In this document: piece by piece, positions 1-48,615 of the stretch | Position numbering within the stretch: position 1 is the stretch's first letter | How the letters are laid out: every line of letters begins with the position of its first letter | DNA from: a virus | Virus record (IMG/VR): IMGVR_UViG_3300043015_001453 | Location: 1-48,615 of that record | Reading direction: 5' to 3' (one strand) | DNA length: 48,615 nt | Notes under the pieces: generated by a model | The model's database searches: none | Seen by the model: the letters and a program-made list of their open reading frames with translations, nothing else | What the model was told of the DNA's origin: nothing | Made by a program: the position numbers and the translations under genes

Positions 1-14
1 GCATTTTTTTATGG

Positions 15-26
15 AAACTATTTATG
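15..26 (+). promoter_or_regulatory. CTATTTAT box before the tail operon
   Basis: The sequence AACTATTTATG lies 17 bases upstream of the first structural gene, directly before its AAGGAG ribosome binding site. Near-identical boxes occur at 28223, 31099, 38937, 39290, 44697 and 46377, always shortly upstream of a gene. No -35 element is evident. I infer a late promoter-like element. Its reverse complement, NATAAATAG, resembles the T4 late consensus TATAAATA, so orientation is unresolved. Confidence 0.5.
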
Positions 27-42
27 TTAAGGAGAAATTTGT

Positions 43-390
43 ATGCTTGTTATTGATTTGGAAAGAGCGAAAAGAACGCTCAATGAGACAGAAGCCGAGG
101 CCATTGGTTGGTGGACAAAGCAGTTGCTCAAGTTTATGTATGGGGATGACGTTAAGATGATTGCGAATCTTAATGAACAGAACACTTCGAAGTTCACCAT
201 TAAAGGGCAATATAAAGATGTGAAAGCATATTCAAAAGCCGTTGTTGCTCAGAAAGAGTTTCTTGATGCATATGTTGAGTTTGGCACAGACCATCCTCAA
301 ATAGAAAAGAAACGAGCGGAGTTGAGAGGCAGCGTTCAACATTTTGAGAGTGTGACTGGTCTGCAATGGCCGTTCAGAGACGAGGACTAA
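43..390 (+). CDS. small virion-assembly protein upstream of tape measure (unknown)
   Basis: This 115-aa soluble, mixed-charge protein has no motif I recognise. It starts at ATG 43 with AAGGAG at 29-34 and lies five bases upstream of the tape-measure gene. In myophages that slot is usually held by tail tube, tail chaperone or related assembly proteins. A tail-assembly role is therefore inferred from position alone. It is preceded by the CTATTTAT box, so it is probably the first gene of the late tail transcript within this window. It shows no signal peptide or membrane segment. Confidence 0.6.
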   Translation: MLVIDLERAKRTLNETEAEAIGWWTKQLLKFMYGDDVKMIANLNEQNTSKFTIKGQYKDVKAYSKAVVAQKEFLDAYVEFGTDHPQIEKKRAELRGSVQHFESVTGLQWPFRDED

Positions 391-394
391 ATGA

Positions 395-2548
395 ATGGAT
401 ATAGACAAACTCATAGAAGAGATTGGAAAGCTTGAGGGCGAAAAGCTCAAAAAGTTTCAAGAAGCACTAAAAAAGACAAATATAGATGTCAAGTCACAAG
501 CAGAGCAAGTTGATCTATTGACAAAAGCATACAATGCTCTTGGAGAATCTACTGCTGATGCTGAGAAAGCGCAAAAAAGGTTTAAAGATTCTCAAATAGA
601 TATGGCCAATATCAATCTTCAAGTTGCCAAAGCCACAAACGATTATGTAAAAGAAGTGGAAGCAGGTGCCGAGATGTTTGAGTTATTTCAGAAAATTGAG
701 GAAGATGCCGCTGAACAAAGAAGATTAGGAAATGATGTAACAGAAACAACACAAGAATTATTAAGAAGACTAGAAGAACAATACGGCATGACAGCAGAAG
801 AGGCTGCTAAATATTATAAAGAAAGCAAAAAATTAACCAAAGCCTTCAAAGAAGGGGCCGAGGCTGGTGAGGACTTTGCAACAAATTTAGGACTAGCAAC
901 TGGTATACTTTCTAGGAAAGCAATGGGAATGCACAAAGGTTTTGTGGAGTTTGCTGAACTTGCAAGAAGCCCAAATGGTATTCAAGGTGTTGCAAAAGGG
1001 ATGCAGAAAGTCATCAATCCAACAAACCTTGCTCTCGGCGCTCTTGGTCTTATAGTGGAACAAACCCTAAAATACGCAATGGCTGTCGATACCGCAACTG
1101 CTGCATTTGCAAAGCAAACAGGCGCTGGTCGTGCTCTAACAGCCGAGATTATGGCTGTTGGTGGTCAGTTTAGAAACCTTGGTCTAGGAGCAGAAGATGC
1201 GGGTAAGGCAGCAGGAACATTATTTGATAACTTCACAGGCTTTATGCAGATATCAAGAGCAGGAAGACAAGATCTAATGCAAACCGTTGCTTCATTAGAG
1301 AAACTCGGAGTCTCCGGAGATACAGCAGCCAATGCATTACAGATAATGTCAAACAACTTTGGAATGTCAACCAAACAAGCCTCGAAAATGACAAAGCAAC
1401 TTTCTATTGCTGGTTCGAAGATTGGCATCTCGGCATCTAAAATGATGAATGGTTTTGTTGAAGCTTCCAAATCTCTTGCTGTATATGGTAAAGATTCAAT
1501 CAAAGTATTCACAGACCTTGCTGCTCAAGCCAAAGCTGCTGGTGTTGAAGCAAATACTTTATTAGGTATAGCTAAACAGTTCGATACATTCTCAGGAGCA
1601 GCAGATGCGGCTGGTAAGCTAAACTCAATCTTGGGTGCTCAAATGTCGGCAACCGAACTCTTGACAATGAAAGAAAATGAACGTATTGAGACTCTCATTC
1701 GTTCTGTTCAAGCTCAAGGTATGGCTTTTAGTGATATGGATAAATATTCTCAAATGGCTGTAGCAAATGCTGCCGGTATTTCGGATATGGCCGAAGCGCA
1801 ACGTATCTTTGGAATGAACGTTAACCAATATAGACAAGGTTTAAAGAATGCAGAGGCGGAAGAAGAGTTCAATAAGAGGCTCAAAGATGCTATGACTGTT
1901 ATGGAGAAAATTGCGAAAGTAGCTCAAAACTTCGCTATTCAAATTGCTCCTTTGGTTAACTTCTTGGCTGATATTGCTCAGGGTATATTAGATTGGAGTC
2001 AAAGTATGAATGGTCTTCCGGCAATGTTGCTGGCTGCTGGTGCTGCTTTGTTTTTAGTTGTAAAGCTATTTCCTCTATTTGCTGGTTTGATAGGCGGTAT
2101 GACGGCTGCTTTGCCGGCTTTCTTGCCAGTGCTTGGGTCTCTTGCTCTAGGTATTGGGGCTGTATTTACGGCGATTGCTGTTGGTTCTGCTATGATGAAC
2201 ACAGAAGCATTGACTGCTCTTGGAAACATTCTATCTGGCTTGTTTGGAGGCGGAGGAGGAGAGGTCAATATGACGGCAAGGGTCAACACAATTGGGGAAG
2301 CAGTTGATTTCGCTGATGGTCTTGCTGATAGAGAAGCTACCCTCAAACCAATGCTCGGAGACCTCGCTCTCATAGCAACAGGAAAGACAACACAAAGCGT
2401 TACAACAAGCGCTGTTGATTATAGCCTTAATACATTTGCTGCTAAGTTTGAGAACACATTCAAACCCAATGTAACAGTAAAAATAGGAAACGAAGAATTC
2501 AAAGACTTCGTCATAGAAGCACAAGAAAAAGGAAGCATGATGTCATGA
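395..2548 (+). CDS. tail tape measure protein
   Basis: This 717-aa protein has an N-terminal, alanine- and lysine-rich coiled-coil region (about residues 1-160). A long helical middle part follows with small-residue-rich segments, then strongly hydrophobic stretches at about residues 535-620. This is the usual make-up of a tape measure protein, which sets tail length and may enter the membrane during DNA ejection. Position agrees: baseplate genes follow directly. The 3' end overlaps the next gene by the ATGA junction at 2545. The length is short for a very long tail but reasonable for a myovirus. I am confident of the class and less so of subfamily. Confidence 0.75.
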   Translation: MDIDKLIEEIGKLEGEKLKKFQEALKKTNIDVKSQAEQVDLLTKAYNALGESTADAEKAQKRFKDSQIDMANINLQVAKATNDYVKEVEAGAEMFELFQKIEEDAAEQRRLGNDVTETTQELLRRLEEQYGMTAEEAAKYYKESKKLTKAFKEGAEAGEDFATNLGLATGILSRKAMGMHKGFVEFAELARSPNGIQGVAKGMQKVINPTNLALGALGLIVEQTLKYAMAVDTATAAFAKQTGAGRALTAEIMAVGGQFRNLGLGAEDAGKAAGTLFDNFTGFMQISRAGRQDLMQTVASLEKLGVSGDTAANALQIMSNNFGMSTKQASKMTKQLSIAGSKIGISASKMMNGFVEASKSLAVYGKDSIKVFTDLAAQAKAAGVEANTLLGIAKQFDTFSGAADAAGKLNSILGAQMSATELLTMKENERIETLIRSVQAQGMAFSDMDKYSQMAVANAAGISDMAEAQRIFGMNVNQYRQGLKNAEAEEEFNKRLKDAMTVMEKIAKVAQNFAIQIAPLVNFLADIAQGILDWSQSMNGLPAMLLAAGAALFLVVKLFPLFAGLIGGMTAALPAFLPVLGSLALGIGAVFTAIAVGSAMMNTEALTALGNILSGLFGGGGGEVNMTARVNTIGEAVDFADGLADREATLKPMLGDLALIATGKTTQSVTTSAVDYSLNTFAAKFENTFKPNVTVKIGNEEFKDFVIEAQEKGSMMS

Positions 2549-3261
2549 GCATACCATATAAAAACTTATCAGATAACAAAACAATACAAGGCTACGTCAA
2601 TGCGACAGATGCCCAACTAAAAATAATGAGCGTTCCAACCCAACGACAAATTTGGTTTCCGGCTTTCCTAACAGACTTCTCGCAAACGTTTGATGCAACT
2701 TGGAACACCGAAGATGTATTTGGTAGAATGGACCCCATCGCAACATATCAAGGAACCAAAAGAACAATGTCGCTTGGTTTTGACTTGCCGGCTGGTTCTT
2801 TACAAGAAGCAAAAGACAATCTTGAGGGTTGTTCTGAACTTGTCAAGATGGTTTATCCAATATATAATTCACAAGGTATTCTTTCAAAACCACCGCTTGT
2901 TCGAATACAGTTTGCGAACCTTATAAAAGGAAATGTTGAAACTAAAACAGTTATAACTCCTGCCACAGGACAAATAGGTCCTAGGCGAACAACAGAAGAA
3001 GAAAATACACAAAAGCTGGGAGCAGATCCTTTTGGTCGTCTTCAAATACCAGAACAACAAACTACCCAAACACAAAGCCTCTATGGTCTTCTTGGTTGGA
3101 TATCCGGACTATCTTGGAAGCCGAATCTAGATATGGGCATGTTCACAGATAGTGGAGAGTTGTATCCTAAAATCATCGGCATGTCTTTCTCATTCAATAT
3201 TCTTCATGAAGAGACACTAAATCAAGAAGCAATAGGTTCATTCCCATTTGGAGGTAAGTAA
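2545..3261 (+). CDS. tail/baseplate structural protein
   Basis: This 238-aa protein overlaps the tape-measure gene by four bases and the next gene by one. Its middle (about residues 50-120) has a pattern of aromatic and glycine residues around VFGRMDPIATYQGTKR. I associate this pattern with uncharacterised baseplate or tail proteins of marine T4-like phages, but that is recollection, not an alignment. It has no signal peptide and no membrane segment. Its place between the tape measure and the gp53-like gene supports a tail-tip or baseplate role. The exact function is unknown. Confidence 0.6.
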   Translation: MSIPYKNLSDNKTIQGYVNATDAQLKIMSVPTQRQIWFPAFLTDFSQTFDATWNTEDVFGRMDPIATYQGTKRTMSLGFDLPAGSLQEAKDNLEGCSELVKMVYPIYNSQGILSKPPLVRIQFANLIKGNVETKTVITPATGQIGPRRTTEEENTQKLGADPFGRLQIPEQQTTQTQSLYGLLGWISGLSWKPNLDMGMFTDSGELYPKIIGMSFSFNILHEETLNQEAIGSFPFGGK

Positions 3262-3593
3262 TGTCAAGATATATAGATAGAAGAAAAGCGCTCAACGACA
3301 AAGAGCAATATGATAAGCTATTTGAAAAGAGAGGTGTTCGTCAAGTAATACAATACCGTTCGCCATCGGCAAAATATGTATCTGATGAAGAGTTGGCTAG
3401 TATTGAGTGTCATAACGTTTCTTGGTATTCTGGTCTTTCATTTGAGAAACTTGCTTCCGAGTTTTATGGAGACCCAACACACTGGTGGGTTATAGCTGGA
3501 TTCAATAGAAAACCAACCGAGTCTCATGTTGAGATGGGAGAGGTTATAAGGGTTCCAAAGTCACTGGCTGATGCTCTGCAGGTGGTGCAATAA
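3261..3593 (+). CDS. gp53-like baseplate wedge protein with LysM-like segment
   Basis: This 110-aa protein has a C-terminal half (about residues 55-100) reading LASEFYGDPTHWWVIAGFN, followed by GEVIRVPKS. This is the signature of the LysM-like fold in T4 gp53-type wedge proteins: a short helix, YGDP, a WWVI strand, then a G-x-I/V-R-V-P strand. T4 gp53 joins baseplate wedges into the dome. The gene is coupled to both neighbours by one-base stop/start overlaps, so it is translated with the tail operon. It is shorter than T4 gp53 and may be a core version. Confidence 0.65.
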   Translation: MSRYIDRRKALNDKEQYDKLFEKRGVRQVIQYRSPSAKYVSDEELASIECHNVSWYSGLSFEKLASEFYGDPTHWWVIAGFNRKPTESHVEMGEVIRVPKSLADALQVVQ

Positions 3594-6500
3594 TGGGTGA
3601 TTTATTAAAAGATTCCGGTGCAGAAGATAAATTAGATTCTGGGCAGGGCTCAGTTGCTGCTGTTAGTTTTTATGGTAAATATTCTGATACTGGTCCTTTG
3701 ACTCTCACCACTTATCGTGACTATGATTGGGATGAAGAAGACATAGAATTTGCTAGCAAAATATTTGATTTTCTTGGTTCCCCAGCAAGTATTCAAGAAC
3801 CTCCAGTTGGATGGGTAGATATTGCCGCTCATATGTTTGCCGATTTTGATGCTAGTGGTGGGATGATATCATATTTCAAAAAAGAAAACCCCAGTACTTC
3901 GGCCGCAGTCATACAAGGGTTTGTAAAGTACGCTGGTCATTGGTTAGAACTACAAGAAAAAGGCGGGGACTATAAGAATGAATACGGCTTAGATGAAGTA
4001 GAAAAAATAACAAAAATAATTCAAAAGACATTTTATTATTATGAAAGCCAGAATGTCTTATTACCTCAAGTAAGGTCATCATTAAGACAATTTTCTTTTG
4101 TTAATTTTAAAATATCTTTATCAAATAAAATAAATGAATGGCTTGAGAGTACTCCTGCTGGTCCTGAAATTGGGGAACTTTGGGTTGTAAAAAAAGCCTT
4201 TAACCAACAAGGTGCTGCTGACTATAATTTTTTTAGATCTGTCGATAGTGATACTTCAAAGGCTCCTAGTTTTGTAGGAGACGATTTCAGTCTATCCAAT
4301 CAGCAACTTAAACAACTTAAAGATTTGGGTTTTTTTGATAGCAAAACTTTTTATATAAAATATATACCGAACAATGACCAAGAACAAAATGACATTAGAG
4401 CGAACGAAAATCTTGAAGCAACAGATGCAGCAAAATTTGAAACCTCTAGGTGGCTTTCTTTTGGAGAAGATGAAAAATTTCAAAATTTTGTTAGACAAGC
4501 ATATTGGGGTATTGGAAAAACTTTACTAAGAACTCACGCAAATGTATTATCTGATAATTCGGTTCTTGGTTTATCACTAGAGAATATAAAAGTAAGATTT
4601 AATAGTGATATAGAATCTTGGGTTAATAAAGATAATAGGGATACTGGACTTGTAGAAGGTGCTTTAGATAAAGGTCAAATAGGATATCGTTTTGCGCAAT
4701 ATGTTCTCAACAATATTAGAGCTAATGCCTTAGTTCAGTTTCTAAAAGCTTATAAAGATACCTCAGATGCACTATCAGACAAAGAAGCTCAAGAAGCATT
4801 TAAAAAAGCCGAAGAGGCCGCAAAAAACAATGAACAAATCACAGGTAAAGATACAGACTCCTCAGAATTATCAAAAGAAGATATCAAAGCAAAACAAAAG
4901 TTTCTCAAACAATGTCTCTTAATGAGTCGTTTGAAAGATATGCAAGATATAAATATCACCGATATCGCTAGTCAAACAGCAGGAACTATTCATGAGACAG
5001 TTCCATACAAAGGCCGCTTATATCTAATCGATGAGAAAGATAAAAATAAAGACAAGTCCGCAATCATTAACAAATTATTGATACCAAACATTTCAAGTAT
5101 CAAGCCATTCGTCAATATAACTCCAGCAGAACATGCAAGTCTTGTTCCAAAGATAAGGTTAGTTAAAGTATACACGGAGGACGGAGAACTTAAAGAGCAT
5201 GAATTCAAGTTTCCAAAACACACAGATTCAAATAGGATAAACAACCTATTCACAACAGACTTTGATAGAGGTTCAGACTTTGGTGTCAAAGAGTTTTCAT
5301 TTTCATTTGATGGTTCAACACCAGCAACAGCTAAGAATGATATCACAGCTACGCTCAAGTTATATTTCCAAACTTTCAGTGACTTTATCAAAGACCATCC
5401 AATGAATGACGGCCACAGATATGTTGACCTCCTTATATTGCCAAGTAAAAAAGATGGAACGCCAAGTGATGAAAAAATAGGGTCAGGTAAAACCTCGCCT
5501 CTGCAGTTTGACCCATCATATTATCGTATTCGTGCAGATGTTGGATGGGAAGCAGAGTCTGCTCCTGCTCATATTAGACCTGCTATCAAAAAAATAAATA
5601 AAACTTTTTATCTCAATATGGTCGACCACGAGATTGATATTCGTGACGATGGTTCTGTTGAAATATCGGTATCATATAGAGCATATATTGAAACAGCACT
5701 AAAAGGAACAACTCTTGATGCGTTAGCTTCTAGAGAAGCACGAGCAGCATTAGCACAAGTAAGAGAGCAATATCAAACAGTCTTAAACTCTGCTGCCTGT
5801 ACTCTTGAACAACTAACAACCATCAGAGCACAGTTTTTGCAAATAGAAGAGAACCTTAGAAGGAATGCTTTTCAATCCATTATTGCAAGGCTTGTAAAAT
5901 ACGGACTCTTAAAACACGTCACTGTTGATAGCTCTGCTGCTGAATCTTTTAGAAGAACCGGTTTTATATCTTCACCTGCTGTGTTTACGGGCGAAAGTGT
6001 TACTTCAGGAGATCCAGCTAAAGAAAAATCAAACCCTAAAGATTTTACTCTCAAACAGAACCAATTCAAAGACGTAACTCTTTCAAACAGTGATTCAGAC
6101 TTATTCATAAACTATTTCTTCTTGGCTGACCTGCTATATGTTATTCTTGATTGTCTATATGACCCTGCTGATGAAAGCAAAAAACAAAATGAAGCTTATA
6201 TCAAAGGAACAGAAAACTTCAAGTTCTTATTGTCTTCATTTCAATATATGGATATATTCAATAATTCAACAACAGAAAGTATCAATATTGGCAACATTCC
6301 TATTTCAGTGGAACTGTTCAATGAATGGTTTACGGAAAATGTTATCAAGCCGGAAAGAACTTCATATCCTGTTATGTATTTTGTAAGAGATATAACGAAA
6401 TACCTTGTGACTGAGATATTACTTGAGTCTTGCTTCAAAAACGACCTTGACAAAAATTTACAATTTAAGACAAATAACTTTTTGGGCAGAAGAAAAAGCG

Positions 6501-7498
6501 ATGAAACAAGAGATCCTATTGGAGCATTGTTGGCTTCACAAGAAGAAAACGTGATGCTAAATGTTACTAAACATTACAAGTCCGGGGAGCTACCTTTGGA
6601 AGCAGATAATAATGGAGTCTCAACAAGTGTAAAGAATCTATATAACTACATAACCATATATGCCGAAGCTCCGAGAGGAAGAACAGATAAGGTTGGAAAC
6701 AAGACAGATGATGAGCTAAATGGTATCATGCACTACCAACTCGGAAGAGACAGAGGCATTCTTAAGAAAATTAAGTTCTCAAAGTCCGACATGCAATATG
6801 TTAGAGAAGCCCGCTTCTTTAGACATGGACATGATGGGTTAATGCAACTATCTGCTGTGTATAAAATTTCCATGGAGATGGTTGGTAATACGTTATATTA
6901 TCCGGGTATGGAAGTCTTTATTGACCCTGTTGGCCTAATAGGTGCAGGAGCAGACTTTGATCCCCGAAAACAAACTTCAATAGCTAATAAAATGGGTTTT
7001 GGTGGTTATCACCTTATAACAGGGGTTAAGTCATCAATAGGACCGGGTAAATTCACAACATCCATTGAAGCTATGTTCTCATATTCTGGCGATGGAGATC
7101 CGAAAAGTAAAATTATTGGATCTAAGGAAGAGATAGCTGTAGATATTATTGATACATCAAAATTAAATGAGAAACCTCAAGGTCCAAATTCCAAGAAATA
7201 TTGTGAAGCAATAGAAGAAAAACTTTATGGTCAATCTGCTGCTATTGGATATGGTTATAAAAATGCTTATGAACCTATTGATGTTAGACCTAATGATGCT
7301 GTAGTACAAGAAACCGGTAAAGAAGTTGAAACATCTCCTACTGTACTTTCACCGGATGAAGTTATCGAAAAATATTTCTCTAATTCTCCAGTGTCCTACA
7401 ACGAAACAACCAAAGTATACACAGTAACTGAATTTGAGGGTGACAACATAAAACAAACAAAGTACAAAATTGTAAATGGAACACCACAAGAGATATAG
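3593..7498 (+). CDS. very large baseplate/hub-like structural protein
   Basis: This 1301-aa protein is the largest in the window. The N-terminal ~550 residues have no recognised domain. A central region (about residues 530-770) is strand-rich, ending in a helical segment near 700-760. The C-terminal part (about 1070-1180) contains YYPGMEVFIDP and then GGYHLITGVKSSIGPGKFTT. That arrangement is common at the end of gp27/late-control-D-like baseplate hub proteins. I infer a baseplate hub or hub-fused structural protein, possibly combining functions that are separate genes in T4. The last ~120 residues look like a flexible tail. No lysozyme motif was seen. Confidence 0.6.
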   Translation: MGDLLKDSGAEDKLDSGQGSVAAVSFYGKYSDTGPLTLTTYRDYDWDEEDIEFASKIFDFLGSPASIQEPPVGWVDIAAHMFADFDASGGMISYFKKENPSTSAAVIQGFVKYAGHWLELQEKGGDYKNEYGLDEVEKITKIIQKTFYYYESQNVLLPQVRSSLRQFSFVNFKISLSNKINEWLESTPAGPEIGELWVVKKAFNQQGAADYNFFRSVDSDTSKAPSFVGDDFSLSNQQLKQLKDLGFFDSKTFYIKYIPNNDQEQNDIRANENLEATDAAKFETSRWLSFGEDEKFQNFVRQAYWGIGKTLLRTHANVLSDNSVLGLSLENIKVRFNSDIESWVNKDNRDTGLVEGALDKGQIGYRFAQYVLNNIRANALVQFLKAYKDTSDALSDKEAQEAFKKAEEAAKNNEQITGKDTDSSELSKEDIKAKQKFLKQCLLMSRLKDMQDINITDIASQTAGTIHETVPYKGRLYLIDEKDKNKDKSAIINKLLIPNISSIKPFVNITPAEHASLVPKIRLVKVYTEDGELKEHEFKFPKHTDSNRINNLFTTDFDRGSDFGVKEFSFSFDGSTPATAKNDITATLKLYFQTFSDFIKDHPMNDGHRYVDLLILPSKKDGTPSDEKIGSGKTSPLQFDPSYYRIRADVGWEAESAPAHIRPAIKKINKTFYLNMVDHEIDIRDDGSVEISVSYRAYIETALKGTTLDALASREARAALAQVREQYQTVLNSAACTLEQLTTIRAQFLQIEENLRRNAFQSIIARLVKYGLLKHVTVDSSAAESFRRTGFISSPAVFTGESVTSGDPAKEKSNPKDFTLKQNQFKDVTLSNSDSDLFINYFFLADLLYVILDCLYDPADESKKQNEAYIKGTENFKFLLSSFQYMDIFNNSTTESINIGNIPISVELFNEWFTENVIKPERTSYPVMYFVRDITKYLVTEILLESCFKNDLDKNLQFKTNNFLGRRKSDETRDPIGALLASQEENVMLNVTKHYKSGELPLEADNNGVSTSVKNLYNYITIYAEAPRGRTDKVGNKTDDELNGIMHYQLGRDRGILKKIKFSKSDMQYVREARFFRHGHDGLMQLSAVYKISMEMVGNTLYYPGMEVFIDPVGLIGAGADFDPRKQTSIANKMGFGGYHLITGVKSSIGPGKFTTSIEAMFSYSGDGDPKSKIIGSKEEIAVDIIDTSKLNEKPQGPNSKKYCEAIEEKLYGQSAAIGYGYKNAYEPIDVRPNDAVVQETGKEVETSPTVLSPDEVIEKYFSNSPVSYNETTKVYTVTEFEGDNIKQTKYKIVNGTPQEI

Positions 7499-7507
7499 GG
7501 AATTAGT

Positions 7508-8707
7508 ATGTCAAAATTTAAAGCAAAAAACGAAACCAAATCAACAACTGTCTTAACTGTTAACAGAAAAAGATATGATATTCAAGCATTTCCAGAGAAC
7601 AACTCTCTCGGACCTGTTGGTGTCGTTGACTTTCTATTTGCCGAAAGAAATCTTTATGGTAGAGTTGATCAAAATCTAAACGTAATTGTGCCCAACCAAT
7701 CTTCCATCAAAAGAGTGGTCTCAGCAGACAATCCAACAGGAATACCTCTAATGAATTTTGTGGCAGATCAATTCATAGACTTCCAAAGGACTTTTGAGAG
7801 AGCATTGAATGGTGGAAAGATTCGTCAAAATGATCCCTTCTTATCAAAGCCAAGAATATATTCTTCTTACAGCAACCCTAAAGCGGCTTATGAAGAGTAC
7901 TTCTCAAACGTTATGATAAATTTTGAGAACATTTTTTTAGACAAAAGGAAAACAATCTCTGCCGAAGATTACTTCGGAGAGTTCTTAAGGTATATTGATC
8001 AAATAACTCCAACATTTCCATTAACTTATACAGCATGGCATAGAAGCAGATATTCAAGTATATTCTATTCTGGTCTTGCTATTGACTTGTCAGGCCAAAA
8101 CATAGGCACAGATGAGTTAAAGGAAGCATTCATTGAGAGCGAAAACTTCCCATATTATCTTAATGTATGTAATAATTTTGGTTTCTCCGTAGCTAAGAAC
8201 TCGCCATGGATCATTGTTGCAGATCTAGCTAGTCCCTCATCTATAATATACCATGAAAATTACGGTTTGTCAAGTATTAATCAAATTTTTTCTGAAAATT
8301 TTATTCAAACATCTGAATTGGATATTGATTTTATAAAGAGGAATCTATTTGATGCATATAATAATTTTGCTAATAGACATCCTTATGAGAAGAATATAAT
8401 AGCATGTAATAAGAATACTATTAAGAATAATATATATAGAAATAATATTAACATAGATAAATTTAATAATATATATAATAATAATTACTTTATAGAATAT
8501 TATAATAATATAAGGTATTTTGAAGAAGACAAGCCTTTCTCACAACCAGATCACAAGAAAATCACACAAAATGCAAAAAACTTACAAAAAGTATTTGACA
8601 ACTCCAGAGCAATAGGTTATGTTAATGAACAGTACAGAAGTGTTTACAAATCAAAACCTGGTGGACTAAACGATGTGCTAAAGAGGACACAACTTAAGAA
8701 GAGATGA
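7508..8707 (+). CDS. virion-associated protein of unknown function
   Basis: This 399-aa protein begins at ATG 7508, nine bases after the hub-like gene. It is rich in aromatic and asparagine residues. Residues ~10-290 look like a folded domain with no motif I recognise. Residues ~298-340 are a low-complexity run of Asn, Ile and Tyr encoded by very AT-rich DNA (8395-8520), then normal sequence resumes. Position at the end of the tail operon suggests a baseplate or fibre-attachment role, which is inference. It ends at 8707 with a TGA overlapping a possible short upstream reading frame of the polymerase gene. Confidence 0.55.
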   Translation: MSKFKAKNETKSTTVLTVNRKRYDIQAFPENNSLGPVGVVDFLFAERNLYGRVDQNLNVIVPNQSSIKRVVSADNPTGIPLMNFVADQFIDFQRTFERALNGGKIRQNDPFLSKPRIYSSYSNPKAAYEEYFSNVMINFENIFLDKRKTISAEDYFGEFLRYIDQITPTFPLTYTAWHRSRYSSIFYSGLAIDLSGQNIGTDELKEAFIESENFPYYLNVCNNFGFSVAKNSPWIIVADLASPSSIIYHENYGLSSINQIFSENFIQTSELDIDFIKRNLFDAYNNFANRHPYEKNIIACNKNTIKNNIYRNNINIDKFNNIYNNNYFIEYYNNIRYFEEDKPFSQPDHKKITQNAKNLQKVFDNSRAIGYVNEQYRSVYKSKPGGLNDVLKRTQLKKR

Positions 8708-8742
8708 ATGTGGCAGTTTATCTCTCAACATATGGAGGATAA

Positions 8743-9918
8743 ATGTTATTTCAGATACTTGATGATAAACGAGACTGTCTCGGTCTCTTTGCTAATGGAG
8801 ATTTTTATTATGGACAGATTAAGAGAGCTTTTGAGAAGACCTGGGATTGGTCTCCTCACTTATCAGATGATGATTATGAATACGCTAGGATATGGTGTGG
8901 AGGCAAGTCACTTGAAGAGGTTTGTCCCGAACATCTCTCAGATCGCTTGGAAATCCACAAAAAGAGAGTTAAGAATTTTGTAAAGGCAGCATCGGTTGCT
9001 AAAATCAACCTTGACGATGTCTGCTTGTTCGATATCATTCCCAAGCAAGCTCTTATTCACTGGTGTCAAGTTAAAAATGAGATATGTGAATATGTGTTTG
9101 AGAATCATACCAAACCAGCAAACCACAAGTTCATGATTGACCTCAGCAAGATGGTTTATGAAATTTCCAATAATGGCGTTATTTTGAACCAAGACCGACT
9201 ATTTAGTTACCAGAAGACCGACTACAAGGCCAAGACTCTTTGGAAGAGTTTTGGAGGAAAAACTCCTGTAATATCGTATGATATTTATGGCTCTGTGACT
9301 GGTCGTCTAACAACGAAGTCAGGTTCATTTCCCATCTTAAATCTTAAGAAGGATATCGCAGATATCGTTGTCCCCAAAAACAACTTATTTATTCAATTCG
9401 ACTTCAACGGTGCGGAGATCAGAACCCTTTTGTCTCTTGCCGGTGAGTCTCAACCAAAGGAAGACATACATGAATTTAACGCAAAAATACTTAAATGTTC
9501 TCGTGCTGAAGCTAAGAAAAAATTCTTCGCATGGTTCTATAATCCGAACAAAAAAAGCGTAGAGCTATCACAACACTACAGACGAGATGCTGTATTGGAA
9601 AGACATTACGCTGATGGAGTTGTAATGACTCCGTTTGGAAGAAAGATTGAAGCAGATGATTTTCATTCGTTTAATTATTTGCTTCAATCTACCTCTTCTG
9701 ATAATTGTTTAGCGCAAGCAATTAAAATAAATAAGTTTTTATCTGGAAAGCGCTCATTTGTTCATTCTGTTGTCCACGACTCAATCTGTATTGATTTTCA
9801 TAAGGACGATAGAGAACTAATTACTCAGATAAAACAAATATTTGAAGACACGAGACTAGGACAGTTCAAGTCTTCGATGCAAATAGGCAGAAACTACAGA
9901 GATATGGAGGAAGTGTGA
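8743..9918 (+). CDS. truncated family A DNA polymerase (PolA-like)
   Basis: This 391-aa protein has family A palm and fingers motifs. GRLTTKSGSFPILNLKK matches the GRL-SS-PNLQNIP segment. Motif A is FDFNGAEIRTL with its Asp. A motif B-like RAEAKKKFFAWFYNP lies at about residue 250. Motif C is VHDSICID near residue 343. Both catalytic Asp residues are present, so it is probably active. The first ~150 residues resemble neither a 3'-5' exonuclease nor a 5'-3' nuclease domain, so this is a minimal polymerase. The GGAGG site at 8734 supports this start. A separate DnaE at 33131 is the likelier replicative enzyme, so a repair, gap-filling or primer-processing role is inferred. Confidence 0.8.
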   Translation: MLFQILDDKRDCLGLFANGDFYYGQIKRAFEKTWDWSPHLSDDDYEYARIWCGGKSLEEVCPEHLSDRLEIHKKRVKNFVKAASVAKINLDDVCLFDIIPKQALIHWCQVKNEICEYVFENHTKPANHKFMIDLSKMVYEISNNGVILNQDRLFSYQKTDYKAKTLWKSFGGKTPVISYDIYGSVTGRLTTKSGSFPILNLKKDIADIVVPKNNLFIQFDFNGAEIRTLLSLAGESQPKEDIHEFNAKILKCSRAEAKKKFFAWFYNPNKKSVELSQHYRRDAVLERHYADGVVMTPFGRKIEADDFHSFNYLLQSTSSDNCLAQAIKINKFLSGKRSFVHSVVHDSICIDFHKDDRELITQIKQIFEDTRLGQFKSSMQIGRNYRDMEEV

Positions 9919-10721
9919 GCGTTTTAATAGGTTTAGGTAAAGCAGGTTGTGAGATAGTAAGCAAATTTTCGGATTCTCATAAGAAAATTACCATAGATGC
10001 TGGTTCGGAACTCCCAGAGTTCGACTCACCAGAAGACTACGAGGAAAAACTTACCAATTATGCGCATCTTTTGGATTTTGAAGAGCCGGAATGTTATTTC
10101 TTCGTGTGTGGTGCCGGTAAAGTCTCCGCAGCGTCTCTAAGGCTCTTAGAATTACTACAATCCAAGAAAATTAACCTAGTTTACATCTATCCCGAAGAGA
10201 TAATGTTGTCGCCAACACAGAAAAAGTTAAATCGTGTTGCTTTTAACGTATTTCAGCAGTATGCAAGATCAGGTTTGTTCAATTCTTTGTATCTTATGTC
10301 AAATGAAGACATTGCCTCCATACTTCCGTACTATTCCATGGAAAATCTCTATGATTACTTGAATAATGCGATAGTCAATGTGTTTGAGAACGTTATATTC
10401 TATCTCAATGAGAAACCTGTTATGGGCGCTCACCATGAACCCAAAGAAATATCCCGCATTAGAACAGTTGAATTCGGCAATTTCAAAGAAAATAAAAAAA
10501 ATATGTATTTTCCACTTGACAACATCACTGAGACATGCTATATTAATATTGTAAGCGATGAGGATATGAAAAACAACAGAGAGATGTTGGATACTCTGAA
10601 AGACAAGATAAGAAAAGATACTGATAACAATATCAACTCTTCTTTCACAGTCTTTAGGACAGAGCACGAACATTCTTTCTATTATGCAATTCACTTCACT
10701 CATTATTTACAAGAAAAATAA
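9915..10721 (+). CDS. divergent FtsZ/tubulin-like protein (putative)
   Basis: This 268-aa protein starts with GTG in a GTGA overlap with the polymerase gene. Residues 3-13 (VLIGLGKAGCE) look like the glycine-rich first nucleotide-binding loop of FtsZ/tubulin. Residues 61-80 (YFFVCGAGKVSAASLRLLEL) occupy the place of the tubulin signature loop GGGTGTGAAP, followed by a strand. The canonical GGGTGSG is degenerate, so GTP binding is uncertain, and at 268 aa it is shorter than FtsZ (~320-400). If real, it could form a filament that positions phage DNA like PhuZ, or be a cofactor-binding relative. The motif is seen; the function is inference. Confidence 0.5.
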   Translation: MSVLIGLGKAGCEIVSKFSDSHKKITIDAGSELPEFDSPEDYEEKLTNYAHLLDFEEPECYFFVCGAGKVSAASLRLLELLQSKKINLVYIYPEEIMLSPTQKKLNRVAFNVFQQYARSGLFNSLYLMSNEDIASILPYYSMENLYDYLNNAIVNVFENVIFYLNEKPVMGAHHEPKEISRIRTVEFGNFKENKKNMYFPLDNITETCYINIVSDEDMKNNREMLDTLKDKIRKDTDNNINSSFTVFRTEHEHSFYYAIHFTHYLQEK

Positions 10722-10766
10722 AAAAAATATTTGACAAGTTCTGAGAACATGTTATATTATAAAGGT
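10721..10766 (+). promoter_or_regulatory. sigma70 promoter, first copy of 46-bp direct repeat
   Basis: TTGACA at 10731-10736 and TATATT at 10753-10758 are separated by 16 bases. The segment 10721-10766 is repeated base for base at 10934-10979. It drives the small lipoprotein gene at 10785. Confidence 0.75.
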
Positions 10767-10784
10767 AAGCAAAAAGGAGAACAA

Positions 10785-10925
10785 ATGATTACTTTAATGA
10801 TGTTACTCTTTGCCTGTGGCGAAGAAAAGTCTGATGATTCTGCTCAACCGGCTGAGGAACAGCAAGAGCAGGTAGAAGATACTGGAGAACAAACTCCGGA
10901 AGATACAGCAGCAGTTGCTGAATAA
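10785..10925 (+). CDS. small secreted lipoprotein
   Basis: This 46-aa protein starts at ATG 10785 behind AAGGAGAACAA. The N-terminus is MITLMMLLFACGEEK: a nine-residue hydrophobic signal with lipobox LFAC, so Cys10 would be lipidated. The rest is a disordered acidic linker rich in Glu, Gln and Asp. The signal lacks the usual positive n-region and is very short, like the other lipoproteins in this window (29237, 30184, 47615). It may act at the membrane in superinfection exclusion or cell-surface modification, but nothing in the sequence shows which. Strong promoters stand immediately before and after it. Confidence 0.65.
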   Translation: MITLMMLLFACGEEKSDDSAQPAEEQQEQVEDTGEQTPEDTAAVAE

Positions 10926-10933
10926 AAAAACTG

Positions 10934-10979
10934 AAAAAAATATTTGACAAGTTCTGAGAACATGTTATATTATAAAGGT
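10934..10979 (+). promoter_or_regulatory. sigma70 promoter, second copy of 46-bp direct repeat
   Basis: This is an exact copy of 10721-10766, with TTGACA at 10944 and TATATT at 10966. It reads toward the gene at 11171 and lies 93 bases upstream of a further promoter. Confidence 0.7.
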
Positions 10980-11036
10980 GAGAAAAAACAGTAAACAAAA
11001 TACTGACAAACTCTTGAAAAAAAATAAAAAAAATAC

Positions 11037-11065
11037 TTGACAAACATGATACAATATGTTATAAT
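11037..11065 (+). promoter_or_regulatory. extended -10 sigma70 promoter
   Basis: TTGACA at 11037-11042, a 17-base spacer and TATAAT at 11060-11065 preceded by TGT form an almost perfect consensus promoter. A ~100-nt leader follows before the gene at 11171. Confidence 0.8.
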
Positions 11066-11170
11066 ATTATATAAGCAATGAGAGATGGACTCAACAAACA
11101 TAAAGAGGTTATGACTTGGTCCGGGATAAAAAGTCACAAAAACTAGACATTTCAATTTATAGGAGGAAAC

Positions 11171-11419
11171 ATGTCAAATTCTAACGTAACAATCTTCAAC
11201 GGTACTTTCCAAAAGCAAAATGGTGATCGCCGTACAATGCGATTCATTCGCCGTCAAGATCTTCCAAGTTCATTGGTTAATGAAGGCACAATTCGTACTA
11301 TGGAACAAAAGACTGGCGCTGAAGTCGTCTATGATGTAGATGCTCGTGCATTCCGTCACTTCAACTGGAAAACTGTTGAAGGTGATGTAACACGAACTAA
11401 TACTACCTTTAGTTTCTAA
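11171..11419 (+). CDS. small conserved-looking protein, unknown
   Basis: This 82-aa basic protein starts at ATG 11171 behind TAGGAGGAAAC. Residues 15-35 (KQNGDRRTMRFIRRQDLP) are Arg-rich, and the C-terminal half looks strand-rich. It has its own cluster of strong promoters (10944, 11037) and a terminator, so it is likely expressed early and at high level. Placed just before the gp32-like gene, it could be a small host-takeover or nucleic-acid-binding protein, but I recognise no family. Confidence 0.6.
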   Translation: MSNSNVTIFNGTFQKQNGDRRTMRFIRRQDLPSSLVNEGTIRTMEQKTGAEVVYDVDARAFRHFNWKTVEGDVTRTNTTFSF

Positions 11420-11456
11420 GCACTCCTGTCTTAGATAAAGCAGCGGTTTTTGAGTT

Positions 11457-11487
11457 AGGGTTTTCCGTCTAAAAAAACCCTTTCGTT
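11457..11487 (+). terminator. terminator after 11171 gene
   Basis: AGGGTTTT at 11457-11464 pairs with AAAACCCT at 11474-11481, followed by TTCGTTT. A second small hairpin, TAATCTC-TTT-GAGATTA, lies at 11492-11508. Confidence 0.55.
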
Positions 11488-11559
11488 TGGATAATCTCTT
11501 TGAGATTAGCGGTTTTTCGGGTTGCTTTTCCGTTGTTGAAAAAAACTTCCCCTGTTTTC

Positions 11560-11588
11560 TTGACAGTATCAAGATAATATGTTATAAT
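11560..11588 (+). promoter_or_regulatory. extended -10 sigma70 promoter of the SSB gene
   Basis: TTGACA at 11560-11565, a 17-base spacer and TGT-TATAAT ending at 11588. It is followed by an ~80-nt leader before the gp32-like gene. Confidence 0.8.
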
Positions 11589-11668
11589 ATAAATGGGAGC
11601 AAGATTAAAACTCTGCTTACCTTAGTCTGTGAAGACAATAAACATCGCCAACTAATAGGAGAAACCAC

Positions 11669-12421
11669 ATGGCACTTAATATTGAACTAATGAAACAAAA
11701 GCTTGCAAGCTCACAAAACAAGAATGCAGGTAAATCAAATGATACTAAATGGCGACCGTCAGAAGGAGATCAAACAATTCGAATCCTTCCAACCAAAGAT
11801 GGAGACCCGTTCAAGGAATTCCACTTCCACTACAATGTAGGAAAGAATCCTGGTATCCTTTGTCCTAAAAAGAACTACGGCGAGCACTGCCCTATTTGTG
11901 AATTCGCCTCTACTCTCTGGCGAGATGGAGTCGATAATAATGATGATCAAACTAAAAATGCTGCAAAGAAGTTATTCGCTCGTAAGCGTTACTACTCTCC
12001 AATCCTTGTCCGAGGTCAAGAGACCTCTGGTGTAAAGATTTGGGCTTACGGTAAGACCGCATATGAGACACTTCTTGGATATGTATTAGATCCTGATTAT
12101 GGAGATATTACATCATCCGAAACCGGAACTGACATCGTTCTTTCGTATACAGTTCCTGGCACACCCGGATCTTTCCCAAAGACCCAACTTAAACCTCGTC
12201 GCCGACCCTCCGTTTTGTGCGACGATGCAATCGCTGACTGTGATGCTCTTCTTGATAGCGTGCCCGACATCGAAGCACAATTTACAAGACTGTCATCTGA
12301 AGATATACAAGCTCTGTTGGACGACTATCTATCTACGGATTCCTCCTCCGAAATGTCCTCCTCTGAAACTGCCAAATATGGTAGTGCCGTAGATAAAAAG
12401 ATTAGCGACTTTCTAAGTTAG
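11669..12421 (+). CDS. gp32-like single-stranded DNA-binding protein
   Basis: This 250-aa protein carries the gp32 zinc motif: His52, Cys65, Cys74 and Cys77 in GILCPKKNYGEHCPICEF, with His-Cys spacing equal to T4 gp32 (H-X12-C). A basic, aromatic-rich core follows. The end is Ser- and Asp-rich (about 208-240), as in the acidic C-terminal tail by which gp32 binds partners. It would coat ssDNA and organise replication and recombination with UvsX (13124) and the helicase (16784). It is somewhat shorter than T4 gp32 (301 aa). It has its own strong promoter and a terminator, fitting a highly expressed protein. Confidence 0.85.
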   Translation: MALNIELMKQKLASSQNKNAGKSNDTKWRPSEGDQTIRILPTKDGDPFKEFHFHYNVGKNPGILCPKKNYGEHCPICEFASTLWRDGVDNNDDQTKNAAKKLFARKRYYSPILVRGQETSGVKIWAYGKTAYETLLGYVLDPDYGDITSSETGTDIVLSYTVPGTPGSFPKTQLKPRRRPSVLCDDAIADCDALLDSVPDIEAQFTRLSSEDIQALLDDYLSTDSSSEMSSSETAKYGSAVDKKISDFLS

Positions 12422-12434
12422 TGATTGGGTCTTC

Positions 12435-12462
12435 GGGCGGACCTTAAACGCCCCCTTTTTTG
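12435..12462 (+). terminator. terminator after SSB gene
   Basis: GGGCG pairs with CGCCC around an ACCTTAAA-type loop and is followed by six T. A further hairpin (GGAGCAG/CTGCTCC, about 12488-12509) lies just before the tRNA. Confidence 0.6.
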
Positions 12463-12517
12463 ATGTGTTGCTTATCATCATAGCCTTGGAGCAGGGCTTA
12501 AACTGCTCCAACTTTAT

Positions 12518-12590
<73 letters not shown>

Positions 12591-12612
12591 TTTTACACAC
12601 TAAGGAGGAAAT

Positions 12613-13131
12613 ATGCCTGCACAAGACGATAAAAGAGAAAACCAACAAAAAAAATTTTTAGGACTAATGGAGTCTCACAAGAGAGATCAAAAATATGATT
12701 GTTTGTGGAACAATAAAGCTAAAATAGAACTAAAAACTAGACAAGTTAATAAGTCTTGTACTACCAAGAGAAGAGTCACCGAGACTACTTTAAAAGAGTG
12801 GGAAGATGTATTTTGGGTTATTTCAGAGTATAAAAAAGATAAACCAGATATCATTGATGGAAAAACTATTCTTCTTTTCCCAGAACACTTAGCAGAGTGG
12901 AGAAAAAAAACCTTAAATGGATTAAAAAAGGGAACAGAAAAACAACTTGGCTATAATGATATCGATCATCTAAAAGGTCCATCTGATATCATAGAAAAAG
13001 TAAGAAAGCAGGTCCACAAAAACGATCCTCATATTGGCTTAAAATTTATTAATATGGGAATTACTATAAAAGATTCCAAACACTTCAATGAAGTTATGGA
13101 AGAATATTACAAGGAGAAACCAAATGACTAA
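12613..13131 (+). CDS. unknown protein, possible PD-(D/E)XK nuclease
   Basis: This 172-aa basic protein starts at ATG 12613 behind AAGGAGG. Residues ~28-42 contain YDCLWNNKAKIELKTR, in which an Asp and a downstream ELK could form a PD-(D/E)XK active site. A strand with WVISEYKKD follows, as in some restriction-type nucleases. That reading rests on a short pattern and is weak. The gene overlaps uvsX by eight bases, so the two are co-translated, suggesting a DNA-related job. The alternative is a structural or regulatory protein without enzymatic activity. Confidence 0.55.
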   Translation: MPAQDDKRENQQKKFLGLMESHKRDQKYDCLWNNKAKIELKTRQVNKSCTTKRRVTETTLKEWEDVFWVISEYKKDKPDIIDGKTILLFPEHLAEWRKKTLNGLKKGTEKQLGYNDIDHLKGPSDIIEKVRKQVHKNDPHIGLKFINMGITIKDSKHFNEVMEEYYKEKPND

Positions 13132-14224
13132 AGCAGGTAAAATTGACCTAAAAGCGATGCAAAAACTTGTTAACAAAAAGACTGGCTTAAACGTTGCTCA
13201 CAACCTAAACGAAAACAATCCCACTATTGTGAAAGAGTGGATTCCGACAGGCTCTCGCTGGCTTGATTCTATTACATGTAGAGGAAGGCTTGGCGGTATC
13301 CCAGTAGGAAAGATAACTGAGATTGCTGGACTATCTGGTGCTGGTAAATCATTCATGGCTGCTCAAATTGCTGCTAACGCTCAGAAGAAAGGAAAGTTTC
13401 CTGTCTACTTTGATGCTGAATCTGCAATTGACCCTCACTTCTTGGAAAGCTGTGGAGTTGACACTGAGAACCTAATGTATGTTCAAGCAATTTCTGTTGA
13501 GAAAGTATTAGAAACAATTGAGACTCTCATTGATCAATATGAAGATACACAATTTATATTTATCTGGGACTCAATTGCTGCAACAAGTTCAGAAAAAGAA
13601 CTTGAATCAGACTTTAATCCTCAATCAACAATGTCCGTTAAACCAAGAATCTTTGGTAAGGCATTTCCCAAACTGACTATTCCTTTGGCTAATGGACAAC
13701 ACACCTTACTTCTGATCAATCAGTTGAAAACCAACATTAACGTTCAGAACCCAATGGCCGCTCTTATTGAGCCTTACATCGCACCCGGCGGTAAAGCTAT
13801 TGAATACTTCTGCTCTATGCGTATTTGGCTTACAAAGCGTAAATCAAAAGCAGCATACTTGCAAGATGAAACTGGTCTTCGCATTGGTTCAGAAGTAAAG
13901 TGTAAACTCCAGAAGTCTCGCTTCGGGACTGAAGGAAGAGAGTGCACATTCAAGATTCTATGGTCTGGTGGCGCTGCTATTCAAGATGAAGAGTCTTGGC
14001 TGTTAGCACTCAAATCCTCTGGAACCAAACGCTTGAAACTATCAGGCGCATGGTATACTCTTGTTGATAAAGATGGAAAAGAAATAAAATTCCAAGGAAA
14101 ACAATGGAAGGCAAAACTTCAAGATCCACATTTTAGACAAACGGTTCTAGATATTATGGATGAAGAGATTGTCAAGAAGTTTGATTCCGAAGGTAAAAAT
14201 TTTGGTGTGAGTGAAGACGAATAG
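13124..14224 (+). CDS. uvsX: UvsX/RecA-like recombinase
   Basis: This 366-aa protein has Walker A GLSGAGKS (residues 69-76), and FIFIWDSIAA around residue 155 serves as Walker B. LLLINQLK lies near residue 205. The N-terminal region and PTGSRWLDSITCRGRLGGIPVGKITEIAG match RecA/UvsX proteins. UvsX forms ATP-dependent filaments on ssDNA and promotes strand invasion for recombination-dependent replication. The start at 13124 is chosen because AAGGAG lies at 13111; it overlaps the previous gene by eight bases. A strong terminator follows at 14248. Confidence 0.9.
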   Translation: MTKAGKIDLKAMQKLVNKKTGLNVAHNLNENNPTIVKEWIPTGSRWLDSITCRGRLGGIPVGKITEIAGLSGAGKSFMAAQIAANAQKKGKFPVYFDAESAIDPHFLESCGVDTENLMYVQAISVEKVLETIETLIDQYEDTQFIFIWDSIAATSSEKELESDFNPQSTMSVKPRIFGKAFPKLTIPLANGQHTLLLINQLKTNINVQNPMAALIEPYIAPGGKAIEYFCSMRIWLTKRKSKAAYLQDETGLRIGSEVKCKLQKSRFGTEGRECTFKILWSGGAAIQDEESWLLALKSSGTKRLKLSGAWYTLVDKDGKEIKFQGKQWKAKLQDPHFRQTVLDIMDEEIVKKFDSEGKNFGVSEDE

Positions 14225-14247
14225 TTTTGTTTTCATGTTTTTCTCCT

Positions 14248-14283
14248 GGCGGTGGGTTGTGGTTGGCTCACCGCCTTTTTTTT
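14248..14283 (+). terminator. terminator after uvsX
   Basis: GGCGGTG and CACCGCC pair around a G/T-rich loop and are followed by a run of eight T. Confidence 0.85.
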
Positions 14284-14294
14284 ATTGTTTTTAC

Positions 14295-14323
14295 TTGACA
14301 AGTTGAGAGCAATATGATATAAT
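14295..14323 (+). promoter_or_regulatory. extended -10 sigma70 promoter
   Basis: TTGACA at 14295-14300, a 17-base spacer and TGA-TATAAT at 14318-14323. It drives the methyltransferase gene. Confidence 0.8.
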
Positions 14324-14350
14324 ATATATGTAAACAAAAACGGAGGGTTT

Positions 14351-15268
14351 ATGAAACAAGAATTATTTAGCAAAGATTGCATTGAATTACTAAAAGAGAT
14401 GGAAGACAACTCAATTGATATAGCGGTATTAGATCCACCATATTTCGAAATAGTAAAGAATGATTGGGATAACCAATGGAGTTCTGAGAAAGAGTATTTA
14501 GAATGGTGTAGAGAGTGGACTGTGGAAACAGCAAGAGTCCTAAAGCCAAACAAACCAATTTATGTTTGGGGCACAACAAAGACAGATACTTTTTTGAGAT
14601 ACAAATTAGATGTTCTAAACGGATGTAATGACCTAACATATCAGAATTGGATTATATGGTCTTATGATTGGGGAGGAAGAACTAAAAAGAAGTTTCCAAG
14701 AAAACATGAGGATTTACTTGTATATTCTAAAGGGAAAGCCATGGATTTCTATGCCGATCATGTTTTAGTTGAAAGAGCAGTCAAGAAAAACATGAACATT
14801 GATAGAAAGATAAAGCTTATCACAAAATATCAAGCAGATAAAAGTGTATCTAATTGGTCTGACAAAGATGTTCATAGTTGGAAAAAGTATAAATTTGATA
14901 CGAAAAGCGATTCTGAATTGCAAACTCTATTGCAGAAAGAGCAGAATAAATCTGTAAATTTCGCAAAAGGAAAGATACCTACAGATGTCTGGAATAAAAA
15001 CAACCATACCACTTCTAAGGAATATGCTGGTTGGCATCCAACTCAAAAACCAATTGAGCTACTTGAAAGAATTATAAAGGCACATACAAAAGAAGGTGAT
15101 GTTGTATTTGATTGTTTTTCTGGCTCTGGCTCTACTATGATCGCAGCAGCATTATGTGGTCGCTCTTTCATAGGATCAGAGATTGATAAGGACTATTTTG
15201 AGAAGTCACTAGAAAGATACGAAGAATTAGTCCCCAGTGAAAAACGAAATCTTGTTGCTAAGAAGTAG
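14351..15268 (+). CDS. DNA adenine/cytosine-N4 methyltransferase (beta-type)
   Basis: In this 305-aa protein the catalytic motif DPPY (residues 28-31) comes first. The SAM-binding region is C-terminal: HPTQKPIELLERIIKA, then DCFSGSGST (about 254-262) and GSEIDKDYFE. This order defines beta-class amino-methyltransferases, which methylate adenine N6 or cytosine N4. No linked nuclease is visible, so it is an orphan enzyme, likely protecting phage DNA or marking it. It begins a short operon with a 50-aa protein and a membrane protein. GGAGG precedes the ATG. Confidence 0.85.
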   Translation: MKQELFSKDCIELLKEMEDNSIDIAVLDPPYFEIVKNDWDNQWSSEKEYLEWCREWTVETARVLKPNKPIYVWGTTKTDTFLRYKLDVLNGCNDLTYQNWIIWSYDWGGRTKKKFPRKHEDLLVYSKGKAMDFYADHVLVERAVKKNMNIDRKIKLITKYQADKSVSNWSDKDVHSWKKYKFDTKSDSELQTLLQKEQNKSVNFAKGKIPTDVWNKNNHTTSKEYAGWHPTQKPIELLERIIKAHTKEGDVVFDCFSGSGSTMIAAALCGRSFIGSEIDKDYFEKSLERYEELVPSEKRNLVAKK

Positions 15269-15276
15269 GAGGAAAC

Positions 15277-15429
15277 ATGAATGATAAACTTTGGCTATTG
15301 ATTGATAGCGTTCACAAAAAATTATTGAGAGCGAGACTTTGGACAACTTCGCTTGATGATTACAAACAAGACATTGAAGATGCAATAAAAGCATTGGAAG
15401 AAGCAAAAAGAAAGATGGAGGAAAAATGA
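15277..15429 (+). CDS. small helical protein
   Basis: This 50-aa protein starts at ATG 15277 behind AGGAGGAAAC and ends in an ATGA overlap with the next gene. The sequence starts MNDKLWLLIDSVHKKLLRAR and ends in a charged, coiled-coil-like helix. No family is recognised. Good ribosome binding site and gene coupling argue that it is real. Confidence 0.55.
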   Translation: MNDKLWLLIDSVHKKLLRARLWTTSLDDYKQDIEDAIKALEEAKRKMEEK

Positions 15430-15764
15430 GAGCATTATTCGCAATTATATTATTCACAGCAGCCCAGATATTGGCATGGTTTCAATCAAACTCTGGTATT
15501 ATCGGAGAACCATTTAAATCAAACTATATTTGGATTGCTTTGATATTCGGACCTATTGTATCTCTATTGTTTGCTCACGCAACAATTATGCTTTATGAAT
15601 CTATGCCTTTGTGGTCTATTAGATTTGTAACGTTTGCAATAGGTTATTTAATATTCATACCATTGACTTGGTATTTCTTGGGAGAAGAGGTGTTTACCCT
15701 TAAGAACATTCTATCGTTCTTGTTGTGCTGTGCTTTGATCTCAATACAGTTTTTCATGAAATAG
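15426..15764 (+). CDS. small multi-pass membrane protein
   Basis: This 112-aa protein has four predicted hydrophobic segments (about 3-18, 35-57, 66-84 and 92-110). The last carries FTLKNILSFLLCCALISIQ after GEEV, a layout like one half of an EamA/small-multidrug-type transporter. It is translationally coupled to the 50-aa protein upstream and lies eight bases before the exonuclease gene. The function is unknown. It could change inner-membrane properties or act as an exporter; the transporter similarity is weak. Confidence 0.6.
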   Translation: MRALFAIILFTAAQILAWFQSNSGIIGEPFKSNYIWIALIFGPIVSLLFAHATIMLYESMPLWSIRFVTFAIGYLIFIPLTWYFLGEEVFTLKNILSFLLCCALISIQFFMK

Positions 15765-15772
15765 GAGGACAA

Positions 15773-16723
15773 ATGAAAAAAGTTATGATAATTGATGGTC
15801 TCAACATGTTTTTGAGATCTTATATCAACGTTCCGTCAATGGACAAGCACGGAGCACCAAACGGAGGAACATACGGCTTCATGAAGTCTCTCCAAAAGAT
15901 TTGCGGGATGTTCAGTCCAGATCAGGTTATTATCTGTTGGGATGGGCAAGGAGGTTCACAGAAGCGCAAGCAAATGAACAAGAACTACAAAGCAGGTAGA
16001 GCACCTGTTCGCTTCAACCGGAGACTCATTGATCTATCACCCGAAGAAGCAGACAAGAATAAATACAATCAACAATACCGTTTGATGGAGTATCTTAACG
16101 ATCTTCCCATCATCCAGACAATGATTGATTATATCGAAGCAGACGATTGTATTTCTTACATTTGTCAACATAAGATATATGAAGATTGGGAGAAGCTGAT
16201 AGTCTCCTCAGATAAGGATTTTTTCCAGCTTATTTCGGAAAAAACCAAGCTATATCGTCCGATACAAGACAAAGTGGTAGACTACCCTACCTTGATAGAA
16301 GAACACAAAATTCACCCCAAAAATTTCGCATTAGCGAGAAGTTTGGTTGGAGACAAATCGGACAATCTTCCGGGTGTTCCGAGAGTTGGTTTGAAGACAG
16401 TCGCAAGTAAATTCCAATTCCTAAAAGAGAACAAACAATATGAAGTTGAGGACATTATGGAGCATTGTGAATCTTTAGATAGAATGCTTAAAGTTCATGA
16501 GAATATTTTGGAACATTCTCACCTCGTTGAGAAGAACTTTGAGATAATGCAGCTATATAGCCCGCTCATTTCCAACCTTCATAAAAAACAAATAAATTTT
16601 TCTTTGGAAGAGTTTGAACCTGAAATGAACAAACTAGAGATTACGAAAAAGCTCGTGACAGACGGCATTAACGCGGGAAACTTCAATGTTTTGTTTAATG
16701 CCATGAAAAAAATAACTTTATAA
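15773..16723 (+). CDS. 5'-3' exonuclease / RNase H-like FEN nuclease
   Basis: This 316-aa protein starts MKKVMIIDGLNMFLRSY, with the first metal-binding Asp. EADDCISYI near residue 122 and VSSDKDFFQL near 145 give further acidic residues. GDKSDNLPGVPRVGLKTV near residue 195 is the helix-3-turn-helix of FEN/PIN nucleases. It should remove RNA primers and 5' flaps, replacing both T4 RNase H and the 5'-nuclease domain missing from the PolA-like protein. GGAGG precedes ATG 15773, which is preferred over an upstream GTG. Confidence 0.85.
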   Translation: MKKVMIIDGLNMFLRSYINVPSMDKHGAPNGGTYGFMKSLQKICGMFSPDQVIICWDGQGGSQKRKQMNKNYKAGRAPVRFNRRLIDLSPEEADKNKYNQQYRLMEYLNDLPIIQTMIDYIEADDCISYICQHKIYEDWEKLIVSSDKDFFQLISEKTKLYRPIQDKVVDYPTLIEEHKIHPKNFALARSLVGDKSDNLPGVPRVGLKTVASKFQFLKENKQYEVEDIMEHCESLDRMLKVHENILEHSHLVEKNFEIMQLYSPLISNLHKKQINFSLEEFEPEMNKLEITKKLVTDGINAGNFNVLFNAMKKITL

Positions 16724-16733
16724 AAATAAAAAC

Positions 16734-16762
16734 TTGACAGACTTTTTATTTTATGTTATAAT
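16734..16762 (+). promoter_or_regulatory. extended -10 sigma70 promoter
   Basis: TTGACA at 16734-16739, a 17-base spacer and TGT-TATAAT at 16757-16762. It drives the helicase-ribonucleotide reductase operon. Confidence 0.8.
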
Positions 16763-16783
16763 ATATATATCATTGGAGGACAT

Positions 16784-18142
16784 ATGAATAATCAAACGGA
16801 AACGTTTCAAAGGTTTGGCAAAGCCTTTCAAGAAAAATTCTGCCACATTATGCTATCGGACAGACCTTTCTGCGACCAAGTTGCAGAGGTTTTGAACGTG
16901 GAGTTTTTGGACTACGAATATCTTCGTGTATTCGCCCAGATTCTCTTTGAGCATAGAACAAAATATAAGGTACACCCTTCTTATGAGATCATGGAATCAA
17001 GAATCAGAACAGAATGCAACAAGTATACAAAAGCACTCAAAGAGCAGCTTTTGCAATTCTATGCATCCATTCTTGCTACTGATCGTATCGATAATTCACA
17101 GTATATCAAAGACAGTTCAATCGACTTCTGTCGTAAACAAGTTCTTAAGGGCGCTATGATGAAATCTGTAAAGCTTATCAAGTCATCGTCTTTTGATGAG
17201 ATTCAGTCTGTTATTGAGGAAGCCTTGAAGTTAGGAACCGATAATAATTTTGGTCATGACTTCATCAAAGACTTTGAGGAACGCTATACAATTACATCGC
17301 GAGATCCTGTTTCCACAGGCTTTGAACGTATTGATGAGATATGTAAAGGCGGCCTTGGTAAGTCTGAATTAGGTGTTGTTATTGCCCCAACTGGTGCTGG
17401 AAAGTCAATGGTTTTAGTCCATCTTGGCTCTGAGGCACTAAAGCAAGGAAAGACTGTAGTTCACTATACTTTGGAACTTCAAGATACGGTAGTTGGTAAT
17501 CGTTACGACTCTTGTATCTCCGGAGTTCCCTTGGCCGACCTTTTTCACAATAAGCAGCAGGTTCTTTACAAGATTAAAGATATACCTGGTCAACTTATTA
17601 TCAAAGAGTATCCAACCAAGTCTGCTTCAACTGAGACTATCAAGCAACATATAGAACGTCTTAAGAAACGTGGTATTGAGCCTGATATGATCATTGTTGA
17701 CTATGCTGATCTTCTGCGACCTGTTCGTTCATCTGCTGAAAAGCGCTTTGACCTTGAGAGCACTTATGAAGAACTGCGAGCAATCGCTCAAATCTATAAG
17801 TGCCCTGTTTGGACCGCTTCTCAGACAAACCGTTCCGGTCTCAATGCAGAAGTTATCACAATGGAAGCAATTTCAGAAGCATTCAATAAATGTTTCGTTG
17901 CAGACTTTATTTGTTCTTTGTCTCGTACAGTTCAAGACAAGCAAGCCAACAAAGGCCGCATGTTTATTGCGAAGAACAGAAATGGTCCCGATGGTCTTAT
18001 ATTCCCAGCATTTGTTGACTGGTCGAATGTAAATATAAAGGTTTTAAACCGAGAGAGTGGAGAATCTATTGCTGATGTAATCAAAGACTCAGATAGAAAT
18101 ACTCTTGACTTTCTCAAAGAAAAATATAAAAAACATAAATGA
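16784..18142 (+). CDS. replicative DNA helicase (DnaB/gp41-like)
   Basis: This 452-aa protein has an N-terminal helical domain (1-170). The RecA-like core follows, with Walker A APTGAGKS (about 201-208), a Walker B-type MIIVDYADLLRP (about 302-313) and WTASQTNRSG near residue 345. This is the DnaB/T4 gp41 family, a 5'-3' ring helicase of the replication fork. No primase domain is fused and no primase was recognised elsewhere in the window. The gene is followed after nine bases by the ribonucleotide reductase and shares its promoter. Confidence 0.9.
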   Translation: MNNQTETFQRFGKAFQEKFCHIMLSDRPFCDQVAEVLNVEFLDYEYLRVFAQILFEHRTKYKVHPSYEIMESRIRTECNKYTKALKEQLLQFYASILATDRIDNSQYIKDSSIDFCRKQVLKGAMMKSVKLIKSSSFDEIQSVIEEALKLGTDNNFGHDFIKDFEERYTITSRDPVSTGFERIDEICKGGLGKSELGVVIAPTGAGKSMVLVHLGSEALKQGKTVVHYTLELQDTVVGNRYDSCISGVPLADLFHNKQQVLYKIKDIPGQLIIKEYPTKSASTETIKQHIERLKKRGIEPDMIIVDYADLLRPVRSSAEKRFDLESTYEELRAIAQIYKCPVWTASQTNRSGLNAEVITMEAISEAFNKCFVADFICSLSRTVQDKQANKGRMFIAKNRNGPDGLIFPAFVDWSNVNIKVLNRESGESIADVIKDSDRNTLDFLKEKYKKHK

Positions 18143-18151
18143 GGATTTAAC

Positions 18152-20128
18152 ATGTTAAGATTAAAAGATGTAAATGTAAGAAAGTTTCGACTTTCTGAGC
18201 AGTTTATTGCTCAATATAAAGAAGCCGAGGTCCCTTGGGGGCCTGTCGGTTATGTTACGTTTAAGCGTACATATGCTCGCCGTCTAAGCGAGTTTGAAGA
18301 AGGCGCTGTGGGCACTGAAGAATGGTGGCAAACATGTCGCCGTGTTATCGAAGGAATGTTCGACATTCAGAAGCGTCACGCTTTCATGATTGGAATTGAA
18401 TGGAATGATGCTAAAGCACAGCGAACTGCTAAAGAAGCATATGACCGACTCTTCAATCTCAAGTGGACACCACCCGGCCGTGGCCTTTGGATGATGGGCA
18501 CCAAGTTCATCATGGAGAGAACAGGTGCTGGTCTTTTCAACTGTGCTTTCCGTTCTACACGAGACCTTGCTAATAAAGGTGGTTATCTCTATGCTTGGAT
18601 GATGGATGCTCTTATGGTTGGTATCGGTGTTGGCTTTGATACTCTCGGAGCAGGAACTTTTAAGGTCAAAGAGCCGCAATGGATTGAAGACACACTACTT
18701 ATTGAGGACTCTCGTGAAGGTTGGGTTAACAGTGTGCATGTCTTGCTTGATGGCTTTATTCTTGGTAAAAAAGTTCCCAACTTTGATTACTCCGCTATTC
18801 GTGGAAAAGGTGAGCCAATTCGTGGTTTTGGTGGAACATCTTCCGGTCCTGATCCACTCATTGAGCTTCACAATAACCTAAAAGAATTACTCAGTCCAAA
18901 AGTAGGAGAAGAAATTGACTCGGTTGATATTGTTGACATTGAAAACCTCATCGGTCGTTGCGTTGTTGCTGGTAATGTACGTCGCTCTGCTGCCTTGGCC
19001 ATTGGCCAAAACGATGATAAAAATTATCTCACAATGAAAAATGACCAAGAGAAGTTGTATCACCATCGCTGGGGCTCAAACAACTCCTTCGAAGCAAAGG
19101 TTGGTATGGATTATACTTGGCATGCTTCACAGTCTGCTATCAATGGAGAACCCGGTTATATTTGGTTGGACAATGCTCGTCATTACGGACGTATGAAAGA
19201 CGGAAAGCGTTATGATGATATGAAAGTTATGGGCTTCAATCCTTGTGTAGAGCAACAACTTGAAGATGCAGAGCTTTGTTGTTTGGTAGAGACCTTCCCA
19301 GCCAAGCACGAAACATATGAAGATTATGTCAAGACTCTTGAAATTGCTTATATGTATGGAAAGACTGTAACTCTCATCAACACTCATTGGCCTGAGACAA
19401 ATGCTATCATGCTAAAGAATCGCCGTATTGGTCTTTCTCAATCTGGTGTTATTCAAGCGTTCAACAAGTTTGGAAGACGCACAATGATTAATTGGTGCGA
19501 TGATGCCTATAAGCACGTTGAAGAGCTTGATACAAAATACTCAGACTGGCTCTGTGTTCCACGTAGTGTCCGTATGACTTCTATCAAACCATCAGGAACA
19601 GTATCTCTTCTTAACGGTTCAACACCGGGTATTCACTATCCAGAGGATGAATACTACATTCGTCGTATTCGTTTCGCTGAGACCTCTGACATCCTTCCAA
19701 CGCTTGAAAAAGCCGGATACAAGATTGAAAAGGACTCATACTCTCCAAACACTATGTGCGTTGAGTTCCCTGTTCATGAGCCGTTTTTCAAGAAAGGAAA
19801 GCGAGAGATCACAATGTGGGAGCAACTTGAAATCGCTGCTCAATACCAATATTATTGGGCTGACAACTCTGTTTCCATCACTGTGACTTTCCAAGAGCAT
19901 GAAGCAGAAGAGATCAAAGATGCACTTGAAATGTATGAAGCGAGACTCAAAGCTGTTTCTTTCCTTAAATACATGGAGACTGGTTATAAGCAAGCACCTT
20001 ACGAGCCAATCACCAAAGAAGAATATGAAGAGATGATAAAAGGCATCACACCTATTCAAAAGATTGAGACAAATCAAGGTGGAGTTGGAAGCAAATATTG
20101 TACAACCGATAAATGCGAAATCATTTAG
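18152..20128 (+). CDS. nrdJ: adenosylcobalamin-dependent (class II) ribonucleotide reductase
   Basis: In this 658-aa protein Cys131 (LFNCAF) and Cys376 match the redox pair. Cys365 and Glu367 in FNPCVEQQL match the thiyl Cys and catalytic Glu, with the 11-residue spacing to the second Cys seen in the Lactobacillus leichmannii enzyme. The C-terminal CTTDKC (650-655) is the swinging dithiol pair. It is a monomeric class II enzyme that makes deoxynucleotides using vitamin B12 coenzyme and no oxygen. It is shorter than the ~740-aa Lactobacillus enzyme, so allosteric parts may be reduced. The glutaredoxin at 45895 could be its reductant. The host must supply cobalamin. Confidence 0.92.
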   Translation: MLRLKDVNVRKFRLSEQFIAQYKEAEVPWGPVGYVTFKRTYARRLSEFEEGAVGTEEWWQTCRRVIEGMFDIQKRHAFMIGIEWNDAKAQRTAKEAYDRLFNLKWTPPGRGLWMMGTKFIMERTGAGLFNCAFRSTRDLANKGGYLYAWMMDALMVGIGVGFDTLGAGTFKVKEPQWIEDTLLIEDSREGWVNSVHVLLDGFILGKKVPNFDYSAIRGKGEPIRGFGGTSSGPDPLIELHNNLKELLSPKVGEEIDSVDIVDIENLIGRCVVAGNVRRSAALAIGQNDDKNYLTMKNDQEKLYHHRWGSNNSFEAKVGMDYTWHASQSAINGEPGYIWLDNARHYGRMKDGKRYDDMKVMGFNPCVEQQLEDAELCCLVETFPAKHETYEDYVKTLEIAYMYGKTVTLINTHWPETNAIMLKNRRIGLSQSGVIQAFNKFGRRTMINWCDDAYKHVEELDTKYSDWLCVPRSVRMTSIKPSGTVSLLNGSTPGIHYPEDEYYIRRIRFAETSDILPTLEKAGYKIEKDSYSPNTMCVEFPVHEPFFKKGKREITMWEQLEIAAQYQYYWADNSVSITVTFQEHEAEEIKDALEMYEARLKAVSFLKYMETGYKQAPYEPITKEEYEEMIKGITPIQKIETNQGGVGSKYCTTDKCEII

Positions 20129-20138
20129 CCTGAATTAC

Positions 20139-20164
20139 AAGCCCCGAAATATCGGGGCTTTTTT
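20139..20164 (+). terminator. terminator after nrdJ
   Basis: AAGCCCCGA pairs with TCGGGGCTT around a short AATA-type loop, followed by T residues that run directly into the next promoter. Confidence 0.9.
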
Positions 20165-20166
20165 AC

Positions 20167-20195
20167 TTGACAAACATTGAAATGTGTGTTATAAT
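20167..20195 (+). promoter_or_regulatory. extended -10 sigma70 promoter
   Basis: TTGACA at 20167-20172, a 17-base spacer and TGT-TATAAT at 20190-20195, placed just after the nrdJ terminator. It drives the groES-like operon. Confidence 0.8.
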
Positions 20196-20217
20196 ATATA
20201 AGAACAAAGGAGAATAT

Positions 20218-20484
20218 ATGAAACCGTTTAACAGACACATACTTATCAAACTAGTTGAAAAGAAGCAAGAAGAGAAAGAGTCTCTTATCGTTCTTCCAAC
20301 AGACTATAAAAAACCAGAGTCACCTCATCAACTTGGTGTAGTGATTAAAACAGCAGAAGATTGTTCTCTTCCGGTATCTGATGGAGACATTGTGGTATTT
20401 GAGAAAAGAATGCTAAATAAGATACAAATAGATGAAGAAACGCACTATTTAGTGTTAGAAAATTACATTTATGGGAGAATTTAA
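20218..20484 (+). CDS. GroES-like co-chaperonin
   Basis: This 88-aa protein has the Cpn10 pattern: KPFNRHILIKLVEKK, then LIVLP after a mobile-loop-like region, then GVVIKTAED, GDIVVFEKR and HYLVLENYIYGRI. GroES caps GroEL rings; T4 gp31 does so for the phage capsid protein. The mobile loop looks short (EEKESLIVLP), so fit with host or phage GroEL is uncertain. A phage GroEL is encoded 23 kb downstream (43121) in a different transcript. The ATG at 20218 has AAAGGAG upstream. Confidence 0.75.
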   Translation: MKPFNRHILIKLVEKKQEEKESLIVLPTDYKKPESPHQLGVVIKTAEDCSLPVSDGDIVVFEKRMLNKIQIDEETHYLVLENYIYGRI

Positions 20485-20485
20485 A

Positions 20486-21400
20486 ATGAAACTTACAGCA
20501 GGAAAACTAAAATCACTTATCGAAGAAGTGATATCAGAGAATAGAAGATCATCAATGATACTTTCTGAGGCAACTCAATGGAGTCAATACAACCGTATCA
20601 TGGATATATTCTCCGGAGAAGTAGGTTCTGTAGATCAAGTTGTTATTATGAGCCCAATGAACCCTCATGCAAAAGCAATTAGCGCAGAACAAAATGAAAA
20701 ACGTAAAGAAGCTTTCTTGGAAGATATGAAAAGAGCCGGCTTTGGTTTTAGAATGATTGAAGGGATGTATGGTGGCCCTGAAGATTCTTATATTATACCT
20801 CACATGTCAGCCGATGAAGCTACATTTTATTGTTATAAATATGCACAAGAGTCGTTCGTATACTCGGTTCGTCAAGACCCTGTTCCAAGTCCAGATGATC
20901 CTGTTGTTCATCAGATGTGTTATATAGATTTCAAAGAACCGCAACAAGACCCAAACTATCCAGAAGATATTTACGGCAAGATGTATGTTGTACCAGATAG
21001 TGCTTCGCATACAGTCGGAGAAGAGACAACCGATATGAATGACTTTTCTCAAATGGCTGGCGCAACCAACTATTACAGTTCTGTTCCTAAGAAGGGTCCT
21101 AAAGCTGGTCCTAAATTCTCAATGGATTTTGACTTTGCTGCGGGCAAGAAAGGAAATATTACAAAGCCTATGTCTGATCCTCGCAATCCTAAGTATCCTC
21201 GTCTTGAAGAGACCTATATTTCAATCAAAGAATCTGATATTCCAAACACTACAGAAGCAAAGCGACTGGTTGAGAGCATCAATGCAAGAGCGGCTAAAAT
21301 CAATGAAAAAGATAGAATTGGAAGTTCAAGATGGAGAGAGCGTCTTAAAATGAATGGAGAGAAGCAAAAACTTCTTAAGCTTGTTAAGAGGCGCAAATGA
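20486..21400 (+). CDS. MKLT-prefixed protein, possible head-packaged internal protein
   Basis: In this 304-aa protein the N-terminus MKLTAGKLKSLIEEVISEN is shared with several unrelated proteins here (25648, 28254, 31131, 38968). It ends in the L/I-x-E pattern used by T4 prohead protease, suggesting a cleaved capsid-targeting tag. After it, residues ~50-135 (MSPMNPHAKAIS, then N-x-x-R and a GGPEDSYIIP turn) resemble the DUF3293 layout, of unknown function. The C-terminus is strongly basic, which would suit DNA contact. It begins one base after the groES-like stop and overlaps thyX by four bases. Confidence 0.6.
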   Translation: MKLTAGKLKSLIEEVISENRRSSMILSEATQWSQYNRIMDIFSGEVGSVDQVVIMSPMNPHAKAISAEQNEKRKEAFLEDMKRAGFGFRMIEGMYGGPEDSYIIPHMSADEATFYCYKYAQESFVYSVRQDPVPSPDDPVVHQMCYIDFKEPQQDPNYPEDIYGKMYVVPDSASHTVGEETTDMNDFSQMAGATNYYSSVPKKGPKAGPKFSMDFDFAAGKKGNITKPMSDPRNPKYPRLEETYISIKESDIPNTTEAKRLVESINARAAKINEKDRIGSSRWRERLKMNGEKQKLLKLVKRRK

Positions 21401-22134
21401 ACCAATATGAAAAATCAATTGATCTCTATGGAGATAACATCGGTAGGGTGGACTATGTTTCTCATATGGGTTCTGACCTTACCGTTGTTAATAGTGCTCG
21501 TGTCTCTTTTGGTACTACAAAGTCTGAATTGGATAAACGTGATAGGAAGCTTATACGCTACCTTATTGCCCACAAACACACTTCTACTTTGGAGCATTGT
21601 GTTGTTACCTTTAAATTTACTGTGCCTCTATTCATTCGTTCTCAACATCACCGTCACAGAACGTGGAGTTATAACGAAATTAGTAGACGATACACAGACA
21701 AAGAACTTCGGTTTTATTGTCCACGAGAATTTAGAACACAACACAAATCAAACAGACAAGCCTCAAATATAGAAGAGTTGATTGATCCAATTTTGTGGCA
21801 CGATGGAGAGTCTCAAATTATTCCTGCTTTCCATCCACAGGCTTCTGAAGTGTACCGAGAACATTGTCAAAGCTCTTTGAACCTATTTCATGAACTAGTT
21901 AATAAAGGAGTGTGTAGAGAACAGGCAAGAGGTGTATTACCACAAACACTTTACACGGAGTATTATGGAACTTGCAATCTCAATAACCTTCTTAAATTTG
22001 TTTCTCTTCGCTTACATGATGGTGCACAATATGAAATACAAAAAGTCGCAGAAGCATGCTTGGAAATCGCCACCGACCTTTTCCCTGTCACAGTCAAAGC
22101 ATACAGAAATGCAACTGGTCACAGCGAAGTATAA
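21397..22134 (+). CDS. thyX: flavin-dependent thymidylate synthase
   Basis: This 245-aa protein has the ThyX signature RHRTWSYNEISRRY at residues 86-99. LPQTLYTEYYGTCNLNNLLKFVSLRL further on matches the substrate-binding C-terminal part. ThyX methylates dUMP to dTMP with methylene-tetrahydrofolate, FAD and NADPH. It complements the ribonucleotide reductase, dUTPase (38178) and deaminase-like gene (26182). The length is usual for the family. The start overlaps the preceding stop by four bases (ATGA). Confidence 0.93.
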   Translation: MNQYEKSIDLYGDNIGRVDYVSHMGSDLTVVNSARVSFGTTKSELDKRDRKLIRYLIAHKHTSTLEHCVVTFKFTVPLFIRSQHHRHRTWSYNEISRRYTDKELRFYCPREFRTQHKSNRQASNIEELIDPILWHDGESQIIPAFHPQASEVYREHCQSSLNLFHELVNKGVCREQARGVLPQTLYTEYYGTCNLNNLLKFVSLRLHDGAQYEIQKVAEACLEIATDLFPVTVKAYRNATGHSEV

Positions 22135-22369
22135 AAAAGGTGACTTAGTAAATTTAAATACATTTGGTCTTATATTGAGATCAACAGGAAATCAAGCGAG
22201 GATCGGCATTGTTATGTCGTATCCTCGTAACTACTATAAGGCCAATGCTGATCAAGAGTTAATCTATTGGGTGTATGACGTAGTAGTTGGAAACGAACTA
22301 ATTATAGACGTACCTCAAGAATTTTTGATAAGGATTAATAAAGATGAAGATGAAGAAGATCTTGACTGA
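22109..22369 (+). CDS. small SH3-barrel-like protein
   Basis: In this 86-aa protein the pattern KKGDLVNLNTFGLIL, then RIGIVMSYP, then YWVYDVVVG suggests a small beta-barrel of the kind repeated at 26031, 27164, 36556, 45336, 46139 and 48295. The start is uncertain. ATG 22109 overlaps thyX by only 26 bases but has a poor ribosome binding site. ATG 21965 has a good GGAG and would add a hydrophobic N-terminus, but it overlaps thyX by 170 bases. I prefer the shorter form. Function unknown. Confidence 0.55.
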   Translation: MQLVTAKYKKGDLVNLNTFGLILRSTGNQARIGIVMSYPRNYYKANADQELIYWVYDVVVGNELIIDVPQEFLIRINKDEDEEDLD

Positions 22370-23393
22370 ATGGCGCAAGTTCATTAATGAAGGCGTTTCA
22401 AACGAAGATATAAGAAATAAAGAAATACAAAGAATTAATAATTCTAGAATACCCGACAAACAAGCACAGAAGCAGATTGCCTCTATCTACCTACCAATGT
22501 CTTTGATGGGTCATATCCCAAGAGGAGCAAAAGAGTTTTATGAAGGAAGAATACTGGACACAGATCTTATTAAGATGCTTGATGCCCTTGATGTTGCAGC
22601 ATATAATCACGAAGAGTCTGGAGAACAAACAACAGATTCTGAATACTTCACAATTGAGACTGTTGGGGAGTTGGCCAAAGATATCACAACAGAAAAAATC
22701 AGAGTGAGAAGCAATATTACAGAAGCAGCCCAAGGTATTTTTGATAGTATCGGAGAACTACAACGAAGAATTTTTGTAGTTCAAAATATGATATCTGATG
22801 GAGATTATGATTTTGGTAAACTCTCTCCTGATTTCAACTATGGTATGCCAGTCAAAGGCGGACATCACAGAGGACCTGATAGTGGTGACGGAGGCATTCA
22901 GTTGCCCGGTAGAATGAGTCCTGCTGAAATGGCTGAGTTTGAAAAGATGATGGAAATGTTCTCTGAAGCACATGGACAAATGATTGCTTCCAAAGATCTT
23001 GAAGGCGAAGAGAAATACAGAGCCTTACAGGATATACGTGAGAAACAAAGAAAATTTTATTTATACATGTATGAACTATGGCGAGACAAAAGAGGAGAAG
23101 TCAACTCTATGACCTCTATGTATAAGTCAGCAGCATTTGATGAAGAATATGATGAAGCACTCCAAAATCTCTTGGACGATTCAATCGTTGTTGATGATAG
23201 ATCAGATGCACAAAAAGAACTTGACCAAGCAACAGAAAAACTAAAAATGCTTGAAGATGAGGTTGCTAAACTAAGAAAACAATCGGCGATTATGAGGCCT
23301 GAACAAGCACAGTATAAAAAAGAATACGAACAGAAACGAAAAGAAGCAGCAAAAGCACGTAGGGCAGTTCAAATGGCTAAGAGGGGTAGATGA
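22344..23393 (+). CDS. putative internal head/virion protein with T4-like capsid-targeting start
   Basis: The N-terminus of this 349-aa protein, MKMKKILTEWRKFINEGV, resembles the T4 internal-protein propeptides that start MKTYQEFI(A/N)EA and are cut after Glu by gp21. The body is helical, and residues ~280-349 form a Lys/Arg/Ala-rich coiled coil with a basic end, suitable for binding DNA. It overlaps both neighbours. I infer a protein placed in the prohead; alternatively it is a tail or neck component. No enzyme motif was found. Confidence 0.55.
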   Translation: MKMKKILTEWRKFINEGVSNEDIRNKEIQRINNSRIPDKQAQKQIASIYLPMSLMGHIPRGAKEFYEGRILDTDLIKMLDALDVAAYNHEESGEQTTDSEYFTIETVGELAKDITTEKIRVRSNITEAAQGIFDSIGELQRRIFVVQNMISDGDYDFGKLSPDFNYGMPVKGGHHRGPDSGDGGIQLPGRMSPAEMAEFEKMMEMFSEAHGQMIASKDLEGEEKYRALQDIREKQRKFYLYMYELWRDKRGEVNSMTSMYKSAAFDEEYDEALQNLLDDSIVVDDRSDAQKELDQATEKLKMLEDEVAKLRKQSAIMRPEQAQYKKEYEQKRKEAAKARRAVQMAKRGR

Positions 23394-24235
23394 ATCTAGT
23401 TCTACCTAAGATTGTAACAGGTGGCTCCCTAGAGTCTCTGTTCTATGCTTATATTCACGAGACACCAATAGTTCTTACACAACCTTATGTTCCATTCGAA
23501 CTTGATATGGTTGAGGACAATACATTCTTTGAACTGCTCGGATACACAGCAGAAATGCCGTTAACCAAAGTTCAGATATGGGACAGGCTTGTATTTGTGC
23601 TCTCAATGGCAGGTCTTGTTATGATGCCCAATAATGTGAGAAATGTCCGAGAAGAAAGCAACAAAATTATTTTTTCTCTCAACGATAACTCTCGGTTCAT
23701 TATAGCCTATGAGAGAAAGATGTCCTTTGATAAACATCTAGATGGTGAAGTCGATGTATACGACTGGTTCGACATCAGATCAGGAGCCAAAACAGAATTA
23801 CAGGAGATAAATGATTCAGAAGATGATCTCGTTCATAAAGTTATTTTTTATGATTCGCAAAGAAGAGGAACGGGAGGCAGAGGGTTCAAAGACCTTGTCG
23901 CTGTATCTCGTATGCAAACGTCGGAGTTACACGAATATGAAAATAGCGAAGGCTATGTCCGACTTAAAACACTTAAGATGATGAAAGAACAAGGTATGCG
24001 TGGAAGACCTAACGGATATAACAAGAAAGGCAAGCAGCAGTTCTATGCTCTCAAAATAGAACACATGCATCGTGAGATTGTAAAGAGATACGAGCCAAAA
24101 TTCACCATGCAAGAAACACTTAACCAAATAAGAGAAGAGAAGGAATTATGGAAACTTACGAAAAAGCTATTACATCAAAAGCAAATTTCCATCTTGCGGG
24201 AATCGTCCCGATTGCCGGTGGACATACTAGTCTAG
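23390..24235 (+). CDS. unknown protein
   Basis: In this 281-aa protein the start MNLVLPKIVTGGSLESLFYAY has a strand-glycine-helix layout that recalls a nucleotide-binding entry. I have seen comparable starts in uncharacterised marine myophage proteins, but no function is known to me. The C-terminal ~100 residues are basic. It overlaps the upstream gene by four bases (ATGA) and the downstream nucleotidyltransferase-like gene by 88 bases, a long overlap for this genome. The last ~29 residues may therefore be dispensable. Confidence 0.5.
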   Translation: MNLVLPKIVTGGSLESLFYAYIHETPIVLTQPYVPFELDMVEDNTFFELLGYTAEMPLTKVQIWDRLVFVLSMAGLVMMPNNVRNVREESNKIIFSLNDNSRFIIAYERKMSFDKHLDGEVDVYDWFDIRSGAKTELQEINDSEDDLVHKVIFYDSQRRGTGGRGFKDLVAVSRMQTSELHEYENSEGYVRLKTLKMMKEQGMRGRPNGYNKKGKQQFYALKIEHMHREIVKRYEPKFTMQETLNQIREEKELWKLTKKLLHQKQISILRESSRLPVDILV

Positions 24236-25032
24236 AGTTCCCCTTTCCTGATGTAATGCTTCCAATAGCGAACGATTACACGCTCTTAGACGCTGCTATT
24301 GTTGAATGTGCCTATGCTGGCTGTGATACAATCTGGATCGTCTGTAACGATGATACAGCGCCACTATTGCGTCATAGGATTGGAGACTACATAGAAGATC
24401 CATCTTATTACTACTTCAATACTTCAATCAATAAATACGACCACAAGCGCATACCGATATTCTGGGTGCCTCAACATCCTAAAGATAGAGACAAACGTGA
24501 CTGTTTATCATGGAGCGTTATATATGGGGCGCTAAGCAGCTTTATGATATCCTCTAAGATATCAAAGTGGGTTATACCCGACAAATACTATGTTAGCTTT
24601 CCATATGGCCTTATAAATCCACGAGATCTCATTGCAAATAGGAAGTTTATAAGTTCAAAAGACAATTTTTATGTTATGTCGGAGAATCAAACTGTCCAAG
24701 ACAACATCTATACATCTTTTACATTCGGTAAAGACGAATTTGTAAAATATAGACGAAATGTTCGCAAGGGAACAGGCAAATATAAAGGAACTTTTGGAAA
24801 TATGGAAATTTTACCGCTAGAAAAGCGTTGGTCGGCGCGTTTTTTTGAGCCAAAGGATGTTTTCACCGATCTGGACATAAATGAAGCAAATCTTTTGATA
24901 ACCGAGAATTTTCACAATATAGCAAGTTGGGAAGAGTACCATACATACATGAATTCTGAATATTCAAAAGAGATAGAGAAGCCTCCCGGAGATTTGTTTT
25001 CTTACAAAGAGTTTCACGGTGTTGCAACCTAA
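24148..25032 (+). CDS. nucleotidyltransferase-like protein
   Basis: In this 294-aa protein residues ~17-75 (AGIVPIAGG, PDVMLPIAND, LLDAAIVECAYAGCDTIWIVCNDD) follow the GT-A layout of sugar-nucleotide transferases: glycine-rich loop, MLPIA, then a strand ending in a dipeptide of acidic residues. Such enzymes activate sugar phosphates with NTP. A usual LGxGTRL signature is altered to VPIAGGHTS, so substrate and activity are uncertain. A good AAGGA site precedes ATG 24148 despite the 88-base overlap. With the HxGH transferase (28681) and cupin (47167) it may belong to a surface-sugar or DNA-modification pathway. Confidence 0.6.
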   Translation: METYEKAITSKANFHLAGIVPIAGGHTSLEFPFPDVMLPIANDYTLLDAAIVECAYAGCDTIWIVCNDDTAPLLRHRIGDYIEDPSYYYFNTSINKYDHKRIPIFWVPQHPKDRDKRDCLSWSVIYGALSSFMISSKISKWVIPDKYYVSFPYGLINPRDLIANRKFISSKDNFYVMSENQTVQDNIYTSFTFGKDEFVKYRRNVRKGTGKYKGTFGNMEILPLEKRWSARFFEPKDVFTDLDINEANLLITENFHNIASWEEYHTYMNSEYSKEIEKPPGDLFSYKEFHGVAT

Positions 25033-25039
25033 TTAAGGC

Positions 25040-25639
25040 ATGTCTATCGAACAAAAGAAATTTAAGCGTTTGAGAAAAGAACTTCAGTTTCTCCAAAGTG
25101 AACTTGAATATGTCCATGAGGTACTTCATGAATGGCATCAAGAGTTTGAAGATTATCAAAGGGCCTATTGCGAGAAGAAAAACATTGACCTCGCAAAGTT
25201 AAATGAAAAAAACAGGAAAAAAGTTAACCAGATAATACCTCAACCGGTAAAAGAAGAGACCGGTTTGGTTAGATACGACAATGCTATACAAAAGAATGGC
25301 TTCAAGAAGCTGTATAAACAAATAGCCCGTAAGCTTCACCCAGACCTAGGTGGAGATGAGAAAGAGTTTCAAGAAGTTCAACAAGCGATGCAAGAAAAAA
25401 ACTTTGAAAAAATACTTGACATCTGTGATAAACATGATATATTAATAAAGATAGACAAACAAATGGTCAAACTTTTAGAGGAACAAATAGAAGAGACCAA
25501 AGCAAAAATAAGTAAAGAAAAATCTACTTACTCATGGAGCCTTTACTCTTGTGATGGGAATCAAAACTGCAAAGACAATGTAATAAAAAAATTTCTCAAG
25601 CAGTTATTTGGATATCAAGAGAAAGTTCTTAAATTATAG
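25040..25639 (+). CDS. J-domain (DnaJ-like) protein
   Basis: In this 199-aa protein residues ~85-118 read GFKKLYKQIARKLHPDLGGD followed by EFQEVQQAM. The HPD tripeptide at 100-102 and the flanking helices are the J-domain hallmark for stimulating DnaK ATPase. An N-terminal coiled coil (1-60) and a C-terminal helix flank it. No zinc-finger or substrate domain is present, so it would recruit host DnaK to a specific target. It adds to the phage's GroEL, GroES-like, ClpP-like and tmRNA genes. Confidence 0.7.
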   Translation: MSIEQKKFKRLRKELQFLQSELEYVHEVLHEWHQEFEDYQRAYCEKKNIDLAKLNEKNRKKVNQIIPQPVKEETGLVRYDNAIQKNGFKKLYKQIARKLHPDLGGDEKEFQEVQQAMQEKNFEKILDICDKHDILIKIDKQMVKLLEEQIEETKAKISKEKSTYSWSLYSCDGNQNCKDNVIKKFLKQLFGYQEKVLKL

Positions 25640-25647
25640 GAAAGACA

Positions 25648-26022
25648 ATGAAACTAACAACAGCAAGACTAAAAAAACTTATTCGTGAAGAGATTGAGAA
25701 ACTAAATGAAAAGGTCTCTAGAAATTTTGTTCGAAGAGGGCAAATAAAATATGAAGGCGGAGAATATACATATTATGTTTTTATAAAGGGGGAAAATGGT
25801 CTCAAGAAGCTTTCCGATATTAAGGTGTCTGGACCACAAAGTAAAGATAATCCAATTGGACACTACAGAGTGAAAAATAAAATCAACGATCCGGACTCTC
25901 TATGGAATGCGATAAAGAATCAAGAAGAAGAAAAGCATGGAGATTTCAAAACCCAACATATGTTTGTTGTAGGATCTGACGATAAAGTAAAAGTAGATAA
26001 AATTAAAAGTGAAATTGTTTAG
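25648..26022 (+). CDS. MKLT-prefixed small protein
   Basis: This 124-aa protein opens with MKLTTARLKKLIREEIEK, nearly identical to 28254 and 38968, while the remaining ~100 residues (a strand-rich region around EYTYYVFIKGENGLKK) are unrelated to those. This pattern of a common start with different bodies suggests a targeting tag, probably for capsid packaging with cleavage after LIRE or EE. The CTATTTAT box is absent here; it follows the J-domain gene after eight bases. The body function is unknown. Confidence 0.6.
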   Translation: MKLTTARLKKLIREEIEKLNEKVSRNFVRRGQIKYEGGEYTYYVFIKGENGLKKLSDIKVSGPQSKDNPIGHYRVKNKINDPDSLWNAIKNQEEEKHGDFKTQHMFVVGSDDKVKVDKIKSEIV

Positions 26023-26030
26023 GAGGAATA

Positions 26031-26189
26031 ATGCAAATCAATGATTTAGTAAAAATTATCTCAACAAACGAATTGGGTGTTCTTGTTGAAATAGTAAAGG
26101 AAAATGGATACCCAGATGAATATGTAGTTGAAATTGACGGAGAGCAGTTTTGTTGCTTCAAATCAGAGTTGGAGGTACTTGATGTTTAA
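26031..26189 (+). CDS. small SH3-barrel-like protein
   Basis: This 52-aa protein starts at ATG 26031 behind AGGAGGAATA and overlaps the deaminase-like gene by eight bases. The pattern MQINDLVKIIST, then LGVLVEIVKENG, then YVVEIDGEQF fits a five-strand small barrel. It belongs to the group of short acidic proteins scattered through the window. Function unknown. Confidence 0.55.
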   Translation: MQINDLVKIISTNELGVLVEIVKENGYPDEYVVEIDGEQFCCFKSELEVLDV

Positions 26190-27180
26190 TCCCAATCTCA
26201 AACTCATTCAAAAGATAAAGCAAAACGGTGGTTTTATAAACGCCCATGCTCACTTTGATCGGGCTTATACAGTAACAGAACATAATATGGAGAAGGTGGT
26301 TAATTACCACCTTTTTGATAAGTGGCAGTTCGTAGATAAGTTCAAGAAGAACGCAGAGGTCTCAATCTATATTGAGAACATGATGACAGCAGTCAACCAG
26401 CAGATAAGAATGGGTGCCGTTGGTGCCTTAACTTTTGTCGATATTGATTCGGTGTGTGGATTCAAAGCAGTAGAAGCCGCCCAGATAGTAAAAAAAGAGG
26501 CAAAAGCCAAAGGTTTTGAACTCAAAATCTGTTCTCAAGCACTCAAAGGGGTATTAGCGCCCAAAGAAAATAAACTGCTTAGAAAAGCCTTAGAATTGGG
26601 ATATTTGGATGTTATAGGTGGACTTCCGAGAGCAGATGAAGGAAAAGCACAAGCACATTTGGATGAGATCTTGTTTCTTGGTAAAGAACATGGAAAGAGA
26701 GTTCATGTTCATGTTGATCAACTTAATGATTCGCTTGAGAAAGAAACCGAAATGCTTGCTCGTAGAACAATGCATTGGGGCATGGAAGGAAGAGTCACCG
26801 CCGTCCATGGTATTTCCATAGCAGCCCACCCAAAAGAATATAGAGAGCGTGTCTATGGTATGGCTCGTGATGCAGATCTTTCATTTATCACATGTCCAAC
26901 AGCATGGATTGATTCTCGTAGAAAAGAATGGCTGGCTCCGACCCATAACTCAATAACACCAGTTGAAGAAATGCTGCAGCATGGTCTAACAGTTGCTATC
27001 GGCTCAGATAACATTCACGATGTATATAAACCATTTTCAGATGGAAACATGTACACTGAGGTCAGATTTCTATTAGAATGCCTTCATTTATATGATATTG
27101 ATGCTCTTGTTGATATCGCTACCAAGAACGGGAGACTAGTTATTGGTATGGAGGACGATATGAATGGAGAACAAACATAA
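26182..27180 (+). CDS. cytosine-deaminase-like amidohydrolase
   Basis: In this 332-aa protein metal-site motifs of the amidohydrolase superfamily are present: HAHFDRAY near residue 21, HVHVDQ near 174, HGIS near 213 and GSDNIHD near 274. The order and the phage context point to the cytosine deaminase/AtzC-like branch. It would deaminate a pyrimidine or related ring, possibly feeding uracil into the thymidylate pathway. The substrate cannot be fixed from sequence. The true start is ATG 26182, behind GGAGG, not the in-frame upstream triplets. Such an enzyme is uncommon in phages. Confidence 0.75.
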   Translation: MFNPNLKLIQKIKQNGGFINAHAHFDRAYTVTEHNMEKVVNYHLFDKWQFVDKFKKNAEVSIYIENMMTAVNQQIRMGAVGALTFVDIDSVCGFKAVEAAQIVKKEAKAKGFELKICSQALKGVLAPKENKLLRKALELGYLDVIGGLPRADEGKAQAHLDEILFLGKEHGKRVHVHVDQLNDSLEKETEMLARRTMHWGMEGRVTAVHGISIAAHPKEYRERVYGMARDADLSFITCPTAWIDSRRKEWLAPTHNSITPVEEMLQHGLTVAIGSDNIHDVYKPFSDGNMYTEVRFLLECLHLYDIDALVDIATKNGRLVIGMEDDMNGEQT

Positions 27181-27445
27181 AGCAAAAGAACCTGTATTCA
27201 AACTTGGAGACTTGGTATTTTATCAACCAAGCGAGATGAATAAGTATGCAAACGGTGAGAGGCAAATGGGGATTATTTTAGCAATAACACCTGAAGTTGC
27301 TCCACTGTTTGAGGTCTTACCTGACGCGGAACTGTGGATGTATGAATATAAGGTCAAGTGGATAGATACAGGATACACTTCAACGCTTCATGCATTTAAT
27401 TTAAAAAAAGTTGAAATTCCTGTTGACAAAGAAGAGGAAACATGA
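27164..27445 (+). CDS. small SH3-barrel-like protein
   Basis: This 93-aa protein starts at ATG 27164, overlapping the previous gene by 17 bases. The core FKLGDLVFYQPSE, ERQMGIILAITPE and WMYEYKVKWIDTG is a beta-barrel pattern shared by several short proteins here. A weak promoter-like sequence for the next gene lies in its 3' end (27423). Function unknown. Confidence 0.6.
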   Translation: MENKHKAKEPVFKLGDLVFYQPSEMNKYANGERQMGIILAITPEVAPLFEVLPDAELWMYEYKVKWIDTGYTSTLHAFNLKKVEIPVDKEEET

Positions 27446-27456
27446 TACATTATAAT
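27423..27456 (+). promoter_or_regulatory. possible weak promoter
   Basis: TTGACA at 27423-27428. The best -10 at normal distance is TACATT (27446-27451), while TATAAT at 27451-27456 is 22 bases away. The layout is like 28630, where two -10 candidates also overlap. Confidence 0.35.
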
Positions 27457-27468
27457 AAAGGAGGAAAC

Positions 27469-27666
27469 ATGATAGGGAAATTAGTAAAATGGATTCACGA
27501 TGAGATACCAACAAATCTCTGTGTGATAATTGATGATTTGGGATATAAAGAAGATCATATTGTTTTATCCGAAGAAGAAGATAATGAAATGCTTTTTCTT
27601 TGTTATGACTTTATAACAAACGAACAATTCTATGCTTTAGAAAGCGAACTTAGTTTTATAAACTAA
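27469..27666 (+). CDS. small acidic protein, unknown
   Basis: This 65-aa protein starts at ATG 27469 behind AAGGAGGAAAC; an in-frame upstream ATG (27442) lies within the putative promoter and is less likely. The sequence MIGKLVKWIHDEIPTNLCVI and the acidic middle fit the short barrel-like proteins. Function unknown. It precedes the tRNA-Gly/tmRNA block. Confidence 0.5.
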   Translation: MIGKLVKWIHDEIPTNLCVIIDDLGYKEDHIVLSEEEDNEMLFLCYDFITNEQFYALESELSFIN

Positions 27667-27676
27667 TTAAAATAAT

Positions 27677-27753
<77 letters not shown>

Positions 27754-27761
27754 TTTTATCC

Positions 27762-28147
27762 GGGGGCGCAATGGTTTCGACAGGGTAGACATGAAGGACA
27801 AGTGCAAGTAAGCCTGAACAGCTTTGATAGTTTAAAAAAATTATAATTGCCAATAATAACAATTATTTCGAAGTAGCTCAAGCAGCTTAATCGGGTGGTT
27901 TCTTTATACCATCAGTCCAAATAAAGATAGTCAGATAGGTGAGACGATAAAGTTATAAGGAAGTCTAGCGGACTTTGCCGTACCTAAAATGGTTACCCTG
28001 TTGGTAGCAGGTGGAACTCTAAGGCTACACAAGAGTTGGTTGGAAAAAAGGTAGCTACTTTGTTTGTTTAGAGAAACAAAATAAACTTGTGAACGACTTT
28101 AATTTATGATGCTGTGGACGAGGGTTCGATTCCCTCCGCCTCCACCA
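27762..28147 (+). ncRNA. ssrA: tmRNA (ssrA), one-piece
   Basis: The 5' end GGGGGCGCAATGGTTTCGAC and the 3' end GGGTTCGATTCCCTCCGCCT plus CCACCA form the tRNA-like half; acceptor GGGGGCG pairs with CGCCTCC. The tag reading frame at 27849-27890 gives ANNNNYFEVAQAA then TAA. tmRNA rescues stalled ribosomes and tags the nascent peptide for proteolysis. The tag ends QAA rather than the usual LAA. The 386-nt length is typical of a complete molecule with pseudoknots. A strong terminator follows. Confidence 0.92.
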
Positions 28148-28150
28148 CTT

Positions 28151-28211
28151 ACCCCATGCTAGTATCCTTCCATAACTAAACTTTGGTCGGAGAATCATGG
28201 GGTTTTTTTTA
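28151..28211 (+). terminator. terminator after tmRNA
   Basis: ACCCCATG at 28151 pairs with CATGGGGT at 28196-28203, followed by a T run. The intervening loop is about 37 nt. Confidence 0.8.
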
Positions 28212-28222
28212 AAAAAAACCAG

Positions 28223-28232
28223 ACTATTTATT
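28223..28232 (+). promoter_or_regulatory. CTATTTAT box
   Basis: ACTATTTATT lies 21 bases upstream of the MKLT-prefixed gene at 28254 and just after the tmRNA terminator. No -35 element is seen. Confidence 0.5.
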
Positions 28233-28253
28233 ACAAATTTAGGAGATATTAAA

Positions 28254-28619
28254 ATGAAACTTACAACTCAAAGACTTAAGCAACTTATCAAAGAGGAGAT
28301 TCAAGCAGCAATGAAAGAAGAAATGTCCGACGATCAAGGAAAAGTACAACAAGCAGTGCAACTCATCCTTGGTGGTTGTAAAGCAGTGATGAATGGTGGA
28401 AAAGTTCGTGGTATTAAACATAGCCGTGATACACAAAATGACAGAAACGAATGCGTTGTAGAAGTAGATGTTTGGTTATACCAAAATGGGTTTATTGACG
28501 ATCTATATGGTGCCGTTGATAATCCTTTTGTTCAACAAGTCATCGATGCTATAGACAACAAGACTGTCTCTGTTGATTCTAAAGTGTTTGCACATCTATA
28601 TATGATGGGTGATGGATAA
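28254..28619 (+). CDS. MKLT-prefixed small protein
   Basis: This 121-aa protein begins MKLTTQRLKQLIKEEIQAA, the shared tag, then a different body (residues 30-121) with an acidic, strand-rich core. It is a stand-alone cassette: terminator, CTATTTAT box, AGGAGATATT ribosome site, gene, next promoter. The tag and probable late expression make it a candidate for packaging in the head and ejection with the DNA. No domain is recognised in the body. Confidence 0.6.
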   Translation: MKLTTQRLKQLIKEEIQAAMKEEMSDDQGKVQQAVQLILGGCKAVMNGGKVRGIKHSRDTQNDRNECVVEVDVWLYQNGFIDDLYGAVDNPFVQQVIDAIDNKTVSVDSKVFAHLYMMGDG

Positions 28620-28629
28620 AAAAATTTAT

Positions 28630-28663
28630 TTGACAAACTCCTGAGAATATGTTATACTATAAT
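28630..28663 (+). promoter_or_regulatory. sigma70 promoter
   Basis: TTGACA at 28630-28635; TATACT at 28653-28658 gives a 17-base spacer, and an overlapping TATAAT lies at 28658-28663. It drives the nucleotidyltransferase-peroxidase operon. Confidence 0.7.
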
Positions 28664-28680
28664 ATAACTTAGGAGAAAAT

Positions 28681-29142
28681 ATGAATAGATTGATACCTCC
28701 ATCAATATGGAGCAATAAAACAGTTTTAGTGTCCGGCGGGTTTGATCCCATTCATGCCGGACATGTTGCTATGATAAGAGATGCGGCAAAGCATGGAGAT
28801 GTGATTGTCGTTGCGAACTCTGACGAATGGCTTATGAGAAAGAAAGGGTTTGTATTTATGCCCTTTGAAGAGCGCCGAGACATTCTTAAAGAGATCAAAG
28901 GTGTTATCATTGTAGCAGCCGTTGATGATTCAGACGGAACGGTATGTGATGCCCTCCGAAAAATCCGCCCAGACTATTTTGCAAATGGCGGAGACAGAGG
29001 AAAGAGCAACACACCGGAACAAGATGTCTGCGAAGAGCTTGGCATTGAAATGCTATGGGGAGTTGGCGGAGATTATAAACGAAACTCTTCATCTGATCTT
29101 GCAAAGAACTTAGTCGAAAATTATCCAAAGGAGGAAAAATGA
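28681..29142 (+). CDS. HxGH-type nucleotidyltransferase (cytidylyltransferase family)
   Basis: This 153-aa protein carries VLVSGGFDPIHAGHVAMIRDA (residues ~15-35), with the HAGH form of the HxGH motif. NSSSDL near the C-terminus stands where the family's ISS/TSS-x-x motif lies, and FANGGDRGK is like the heptose-phosphate adenylyltransferase domain. These enzymes join a sugar or alcohol phosphate to a nucleotide. The length is that of a single-domain RfaE C-terminal or TagD protein. It starts an operon including a tiny membrane protein, the peroxidase and a lipoprotein. The substrate is not deducible. Confidence 0.8.
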   Translation: MNRLIPPSIWSNKTVLVSGGFDPIHAGHVAMIRDAAKHGDVIVVANSDEWLMRKKGFVFMPFEERRDILKEIKGVIIVAAVDDSDGTVCDALRKIRPDYFANGGDRGKSNTPEQDVCEELGIEMLWGVGGDYKRNSSSDLAKNLVENYPKEEK

Positions 29143-29228
29143 ACGAACAATGGATTTTTTATTTAGATGCTCTTATCCCAATGATGGGGTTGGTGTATTT
29201 TTATTATTGCTTGCATAACATAGAATAG
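29139..29228 (+). CDS. tiny membrane protein
   Basis: This 29-aa protein starts at ATG 29139 in an ATGA overlap with the previous gene, behind AAGGAGGAAAA. The sequence contains one hydrophobic segment (LIPMMGLVYFYYCL). The good ribosome site and coupling support translation, but such small genes are hard to prove. Confidence 0.45.
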   Translation: MNEQWIFYLDALIPMMGLVYFYYCLHNIE

Positions 29229-29236
29229 GAGAACAA

Positions 29237-30187
29237 ATGAATATATTTAGCATAGTAACATTCTTGGCATGCAGTCAAGAAGTTAAGGTAGACGAACAAA
29301 AACTACTAACACAGTCAAAGGCAATCTTTAACACAATAGATTCGCTTGAGGCAAAACAAGATACAAAAGAAATTGTTGCGTTAGGTCGCGAGTTGTATCT
29401 AGAAAAAGCATTGAGCGGTAATGGAACACAATCTTGTGAGTCCTGTCATTTGCTCGATCACCACGGAGCAGAACCGCTTCGTGTTTCAGTAGGAGCTTAT
29501 GGAAAAGAAGTTGAGCGCAATGCACCATCAACTTTTAACTCTGGCTTTCATATCTCTCAGTTTTGGGATGGACGAGCAGCAACTCTTGAAGAACAAGCGG
29601 CTGGACCTATCACAGCAGCAGGCGAAATGGGTATGCCTTCACAAGAAGCAGCAGTTAAAGCAATCGCTTCAATTGAGAAATACCCTGCTTTATTTGCCTC
29701 TGTTTTCCCAAACGAAGAGAACAGTATAACATTTAATAACATAACCAAGGCTATTGCTGCATTTGAAAGAACTCTTGTAACCTCTGACCGTTTTGATGAC
29801 TGGATGAAAGACCAAGGTAAACTTACTACAACAGAACTCAAAGGTCTTGAAACTCTCATCAATACCGGATGTGTATCTTGTCATAACGGTCCTCTATTGG
29901 GAGCCAACTCTTATCAGAAGGTTGGAGTTATGGAGCCATATCGCCCAGACCCAGAACACATTGATCTTGGTCGTTTCAATGTAACAGGTAATCCAGCAGA
30001 CAAAGAAGTGTTCAAAGTTCCTTCATTGCGAAATGTAACCAATACAGCGCCATACTTTCATGATGGTCGTGTATCAACAATCGAAGAAGCCATATCTACT
30101 ATGGCTCGTATTCAACTTGGAAAACAACTATCGGAAAAAGAAATTGCCGACATCGTTGCCTTTCTTAAAACAATGGAGAAAAAATGA
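29237..30187 (+). CDS. diheme cytochrome c peroxidase-like lipoprotein
   Basis: In this 316-aa protein MNIFSIVTFLAC gives a very short signal with lipobox TFLAC (Cys12). Two heme c sites are present: CESCH at 67-71 and CVSCHNGPLLG at 212-216. Family blocks in order include QFWDGRAATLEEQA, GPITAAGEMGMP, AIAAFERTL, VPSLRNVTNTAPYFHDGR and a helical end. This is the MauG/CcpA peroxidase family, which reduces peroxide in the periplasm. It needs host cytochrome c maturation. Such a gene is very unusual for a phage; it may help the host's respiration or peroxide resistance. It is coupled by ATGA to the next lipoprotein gene. Confidence 0.9.
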   Translation: MNIFSIVTFLACSQEVKVDEQKLLTQSKAIFNTIDSLEAKQDTKEIVALGRELYLEKALSGNGTQSCESCHLLDHHGAEPLRVSVGAYGKEVERNAPSTFNSGFHISQFWDGRAATLEEQAAGPITAAGEMGMPSQEAAVKAIASIEKYPALFASVFPNEENSITFNNITKAIAAFERTLVTSDRFDDWMKDQGKLTTTELKGLETLINTGCVSCHNGPLLGANSYQKVGVMEPYRPDPEHIDLGRFNVTGNPADKEVFKVPSLRNVTNTAPYFHDGRVSTIEEAISTMARIQLGKQLSEKEIADIVAFLKTMEKK

Positions 30188-31089
30188 GATTTGCTTTATT
30201 AACAACGCTTCTTGCTTGCGGCGGAGACATTCTTATCTCCGCAAACTATGATGAAAAAACAAACGATACAACTGATGTGGTTGTCGTTGAAGACACTGTA
30301 GCTCCAAGTCCAACATCGGACACCCCAAACGAACCGACAAATGAACCAGAGTCACAAATGACTGAACTATCCGTTGGTCTTGCAACGATTCACTTCCGAC
30401 AGATATCATGCCCAGCATGTGTCGGAGCATATGGAGAGTTTGATATTACCGCTGAACTTAAGATGCACCAACCAACATCCGGAGACTATTTTGAATATAT
30501 GACTCCTGTTGGAACATGCACTACACAAATGATTGAAACTTATGTAAGTTCTCAACCGGTTCAAGCAACACAGCCAGCTATGTTCAATAGTATTCAACTT
30601 AACCCATCAGGTCAAGGACAGTGGACAAACAACTATCTCTACGAGTATCAAATACAGAGACAGACACCTCATACAATTGTTACTGAAAACGGCACGATAG
30701 TTGACGCATTTACGACCATAGAAGGCTTTGACGACATTCAACCCTATACCTTACTATGGGTCGATCCTTCTTACGCTTTTGATGCCGTAATTTCCAAGAA
30801 TGGAACAACTTTTACATGGTTCCCTGTTCTGCCTCTTGATTACTTTGAGATTCTTATTGCGGTTTATTCGCCCGATGGTTCTCAACTTCTCGGAGCGGTT
30901 AGTTGTATGGAGACAGACACAGGATATATGTTTGTTCCCGGTGCATACTTTCAGTCATATCCGATGTGGTCTCTAGCTGCTGTGCATCTTATTCGACACA
31001 GAATAGGAAGACAGATAGCACCAGAGTTTAACGGTTACATTGACTCGCATATGATTTGGGAAGTTATTGGAACAGGACACATTGAATAG
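30184..31089 (+). CDS. secreted lipoprotein, unknown function
   Basis: In this 301-aa protein MRFALLTTLLACGGD supplies a short signal with lipobox LLAC (Cys12). An acidic Thr/Asp/Pro/Glu-rich linker (about 20-60) follows. Then a compact domain has Cys residues at ~78, 81 and 111 that could form disulfides or a metal site (SCPAC). The end is VIGTGHIE. It is translated with the cytochrome c peroxidase, so a common periplasmic or outer-surface task is likely. No family is recognised. The last codons are duplicated 590 bases downstream in a gene relic (31656-31680). Confidence 0.65.
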   Translation: MRFALLTTLLACGGDILISANYDEKTNDTTDVVVVEDTVAPSPTSDTPNEPTNEPESQMTELSVGLATIHFRQISCPACVGAYGEFDITAELKMHQPTSGDYFEYMTPVGTCTTQMIETYVSSQPVQATQPAMFNSIQLNPSGQGQWTNNYLYEYQIQRQTPHTIVTENGTIVDAFTTIEGFDDIQPYTLLWVDPSYAFDAVISKNGTTFTWFPVLPLDYFEILIAVYSPDGSQLLGAVSCMETDTGYMFVPGAYFQSYPMWSLAAVHLIRHRIGRQIAPEFNGYIDSHMIWEVIGTGHIE

Positions 31090-31098
31090 ATAAAAACA

Positions 31099-31108
31099 AA
31101 CTATTTAT
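31099..31108 (+). promoter_or_regulatory. CTATTTAT box
   Basis: AACTATTTAT sits ten bases after the lipoprotein stop and 22 bases before the MKLT-prefixed gene at 31131. Confidence 0.5.
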
Positions 31109-31130
31109 TGTAAAGTTGGAGAGATTTCAT

Positions 31131-31655
31131 ATGAAATTAACAAATGAAGCAATAAGAAGAATTATCAAACAAGAACTAGACAGCGTTCTCAAAGAAATGA
31201 GATATCCTGGTGGACACCCTGATCCTGAATTTCTAAAAAAAATTCGCCGTGACGATGCTGGGATTGATGCAATGTTTCTTAAGAAAATTGAAGATCTAGA
31301 GAAAGAAGATCCTAAAATGGCTAGAGAACTCGCAAAAGGTTTGGGTTCACAAGAGAATTTAGAAGTGATGCCTGATGATCCGAAAAATATAATGCAGTTG
31401 AAAAATGAAATTGTTGATTTACAATTGAAAGCAAGAGCGGCTCTTTGGAACAACACCTCGGATGTTTGGAGACCTTTAGTAGCAAAACTCAATAAAAAAT
31501 TAGATGAATTAAGCGCTATAACAGGAGAACCAGTAGGTGACATTGACAATACTGCTTCTGTACAGACTGACTTTCATAGAAAGCATTCTGGTGAATCATT
31601 TCAAGGACCACATAAAGTTTATTCACCTGATAATCTAGGTCCAGATTATTTATAA
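31131..31655 (+). CDS. MKLT-prefixed protein, likely inserted cassette
   Basis: This 174-aa protein starts MKLTNEAIRRIIKQELDSV, a variant of the shared tag (II-x-Q-E). The body is helical and charged, followed by a Gly/His/Asp-rich C-terminus. ATG 31131 is preferred because of the GGAGAG site and the shared start; the ATG 15 bases upstream is in-frame but lacks both. The gene lies between a lipoprotein gene and a fragment of a second copy of that gene's end, as if the cassette replaced a paralogue. Packaging in the head is inferred. Confidence 0.6.
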   Translation: MKLTNEAIRRIIKQELDSVLKEMRYPGGHPDPEFLKKIRRDDAGIDAMFLKKIEDLEKEDPKMARELAKGLGSQENLEVMPDDPKNIMQLKNEIVDLQLKARAALWNNTSDVWRPLVAKLNKKLDELSAITGEPVGDIDNTASVQTDFHRKHSGESFQGPHKVYSPDNLGPDYL

Positions 31656-31680
31656 CTTTGGAACAGGCCACGTAGAATAG
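31656..31680 (+). pseudogene. 3' relic of a lipoprotein paralogue
   Basis: Bases 31658-31680 match 31067-31089, the end of the lipoprotein gene, at 20 of 23 positions. Translated in frame they give FGTGHVE-stop against IGTGHIE-stop, so the changes look like coding drift. No upstream part of this copy remains. A terminator follows directly. Confidence 0.55.
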
Positions 31681-31684
31681 CTTT

Positions 31685-31745
31685 AAAGGCATCCTACTGA
31701 AGAATCAGTGATAAGGGCTCCTCTCGTTAGGATGCCTTTTTTTTT
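31685..31745 (+). terminator. terminator
   Basis: AAAGGCATCCTA at 31685 pairs with TAGGATGCCTTT at 31728, followed by T residues. The loop holds about 30 nt. Confidence 0.85.
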
Positions 31746-31756
31746 ATATAAAATAC

Positions 31757-31785
31757 TTGACAAACACAACATACCGTGATATAAT
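31757..31785 (+). promoter_or_regulatory. extended -10 sigma70 promoter
   Basis: TTGACA at 31757-31762, a 17-base spacer and TGA-TATAAT at 31780-31785. It drives the putative nuclease/methyltransferase pair. Confidence 0.8.
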
Positions 31786-31811
31786 ATATACATGTTCAAT
31801 GAGGAGGAAAC

Positions 31812-32261
31812 ATGAAAATAGAACACAGTAAAACTTATCATTTCGAAGTAAAGGAATTCTCTTTTGGAGATATTCCAAGAGAAGAGTTGATAGAAAACTT
31901 TAAGGACGGACGATGCTGTTCGTGGTTTATGGAGCCGCAACTAGTAAAGTGGTTCCCAGATTTATCCCGTGTTAAGGGAGACAAAGATCATGACCATATC
32001 GACAAAGATGGTGTGAAATATGATGCTAAAAACTTTACAAAATATGGTTTGAAATTTATGCCTTCTAATCAACTTGGAGCAGGTAGAAAATTTAATGAAA
32101 GCATAGCTTATGAAAAAGCAAATGATTTAATTTACATATGCTGTGACATTGTAGATTTTCCAAAAGTTAGAGTGAGATTTGAAAAGGGATCTGAACTTGT
32201 AAAGAGGTTTCCCACCTGTAAGATCAATAAAGGCTCTAGAGAGGAGTTTTTCAATGGGTAA
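31812..32261 (+). CDS. putative restriction-type nuclease paired with methyltransferase
   Basis: In this 149-aa protein residues ~54-90 carry KGDKDHDHIDKDGVKYDAKNF and then KFMPSNQLGAGRKFN. Acidic residues followed by D-A-K could form a PD-(D/E)XK active site of the D-x-K type. The downstream YICCDIVDFPKVRV looks like the last core strand. It overlaps the adenine methyltransferase by eight bases, the usual linkage of a restriction-modification pair. Similarity to a named enzyme was not recognised, so it remains a hypothesis. The alternative is a DNA-modification accessory protein. Confidence 0.5.
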   Translation: MKIEHSKTYHFEVKEFSFGDIPREELIENFKDGRCCSWFMEPQLVKWFPDLSRVKGDKDHDHIDKDGVKYDAKNFTKYGLKFMPSNQLGAGRKFNESIAYEKANDLIYICCDIVDFPKVRVRFEKGSELVKRFPTCKINKGSREEFFNG

Positions 32262-33096
32262 TGCAGTTAACGATAAATACTTTACAAAACCTGAAACTGT
32301 TGATTTGTGTTTGGGTTTAATAGATCTAAAAAAATATGATTTGATAATAGAACCATCAGCCGGCTGTGGGTCGTTTTTAAATAAACTACCTAAAAAAAAT
32401 TCTAAGGGCATAGACATATCCCCAGATATAGCAGATGTAATAGAACTGGATTTTTATAGTATTGAGAAAGTCATAAAGCTTTTAGAGTTAGAAAAAAATA
32501 AGGAAAAAAAATATCTGTCAATTGGAAATCCACCATTTGGAACCAGTTCTGGGATGGCTATCGACTTTTTTAACGGTTGTAGTATTTTTTCTGACACTAT
32601 AGCGTTCATTGTTCCTAGGACTTTTCGTAAGATAAGTGTTACCAATCGATTGTCTTTTGATTTTTCTTTATCGAAAGAACTTATATTGCCAAAAAACAGC
32701 TTTTTAGTAATGGACCCCAACAGCCCGACACTAACCTCTGAATATGATGTTCCCTGTGTTTTTCAAGTTTGGGATAAAACAGAAGAAAAAAGAGTAAAGG
32801 TAGAGTCTAGATCTACTTCACGCTTTATAAACTTTGAAAGTAATATAAAACAAGCAAAATATGCTTTTAGAAGAGTTGGCGCTGCGGCAGGAGATCTATA
32901 CGAAATTTCTAAATCAAATCGATCAATGTCTGCGCCAAGTCATTTTTATATAAATTGTGAAGACAATATTGCAGATGCAATAAGAAAGCTAGATTGGGGT
33001 TACAATTCTGCAAAATACGACACAGCCGGAAATCCAAGTATTTCAAAGAATGAATTGATAATAAGTTTAGAAAAATACTTGACAAATATGCCGTAA
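32254..33096 (+). CDS. adenine-specific DNA methyltransferase-like protein
   Basis: In this 280-aa protein motif I is EPSAGCGSF (about residues 29-37). The catalytic motif NPPF lies near residue 93 in SIGNPPFG, followed by FIVPRTFRKIS. This order (SAM loop before NPPF) is gamma-class N6-adenine methyltransferase, distinct from the beta-class enzyme at 14351. The target-recognition part is short. It overlaps the putative nuclease gene, and its last codons contain the promoter for the DnaE gene (33079). Confidence 0.8.
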   Translation: MGNAVNDKYFTKPETVDLCLGLIDLKKYDLIIEPSAGCGSFLNKLPKKNSKGIDISPDIADVIELDFYSIEKVIKLLELEKNKEKKYLSIGNPPFGTSSGMAIDFFNGCSIFSDTIAFIVPRTFRKISVTNRLSFDFSLSKELILPKNSFLVMDPNSPTLTSEYDVPCVFQVWDKTEEKRVKVESRSTSRFINFESNIKQAKYAFRRVGAAAGDLYEISKSNRSMSAPSHFYINCEDNIADAIRKLDWGYNSAKYDTAGNPSISKNELIISLEKYLTNMP

Positions 33097-33107
33097 TGTG
33101 ATATAAT
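33079..33107 (+). promoter_or_regulatory. extended -10 sigma70 promoter of dnaE
   Basis: TTGACA at 33079-33084, a 17-base spacer and TGA-TATAAT at 33102-33107. The -35 lies inside the methyltransferase coding sequence. Confidence 0.8.
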
Positions 33108-33130
33108 ATTAATATACTTGAGGAGGTAAT

Positions 33131-36100
33131 ATGAATAATATAAAATTTGTTGGGCTTCACGCTCATTCGGGTGTTGGCTCACCCTTTGATGGCTTCGGCT
33201 ACCCGCAAGACCACATGAACTTTTGCTACGAGAATGGAGGACAGGCTCTAGCATTAACCGATCATGGAAACATGAATGGTTTCGCATATCAGATTCTGCA
33301 CGCAAACAAGATGGCAAAAGAAGGTAAAGACTTCAAACCAATCTTTGGTGTGGAAGCATACTTCATTGAAGATGTCGAAGACTGGAGAAAACAGTATGAA
33401 GAACACAAGGCAGATAAGAAGAAAGCCAAAGAACTATCTGATAAGCAATCAGGTGTAAACGTAGAGGAAGAAGGTGCGACCAAGTCAAAAGGTCGTTCCA
33501 TTAACCGTTCTCGTCATTTAGTTCTTCTCGCAATGAACCAAAACGGTCTTAACAATATATTTAAATTAGTATCGGAAAGTTACAGTGAGAAATACTTTTA
33601 TCGCAAGCCTCGCATGGATTATAGTCTCCTTCGCAAATACAGCGATGGTGTTATTGCTATGTCTGCTTGTCTTGGTGGTGTTTACGCTGGGTGCTATTGG
33701 GAAAACATTGAGAACGGTGAAGAGGCTGTTCTTGACTGCATGCGCGAAACAACCCGTACTATGGTTGATATCTTTGGTGATCGCTGGTATGGTGAGTTAC
33801 AGTGGAATGCTGTACCTGAGCAGCATGCTCTAAATAAATACATCATCCAGATGCACAAAGAGTTTGGTATCAAGTTGGTTTCAACTGCTGACTCTCACTA
33901 TCCTACACCAACTGCTTGGAAAGACCGTGAGCTATACAAGCGGCTCGGTTGGTTGGGACGTGGTGCGCCTGAATGGTTGGACATGACTCTTCCCGGTTCT
34001 GTTCAAGATATGGATTATGAACTCTATCCAAAGAATGGAGAACAAATGTGGGAAGACTTCAAGAAATACTCGGAGGAATATGATTATGATGAAGAACTCG
34101 TATTTAGAAGCATTGAGGAAAGTCACACCATTGCTTTCGAACGCATTGAACAGTTTGTTCCAGACACTACTGTTCGTCTTCCTGATTTTGTTGTACCTGC
34201 GGGTCGTGATGAAGATGACTACCTACGTGATCTATCACTTGGTGGCCTAAGTCACTTGAGAAAGAACAGCCCAGAATATATTTCCAGAATCAATCATGAA
34301 CTCAGCGTTATTGCTGATCGTGGTTTCTCAAAGTATTTCTTAACAATGAAAGCCATATCAGACAAAACAAATGAAGTTCAGTTGGCTGGTCCAGGTCGTG
34401 GTTCTGCTGCTGGTTCATTGGTAGCCTATGCTCTCGGAATCACACAGGTTGATCCTATTGAGTATGGACTTCTGTTTTCTCGTTTCTTGCGTTCTGATGC
34501 AACAGACTATCCGGACATCGACTATGATGTATCTGATCCCATGGTTCTCAAAGATATGCTTATCGAAGAGTGGGGCGATGATGTTGTTGTTCCTATCTCA
34601 AACTGGAATACACTTCAGCTTCGTTCTCTCCTCAAAGATATCTCAAAGTTCTACGAGATTCCATTCAATGAAGTGAATGCTGTTACAAACGTTATGATGA
34701 AAGAAGCCACACCTGCGGCCAAGCGAAAGCATGGTATTAAGGCTGGTGTATATACTCCAACCTTTGAAGAGACCATTGAGTTCTCCGACAGTCTTCGTGG
34801 GTTTCTTAACAAGTATCCACATGTAGCAGATCACGTCATGGCTCTTTATGGTTCTTATCGTTCATGCTCTCGTCATGCTGGCGGTGTGGTGGTTGGAGAA
34901 CAATTAAATAAATATATGCCTTTGATCTCGTCTAAAGGCGTTAGACAAACTCCATGGTCTGAGGGGCAGAACGTTCGTCAGCTTGAGCCTCTTGGTTTTA
35001 TCAAGTTCGATATTCTTGGACTATCAACTCTCAGAATGATTGAAGATTGCATTAGACGTATTCTAGTTAACAATGGAACTGAACAACCAACGTTTGCTCA
35101 GATCAAAGCATTTTATGATCAGAACCTCCATCCGGACGTTATTGATTTTGACAATCAGGATATTTATGAAAACATTTTTCACGAAGGTAAATGGGCTGGT
35201 ATCTTTCAGTTCACAGAGAAAGGCGCACAGTCATTTGCTGTCCGTGCCCAGCCGAAGTCCATTATTGATATCGCAGCTATTACGTCAATCTATCGCCCTG
35301 GGCCTTTATCGGCTGGTGTTGATAAGCAGTATGTTGCTGCTATTAATGACACTCTATCGATTGAGTATCTTCACCCTCTTGTAGAAGAAGTTACCAAAGA
35401 GACCTACGGCTTCTTGATTTTCCAAGAACAGATTGCTATGTTGGCTTATAAACTTGGAGAAAATATCTCTATGGATGAAGCTAACCTCCTCCGCAAAGTA
35501 CTTACTAAGAAGGGTACGGGTAAAGGACATGAGGTTAAAGAGGCGATCAAGGAGAAGTTTCTTGCTGGGTGCGAGAAGAAGGAGATCAGAAAAGAGGACG
35601 CTGAAAAGCTATGGGCCACTTTTGAATATTTCTCTGGTTACGGCTTCAATAAGTCTCATGCTGTATCATACTCCATCATATCTTATCAGTGTGCTTACCT
35701 TTATAACTATTTTCCTACTGAGTGGATGTGTAGTTTCTTGGATCGTGAGCCCGACACTAAGAAAGAGCAAGCAATTAATATTGCTAAGTCTCATGGTTAC
35801 TCTATCCGTCCTATTGATATCAATCTTTCTGGCGACTCTTGGGAGGCTGCTTCTGACCACGAGTTAGTTGCGCCGCTCACAACTATCAAAGGTCTTGGAG
35901 ACAAGGCTATCGAAGAGATTGTTGCGAACCGTCCTTTTGAGACTGTTGAGGAATTGCTATTCAATGAGAACGTTATCTATCGTAAACTCAACAAGAAGTC
36001 TTTGGATGCTCTTTGTCGCGGTGGTGCTTTGGATTCCCTCATTGATGATAGGTTCACAGGTGCTCAACACTTCTGGGCTGCTTGTTGCCAAGATCGTCCA

Positions 36101-36556
36101 AAAAACCTCAAAAAACTCGCTGAAAATATTGAGGCATATAAGGAGGCCGGTGACTTCTCAAAAGACGATAGAGTTGAATTTCTTACGGAATTGACGGGTA
36201 TTTTTCCTATGAATCTTGTTGCTCCGGAAGAAGTCCAAGAGTCTCTAGCTAAGTTCTGCGTTCCACCTATCTCTGAGTTTGATGCTGCTCTTGGTGCATG
36301 TTGGGGTATACCTCGTAATGTCAATCTTCGCAAGTCAAAGAATGGCAAGTGGTTTGCTGTTATTGATCTGATCGATTCAAACAGTAAACTTACCAAGCTT
36401 CGGTATTGGGGTGTGAACAAAGACACAATCCGAGACGAGATTCTCTTGAACGAAGTTTACATTATCAAGCCGCAATATTCTGATGGTTGGGGATTCTCAA
36501 CGAGAGGTCATGTTGATAGAACATGGAAACGTATGACAACAAACAAGGAGGAATAA
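33131..36556 (+). CDS. dnaE: DNA polymerase III alpha subunit (DnaE-type, family C)
   Basis: This 1141-aa protein is close to full bacterial DnaE length. The PHP domain starts at GLHAHSG (His10, His12). The palm has GPGRGSAAGSLVAYALGI and PDIDYD (Asp462, Asp464). Next come RHAGGVVV, FDILGL, YRPGPL, IFQEQIAML and FSGYGFNKSHAVSYS. A helix-hairpin-helix (about 950) and an OB-like domain (about 1060-1130) follow. It should copy the phage genome. T4-like phages normally use a family B enzyme, so this is a replacement. No proofreading subunit or clamp loader was recognised in the window. Confidence 0.93.
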   Translation: MNNIKFVGLHAHSGVGSPFDGFGYPQDHMNFCYENGGQALALTDHGNMNGFAYQILHANKMAKEGKDFKPIFGVEAYFIEDVEDWRKQYEEHKADKKKAKELSDKQSGVNVEEEGATKSKGRSINRSRHLVLLAMNQNGLNNIFKLVSESYSEKYFYRKPRMDYSLLRKYSDGVIAMSACLGGVYAGCYWENIENGEEAVLDCMRETTRTMVDIFGDRWYGELQWNAVPEQHALNKYIIQMHKEFGIKLVSTADSHYPTPTAWKDRELYKRLGWLGRGAPEWLDMTLPGSVQDMDYELYPKNGEQMWEDFKKYSEEYDYDEELVFRSIEESHTIAFERIEQFVPDTTVRLPDFVVPAGRDEDDYLRDLSLGGLSHLRKNSPEYISRINHELSVIADRGFSKYFLTMKAISDKTNEVQLAGPGRGSAAGSLVAYALGITQVDPIEYGLLFSRFLRSDATDYPDIDYDVSDPMVLKDMLIEEWGDDVVVPISNWNTLQLRSLLKDISKFYEIPFNEVNAVTNVMMKEATPAAKRKHGIKAGVYTPTFEETIEFSDSLRGFLNKYPHVADHVMALYGSYRSCSRHAGGVVVGEQLNKYMPLISSKGVRQTPWSEGQNVRQLEPLGFIKFDILGLSTLRMIEDCIRRILVNNGTEQPTFAQIKAFYDQNLHPDVIDFDNQDIYENIFHEGKWAGIFQFTEKGAQSFAVRAQPKSIIDIAAITSIYRPGPLSAGVDKQYVAAINDTLSIEYLHPLVEEVTKETYGFLIFQEQIAMLAYKLGENISMDEANLLRKVLTKKGTGKGHEVKEAIKEKFLAGCEKKEIRKEDAEKLWATFEYFSGYGFNKSHAVSYSIISYQCAYLYNYFPTEWMCSFLDREPDTKKEQAINIAKSHGYSIRPIDINLSGDSWEAASDHELVAPLTTIKGLGDKAIEEIVANRPFETVEELLFNENVIYRKLNKKSLDALCRGGALDSLIDDRFTGAQHFWAACCQDRPKNLKKLAENIEAYKEAGDFSKDDRVEFLTELTGIFPMNLVAPEEVQESLAKFCVPPISEFDAALGACWGIPRNVNLRKSKNGKWFAVIDLIDSNSKLTKLRYWGVNKDTIRDEILLNEVYIIKPQYSDGWGFSTRGHVDRTWKRMTTNKEE

Positions 36557-36828
36557 TGGATGAGATGGAAAAGGTTGGAGCCGATGGGTATCCAACAATG
36601 CTGGTCTTTGCCAAAGTTATAAGAAACATTGGTTACGACCATAATACAGGAGACGAGATAATAGAATACGACAACAAACTCAAAGCAGGATTTATAGTAG
36701 AAGAGAGCAAGTCATTTGAGCAATATTATCTCGTCAAATATTTTGATGGATCTACATGTTTTCATTGGGGTGTAGATCTTTTTTATAGAAAAGATGAAGA
36801 AAATGACTTGACATATCTAAAGAAATAG
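36556..36828 (+). CDS. small SH3-barrel-like protein
   Basis: This 90-aa protein starts at ATG 36556, sharing one base with the dnaE stop, behind AAGGAGG. The pattern LKAGFIVEESKS, YYLVKYFDGST, HWGVDLFY resembles the other short barrel proteins. The promoter for the next gene overlaps its 3' end. Function unknown. Confidence 0.6.
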   Translation: MDEMEKVGADGYPTMLVFAKVIRNIGYDHNTGDEIIEYDNKLKAGFIVEESKSFEQYYLVKYFDGSTCFHWGVDLFYRKDEENDLTYLKK

Positions 36829-36836
36829 GTTATAAT
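36808..36836 (+). promoter_or_regulatory. sigma70 promoter
   Basis: TTGACA at 36808-36813, a 17-base spacer and TATAAT at 36831-36836. It drives the 36857-38928 gene cluster. Confidence 0.75.
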
Positions 36837-36856
36837 ATAAATGTAAGGAGGAAACC

Positions 36857-37129
36857 ATGTTAGATAAAAAATTACAACAAAAAATTATTAAGAAATTCAA
36901 AGGTAAAGGTGGACCACCTGATACAGAGTCTTCTATCATTGATAGTAAAGAAGAGGATGTAATCGAAATGTTCGCTATGGCTTCTGTTGCCGCAAAGATT
37001 GCTGATCGTTGCTGGCCGGCTATCAAAGAAGCGAGAATAACATCAACAAATGATGGTGTTATCTTTAAGATTGACCGCAAGTATTTTCGTGGTCTTGAAT
37101 ATTGTTTTAGAGTTATGAAGGAGAACTAA
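36857..37129 (+). CDS. small protein, unknown
   Basis: This 90-aa protein starts at ATG 36857 behind AAGGAGGAAAC. It has a basic, disordered-looking start (KKFKGKGGPPDTESS), then a helix-strand domain with two Cys. It is the first gene of a tightly overlapping cluster of small genes. No family is recognised. Confidence 0.55.
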   Translation: MLDKKLQQKIIKKFKGKGGPPDTESSIIDSKEEDVIEMFAMASVAAKIADRCWPAIKEARITSTNDGVIFKIDRKYFRGLEYCFRVMKEN

Positions 37130-37245
37130 TGGAACATTTAACAAATTGTCATGGTGAGTGGAACGCGTTATTTGCATTCGCTTCATCAATGCCCATACTT
37201 GGAGTATGGATTCGTTACAAGATAGGAGGTAAACATGACGAATGA
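37129..37245 (+). CDS. small protein with one membrane segment
   Basis: This 38-aa protein starts at ATG 37129, which shares its A with the previous stop, and has AAGGAG upstream. One hydrophobic run (ALFAFASSMPILGVWI) is preceded by CHGEW. It overlaps the next gene by 11 bases. I regard it as likely real because of coupling and ribosome site. The function is unknown. Confidence 0.5.
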   Translation: MEHLTNCHGEWNALFAFASSMPILGVWIRYKIGGKHDE

Positions 37246-37543
37246 TATTAAAATTGTGGTAAACAAAGATTACCGAGACACAAAGTCTAAAGAAGAGCAC
37301 ATCGCTGATTACATTGAGAGCCTTGTTGCTATCGAAGAAGCGATGGAGCCTTACAAAGAACAGAAGCGAGATCTCAAGAAAGAATATCTTGAGAAGCAAT
37401 GGCTTTCCAAAGAAGACATTTCTCTCTCTGTTCGTGCTCTTCGTCTTCTCAAAGAGGACATTGACATTCCACAACTGATGGATATGTATATCACTCTGAG
37501 ACGCAAACACGGAGTCAAGAAGGAGGATGAAGATGAGAGTTAA
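37235..37543 (+). CDS. small helical protein, weakly GapR-like
   Basis: This 102-aa, highly charged helical protein starts at ATG 37235 behind AGGAGG. A two-helix coiled coil (about 22-65) is followed by RALRLLKEDI and a basic end (RRKHGVKK). The layout recalls DUF2312/GapR DNA-binding proteins, a weak resemblance only. A DNA-binding or regulatory role is a guess. Confidence 0.5.
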   Translation: MTNDIKIVVNKDYRDTKSKEEHIADYIESLVAIEEAMEPYKEQKRDLKKEYLEKQWLSKEDISLSVRALRLLKEDIDIPQLMDMYITLRRKHGVKKEDEDES

Positions 37544-37934
37544 AGAGTTAGCTTTTCATGTTGCTGCATTCCAAGAGTGTGGCATTTTTGAAAACATAAA
37601 AGAAAATGGTTGGAAAAACCAACAAGAATTTCTTCAATCTTTAAAAGAGCGGCACAAAAAAGAGTGGTGCGAAATGCCAGACGGTAGAATAGTAATGAAC
37701 ATTACAAAAGAAGACCGGCTCGATTCAGGTCTCAGTGTTAAATATGTTGTTCTTGACGGCTGGGTTGCGACCTATAATTATGAAGCTCTAGAGCGAAAAT
37801 ATGAAGCTCGTAGTCAAAACAACCCTTCTTATTCATATTTTTATGATGACGATGATGATTGGTCATATGATGACCCTTATGATGACGATGATTATCTAGA
37901 CGACTATAACGATGATTATGGATGGTGGCGATGA
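37533..37934 (+). CDS. protein with Asp/Tyr-rich tail
   Basis: In this 133-aa protein ATG 37533 is chosen over 37527 because the GGAGG site lies seven bases upstream. Residues 1-95 are a mixed domain. The last ~35 residues are almost only Asp, Tyr, Ser and Trp, an extreme acidic tail that could mimic DNA or bind a basic partner. No family is recognised. It overlaps the next gene by four bases. Confidence 0.55.
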   Translation: MRVKELAFHVAAFQECGIFENIKENGWKNQQEFLQSLKERHKKEWCEMPDGRIVMNITKEDRLDSGLSVKYVVLDGWVATYNYEALERKYEARSQNNPSYSYFYDDDDDWSYDDPYDDDDYLDDYNDDYGWWR

Positions 37935-38194
37935 ATAGAGCCCAACGAAGAAAGTTGGGAATAAAAAAGAAGCCTGATCTTGATAAAAAGATTGGGCTTT
38001 TTGATAAACTTCCCGATAAATGCACCAACTGCGACAAACCATACGACAAGAAGTCAAAGAAAATGGCTATGACTTGGACGGTTGTTGTTCGCGAACAAGA
38101 GAACAAGGTAAACTTATATTGCCCACCTTGTATGGATTGGGCGAGAAACTTCATTAAAGAAACAAAGGAGGAAATGAATGAGAATAAGAGTTAA
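37931..38194 (+). CDS. zinc-ribbon-like small protein
   Basis: This 87-aa protein starts at ATG 37931 in an ATGA overlap. The start MNRAQRRKLGIKKK is a basic tail I associate with uncharacterised T4-like phage proteins. Two Cys pairs (CTNC near residue 34 and CPPC near 65) could bind zinc. It may contact RNA polymerase or nucleic acid, but no evidence shows it. It overlaps the dUTPase gene by 17 bases. Confidence 0.6.
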   Translation: MNRAQRRKLGIKKKPDLDKKIGLFDKLPDKCTNCDKPYDKKSKKMAMTWTVVVREQENKVNLYCPPCMDWARNFIKETKEEMNENKS

Positions 38195-38594
38195 AAAAGT
38201 GCATCCTGATGCTGTATTGCCAAAGTATGCAAACTTCGGAGATGCTGCTGTTGACTTGGTGTCTGTCCGTAAATGGGAAGATGATCATGGTAACACTTGC
38301 TACGGAACCGGTCTTGCTATGGAAATACCCGATAACCATGTCGGTCTTTTGTTCCCAAGGTCATCTGTATCAAAGACCAATCTTCGCTTGTGTAATGCTG
38401 TTGGTGTTATCGACAGTGGTTATCGTGGTGAGATTATGTTAAAGTTTGATAAGAGCGGAGACAAAGAATATGAAGTCGGTGATAGAGTTGGCCAACTTAT
38501 GCTTGTTCCAATTCCATCTATTCAATTCGTTCAGGTCGCCAACCTACCAGATTCTGATCGTGGTCTTGGTGGATTTGGTTCAACCGGAAACTAA
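38178..38594 (+). CDS. dut: dUTPase
   Basis: This 138-aa protein has all five trimeric dUTPase motifs: FGDAAVDL, PRSSVSKTNLRL, GVIDSGYRGEI, RVGQLMLVP and the C-terminal RGLGGFGSTG. It hydrolyses dUTP to dUMP and diphosphate, keeping uracil out of DNA and feeding ThyX. The length is typical. GGAGG precedes the ATG. Confidence 0.93.
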   Translation: MRIRVKKVHPDAVLPKYANFGDAAVDLVSVRKWEDDHGNTCYGTGLAMEIPDNHVGLLFPRSSVSKTNLRLCNAVGVIDSGYRGEIMLKFDKSGDKEYEVGDRVGQLMLVPIPSIQFVQVANLPDSDRGLGGFGSTGN

Positions 38595-38601
38595 TTAAGT
38601 T

Positions 38602-38928
38602 ATGGATAAGAAAGACAAAACAAAGAGAATTGTTTTTGAGAGTTCAACTCACAAACACGCACAACTTAAGGTTCGGCTGCAATACGATAGTATGACGCAA
38701 GCCGAATTCTTTCGTTGTTTGATTGATGGATATTTAGCTAAAGATCAAAGACTGTTGGAATTCTTTGAAGACTATAGAATGGCCAATGGTAAAGATTCAA
38801 AGCGAAATATAAAGTATAGAAAAAAAGATATAGAGAAATCTGAAGATCTATTGAATAAGTTCGGAATTGCGGATGAAGAATTGGAAAATATATTTGATCT
38901 TATTGAAGAAGAGTTTCCGGATTTATAG
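38602..38928 (+). CDS. small ribbon-helix-helix-like protein
   Basis: In this 108-aa protein residues 8-48 (IVFESSTHKHAQLKVRLQ, then SMTQAEFFRCLIDGYL) have the strand-helix-helix layout of a ribbon-helix-helix DNA-binding domain. The rest is basic and then acidic. A transcription-regulator or DNA-binding role is a hypothesis. It follows dut by seven bases with a weak ribosome site and precedes an AACTATTTATAG box. Confidence 0.5.
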   Translation: MDKKDKTKRIVFESSTHKHAQLKVRLQYDSMTQAEFFRCLIDGYLAKDQRLLEFFEDYRMANGKDSKRNIKYRKKDIEKSEDLLNKFGIADEELENIFDLIEEEFPDL

Positions 38929-38936
38929 CAAAAACT

Positions 38937-38948
38937 AACTATTTATAG
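38937..38948 (+). promoter_or_regulatory. CTATTTAT box
   Basis: AACTATTTATAG lies 19 bases upstream of the MKLT-prefixed gene at 38968. Part of it (ATTTATAGCAA) is repeated ten bases upstream over the previous stop codon. Confidence 0.5.
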
Positions 38949-38967
38949 CAACATTGGAGAATATATT

Positions 38968-39255
38968 ATGAAATTAACAACAGAACGCTTGAAAAAACTT
39001 ATTCGTGAAGAACTAAGCAGAATGACAGAGCAAGAATCTAGCAATAAAGAGTATATTGACGGATCAGGTATGAGTATGTCTGAGATAGAATCAGAGGTAA
39101 GTTCCACCGCCGCCCAAAATCGTAATCTTGCTTTGATATATGTGAAGAATGTATCAGAAAAAACTTATGAAGAATACGATGAAAAAGCCAACATTGATCA
39201 CTATGCCCCAGAGATGCAAGATGATGGCACATATGTATTTGAGTTTCAAGTATAA
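38968..39255 (+). CDS. MKLT-prefixed small protein
   Basis: This 95-aa protein starts MKLTTERLKKLIREELSRM, almost the same 15 residues as 25648 and 28254, with an unrelated acidic body containing YVKNVSEKTYEEYDEKA. It is a single-gene cassette behind a CTATTTAT box. The tag with LIREE suits cleavage by a T4-type prohead protease. Function of the body unknown. Confidence 0.6.
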   Translation: MKLTTERLKKLIREELSRMTEQESSNKEYIDGSGMSMSEIESEVSSTAAQNRNLALIYVKNVSEKTYEEYDEKANIDHYAPEMQDDGTYVFEFQV

Positions 39256-39289
39256 AAACTTAAATAAAGGCATTTTTTGCTTTTAATGT

Positions 39290-39300
39290 TCTATTTATTA
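39290..39300 (+). promoter_or_regulatory. CTATTTAT box
   Basis: TCTATTTATTA lies 29 bases upstream of the acidic core-like gene at 39330. Confidence 0.45.
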
Positions 39301-39329
39301 TAAATTGTGTTATTAAGGAGATTTAAACA

Positions 39330-39848
39330 ATGAAAAAGAAACTTTTATCTGAATCACAAGTCCGTCGCTTCATGGGCCTTGCTGGTATCAAAAATATTAA
39401 CGAGTCCTATGGTATGGACGAAGAAGCACTTACAGAAGAAGAAGCAATGGAAGAGCCTGCTGAAATGGAAGCTGAGCTTGACGTTGAAGTCGAAGATGAA
39501 GCTCCAGAAGCTCCAGAAATGGACGATGCCGATGTTGAGATTGAAGACGAAAAGATTGCTAAAGCGGAAGAAGGTTTAGAAGCACTTCAAGATCTTGTAT
39601 CTGCTCTTTCTGGTGCTATGGGCGCAGAAGAAGAGCCTGAAATGGATATGGGTGATGAAGAAGAGCCTGACATGGACATGGATATGGACGCTGAACTTGA
39701 AGATGTTGATGTTGAGCCAACACCTGAAGAGGAAGAAGAAATGCAAGAGCAAATCGTCAATGAAGTTGCTCGTCGTGTTGCAAAGCGTATCGTTGAAGCA
39801 AAACGTGCTCACAAGCGTATGAACGAGGCTCTTGGTCGCAAACGATAA
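39330..39848 (+). CDS. acidic prohead-core-like protein
   Basis: The start of this 172-aa protein, MKKKLLSESQVRRFMGLAG, is a second type of N-terminal signature. The middle (about 29-140) is extremely acidic with Glu, Asp, Met and Ala repeats. The last 30 residues are basic and helical (EVARRVAKRIVEAKRAHKRM). An acidic bulk with a basic helix recalls small prohead core proteins such as T4 gp67, which are degraded by the prohead protease. This assignment is inference. A CTATTTAT box precedes it and the ClpP-like protease gene follows. Confidence 0.55.
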   Translation: MKKKLLSESQVRRFMGLAGIKNINESYGMDEEALTEEEAMEEPAEMEAELDVEVEDEAPEAPEMDDADVEIEDEKIAKAEEGLEALQDLVSALSGAMGAEEEPEMDMGDEEEPDMDMDMDAELEDVDVEPTPEEEEEMQEQIVNEVARRVAKRIVEAKRAHKRMNEALGRKR

Positions 39849-39855
39849 ATATTTC

Positions 39856-39884
39856 TTGACAGTTACATAAAATTGTGTTATATT
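39856..39884 (+). promoter_or_regulatory. sigma70 promoter of clpP-like gene
   Basis: TTGACA at 39856-39861, a 17-base spacer and TATATT at 39879-39884. The predicted transcript start falls at the base of the hairpin at 39890. Confidence 0.7.
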
Positions 39885-39889
39885 ATAAA

Positions 39890-39920
39890 GACTGGGGGCA
39901 GAAATCCTCGGTCTTTTTTT
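39890..39920 (+). terminator. hairpin with T run at the start of the clpP-like transcript
   Basis: GACTGGGG pairs with CCTCGGTC (8 bp, two G-U) and is followed by eight T. It can stop readthrough from the upstream late gene or attenuate the promoter at 39856. Confidence 0.6.
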
Positions 39921-39937
39921 TACTTAGGAGGTTATAT

Positions 39938-40645
39938 ATGAAACACATTATAGAAAGAATCGTAAGGTTCGCAAAAGAGAAAAAGACAAAAAAGAAAGCA
40001 AAGGTTGAAGAAACCGAACAGGAAGTTACAGAAGAAACCTCCGAACAAGCCCAGCCAGCGATTGATGTTCAAGCATTGTTGTCTGGTATGGCAGAAGAGA
40101 TGGAAAGCAGAACAATGCTTCTGCAAGGTGAAGTAAATGAAGAGAAAGCAGGAGAGATTATCTCAGGCTTCTTGGCTCTTGCGCACCTCAAGGCACCAAA
40201 GAAAAACCTTCAAAAAGGCGAGATGCCTTATGATCCAATCACAATGTATGTGTCAACTTATGGTGGTTCAGCAGATGAAATGTTTGCTATCTATGATATC
40301 ATGGAAATGTGTAAAAAATCATGCGTAATTGAAACAGTTGGGCTCGGAAAGGTTATGTCAGCAGGCACCCTTATACTTGCTGCCGGTACGAAAGGAAAGC
40401 GCAAAATTTCTAAAAACTGTCGCGTTATGCTACATCAAGTTTCTGCTGGTGCATTCGGTCCTCTATTCAACATGACAACTGAACTTGATGCTATTCAAAA
40501 ACTTCAAGATCAATATATTACTGCTATGGCTTCTTGCACAAATTTGTCAAAAAGAAAGCTTAAATCACTACTTAATGAGAGAGTTAATGTATATTTGACA
40601 GCAGAAGAAGCAGTTGAGTATGGATTAGCAGATATTATTATTTAG
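39938..40645 (+). CDS. ClpP-like serine protease with Ser-His-Asn triad
   Basis: This 235-aa protein begins at ATG 39938 behind AGGAGG. A charged N-terminal extension (1-45) precedes the ClpP fold. Ser141 (GKVMSAGT) and His166 (RVMLHQ) are in place. Aligned by LTAEEAVEYGL, the third triad position is Asn217 instead of Asp. An Asn there is known in Listeria ClpP1. STYGGS at 106-111 replaces NSPGG. It could form a peptidase ring with host ClpX/ClpA. Alternatively it is a ClpP-fold prohead protease, as in some siphophages. A head-core gene lies upstream and the endolysin downstream. Confidence 0.82.
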   Translation: MKHIIERIVRFAKEKKTKKKAKVEETEQEVTEETSEQAQPAIDVQALLSGMAEEMESRTMLLQGEVNEEKAGEIISGFLALAHLKAPKKNLQKGEMPYDPITMYVSTYGGSADEMFAIYDIMEMCKKSCVIETVGLGKVMSAGTLILAAGTKGKRKISKNCRVMLHQVSAGAFGPLFNMTTELDAIQKLQDQYITAMASCTNLSKRKLKSLLNERVNVYLTAEEAVEYGLADIII

Positions 40646-40654
40646 AGGTTATTT

Positions 40655-41545
40655 ATGGTAGACAAGATATTTTACAATGAGTCCTCGGCCCAATCATTGG
40701 GCTGGGACCCTTCATGGCTTGGAGCAAGAGGTTTCGACAATGCTTTGATTAGAAAGATTCGTGCTTTTCAACGAGAGAACGGGCTTAAACCTGATGGGCT
40801 TCTTGGGCCTGGAACATATCGTAGACTCGTGGCTCATCGTGAGGCTCAAGAAGAATATGATAATCATGTTGAGATTCAAGAAGGAGAGAAGGCTATTCTC
40901 TACAAAGGAAAGAAGTTTCCAATCAAATGGGACAAGGTTGTTCTCCCTTCAGATCCGGGTGGAATGGAACACGACAATGGGTATAAGCATATGAAACGCA
41001 AGCGTCAAGTGTCCATGTTCGTGGCTCATTGGGATGTTTGTCTTAATAGCAAGTCATGCTTCAGGGTTCTGAATAAGACAAGCCGTTCAGCATCAATACA
41101 CTTTGCTATTGATAATGACGGAACTATCTATCAGTTCCTTGACATGAACCATATTGCTTGGCATGCATCTAAGCAAATGGTAAATAAGAAGTCTGTTGGT
41201 GTGGAGATCTCCAATGCTTATTATCCGAAGTATCAAAACTGGTACAAGAAGAACGGCTTTGGTGAGAGACCAATGATAACAGACGCAACTGTTCACGGAA
41301 AGAAGATGGAACCATTCATGGACTTCTATCCCGTTCAGAAAGAAGCATTGAAGGCACTTATGGAAGCAGTGCACAATGCTCTTGGTATTCCTTTGGAAGC
41401 ACCCGAAGGAGATACCGTTGTCAGAGAAGTTGCTTCCGGAAAGTATAAAGGGTTCGTTCACCATTTTAATGTTGTGAAGAACAAAATTGACTGTGCTGGC
41501 TTAGACCTTAAAAGTATTGTGGAGGATATCAAAAATGGCAAATAA
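40655..41545 (+). CDS. endolysin: N-acetylmuramoyl-L-alanine amidase with peptidoglycan-binding domain
   Basis: In this 296-aa protein residues ~25-65 (IRKIRAFQRENGLKPDGLLG) form an N-terminal peptidoglycan-binding domain. The amidase_2 domain has VAHWDV near residue 128, AWHASK near 168, SVGVEISNA near 180 and VHHFNVVKNKIDCAG near 272, giving zinc-binding His and Cys. It cleaves the amide bond in the cell wall at lysis. There is no signal peptide, so a holin (44722 is a candidate) should release it. It overlaps the next gene by 11 bases. Confidence 0.85.
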   Translation: MVDKIFYNESSAQSLGWDPSWLGARGFDNALIRKIRAFQRENGLKPDGLLGPGTYRRLVAHREAQEEYDNHVEIQEGEKAILYKGKKFPIKWDKVVLPSDPGGMEHDNGYKHMKRKRQVSMFVAHWDVCLNSKSCFRVLNKTSRSASIHFAIDNDGTIYQFLDMNHIAWHASKQMVNKKSVGVEISNAYYPKYQNWYKKNGFGERPMITDATVHGKKMEPFMDFYPVQKEALKALMEAVHNALGIPLEAPEGDTVVREVASGKYKGFVHHFNVVKNKIDCAGLDLKSIVEDIKNGK

Positions 41546-43106
41546 ATTAACGAAAGACAAACTTGATTTATTAATTGAGCAGGTGTTGAGTGAAAAGGAA
41601 ATTAATATCAAATTACCGGGTCTTTCTAGAAAAGACAAAAAAACAGTTAATACAGATGCTGACGGTTTTTATAAAGAATTTGGATCTAGTGTATCTAAAA
41701 TAACCAAAGATGAATTTGAAGATTTAAGTGCTGAGGATGGTAGTCCTAAAAACTTTACTCCCACTGATTTATATAAGGCTTTTTTAGATGATGACGGTAA
41801 AACTTATGATGACGCAGAAAAATTTTTAAAAGGCAAAACTGCTTATAAAAATGCCGCAAGTAGAGCAAAAGACACAGCAGACGCTGTTAAATCTGGAGAT
41901 GTAAAAGCAGTTAAAGACATAGATGCGTTTGACCCAAACAAACCCACTAAAATAGTATCAGCAGATGATATAAAATCAATGGCCTTTAAAAAACTTCAAA
42001 CCATTTCAGCAGACCCTGCAAATGAAGCCACAAGATTAGGTAGTTTTCCGGAGGGTTTGGCTACCTCTGTTAACGTTGTGTTTGAGGGAATAAATAATTT
42101 TAGTGAAAGAATAGAGAAAATTTCGAAACTTACAGAGTTAGTATATAAGGCGACCCCAGGTAAAGGATGGAAAGGAAACGCAGAAGAAATTCAAAATACT
42201 TTTAAAAAAGAATCTGATTTGTTGGCGACTGTCTTGTTTCTAGATTATGTCACAACAGTTGTAAAGGAAATAGATGCTGGTGCAGCAGCATATGAATTTG
42301 AGTCAATGCTGGCCCTTTTGTCTGGAGGTAGGGTAACTGGGAAACAAACCACTGCTTCTGGAAAAATGGCAGCGACTGATTTTATTACCAACAAAGGAGT
42401 GAATGGTTCCGCTAAATACTATGGAAAAGTGGACTACACCTCAATAAAGCAAGCACCAGGCGGTTTTGACTTAAATGTTCCTTATATTTATATTGTCGCA
42501 CATAAAAAATCAGACTCAGCATCAACTGCGATCAGCACTGGTACATCAGCACCTCGTGAAATAGCCGCTATTGATATTTATCTTTTGACTGTTATAACTC
42601 CCAATGGAAAAGATTTTGTTATAAGAAACCCTGCAGGAGATTTAATTTATCGACAAGCAAAAAGTTATGTTTATTTAGGTGGAGAAGAAACAATGGTTAA
42701 TCCCATCACACTTTATGTTGAAAAAGAAACTAAAACTTCTAAGTCGTTAAGACAACAATTGTTGGGGGATATTTCTAACAAACTAAATGACAAAAAAGGT
42801 CAACACAAGGCCGCACTTCAGGCATACAATCAGATCTCTAGTTTTTCATATGTAGCAGATGAAAAACTAAAGTCTTTTATGTCAACAGGAGAAGATAATT
42901 CAGGCAATGAGGCTCTAAGAGCAATGATGCAAATGGAGCAAGGTCTAGAAAAAATATCTTCAATTTTTGATTTCGTTTATAAAGGGCAAATTAAAAAGGG
43001 CTTAGATGGCACGACTTTAGAAGAAAACAAAAAAAATCAAAAAAAATCACTAAAAGACCTTGACAAACTCATTGAGCGTGTTATATTATATAATATGAAC
43101 AAATAA
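41535..43106 (+). CDS. large virion-type protein with tag-like start
   Basis: This 523-aa protein starts at ATG 41535. The start MANKLTKDKLDLLIEQVLSE resembles the MKLT tag with LIEQ. The body is mixed, with a strand-rich middle (about 270-400) that includes YIYIVAHKKSD. The end KSLKDLDKLIERVILYNMNK echoes the N-terminus and contains the promoter for groEL in its codons. It may be a head-internal or structural protein. No family is recognised. Confidence 0.55.
   Translation: MANKLTKDKLDLLIEQVLSEKEINIKLPGLSRKDKKTVNTDADGFYKEFGSSVSKITKDEFEDLSAEDGSPKNFTPTDLYKAFLDDDGKTYDDAEKFLKGKTAYKNAASRAKDTADAVKSGDVKAVKDIDAFDPNKPTKIVSADDIKSMAFKKLQTISADPANEATRLGSFPEGLATSVNVVFEGINNFSERIEKISKLTELVYKATPGKGWKGNAEEIQNTFKKESDLLATVLFLDYVTTVVKEIDAGAAAYEFESMLALLSGGRVTGKQTTASGKMAATDFITNKGVNGSAKYYGKVDYTSIKQAPGGFDLNVPYIYIVAHKKSDSASTAISTGTSAPREIAAIDIYLLTVITPNGKDFVIRNPAGDLIYRQAKSYVYLGGEETMVNPITLYVEKETKTSKSLRQQLLGDISNKLNDKKGQHKAALQAYNQISSFSYVADEKLKSFMSTGEDNSGNEALRAMMQMEQGLEKISSIFDFVYKGQIKKGLDGTTLEENKKNQKKSLKDLDKLIERVILYNMNK
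43060..43087 (+). promoter_or_regulatory. sigma70 promoter of groEL
   Basis: TTGACA at 43060-43065 and TATATT at 43082-43087 with a 16-base spacer. The promoter overlaps the last codons of the upstream gene; a second TATAAT lies at 43089. Confidence 0.7.
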
Positions 43107-43120
43107 CATTTGGAGGTTCA

Positions 43121-44695
43121 ATGTCAAAACAATATAACAACGGTTCTTCTCTCAACGAGAAGATCTTAAAGGGTATGAATGTTCTTGCGGATAACGTGGG
43201 AACAACCCTTGGCCCAAAGGGACGCAATGTAATTCTTTATGATAAGAAGCAAAACATTCCTGTGATCACAAAAGATGGTGTAACCATCGCAAAGTTTGTG
43301 GAACTTGATGACCCGTTTGAAAACGTTGGTGTTCAGATTCTTAAGCAAGCGGCAGAGCAATCCGCAAACAAGGCTGGTGATGGAACCACAACCACCACCG
43401 TCTTAACGAGAGGAATTATCAACAAGGCTCAGAAGTATCTGACCTCTGGTGTTTCTCCTATTGAACTTAAACGTGGTATGGATAAGGCATGTGAAGTTAT
43501 CTGTGAGAAACTTGCAGAGCATGCGAGACCTATTCAGACAGAACAAGATATCTATCATATTGCAACTATCTCTGCTAACAACGACAAGTCTATTGGAACA
43601 TTAATCTCCAAGGCTATCGATGCAGCAGGTAAAGATGGAACTGTCCTTGTTGAAGAGGCTCGCTCTGTTAACACATCACTTGATCTCATCGAAGGATTTC
43701 GTTTCGATAGTGGCTATATTTCGCCTACATTTATCACGAACGAACGTGCCGGCACCGTAGACTACGATAGTCCTCTACTGCTCGTTACAGATGAAAAAGT
43801 TGAGACTATAGAGCAAATTTTACCTACTCTAGAACTAGCTGCGAGAGAGTCTCGTCCTCTCATTATTGTTGCTGGTGAAATGGAAGGTCAAGCACTTGCT
43901 GCTGTAATTGCAAATGCTGTCCGTGGCACAATGAAAGTTGCTGCTGTCAAGGCTCCGAGATACGGAGAAGAAAGACGTAACATCCTCAAAGACCTTTGCG
44001 CTTCTGTTGGTGCGACTTTTGTAACAAGAGAGAATAGTTTGACCCTCCGAGATGTCAAGTTAACTCACTTCGGTCAAGCAAAGAAAATAACAGTATCAAA
44101 AGCATGGACGACTATCGTAGGAGGCAAAGGCGATGAGGAAGAGATTGAAAAGCGTATTGAGGCGGTTAAGGCCCTCATATCTGAAGAAGAAGATTTGCGA
44201 GTCTGTGAGCGTCATCAAGAGCGAATCACTAGATTGGCATCCGGAGTGGCCGTCATAAAGGTCGGTGCTGCAACTGAAGTTGAAATGATTGAGAAGAAGC
44301 ATCGTATCGATGATGCTTTGGAAGCAGTTCGTTCAGCACAAGAAGAAGGTATCGTTCCCGGTGGCGGTGTTTCATTGCTAAAATCTGTATCTGATATCCA
44401 GATTCAAGCAGACAACGATGAACAAGCCTTGGGCGCTAAGATTGTTATCGAAGCAGTTGAAGAGCCTATTCGTCAAATGGCAAAGAACGCTGGCTTATCA
44501 CCTGACCTTGTTGTTCAGCAGGTTCGTGATACCACAACATTCAATCATGGTATGAACTTTTTAACTGGCGATATAGTTAATCTCCTAGACTCAGGAGTTA
44601 TTGATCCGGTTAAGGTTACAAAGTGTGCACTGCAAAATGCGGTGTCTGTATCCTCAACTATTATCACTACGAGCCACGCTATTGTAAGTTCCTGA
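43121..44695 (+). CDS. groEL: GroEL-like chaperonin
   Basis: This 524-aa protein is full length apart from the GGM tail. TTLGPKGRNVILYDK, GDGTTTTTVLTRGII (equatorial ATP site) and IDDALEAVRSAQEEGIVPGGGVSLL (Asp of the hydrolysis site) are intact. The apical domain VIANAVRGTMKVAAVKAPRYGEERRNIL is also intact. It should fold proteins in an ATP-driven ring, either with the phage GroES-like protein (20218) or alone, as reported for some phage chaperonins. The C-terminal GGM repeat is replaced by a short HAIVSS end. It has its own promoter at 43060. Confidence 0.95.
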   Translation: MSKQYNNGSSLNEKILKGMNVLADNVGTTLGPKGRNVILYDKKQNIPVITKDGVTIAKFVELDDPFENVGVQILKQAAEQSANKAGDGTTTTTVLTRGIINKAQKYLTSGVSPIELKRGMDKACEVICEKLAEHARPIQTEQDIYHIATISANNDKSIGTLISKAIDAAGKDGTVLVEEARSVNTSLDLIEGFRFDSGYISPTFITNERAGTVDYDSPLLLVTDEKVETIEQILPTLELAARESRPLIIVAGEMEGQALAAVIANAVRGTMKVAAVKAPRYGEERRNILKDLCASVGATFVTRENSLTLRDVKLTHFGQAKKITVSKAWTTIVGGKGDEEEIEKRIEAVKALISEEEDLRVCERHQERITRLASGVAVIKVGAATEVEMIEKKHRIDDALEAVRSAQEEGIVPGGGVSLLKSVSDIQIQADNDEQALGAKIVIEAVEEPIRQMAKNAGLSPDLVVQQVRDTTTFNHGMNFLTGDIVNLLDSGVIDPVKVTKCALQNAVSVSSTIITTSHAIVSS

Positions 44696-44696
44696 G

Positions 44697-44706
44697 ACTA
44701 TTTATA
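44697..44706 (+). promoter_or_regulatory. CTATTTAT box
   Basis: ACTATTTATA starts two bases after the groEL stop and lies 15 bases upstream of the holin-like gene at 44722, immediately before GTGGAGG. Confidence 0.5.
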
Positions 44707-44721
44707 GTGGAGGAACATGCT

Positions 44722-44988
44722 ATGACTAATAGTGACATAACGCACTTGACCCAAGCCATTATGGAGCTAAAAGGTCAGATTGAAAGAATGTCCGAACGCC
44801 AAGAAGAAATGGTTGAGGATGTAAAGAAAATTAAAGAGGCGGTATATAATCCAGATGAAGGGTTGTATGCTCGCCTTAGAGCTTTGGAACAGTGGAAAGA
44901 AAACCAGTCTAAAATTCAATGGTTTGTTATCTCAAGTATCTTTGGTCTTATTATGACCACAGCATATAAAATGATAATTACTACTTGA
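44722..44988 (+). CDS. holin-like coiled-coil membrane protein
   Basis: In this 88-aa protein ATG 44722 follows GGAGG. An N-terminal coiled coil (10-60, ELKGQIERMSERQEEM and on) precedes one C-terminal membrane helix (about 66-84, IQWFVISSIFGLIMTTAY). This is the XhlA-type holin layout. It is the best lysis partner for the amidase at 40655, although a membrane-anchored structural or spanin-like function cannot be excluded. The preceding box fits late expression. Confidence 0.6.
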   Translation: MTNSDITHLTQAIMELKGQIERMSERQEEMVEDVKKIKEAVYNPDEGLYARLRALEQWKENQSKIQWFVISSIFGLIMTTAYKMIITT

Positions 44989-45013
44989 CAAATGCTCTAA
45001 AACATGTTATAAT
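44985..45013 (+). promoter_or_regulatory. extended -10 sigma70 promoter
   Basis: TTGACA at 44985-44990, a 17-base spacer and TGT-TATAAT at 45008-45013. The -35 overlaps the holin-like stop codon. Confidence 0.8.
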
Positions 45014-45034
45014 ATTAATATACTTGGAGGTAAT

Positions 45035-45352
45035 ATGAGAGTAAGAATTAGTTATTCGGTAGATCTAGATGATGTGCCGAGTGAATGTGCGCGTATGCTT
45101 GAAGAAGCAAGGCAACATCTAGATGAGGTTACTACAACTATGGAGAACCTTATCGATCAACTTGAAGATGGCCGTGCTATCGGTTGGCAAGTTAAATCTA
45201 GAATTGACTCATGTAGACAAGAGTTAGCAAAGTTTGATGCTATCCTTGCAGACAACGAGATGATTCTTCAAGGCTACTTCGGAGCCAAAGAGCAACAAGA
45301 ACAGCCACAACAAATACAACAACCGGAGGTTCCCGATGCTAGCGAAGGGTGA
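45035..45352 (+). CDS. small coiled-coil protein, unknown
   Basis: This 105-aa protein starts at ATG 45035 behind TTGGAGG. A helical, charged body (CARMLEEARQHLDEVTTTM) is followed by a Gln/Pro-rich C-terminal tail (about 85-105). No family is recognised. It overlaps the next gene by 17 bases. Confidence 0.55.
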   Translation: MRVRISYSVDLDDVPSECARMLEEARQHLDEVTTTMENLIDQLEDGRAIGWQVKSRIDSCRQELAKFDAILADNEMILQGYFGAKEQQEQPQQIQQPEVPDASEG

Positions 45353-45548
45353 TCTCGTAAGGGTTCCGGCTAACAGTTGTTTAACACAAACACAGTCGGA
45401 ACTTCACCTCATTGATAAATACACATATCTTCAAAAGCCAACGCTTGGTATTTTTATCAAGTATGTTGGTAGACAAGCATTGTTGTTTATCAATGAGAAC
45501 TACTGGAGAGTAGACACAAAAGATGTTAGATATGTAGGAGTAGCGTAA
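45336..45548 (+). CDS. small SH3-barrel-like protein
   Basis: This 70-aa protein starts MLAKGDLVRVPANS, followed by LGIFIKYVGRQALLFINENYWRV, a beta-barrel pattern as in the other short proteins of this window. A GGAGG lies ten bases upstream of the ATG. It shares one base with the next start. Function unknown. Confidence 0.6.
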   Translation: MLAKGDLVRVPANSCLTQTQSELHLIDKYTYLQKPTLGIFIKYVGRQALLFINENYWRVDTKDVRYVGVA

Positions 45549-45841
45549 TGAGCACATTAGTAGAATTGGTGGAGATCAAGAAAGACTCAAAAGGAAATTA
45601 CATGTTGAATACGATATATGTAAACCCTAATCAAATTGTATTCATGCAAGAGAACCGACAGATTAAACAGCAACTGCAAGAAGGGAAGATAGGTCTGGGA
45701 CTTAATCAGAACTTCACAACATTCACGGACATTAGAATGAATTTCTCTTCTTATGTTTCCAATGTTACAGTTGTTGGAGACCCTGGTTTGATTGAGACAA
45801 AGATACAAAAGCAAAGTTTTAAACAGTTACTGAGAGATTAG
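45548..45841 (+). CDS. small protein, unknown
   Basis: This 97-aa protein starts at ATG 45548 behind TAGGAGTAG. The core STLVELVEIKKDSKGNYML and IYVNPNQIVFMQEN is strand-rich and vaguely FlbD-like; the end is basic. The resemblance is too weak to assign. It is in an operon with small proteins and precedes the glutaredoxin gene by 53 bases. Confidence 0.55.
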   Translation: MSTLVELVEIKKDSKGNYMLNTIYVNPNQIVFMQENRQIKQQLQEGKIGLGLNQNFTTFTDIRMNFSSYVSNVTVVGDPGLIETKIQKQSFKQLLRD

Positions 45842-45894
45842 TTCTGTCTAAAACAATTATTTTTCAACTAAAACAATTAGAAAACGGAGGAACA

Positions 45895-46158
45895 ATGAAA
45901 AAATACATAGTTTATGGAAGGTCAACATGTCCTTACTGCATCAAGGTAGTCAACAAGCTAATCAGAAAAGGCAAATGCTTTTATGTTGAAATGCTTGATG
46001 AAAATCCAGAAAAACTTGAAGAGATCAAGAAGATGTACAGCCACCCAACTATTCCTGTTGTTACAATTATAGATAACAAAGAGATTCTTGTTGGTGGTTG
46101 TGACGATACCATTGCTCATCTAGCCAAAGAGGTGACTGATGACACTAGTGAGACATAA
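45895..46158 (+). CDS. glutaredoxin
   Basis: In this 87-aa protein CPYC (residues 12-15) is in YGRSTCPYCIKVVNKL. The cis-Pro motif TIPVV lies near residue 53 and the GG motif (LVGGCDD) near 67. It reduces disulfides with glutathione and is a natural electron donor for the class II ribonucleotide reductase (18152). The length is typical. Good GGAGG site. Confidence 0.92.
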   Translation: MKKYIVYGRSTCPYCIKVVNKLIRKGKCFYVEMLDENPEKLEEIKKMYSHPTIPVVTIIDNKEILVGGCDDTIAHLAKEVTDDTSET

Positions 46159-46351
46159 ACAACAAAAGTTCTTTGAAATATTGGGTTTTGGTGTGGTACT
46201 TGAAGACCATGGATACAAAGTCTTAGTAAGATGGATTAGCCCAAAGTCTCACAAACATACTCAGCACATAATGACAAAGAACGCACTTCTCTTTCTTGAT
46301 CCGAACGAGAAAGACTGTATTAAAGAACCGGAGATAATATGGAAAAGTTAG
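46139..46351 (+). CDS. small SH3-barrel-like protein
   Basis: This 70-aa protein starts at ATG 46139, overlapping the glutaredoxin gene by 20 bases. ILGFGVVLEDHGYKVLVRWISP is the recurrent small-barrel pattern. The ribosome site (GAGGTG) is moderate. Function unknown. Confidence 0.55.
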   Translation: MTLVRHKQQKFFEILGFGVVLEDHGYKVLVRWISPKSHKHTQHIMTKNALLFLDPNEKDCIKEPEIIWKS

Positions 46352-46376
46352 ATGATTTTCGTTTTATCTTTTTCTA

Positions 46377-46387
46377 AACTATTTATA
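46377..46387 (+). promoter_or_regulatory. CTATTTAT box before the structured HNH leader
   Basis: AACTATTTATA directly abuts the hairpin at 46388. The coding start of the HNH gene is 91 bases further on, the longest box-to-gene distance in the set. Confidence 0.45.
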
Positions 46388-46455
46388 GTAATGGTAGTGA
46401 GGACAGCACCGGCCAGTGTTTCCTTGCCTATTTCTAGGATTACTCCTATCATTAC
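46388..46455 (+). other. structured leader RNA upstream of HNH gene
   Basis: GTAATGGTAG at 46388 pairs with CTATCATTAC at 46446 (10 bp, one G-U). Smaller hairpins lie inside, including CCTA-TTTC-TAGG (about 46427-46438). It may be an attenuator, an RNA-processing signal or a small RNA. No known family was recognised. Confidence 0.4.
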
Positions 46456-46478
46456 ATTTTCTAAATAGGAGAAATAAA

Positions 46479-47174
46479 ATGAATAAAGAATGTAGCAGAT
46501 GCTTCATTACGAAGCAATATAATTTGACTTACTTTCCAAAAGAAGTCAATAAGAAATCAGGATTAGCCTCTCATTGTAGAGACTGTGATAAAGAACACAG
46601 AAAAAAAAGAATTGAAAATCTTTCTTATTGCACTCCTGAGAGCAAAATATGCAATCACTGCAAGATAGAAAAGCCCTGTACCTCAGAGTATTTTCATAAG
46701 CACAATAAGAATAAAACAGGGTTCAGGTCTATCTGCAAAGAATGTAGAAAAAGCAAGTCCCACTCTTATGCTACTAGTGAAAAATATAGAGCAAAGTACA
46801 GACAGAAAAGAAAAACAGACCCAGTATGGAAATTAAGAAAGAATATCAGCGTATCTATTACAAACTCATTGAGGGAAAACAAAGAACGCTCTTGTTTTGA
46901 AAAGTTGCCCTATACGGTAGAAGAACTAAAGCAACACTTGGAGAAACAATTTGAGCCTTGGATGAACTGGGATAATTGGGGCCCAATACGAAAATATACT
47001 AAAGACAACCCTGTGTGGAATATAGATCACATTATACCGCAGAGTACATTTGAGTATGAGTCAATGGATGACGAAGGGTTTCAAAAATGCTGGGCTCTAA
47101 TCAATCTAAGGCCACTGGACGCAGTGAAGAATATACGTAAGTCAAATAAAATAATAGGAGATAACAATGGCTGA
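46479..47174 (+). CDS. HNH endonuclease with Cys-pair zinc motifs
   Basis: This 231-aa protein starts at ATG 46479 behind AGGAGAAA, preferred over an in-frame upstream ATG (46416) that falls in the hairpin. Residues 1-100 have repeated C-x2-C pairs (CSRC, CRDC, CNHC, CKEC) for two zinc fingers. The HNH motif lies near residue 188 (WNIDHIIPQSTF), with INLRPLDAVKNIRKSNK following. Free-standing HNH enzymes of this kind are usually homing nucleases. The insertion would be between the small barrel protein and the cupin gene. Confidence 0.85.
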   Translation: MNKECSRCFITKQYNLTYFPKEVNKKSGLASHCRDCDKEHRKKRIENLSYCTPESKICNHCKIEKPCTSEYFHKHNKNKTGFRSICKECRKSKSHSYATSEKYRAKYRQKRKTDPVWKLRKNISVSITNSLRENKERSCFEKLPYTVEELKQHLEKQFEPWMNWDNWGPIRKYTKDNPVWNIDHIIPQSTFEYESMDDEGFQKCWALINLRPLDAVKNIRKSNKIIGDNNG

Positions 47175-47553
47175 TGGAAGTAAAATAACAAAAGGAATGG
47201 AAGAATTCATTGACCCTCGTCCATGGGGACACGAGATTCGTTTCGCACAGAATGATAAATACCTTGGAAAGATCCTTTATATCAAAAAAGGCCACAGACT
47301 TTCTAGACAATATCATGAGCTAAAAGACGAGACAATTTTCGTTCAACACGGCACCCTTATACTGGAGCTAGGCTCACCTGACGTAAGCAGTTTTGAGCGC
47401 AAAATTCTTGGATATGGGGAAAGATTTCGTATACTTCCGGGTGTGATCCATCGCTTCTGTGCCCCTGATGATTCACCTGTTACATTGATTGAAGTTTCAA
47501 CACCTGAGATCGATGATGTTGTGAGACTTGAAGACGACTATAAAAGAGCATAG
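47167..47553 (+). CDS. cupin-fold protein
   Basis: In this 128-aa protein the pattern ITKGMEEFIDPRPWGHEIRF, then HRLSRQYHELKDETIFVQHG and RFRILPGVIHRFCAPDDSP, is a single-domain cupin of the mannose-6-phosphate isomerase type. His residues in HRLSRQYH and IHRF suit a metal site. It would act on a sugar phosphate or bind a small molecule, perhaps with the two nucleotidyltransferase-like proteins. The start overlaps the HNH stop by eight bases. Confidence 0.75.
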   Translation: MADGSKITKGMEEFIDPRPWGHEIRFAQNDKYLGKILYIKKGHRLSRQYHELKDETIFVQHGTLILELGSPDVSSFERKILGYGERFRILPGVIHRFCAPDDSPVTLIEVSTPEIDDVVRLEDDYKRA

Positions 47554-47569
47554 CCAATCGGCGTTTGAG

Positions 47570-47611
47570 CCCTCTCGTTCCTAGTTACTATAGGGGATGA
47601 GGGGGTTTTTT
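47570..47611 (+). terminator. terminator-like hairpin overlapping the protease ribosome site
   Basis: CCCTC pairs with GAGGG, and TTCCTA with TAGGGG, across an internal loop; six T follow. The GAGGGGG of the 3' arm is the only ribosome binding site for ATG 47615, three bases after the T run. It can end the cupin transcript or control the protease. Confidence 0.6.
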
Positions 47612-47614
47612 ATT

Positions 47615-48313
47615 ATGTTACTGTTGACAATACTGGCCTGTACTTTAGGTTTTGAGTTCGATGACAAGGGAGGTGTCTTGTCTTTTGAACAGACCAAGTC
47701 AGCCCATTATTTCAACTATGACAAAGCAATTGCTTCTTCTGTTAGGATAGTGTCTCACATAAATGGTATAGAACAAGGACATGCTTCTGGTAACTATTTT
47801 AGAATAGGCAGTCACAAGTTTGTTGTAACGGCTGCTCATGTTTTAGGAGAGAAAGAAACACTGTATGTTGAAGACTATAAGACTTTGGTTCAACTTGATA
47901 TTGTTGCTGTTGATGCCGAGAACGATATAGCGTTTCTTATGCCGAGACACGAATTGCATTCTGCAAAAGCAATAAACTATAGAACAAACAAGAAACTTGA
48001 TATCACAGGAGACACAATGGTCTATGCTGGATATCCTGCTGATCTAAACAAGTCAGTGTTCAATGGTACAGTTGCTACATGCACACCGCTTTCTTTTATG
48101 ATGCAATCCTTTGCTCTCCCCGGTGCGTCTGGTTCGATAGTGTTTGACAGCAAGGGAATGGCTGTTGGAGTATTAAGCGCGATAAAGGTTGGCTATCATG
48201 GCCTTGGTCCTTTTCCACAACTCCATGGAACTCTTGTATATGTAAATCGTCTAACACTATACGACCGCTACAAATTAGAGGAGTTGCTTGTGAAATGGAA
48301 AAGCTCAAAGTAG
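47615..48313 (+). CDS. secreted trypsin-like serine protease, lipoprotein
   Basis: In this 232-aa protein the N-terminus MLLLTILACTLGFEF is a short signal with lipobox ILAC (Cys9). His75 (FVVTAAHVLG), Asp104 (AENDIAFLMP) and Ser172 (LPGASGSIVF) form the catalytic triad. The Ser block is GASGS in place of GNSGG, and no PDZ domain follows, so it is a minimal HtrA-like protease. It would work in the periplasm or at the cell surface, possibly cutting receptors or other phage entry factors. It is the fourth short-signal lipoprotein in the window. Confidence 0.78.
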   Translation: MLLLTILACTLGFEFDDKGGVLSFEQTKSAHYFNYDKAIASSVRIVSHINGIEQGHASGNYFRIGSHKFVVTAAHVLGEKETLYVEDYKTLVQLDIVAVDAENDIAFLMPRHELHSAKAINYRTNKKLDITGDTMVYAGYPADLNKSVFNGTVATCTPLSFMMQSFALPGASGSIVFDSKGMAVGVLSAIKVGYHGLGPFPQLHGTLVYVNRLTLYDRYKLEELLVKWKSSK

Positions 48314-48507
48314 GGACGCTTATAGAAGATATGGGTAAGATGGGAGTCATCTCCAAAGTATTAACAAGTGGTACTTTGGAAGTTGATAACGATCTGATTA
48401 AGTGGAGAAACAACTACGAGATATACTATGCTGATGGTACTGTATCTATACTTGGAGAGTCAACTCTTCATAGACTGATTGAGAAAGGAGACATAAAGAT
48501 ATTATGA
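48295..48507 (+). CDS. small SH3-barrel-like protein
   Basis: This 70-aa protein starts at ATG 48295, overlapping the protease gene by 19 bases. KVGTLIEDMGKMGVISKVLTSG and YEIYYADGTVSILGES show the recurrent small-barrel pattern. Function unknown. Confidence 0.55.
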   Translation: MEKLKVGTLIEDMGKMGVISKVLTSGTLEVDNDLIKWRNNYEIYYADGTVSILGESTLHRLIEKGDIKIL

Positions 48508-48580
48508 CCTTCTACCACCCTACTACCCTACTACCCCCCTCCCCCCTCTTCTTGATTAGAGACCTACCCTACTACGGGGG
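48508..48580 (+). repeat. C-rich, CTAC-repeated tract, G-quadruplex-prone on the - strand
   Basis: CCCTACTA repeats are followed by two C6 runs, and CCTACCCTACTAC recurs after about 35 bases. The - strand has several runs of three or more G with short spacers. The composition is unlike the AT-rich rest of the window. Confidence 0.6.
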
Positions 48581-48589
48581 TGCCCCCCT

Positions 48590-48615
48590 ATGAGAGTTTC
48601 TGATGTAAAACTTCC
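48590..48615 (+). CDS. possible partial gene at window edge
   Basis: ATG 48590 opens a frame MRVSDVKL that runs off the end. A GGGGG run lies 13-17 bases upstream, but no clear ribosome site is present. It is too short to judge. Confidence 0.25.

Follow-up and report, generated by a model that had tools for sequence, protein, structure and literature searches.

Evidence for a minimal, divergent tubulin/FtsZ superfamily protein encoded beside a DNA polymerase in uncultured phages

An open reading frame that directly follows the gene for a small PolA-like DNA polymerase in an uncultured phage is strongly supported, by its predicted structure, as encoding a protein of the tubulin/FtsZ superfamily in a divergent and minimal form. 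The gene lies in a stretch of viral DNA of 48,615 nucleotides (IMG/VR record IMGVR_UViG_3300043015_001453), the whole of which is referred to here as the window. The encoded protein is not a canonical phage tubulin: it carries neither the tubulin signature GGGTG[ST]G nor the NxDxxD motif of loop T7, and no helix H8 is predicted in it. The positions of the gene, of its principal sequence elements and of its neighbours are collected in Table 1.

Table 1. Positions in the window of the tubulin-fold gene, its sequence elements and neighbouring genes.
Feature	Positions	Strand	Details	Basis
PolA-like polymerase-domain gene	8743..9918	+	391 aa	PF00476 weak; phrog_17, E 2.3e-19
GGAGG ribosome-binding site	9906..9910	+	within the end of the polymerase gene	sequence inspection
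GTGA start/stop overlap, tubulin-fold and PolA-like genes	9915..9918	+	4 bases	
Tubulin/FtsZ-fold protein gene	9915..10721	+	268 aa, GTG start	ORF call, AF2 model, Foldseek, dN/dS
T1 nucleotide loop LIGLGKAGC	9924..9950	+	residues 4-12	aligned with FtsZ/PhuZ T1
T4-loop equivalent CGAGKVSAAS	10107..10136	+	residues 65-74	aligned with FtsZ/PhuZ T4
QQYARS, end of the long H5 helix	10254..10271	+	Q114-S119	conservation in alignment
N130, equivalent of the base-contacting Asn of FtsZ T6	10302..10304	+	94% conserved	profile alignment
N150, central helix H7, at or beside base-contacting D/N187 of FtsZ	10362..10364	+	95% conserved	
H7-S7 linker	10407..10457	+	residues 165-181, 17 residues	DSSP of model and alignment
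gp32-like single-strand DNA-binding protein gene	11669..12421	+		PF08804, E 3.8e-17
UvsX-like recombinase gene, same module	13088..14224	+		phrog_97, E 8.1e-64

When close relatives are compared, dN/dS of the tubulin-fold gene is approximately 0.04-0.12 and the reading frame is kept, and we therefore regard it as a real protein-coding gene under strong purifying selection. Four bases separate its GTG start from the GGAGG box, and the same four-base overlap with the upstream gene recurs in the relatives L002-L011, L015 and L016. The GTGA overlap suggests that the PolA-like and tubulin-fold genes are translationally coupled and that their products are made together.

The fold was predicted with AlphaFold2 from an alignment of 75 diverse family sequences. 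The model has a mean pLDDT of 92.3 and a pTM of 0.90, and its elements, named by their order along the model (DSSP), follow the order of FtsZ: S1-H1-S2 and S4-H4-S5-H5-S6, then the central helix H7 (residues 145-164) and a C-terminal beta domain comprising S7 (182-189), S8 (206-214), H10 (215-237), S9 (241-249) and S10 (255-262). In a Foldseek search of the PDB the best 50 matches listed were all FtsZ or TubZ, the latter including 4ei8 and 4ei7, with a best E value of 2.9e-12, TM ~0.7 and 8-13% identity; among viral models, phage FtsZ, phage tubulins and PhuZ lead the matches. A first model, built from 14 similar sequences (pLDDT 57), had matched EngB and azoreductases, and these matches were discarded as uninformative. 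The first-pass annotation of this DNA had called the product tubulin/FtsZ-like and had named an unrelated Rossmann fold as the finding that would speak against it; structure prediction and fold search, when run, returned FtsZ and TubZ instead, and the assignment is borne out by the confident model.

The family profile was also aligned with profiles of known proteins using hhalign. It matches FtsZ collinearly over profile residues 3-166 (E 0.0044) and PhuZ over 92 columns that cover T1-S5 (E 0.00041); the match to FtsZ+PhuZ, the two combined in one profile, extends over 152 columns (E 2.4e-7). A TrkA Rossmann profile, taken as a control, matched over 31 columns at the N-terminus only (E 3e-4), and is thus exceeded by FtsZ+PhuZ both in length and in E value. 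Against the value for the combined profile, the PolA, SSB, UvsX, reversed FtsZ and reversed PhuZ profiles gave 0.12-0.96; the value of 0.73 for reversed TrkA comes from a TrkA alignment that contained wrong-strand ORFs.

The loops GLGKAG and CGAGKVSAAS, proposed in the first-pass annotation to lie at the nucleotide-loop positions of FtsZ, are indeed aligned with T1 and T4 in the profile-profile comparison. Residues G6, G8 and G11 of T1 are invariant among the family sequences (75/75), and A10 is conserved in 94% of them. In T4 the family form is GxGxISGG in place of GGGTG[ST]G, with G66 kept in 96%; the signature, rightly described as degenerate, is so as a trait of the family, GGGTG[ST]G occurring in 0/75 sequences. 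Conserved residues fall into two groups, one on the nucleotide face (G6, G8, A10, G11, G66, N130 and N150) and the other at the end of H5 and the start of S7 (Q114, R118, S119 and R181), of which Q114, R118 and S119 are invariant in the family. Judging from fold topology, the second group probably lies on the opposite, bottom face of the protein, and Q114-S119 possibly forms an interaction face.

Between H7 and S7 the linker has the same length of 17 residues in 75/75 sequences and ends in the near-invariant R181. A T7 NxDxxD-like motif is present in 0/75 family sequences, no column of the linker is acidic in more than 53/75, and DSSP of the model places no helix H8 where it would be expected; the loss of T7 and H8 was judged in this way, by predicted secondary structure and alignment. 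In canonical protofilaments the base of H8 shares one place with loop T7 and S9 (PMC3678025). Hydrolysis coupled to assembly in the canonical way is therefore unlikely, and the predicted loss of both T7 and H8 speaks against polymerization and GTPase activity of the canonical kind.

A search with the window protein found no match among PDB sequences, and three family members, the window protein among them, found nothing when used as tblastn queries against 50,697 phage records. Pfam and PHROGs yielded chance-level matches only; a PHROG labelled 'glycosyltransferase' (E 0.0019, partial), DUF3627 and other weak Pfam matches were all rejected as chance. Up to E 10 the window record yielded nothing for the Pfam model PF00091, and two or three family members came nearest to it at E 0.086 at best, short of its cut-off. 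Close relatives of the gene are found in IMG/VR. The PolA-like neighbour, used as bait, gave loci with polymerases 34-61% identical, and nearly all of these polymerases are followed by a divergent homologue of the tubulin-fold gene; at one of the loci (L022) the longest ORF of the homologue lacks the N-terminal part, encoded in a different frame. A profile built from the bait-found homologues then gave at least 561 loci with relatives in uncultured viruses. The only match in bacterial genomes, in a WOR-3 MAG (L110), was set aside as a probable artefact of assembly or binning because a phage segment appears inserted among bacterial genes with N runs nearby. This segment (L110:3514-8873, in the WOR-3 MAG chromosome CP070664.1) resembles a mis-scaffolded phage contig. 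In open-access papers the family was not found reported.

In the window the gene has those for PolA, a WYL_2-like protein and SSB as its neighbours. The residues of motifs A, B and C are kept in the PolA-like protein, the alignment having been inspected by eye. Loci selected by the gene itself show, where contig ends allow, the order PolA-like, sometimes a small MazG-like gene, the tubulin-fold gene, gp32-like SSB and UvsX. As a second test of synteny, 78 loci were picked by the polymerase alone, some of their contigs also being in the gene-selected set, so that the two sets are only partly independent; the tubulin-fold gene is present in 77/78 of them, the exception having only 463 bases downstream, and the order polymerase, tubulin-fold gene, SSB on one strand is found in all 69 of the 69 loci that contain SSB. 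Six contigs of 141-194 kb carry one copy of the gene each, and no Pfam-detectable tubulin was found in these six. A similar PolA-SSB-UvsX-exonuclease/polymerase-helicase module is present in two cultured phages, Flavobacterium phage immuto and Microcystis phage Mel-JY01; both carry other genes at the place of the tubulin-fold gene, and no homologue was found anywhere in their records. The module can therefore work without the gene, and since the polymerase-picked loci carry it and the two cultured outgroups do not, it is a constant trait of a single polymerase clade. A replication-linked role, as the overlap had first suggested, gains support from the strict synteny with PolA and SSB; it is gene position and conservation that suggest this role.

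Several other genes of the window and the related loci were recorded. In part of the family the small gene between PolA and the tubulin-fold gene (KLVRDRIPEIITE; L028:5723-6046 and similar places) is presumably MazG-like, as judged by motif. The phage that encodes the small PolA-like protein also carries a full-length Pol III alpha (DnaE-type) gene (window 33131-36556, +), and PolA may therefore not be the main replicase. The window further contains a B12-dependent ribonucleotide reductase gene (18152-20128, +), ThyX (21397-22134, +), a gene of the amidohydrolase family (26128-27180, +; PF07969, E 4.7e-15), a gene for a MauG-like di-haem cytochrome c peroxidase (29237-30187, +; PF03150, E 1.4e-51), which is a possible auxiliary metabolic gene, and a GroEL-like chaperonin gene (43121-44695, +; phrog_5725, E 1.7e-137). 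A tmRNA gene (27762-28147, +; Rfam RF00023, 105 bits), unusual for a phage, adjoins a tRNA-Gly gene and has the tag ANNNNYFEVAQAA.

The protein resembles FtsZ in its fold, the order of its elements, the T1 sequence GxGxAG, the Asn residues at T6 and H7 and the C-terminal beta domain. It differs from FtsZ in having only ~10% identity to it, in the family form of T4, in the lack of the T7 NxDxxD motif and of H8, in its shorter length (268 aa) and in its place within a phage replication module. PhuZ is likewise phage-encoded, has the tubulin fold and departs from GGGTG[ST]G at T4; however, even divergent PhuZ proteins retain two invariant T7 aspartates (D201 and D204 in phiKZ numbering), phuZ of phiKZ does not adjoin a polymerase and there is no close sequence similarity between the two. 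TubZ shares the tubulin fold and a link to DNA maintenance, but is longer than the window protein and has a C-terminal tail. The structure 4b46, which the PDB table lists as FtsZ and which we take to be CetZ, was the sole profile match in one search and is collinear at T1 and H7, although at an E value of 0.47 the match is not significant; CetZ also differs in having a role in archaeal cell shape. The best viral structural match, FtsZ of an uncultured Caudovirales phage (A0A6J5RW92; TM 0.77 of the query), is 452 aa long and 13% identical.

Taking gene position and the predicted fold together, the best explanation, to which we give an even chance, is that the protein, a nucleotide-binding one of tubulin fold that does not hydrolyse GTP in the canonical way, serves the PolA/SSB/UvsX machinery as a scaffold or regulatory partner. 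It would be produced together with the small family-A DNA polymerase, within the PolA-SSB-UvsX replication/recombination module, and would most likely use its retained T1, T4, T6-Asn and H7-Asn positions to bind a guanine nucleotide. The protein may then act as a monomer or dimer bound to PolA, SSB or UvsX or, in an alternative form, as short head-to-tail oligomers with slow turnover. A scaffold or partner is favoured over a fast GTP-hydrolysing spindle because the T7 catalytic residues and H8 appear to be lost. More tentatively, the protein may be an obligate replication-recombination component, a non-cytoskeletal, replisome-bound tubulin. In this view the canonical catalytic loop T7 would have been lost, and nucleotide-dependent assembly, whether of the protein alone or together with the polymerase, would proceed through a different bottom face (Q114, R118, S119 and R181); this bolder proposal we hold to be plausible but somewhat short of probable.

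The known phage tubulins PhuZ and TubZ are cytoskeletal, and PhuZ is sporadic in its occurrence. A cytomotive filament of the PhuZ/TubZ kind, polymerizing with GTP and centring or moving the phage DNA or the replication site, ranks below the scaffold or partner reading and seems to us rather unlikely. The tubulin fold itself, with TubZ among the PDB matches and PhuZ among the viral ones, and the conserved nucleotide face would suit such a filament, as would the predicted position of Q114, R118, S119 and R181 on the opposite face, which head-to-tail assembly would need; but the T7 motif and H8, which belong to the interface of canonical protofilaments (PMC3678025), were not found, the protein has no C-terminal tail (the last strand of the model ends at residue 262 of 268), and the gene is present in 77/77 testable polymerase-picked loci, whereas PhuZ is dispensable to the phages that have it and often absent among them (PMC13282480). 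It is improbable that the protein acts as a decoy, an FtsZ-like subunit lacking T7 that would block division during infection by capping or poisoning the FtsZ filaments of the host, even though an FtsZ fold that keeps its nucleotide face and lacks T7 and H8 would fit this role. Several phages encode FtsZ inhibitors, but genes for host takeover tend to be small and poorly conserved and to lie outside replication operons, whereas this gene is locked between PolA and SSB and its invariant residues are kept down to ~26-34% identity. We attach very little weight to an unrelated nucleotide-binding Rossmann protein, for example of the TrkA/dehydrogenase type, that merely looks like FtsZ. Weak matches to TrkA_N and dehydrogenase models, KtrA at E 0.008, the short TrkA profile match and the mixed Rossmann matches of the first, low-confidence model point that way; against them stand the FtsZ element order of the deep-alignment model, central H7 and C-terminal beta domain included, the FtsZ/TubZ identity of all of the best 50 PDB matches listed, and an FtsZ+PhuZ profile match longer and stronger than that to TrkA.

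The scaffold or partner reading concerns a tubulin-fold family that lies outside the recognition of Pfam and PHROGs, adjoins a DNA polymerase and is conserved across hundreds of uncultured phage contigs. 'Hypothetical' genes of phages can hide cytoskeletal folds past the reach of sequence profiles. If the protein binds nucleotide and replication proteins, it would establish a direct link between the tubulin fold and DNA replication, and the family would test what this fold can do without the catalytic T7 loop. These observations suggest that a fold of the cytoskeleton has been recruited into the replication machinery of phages.
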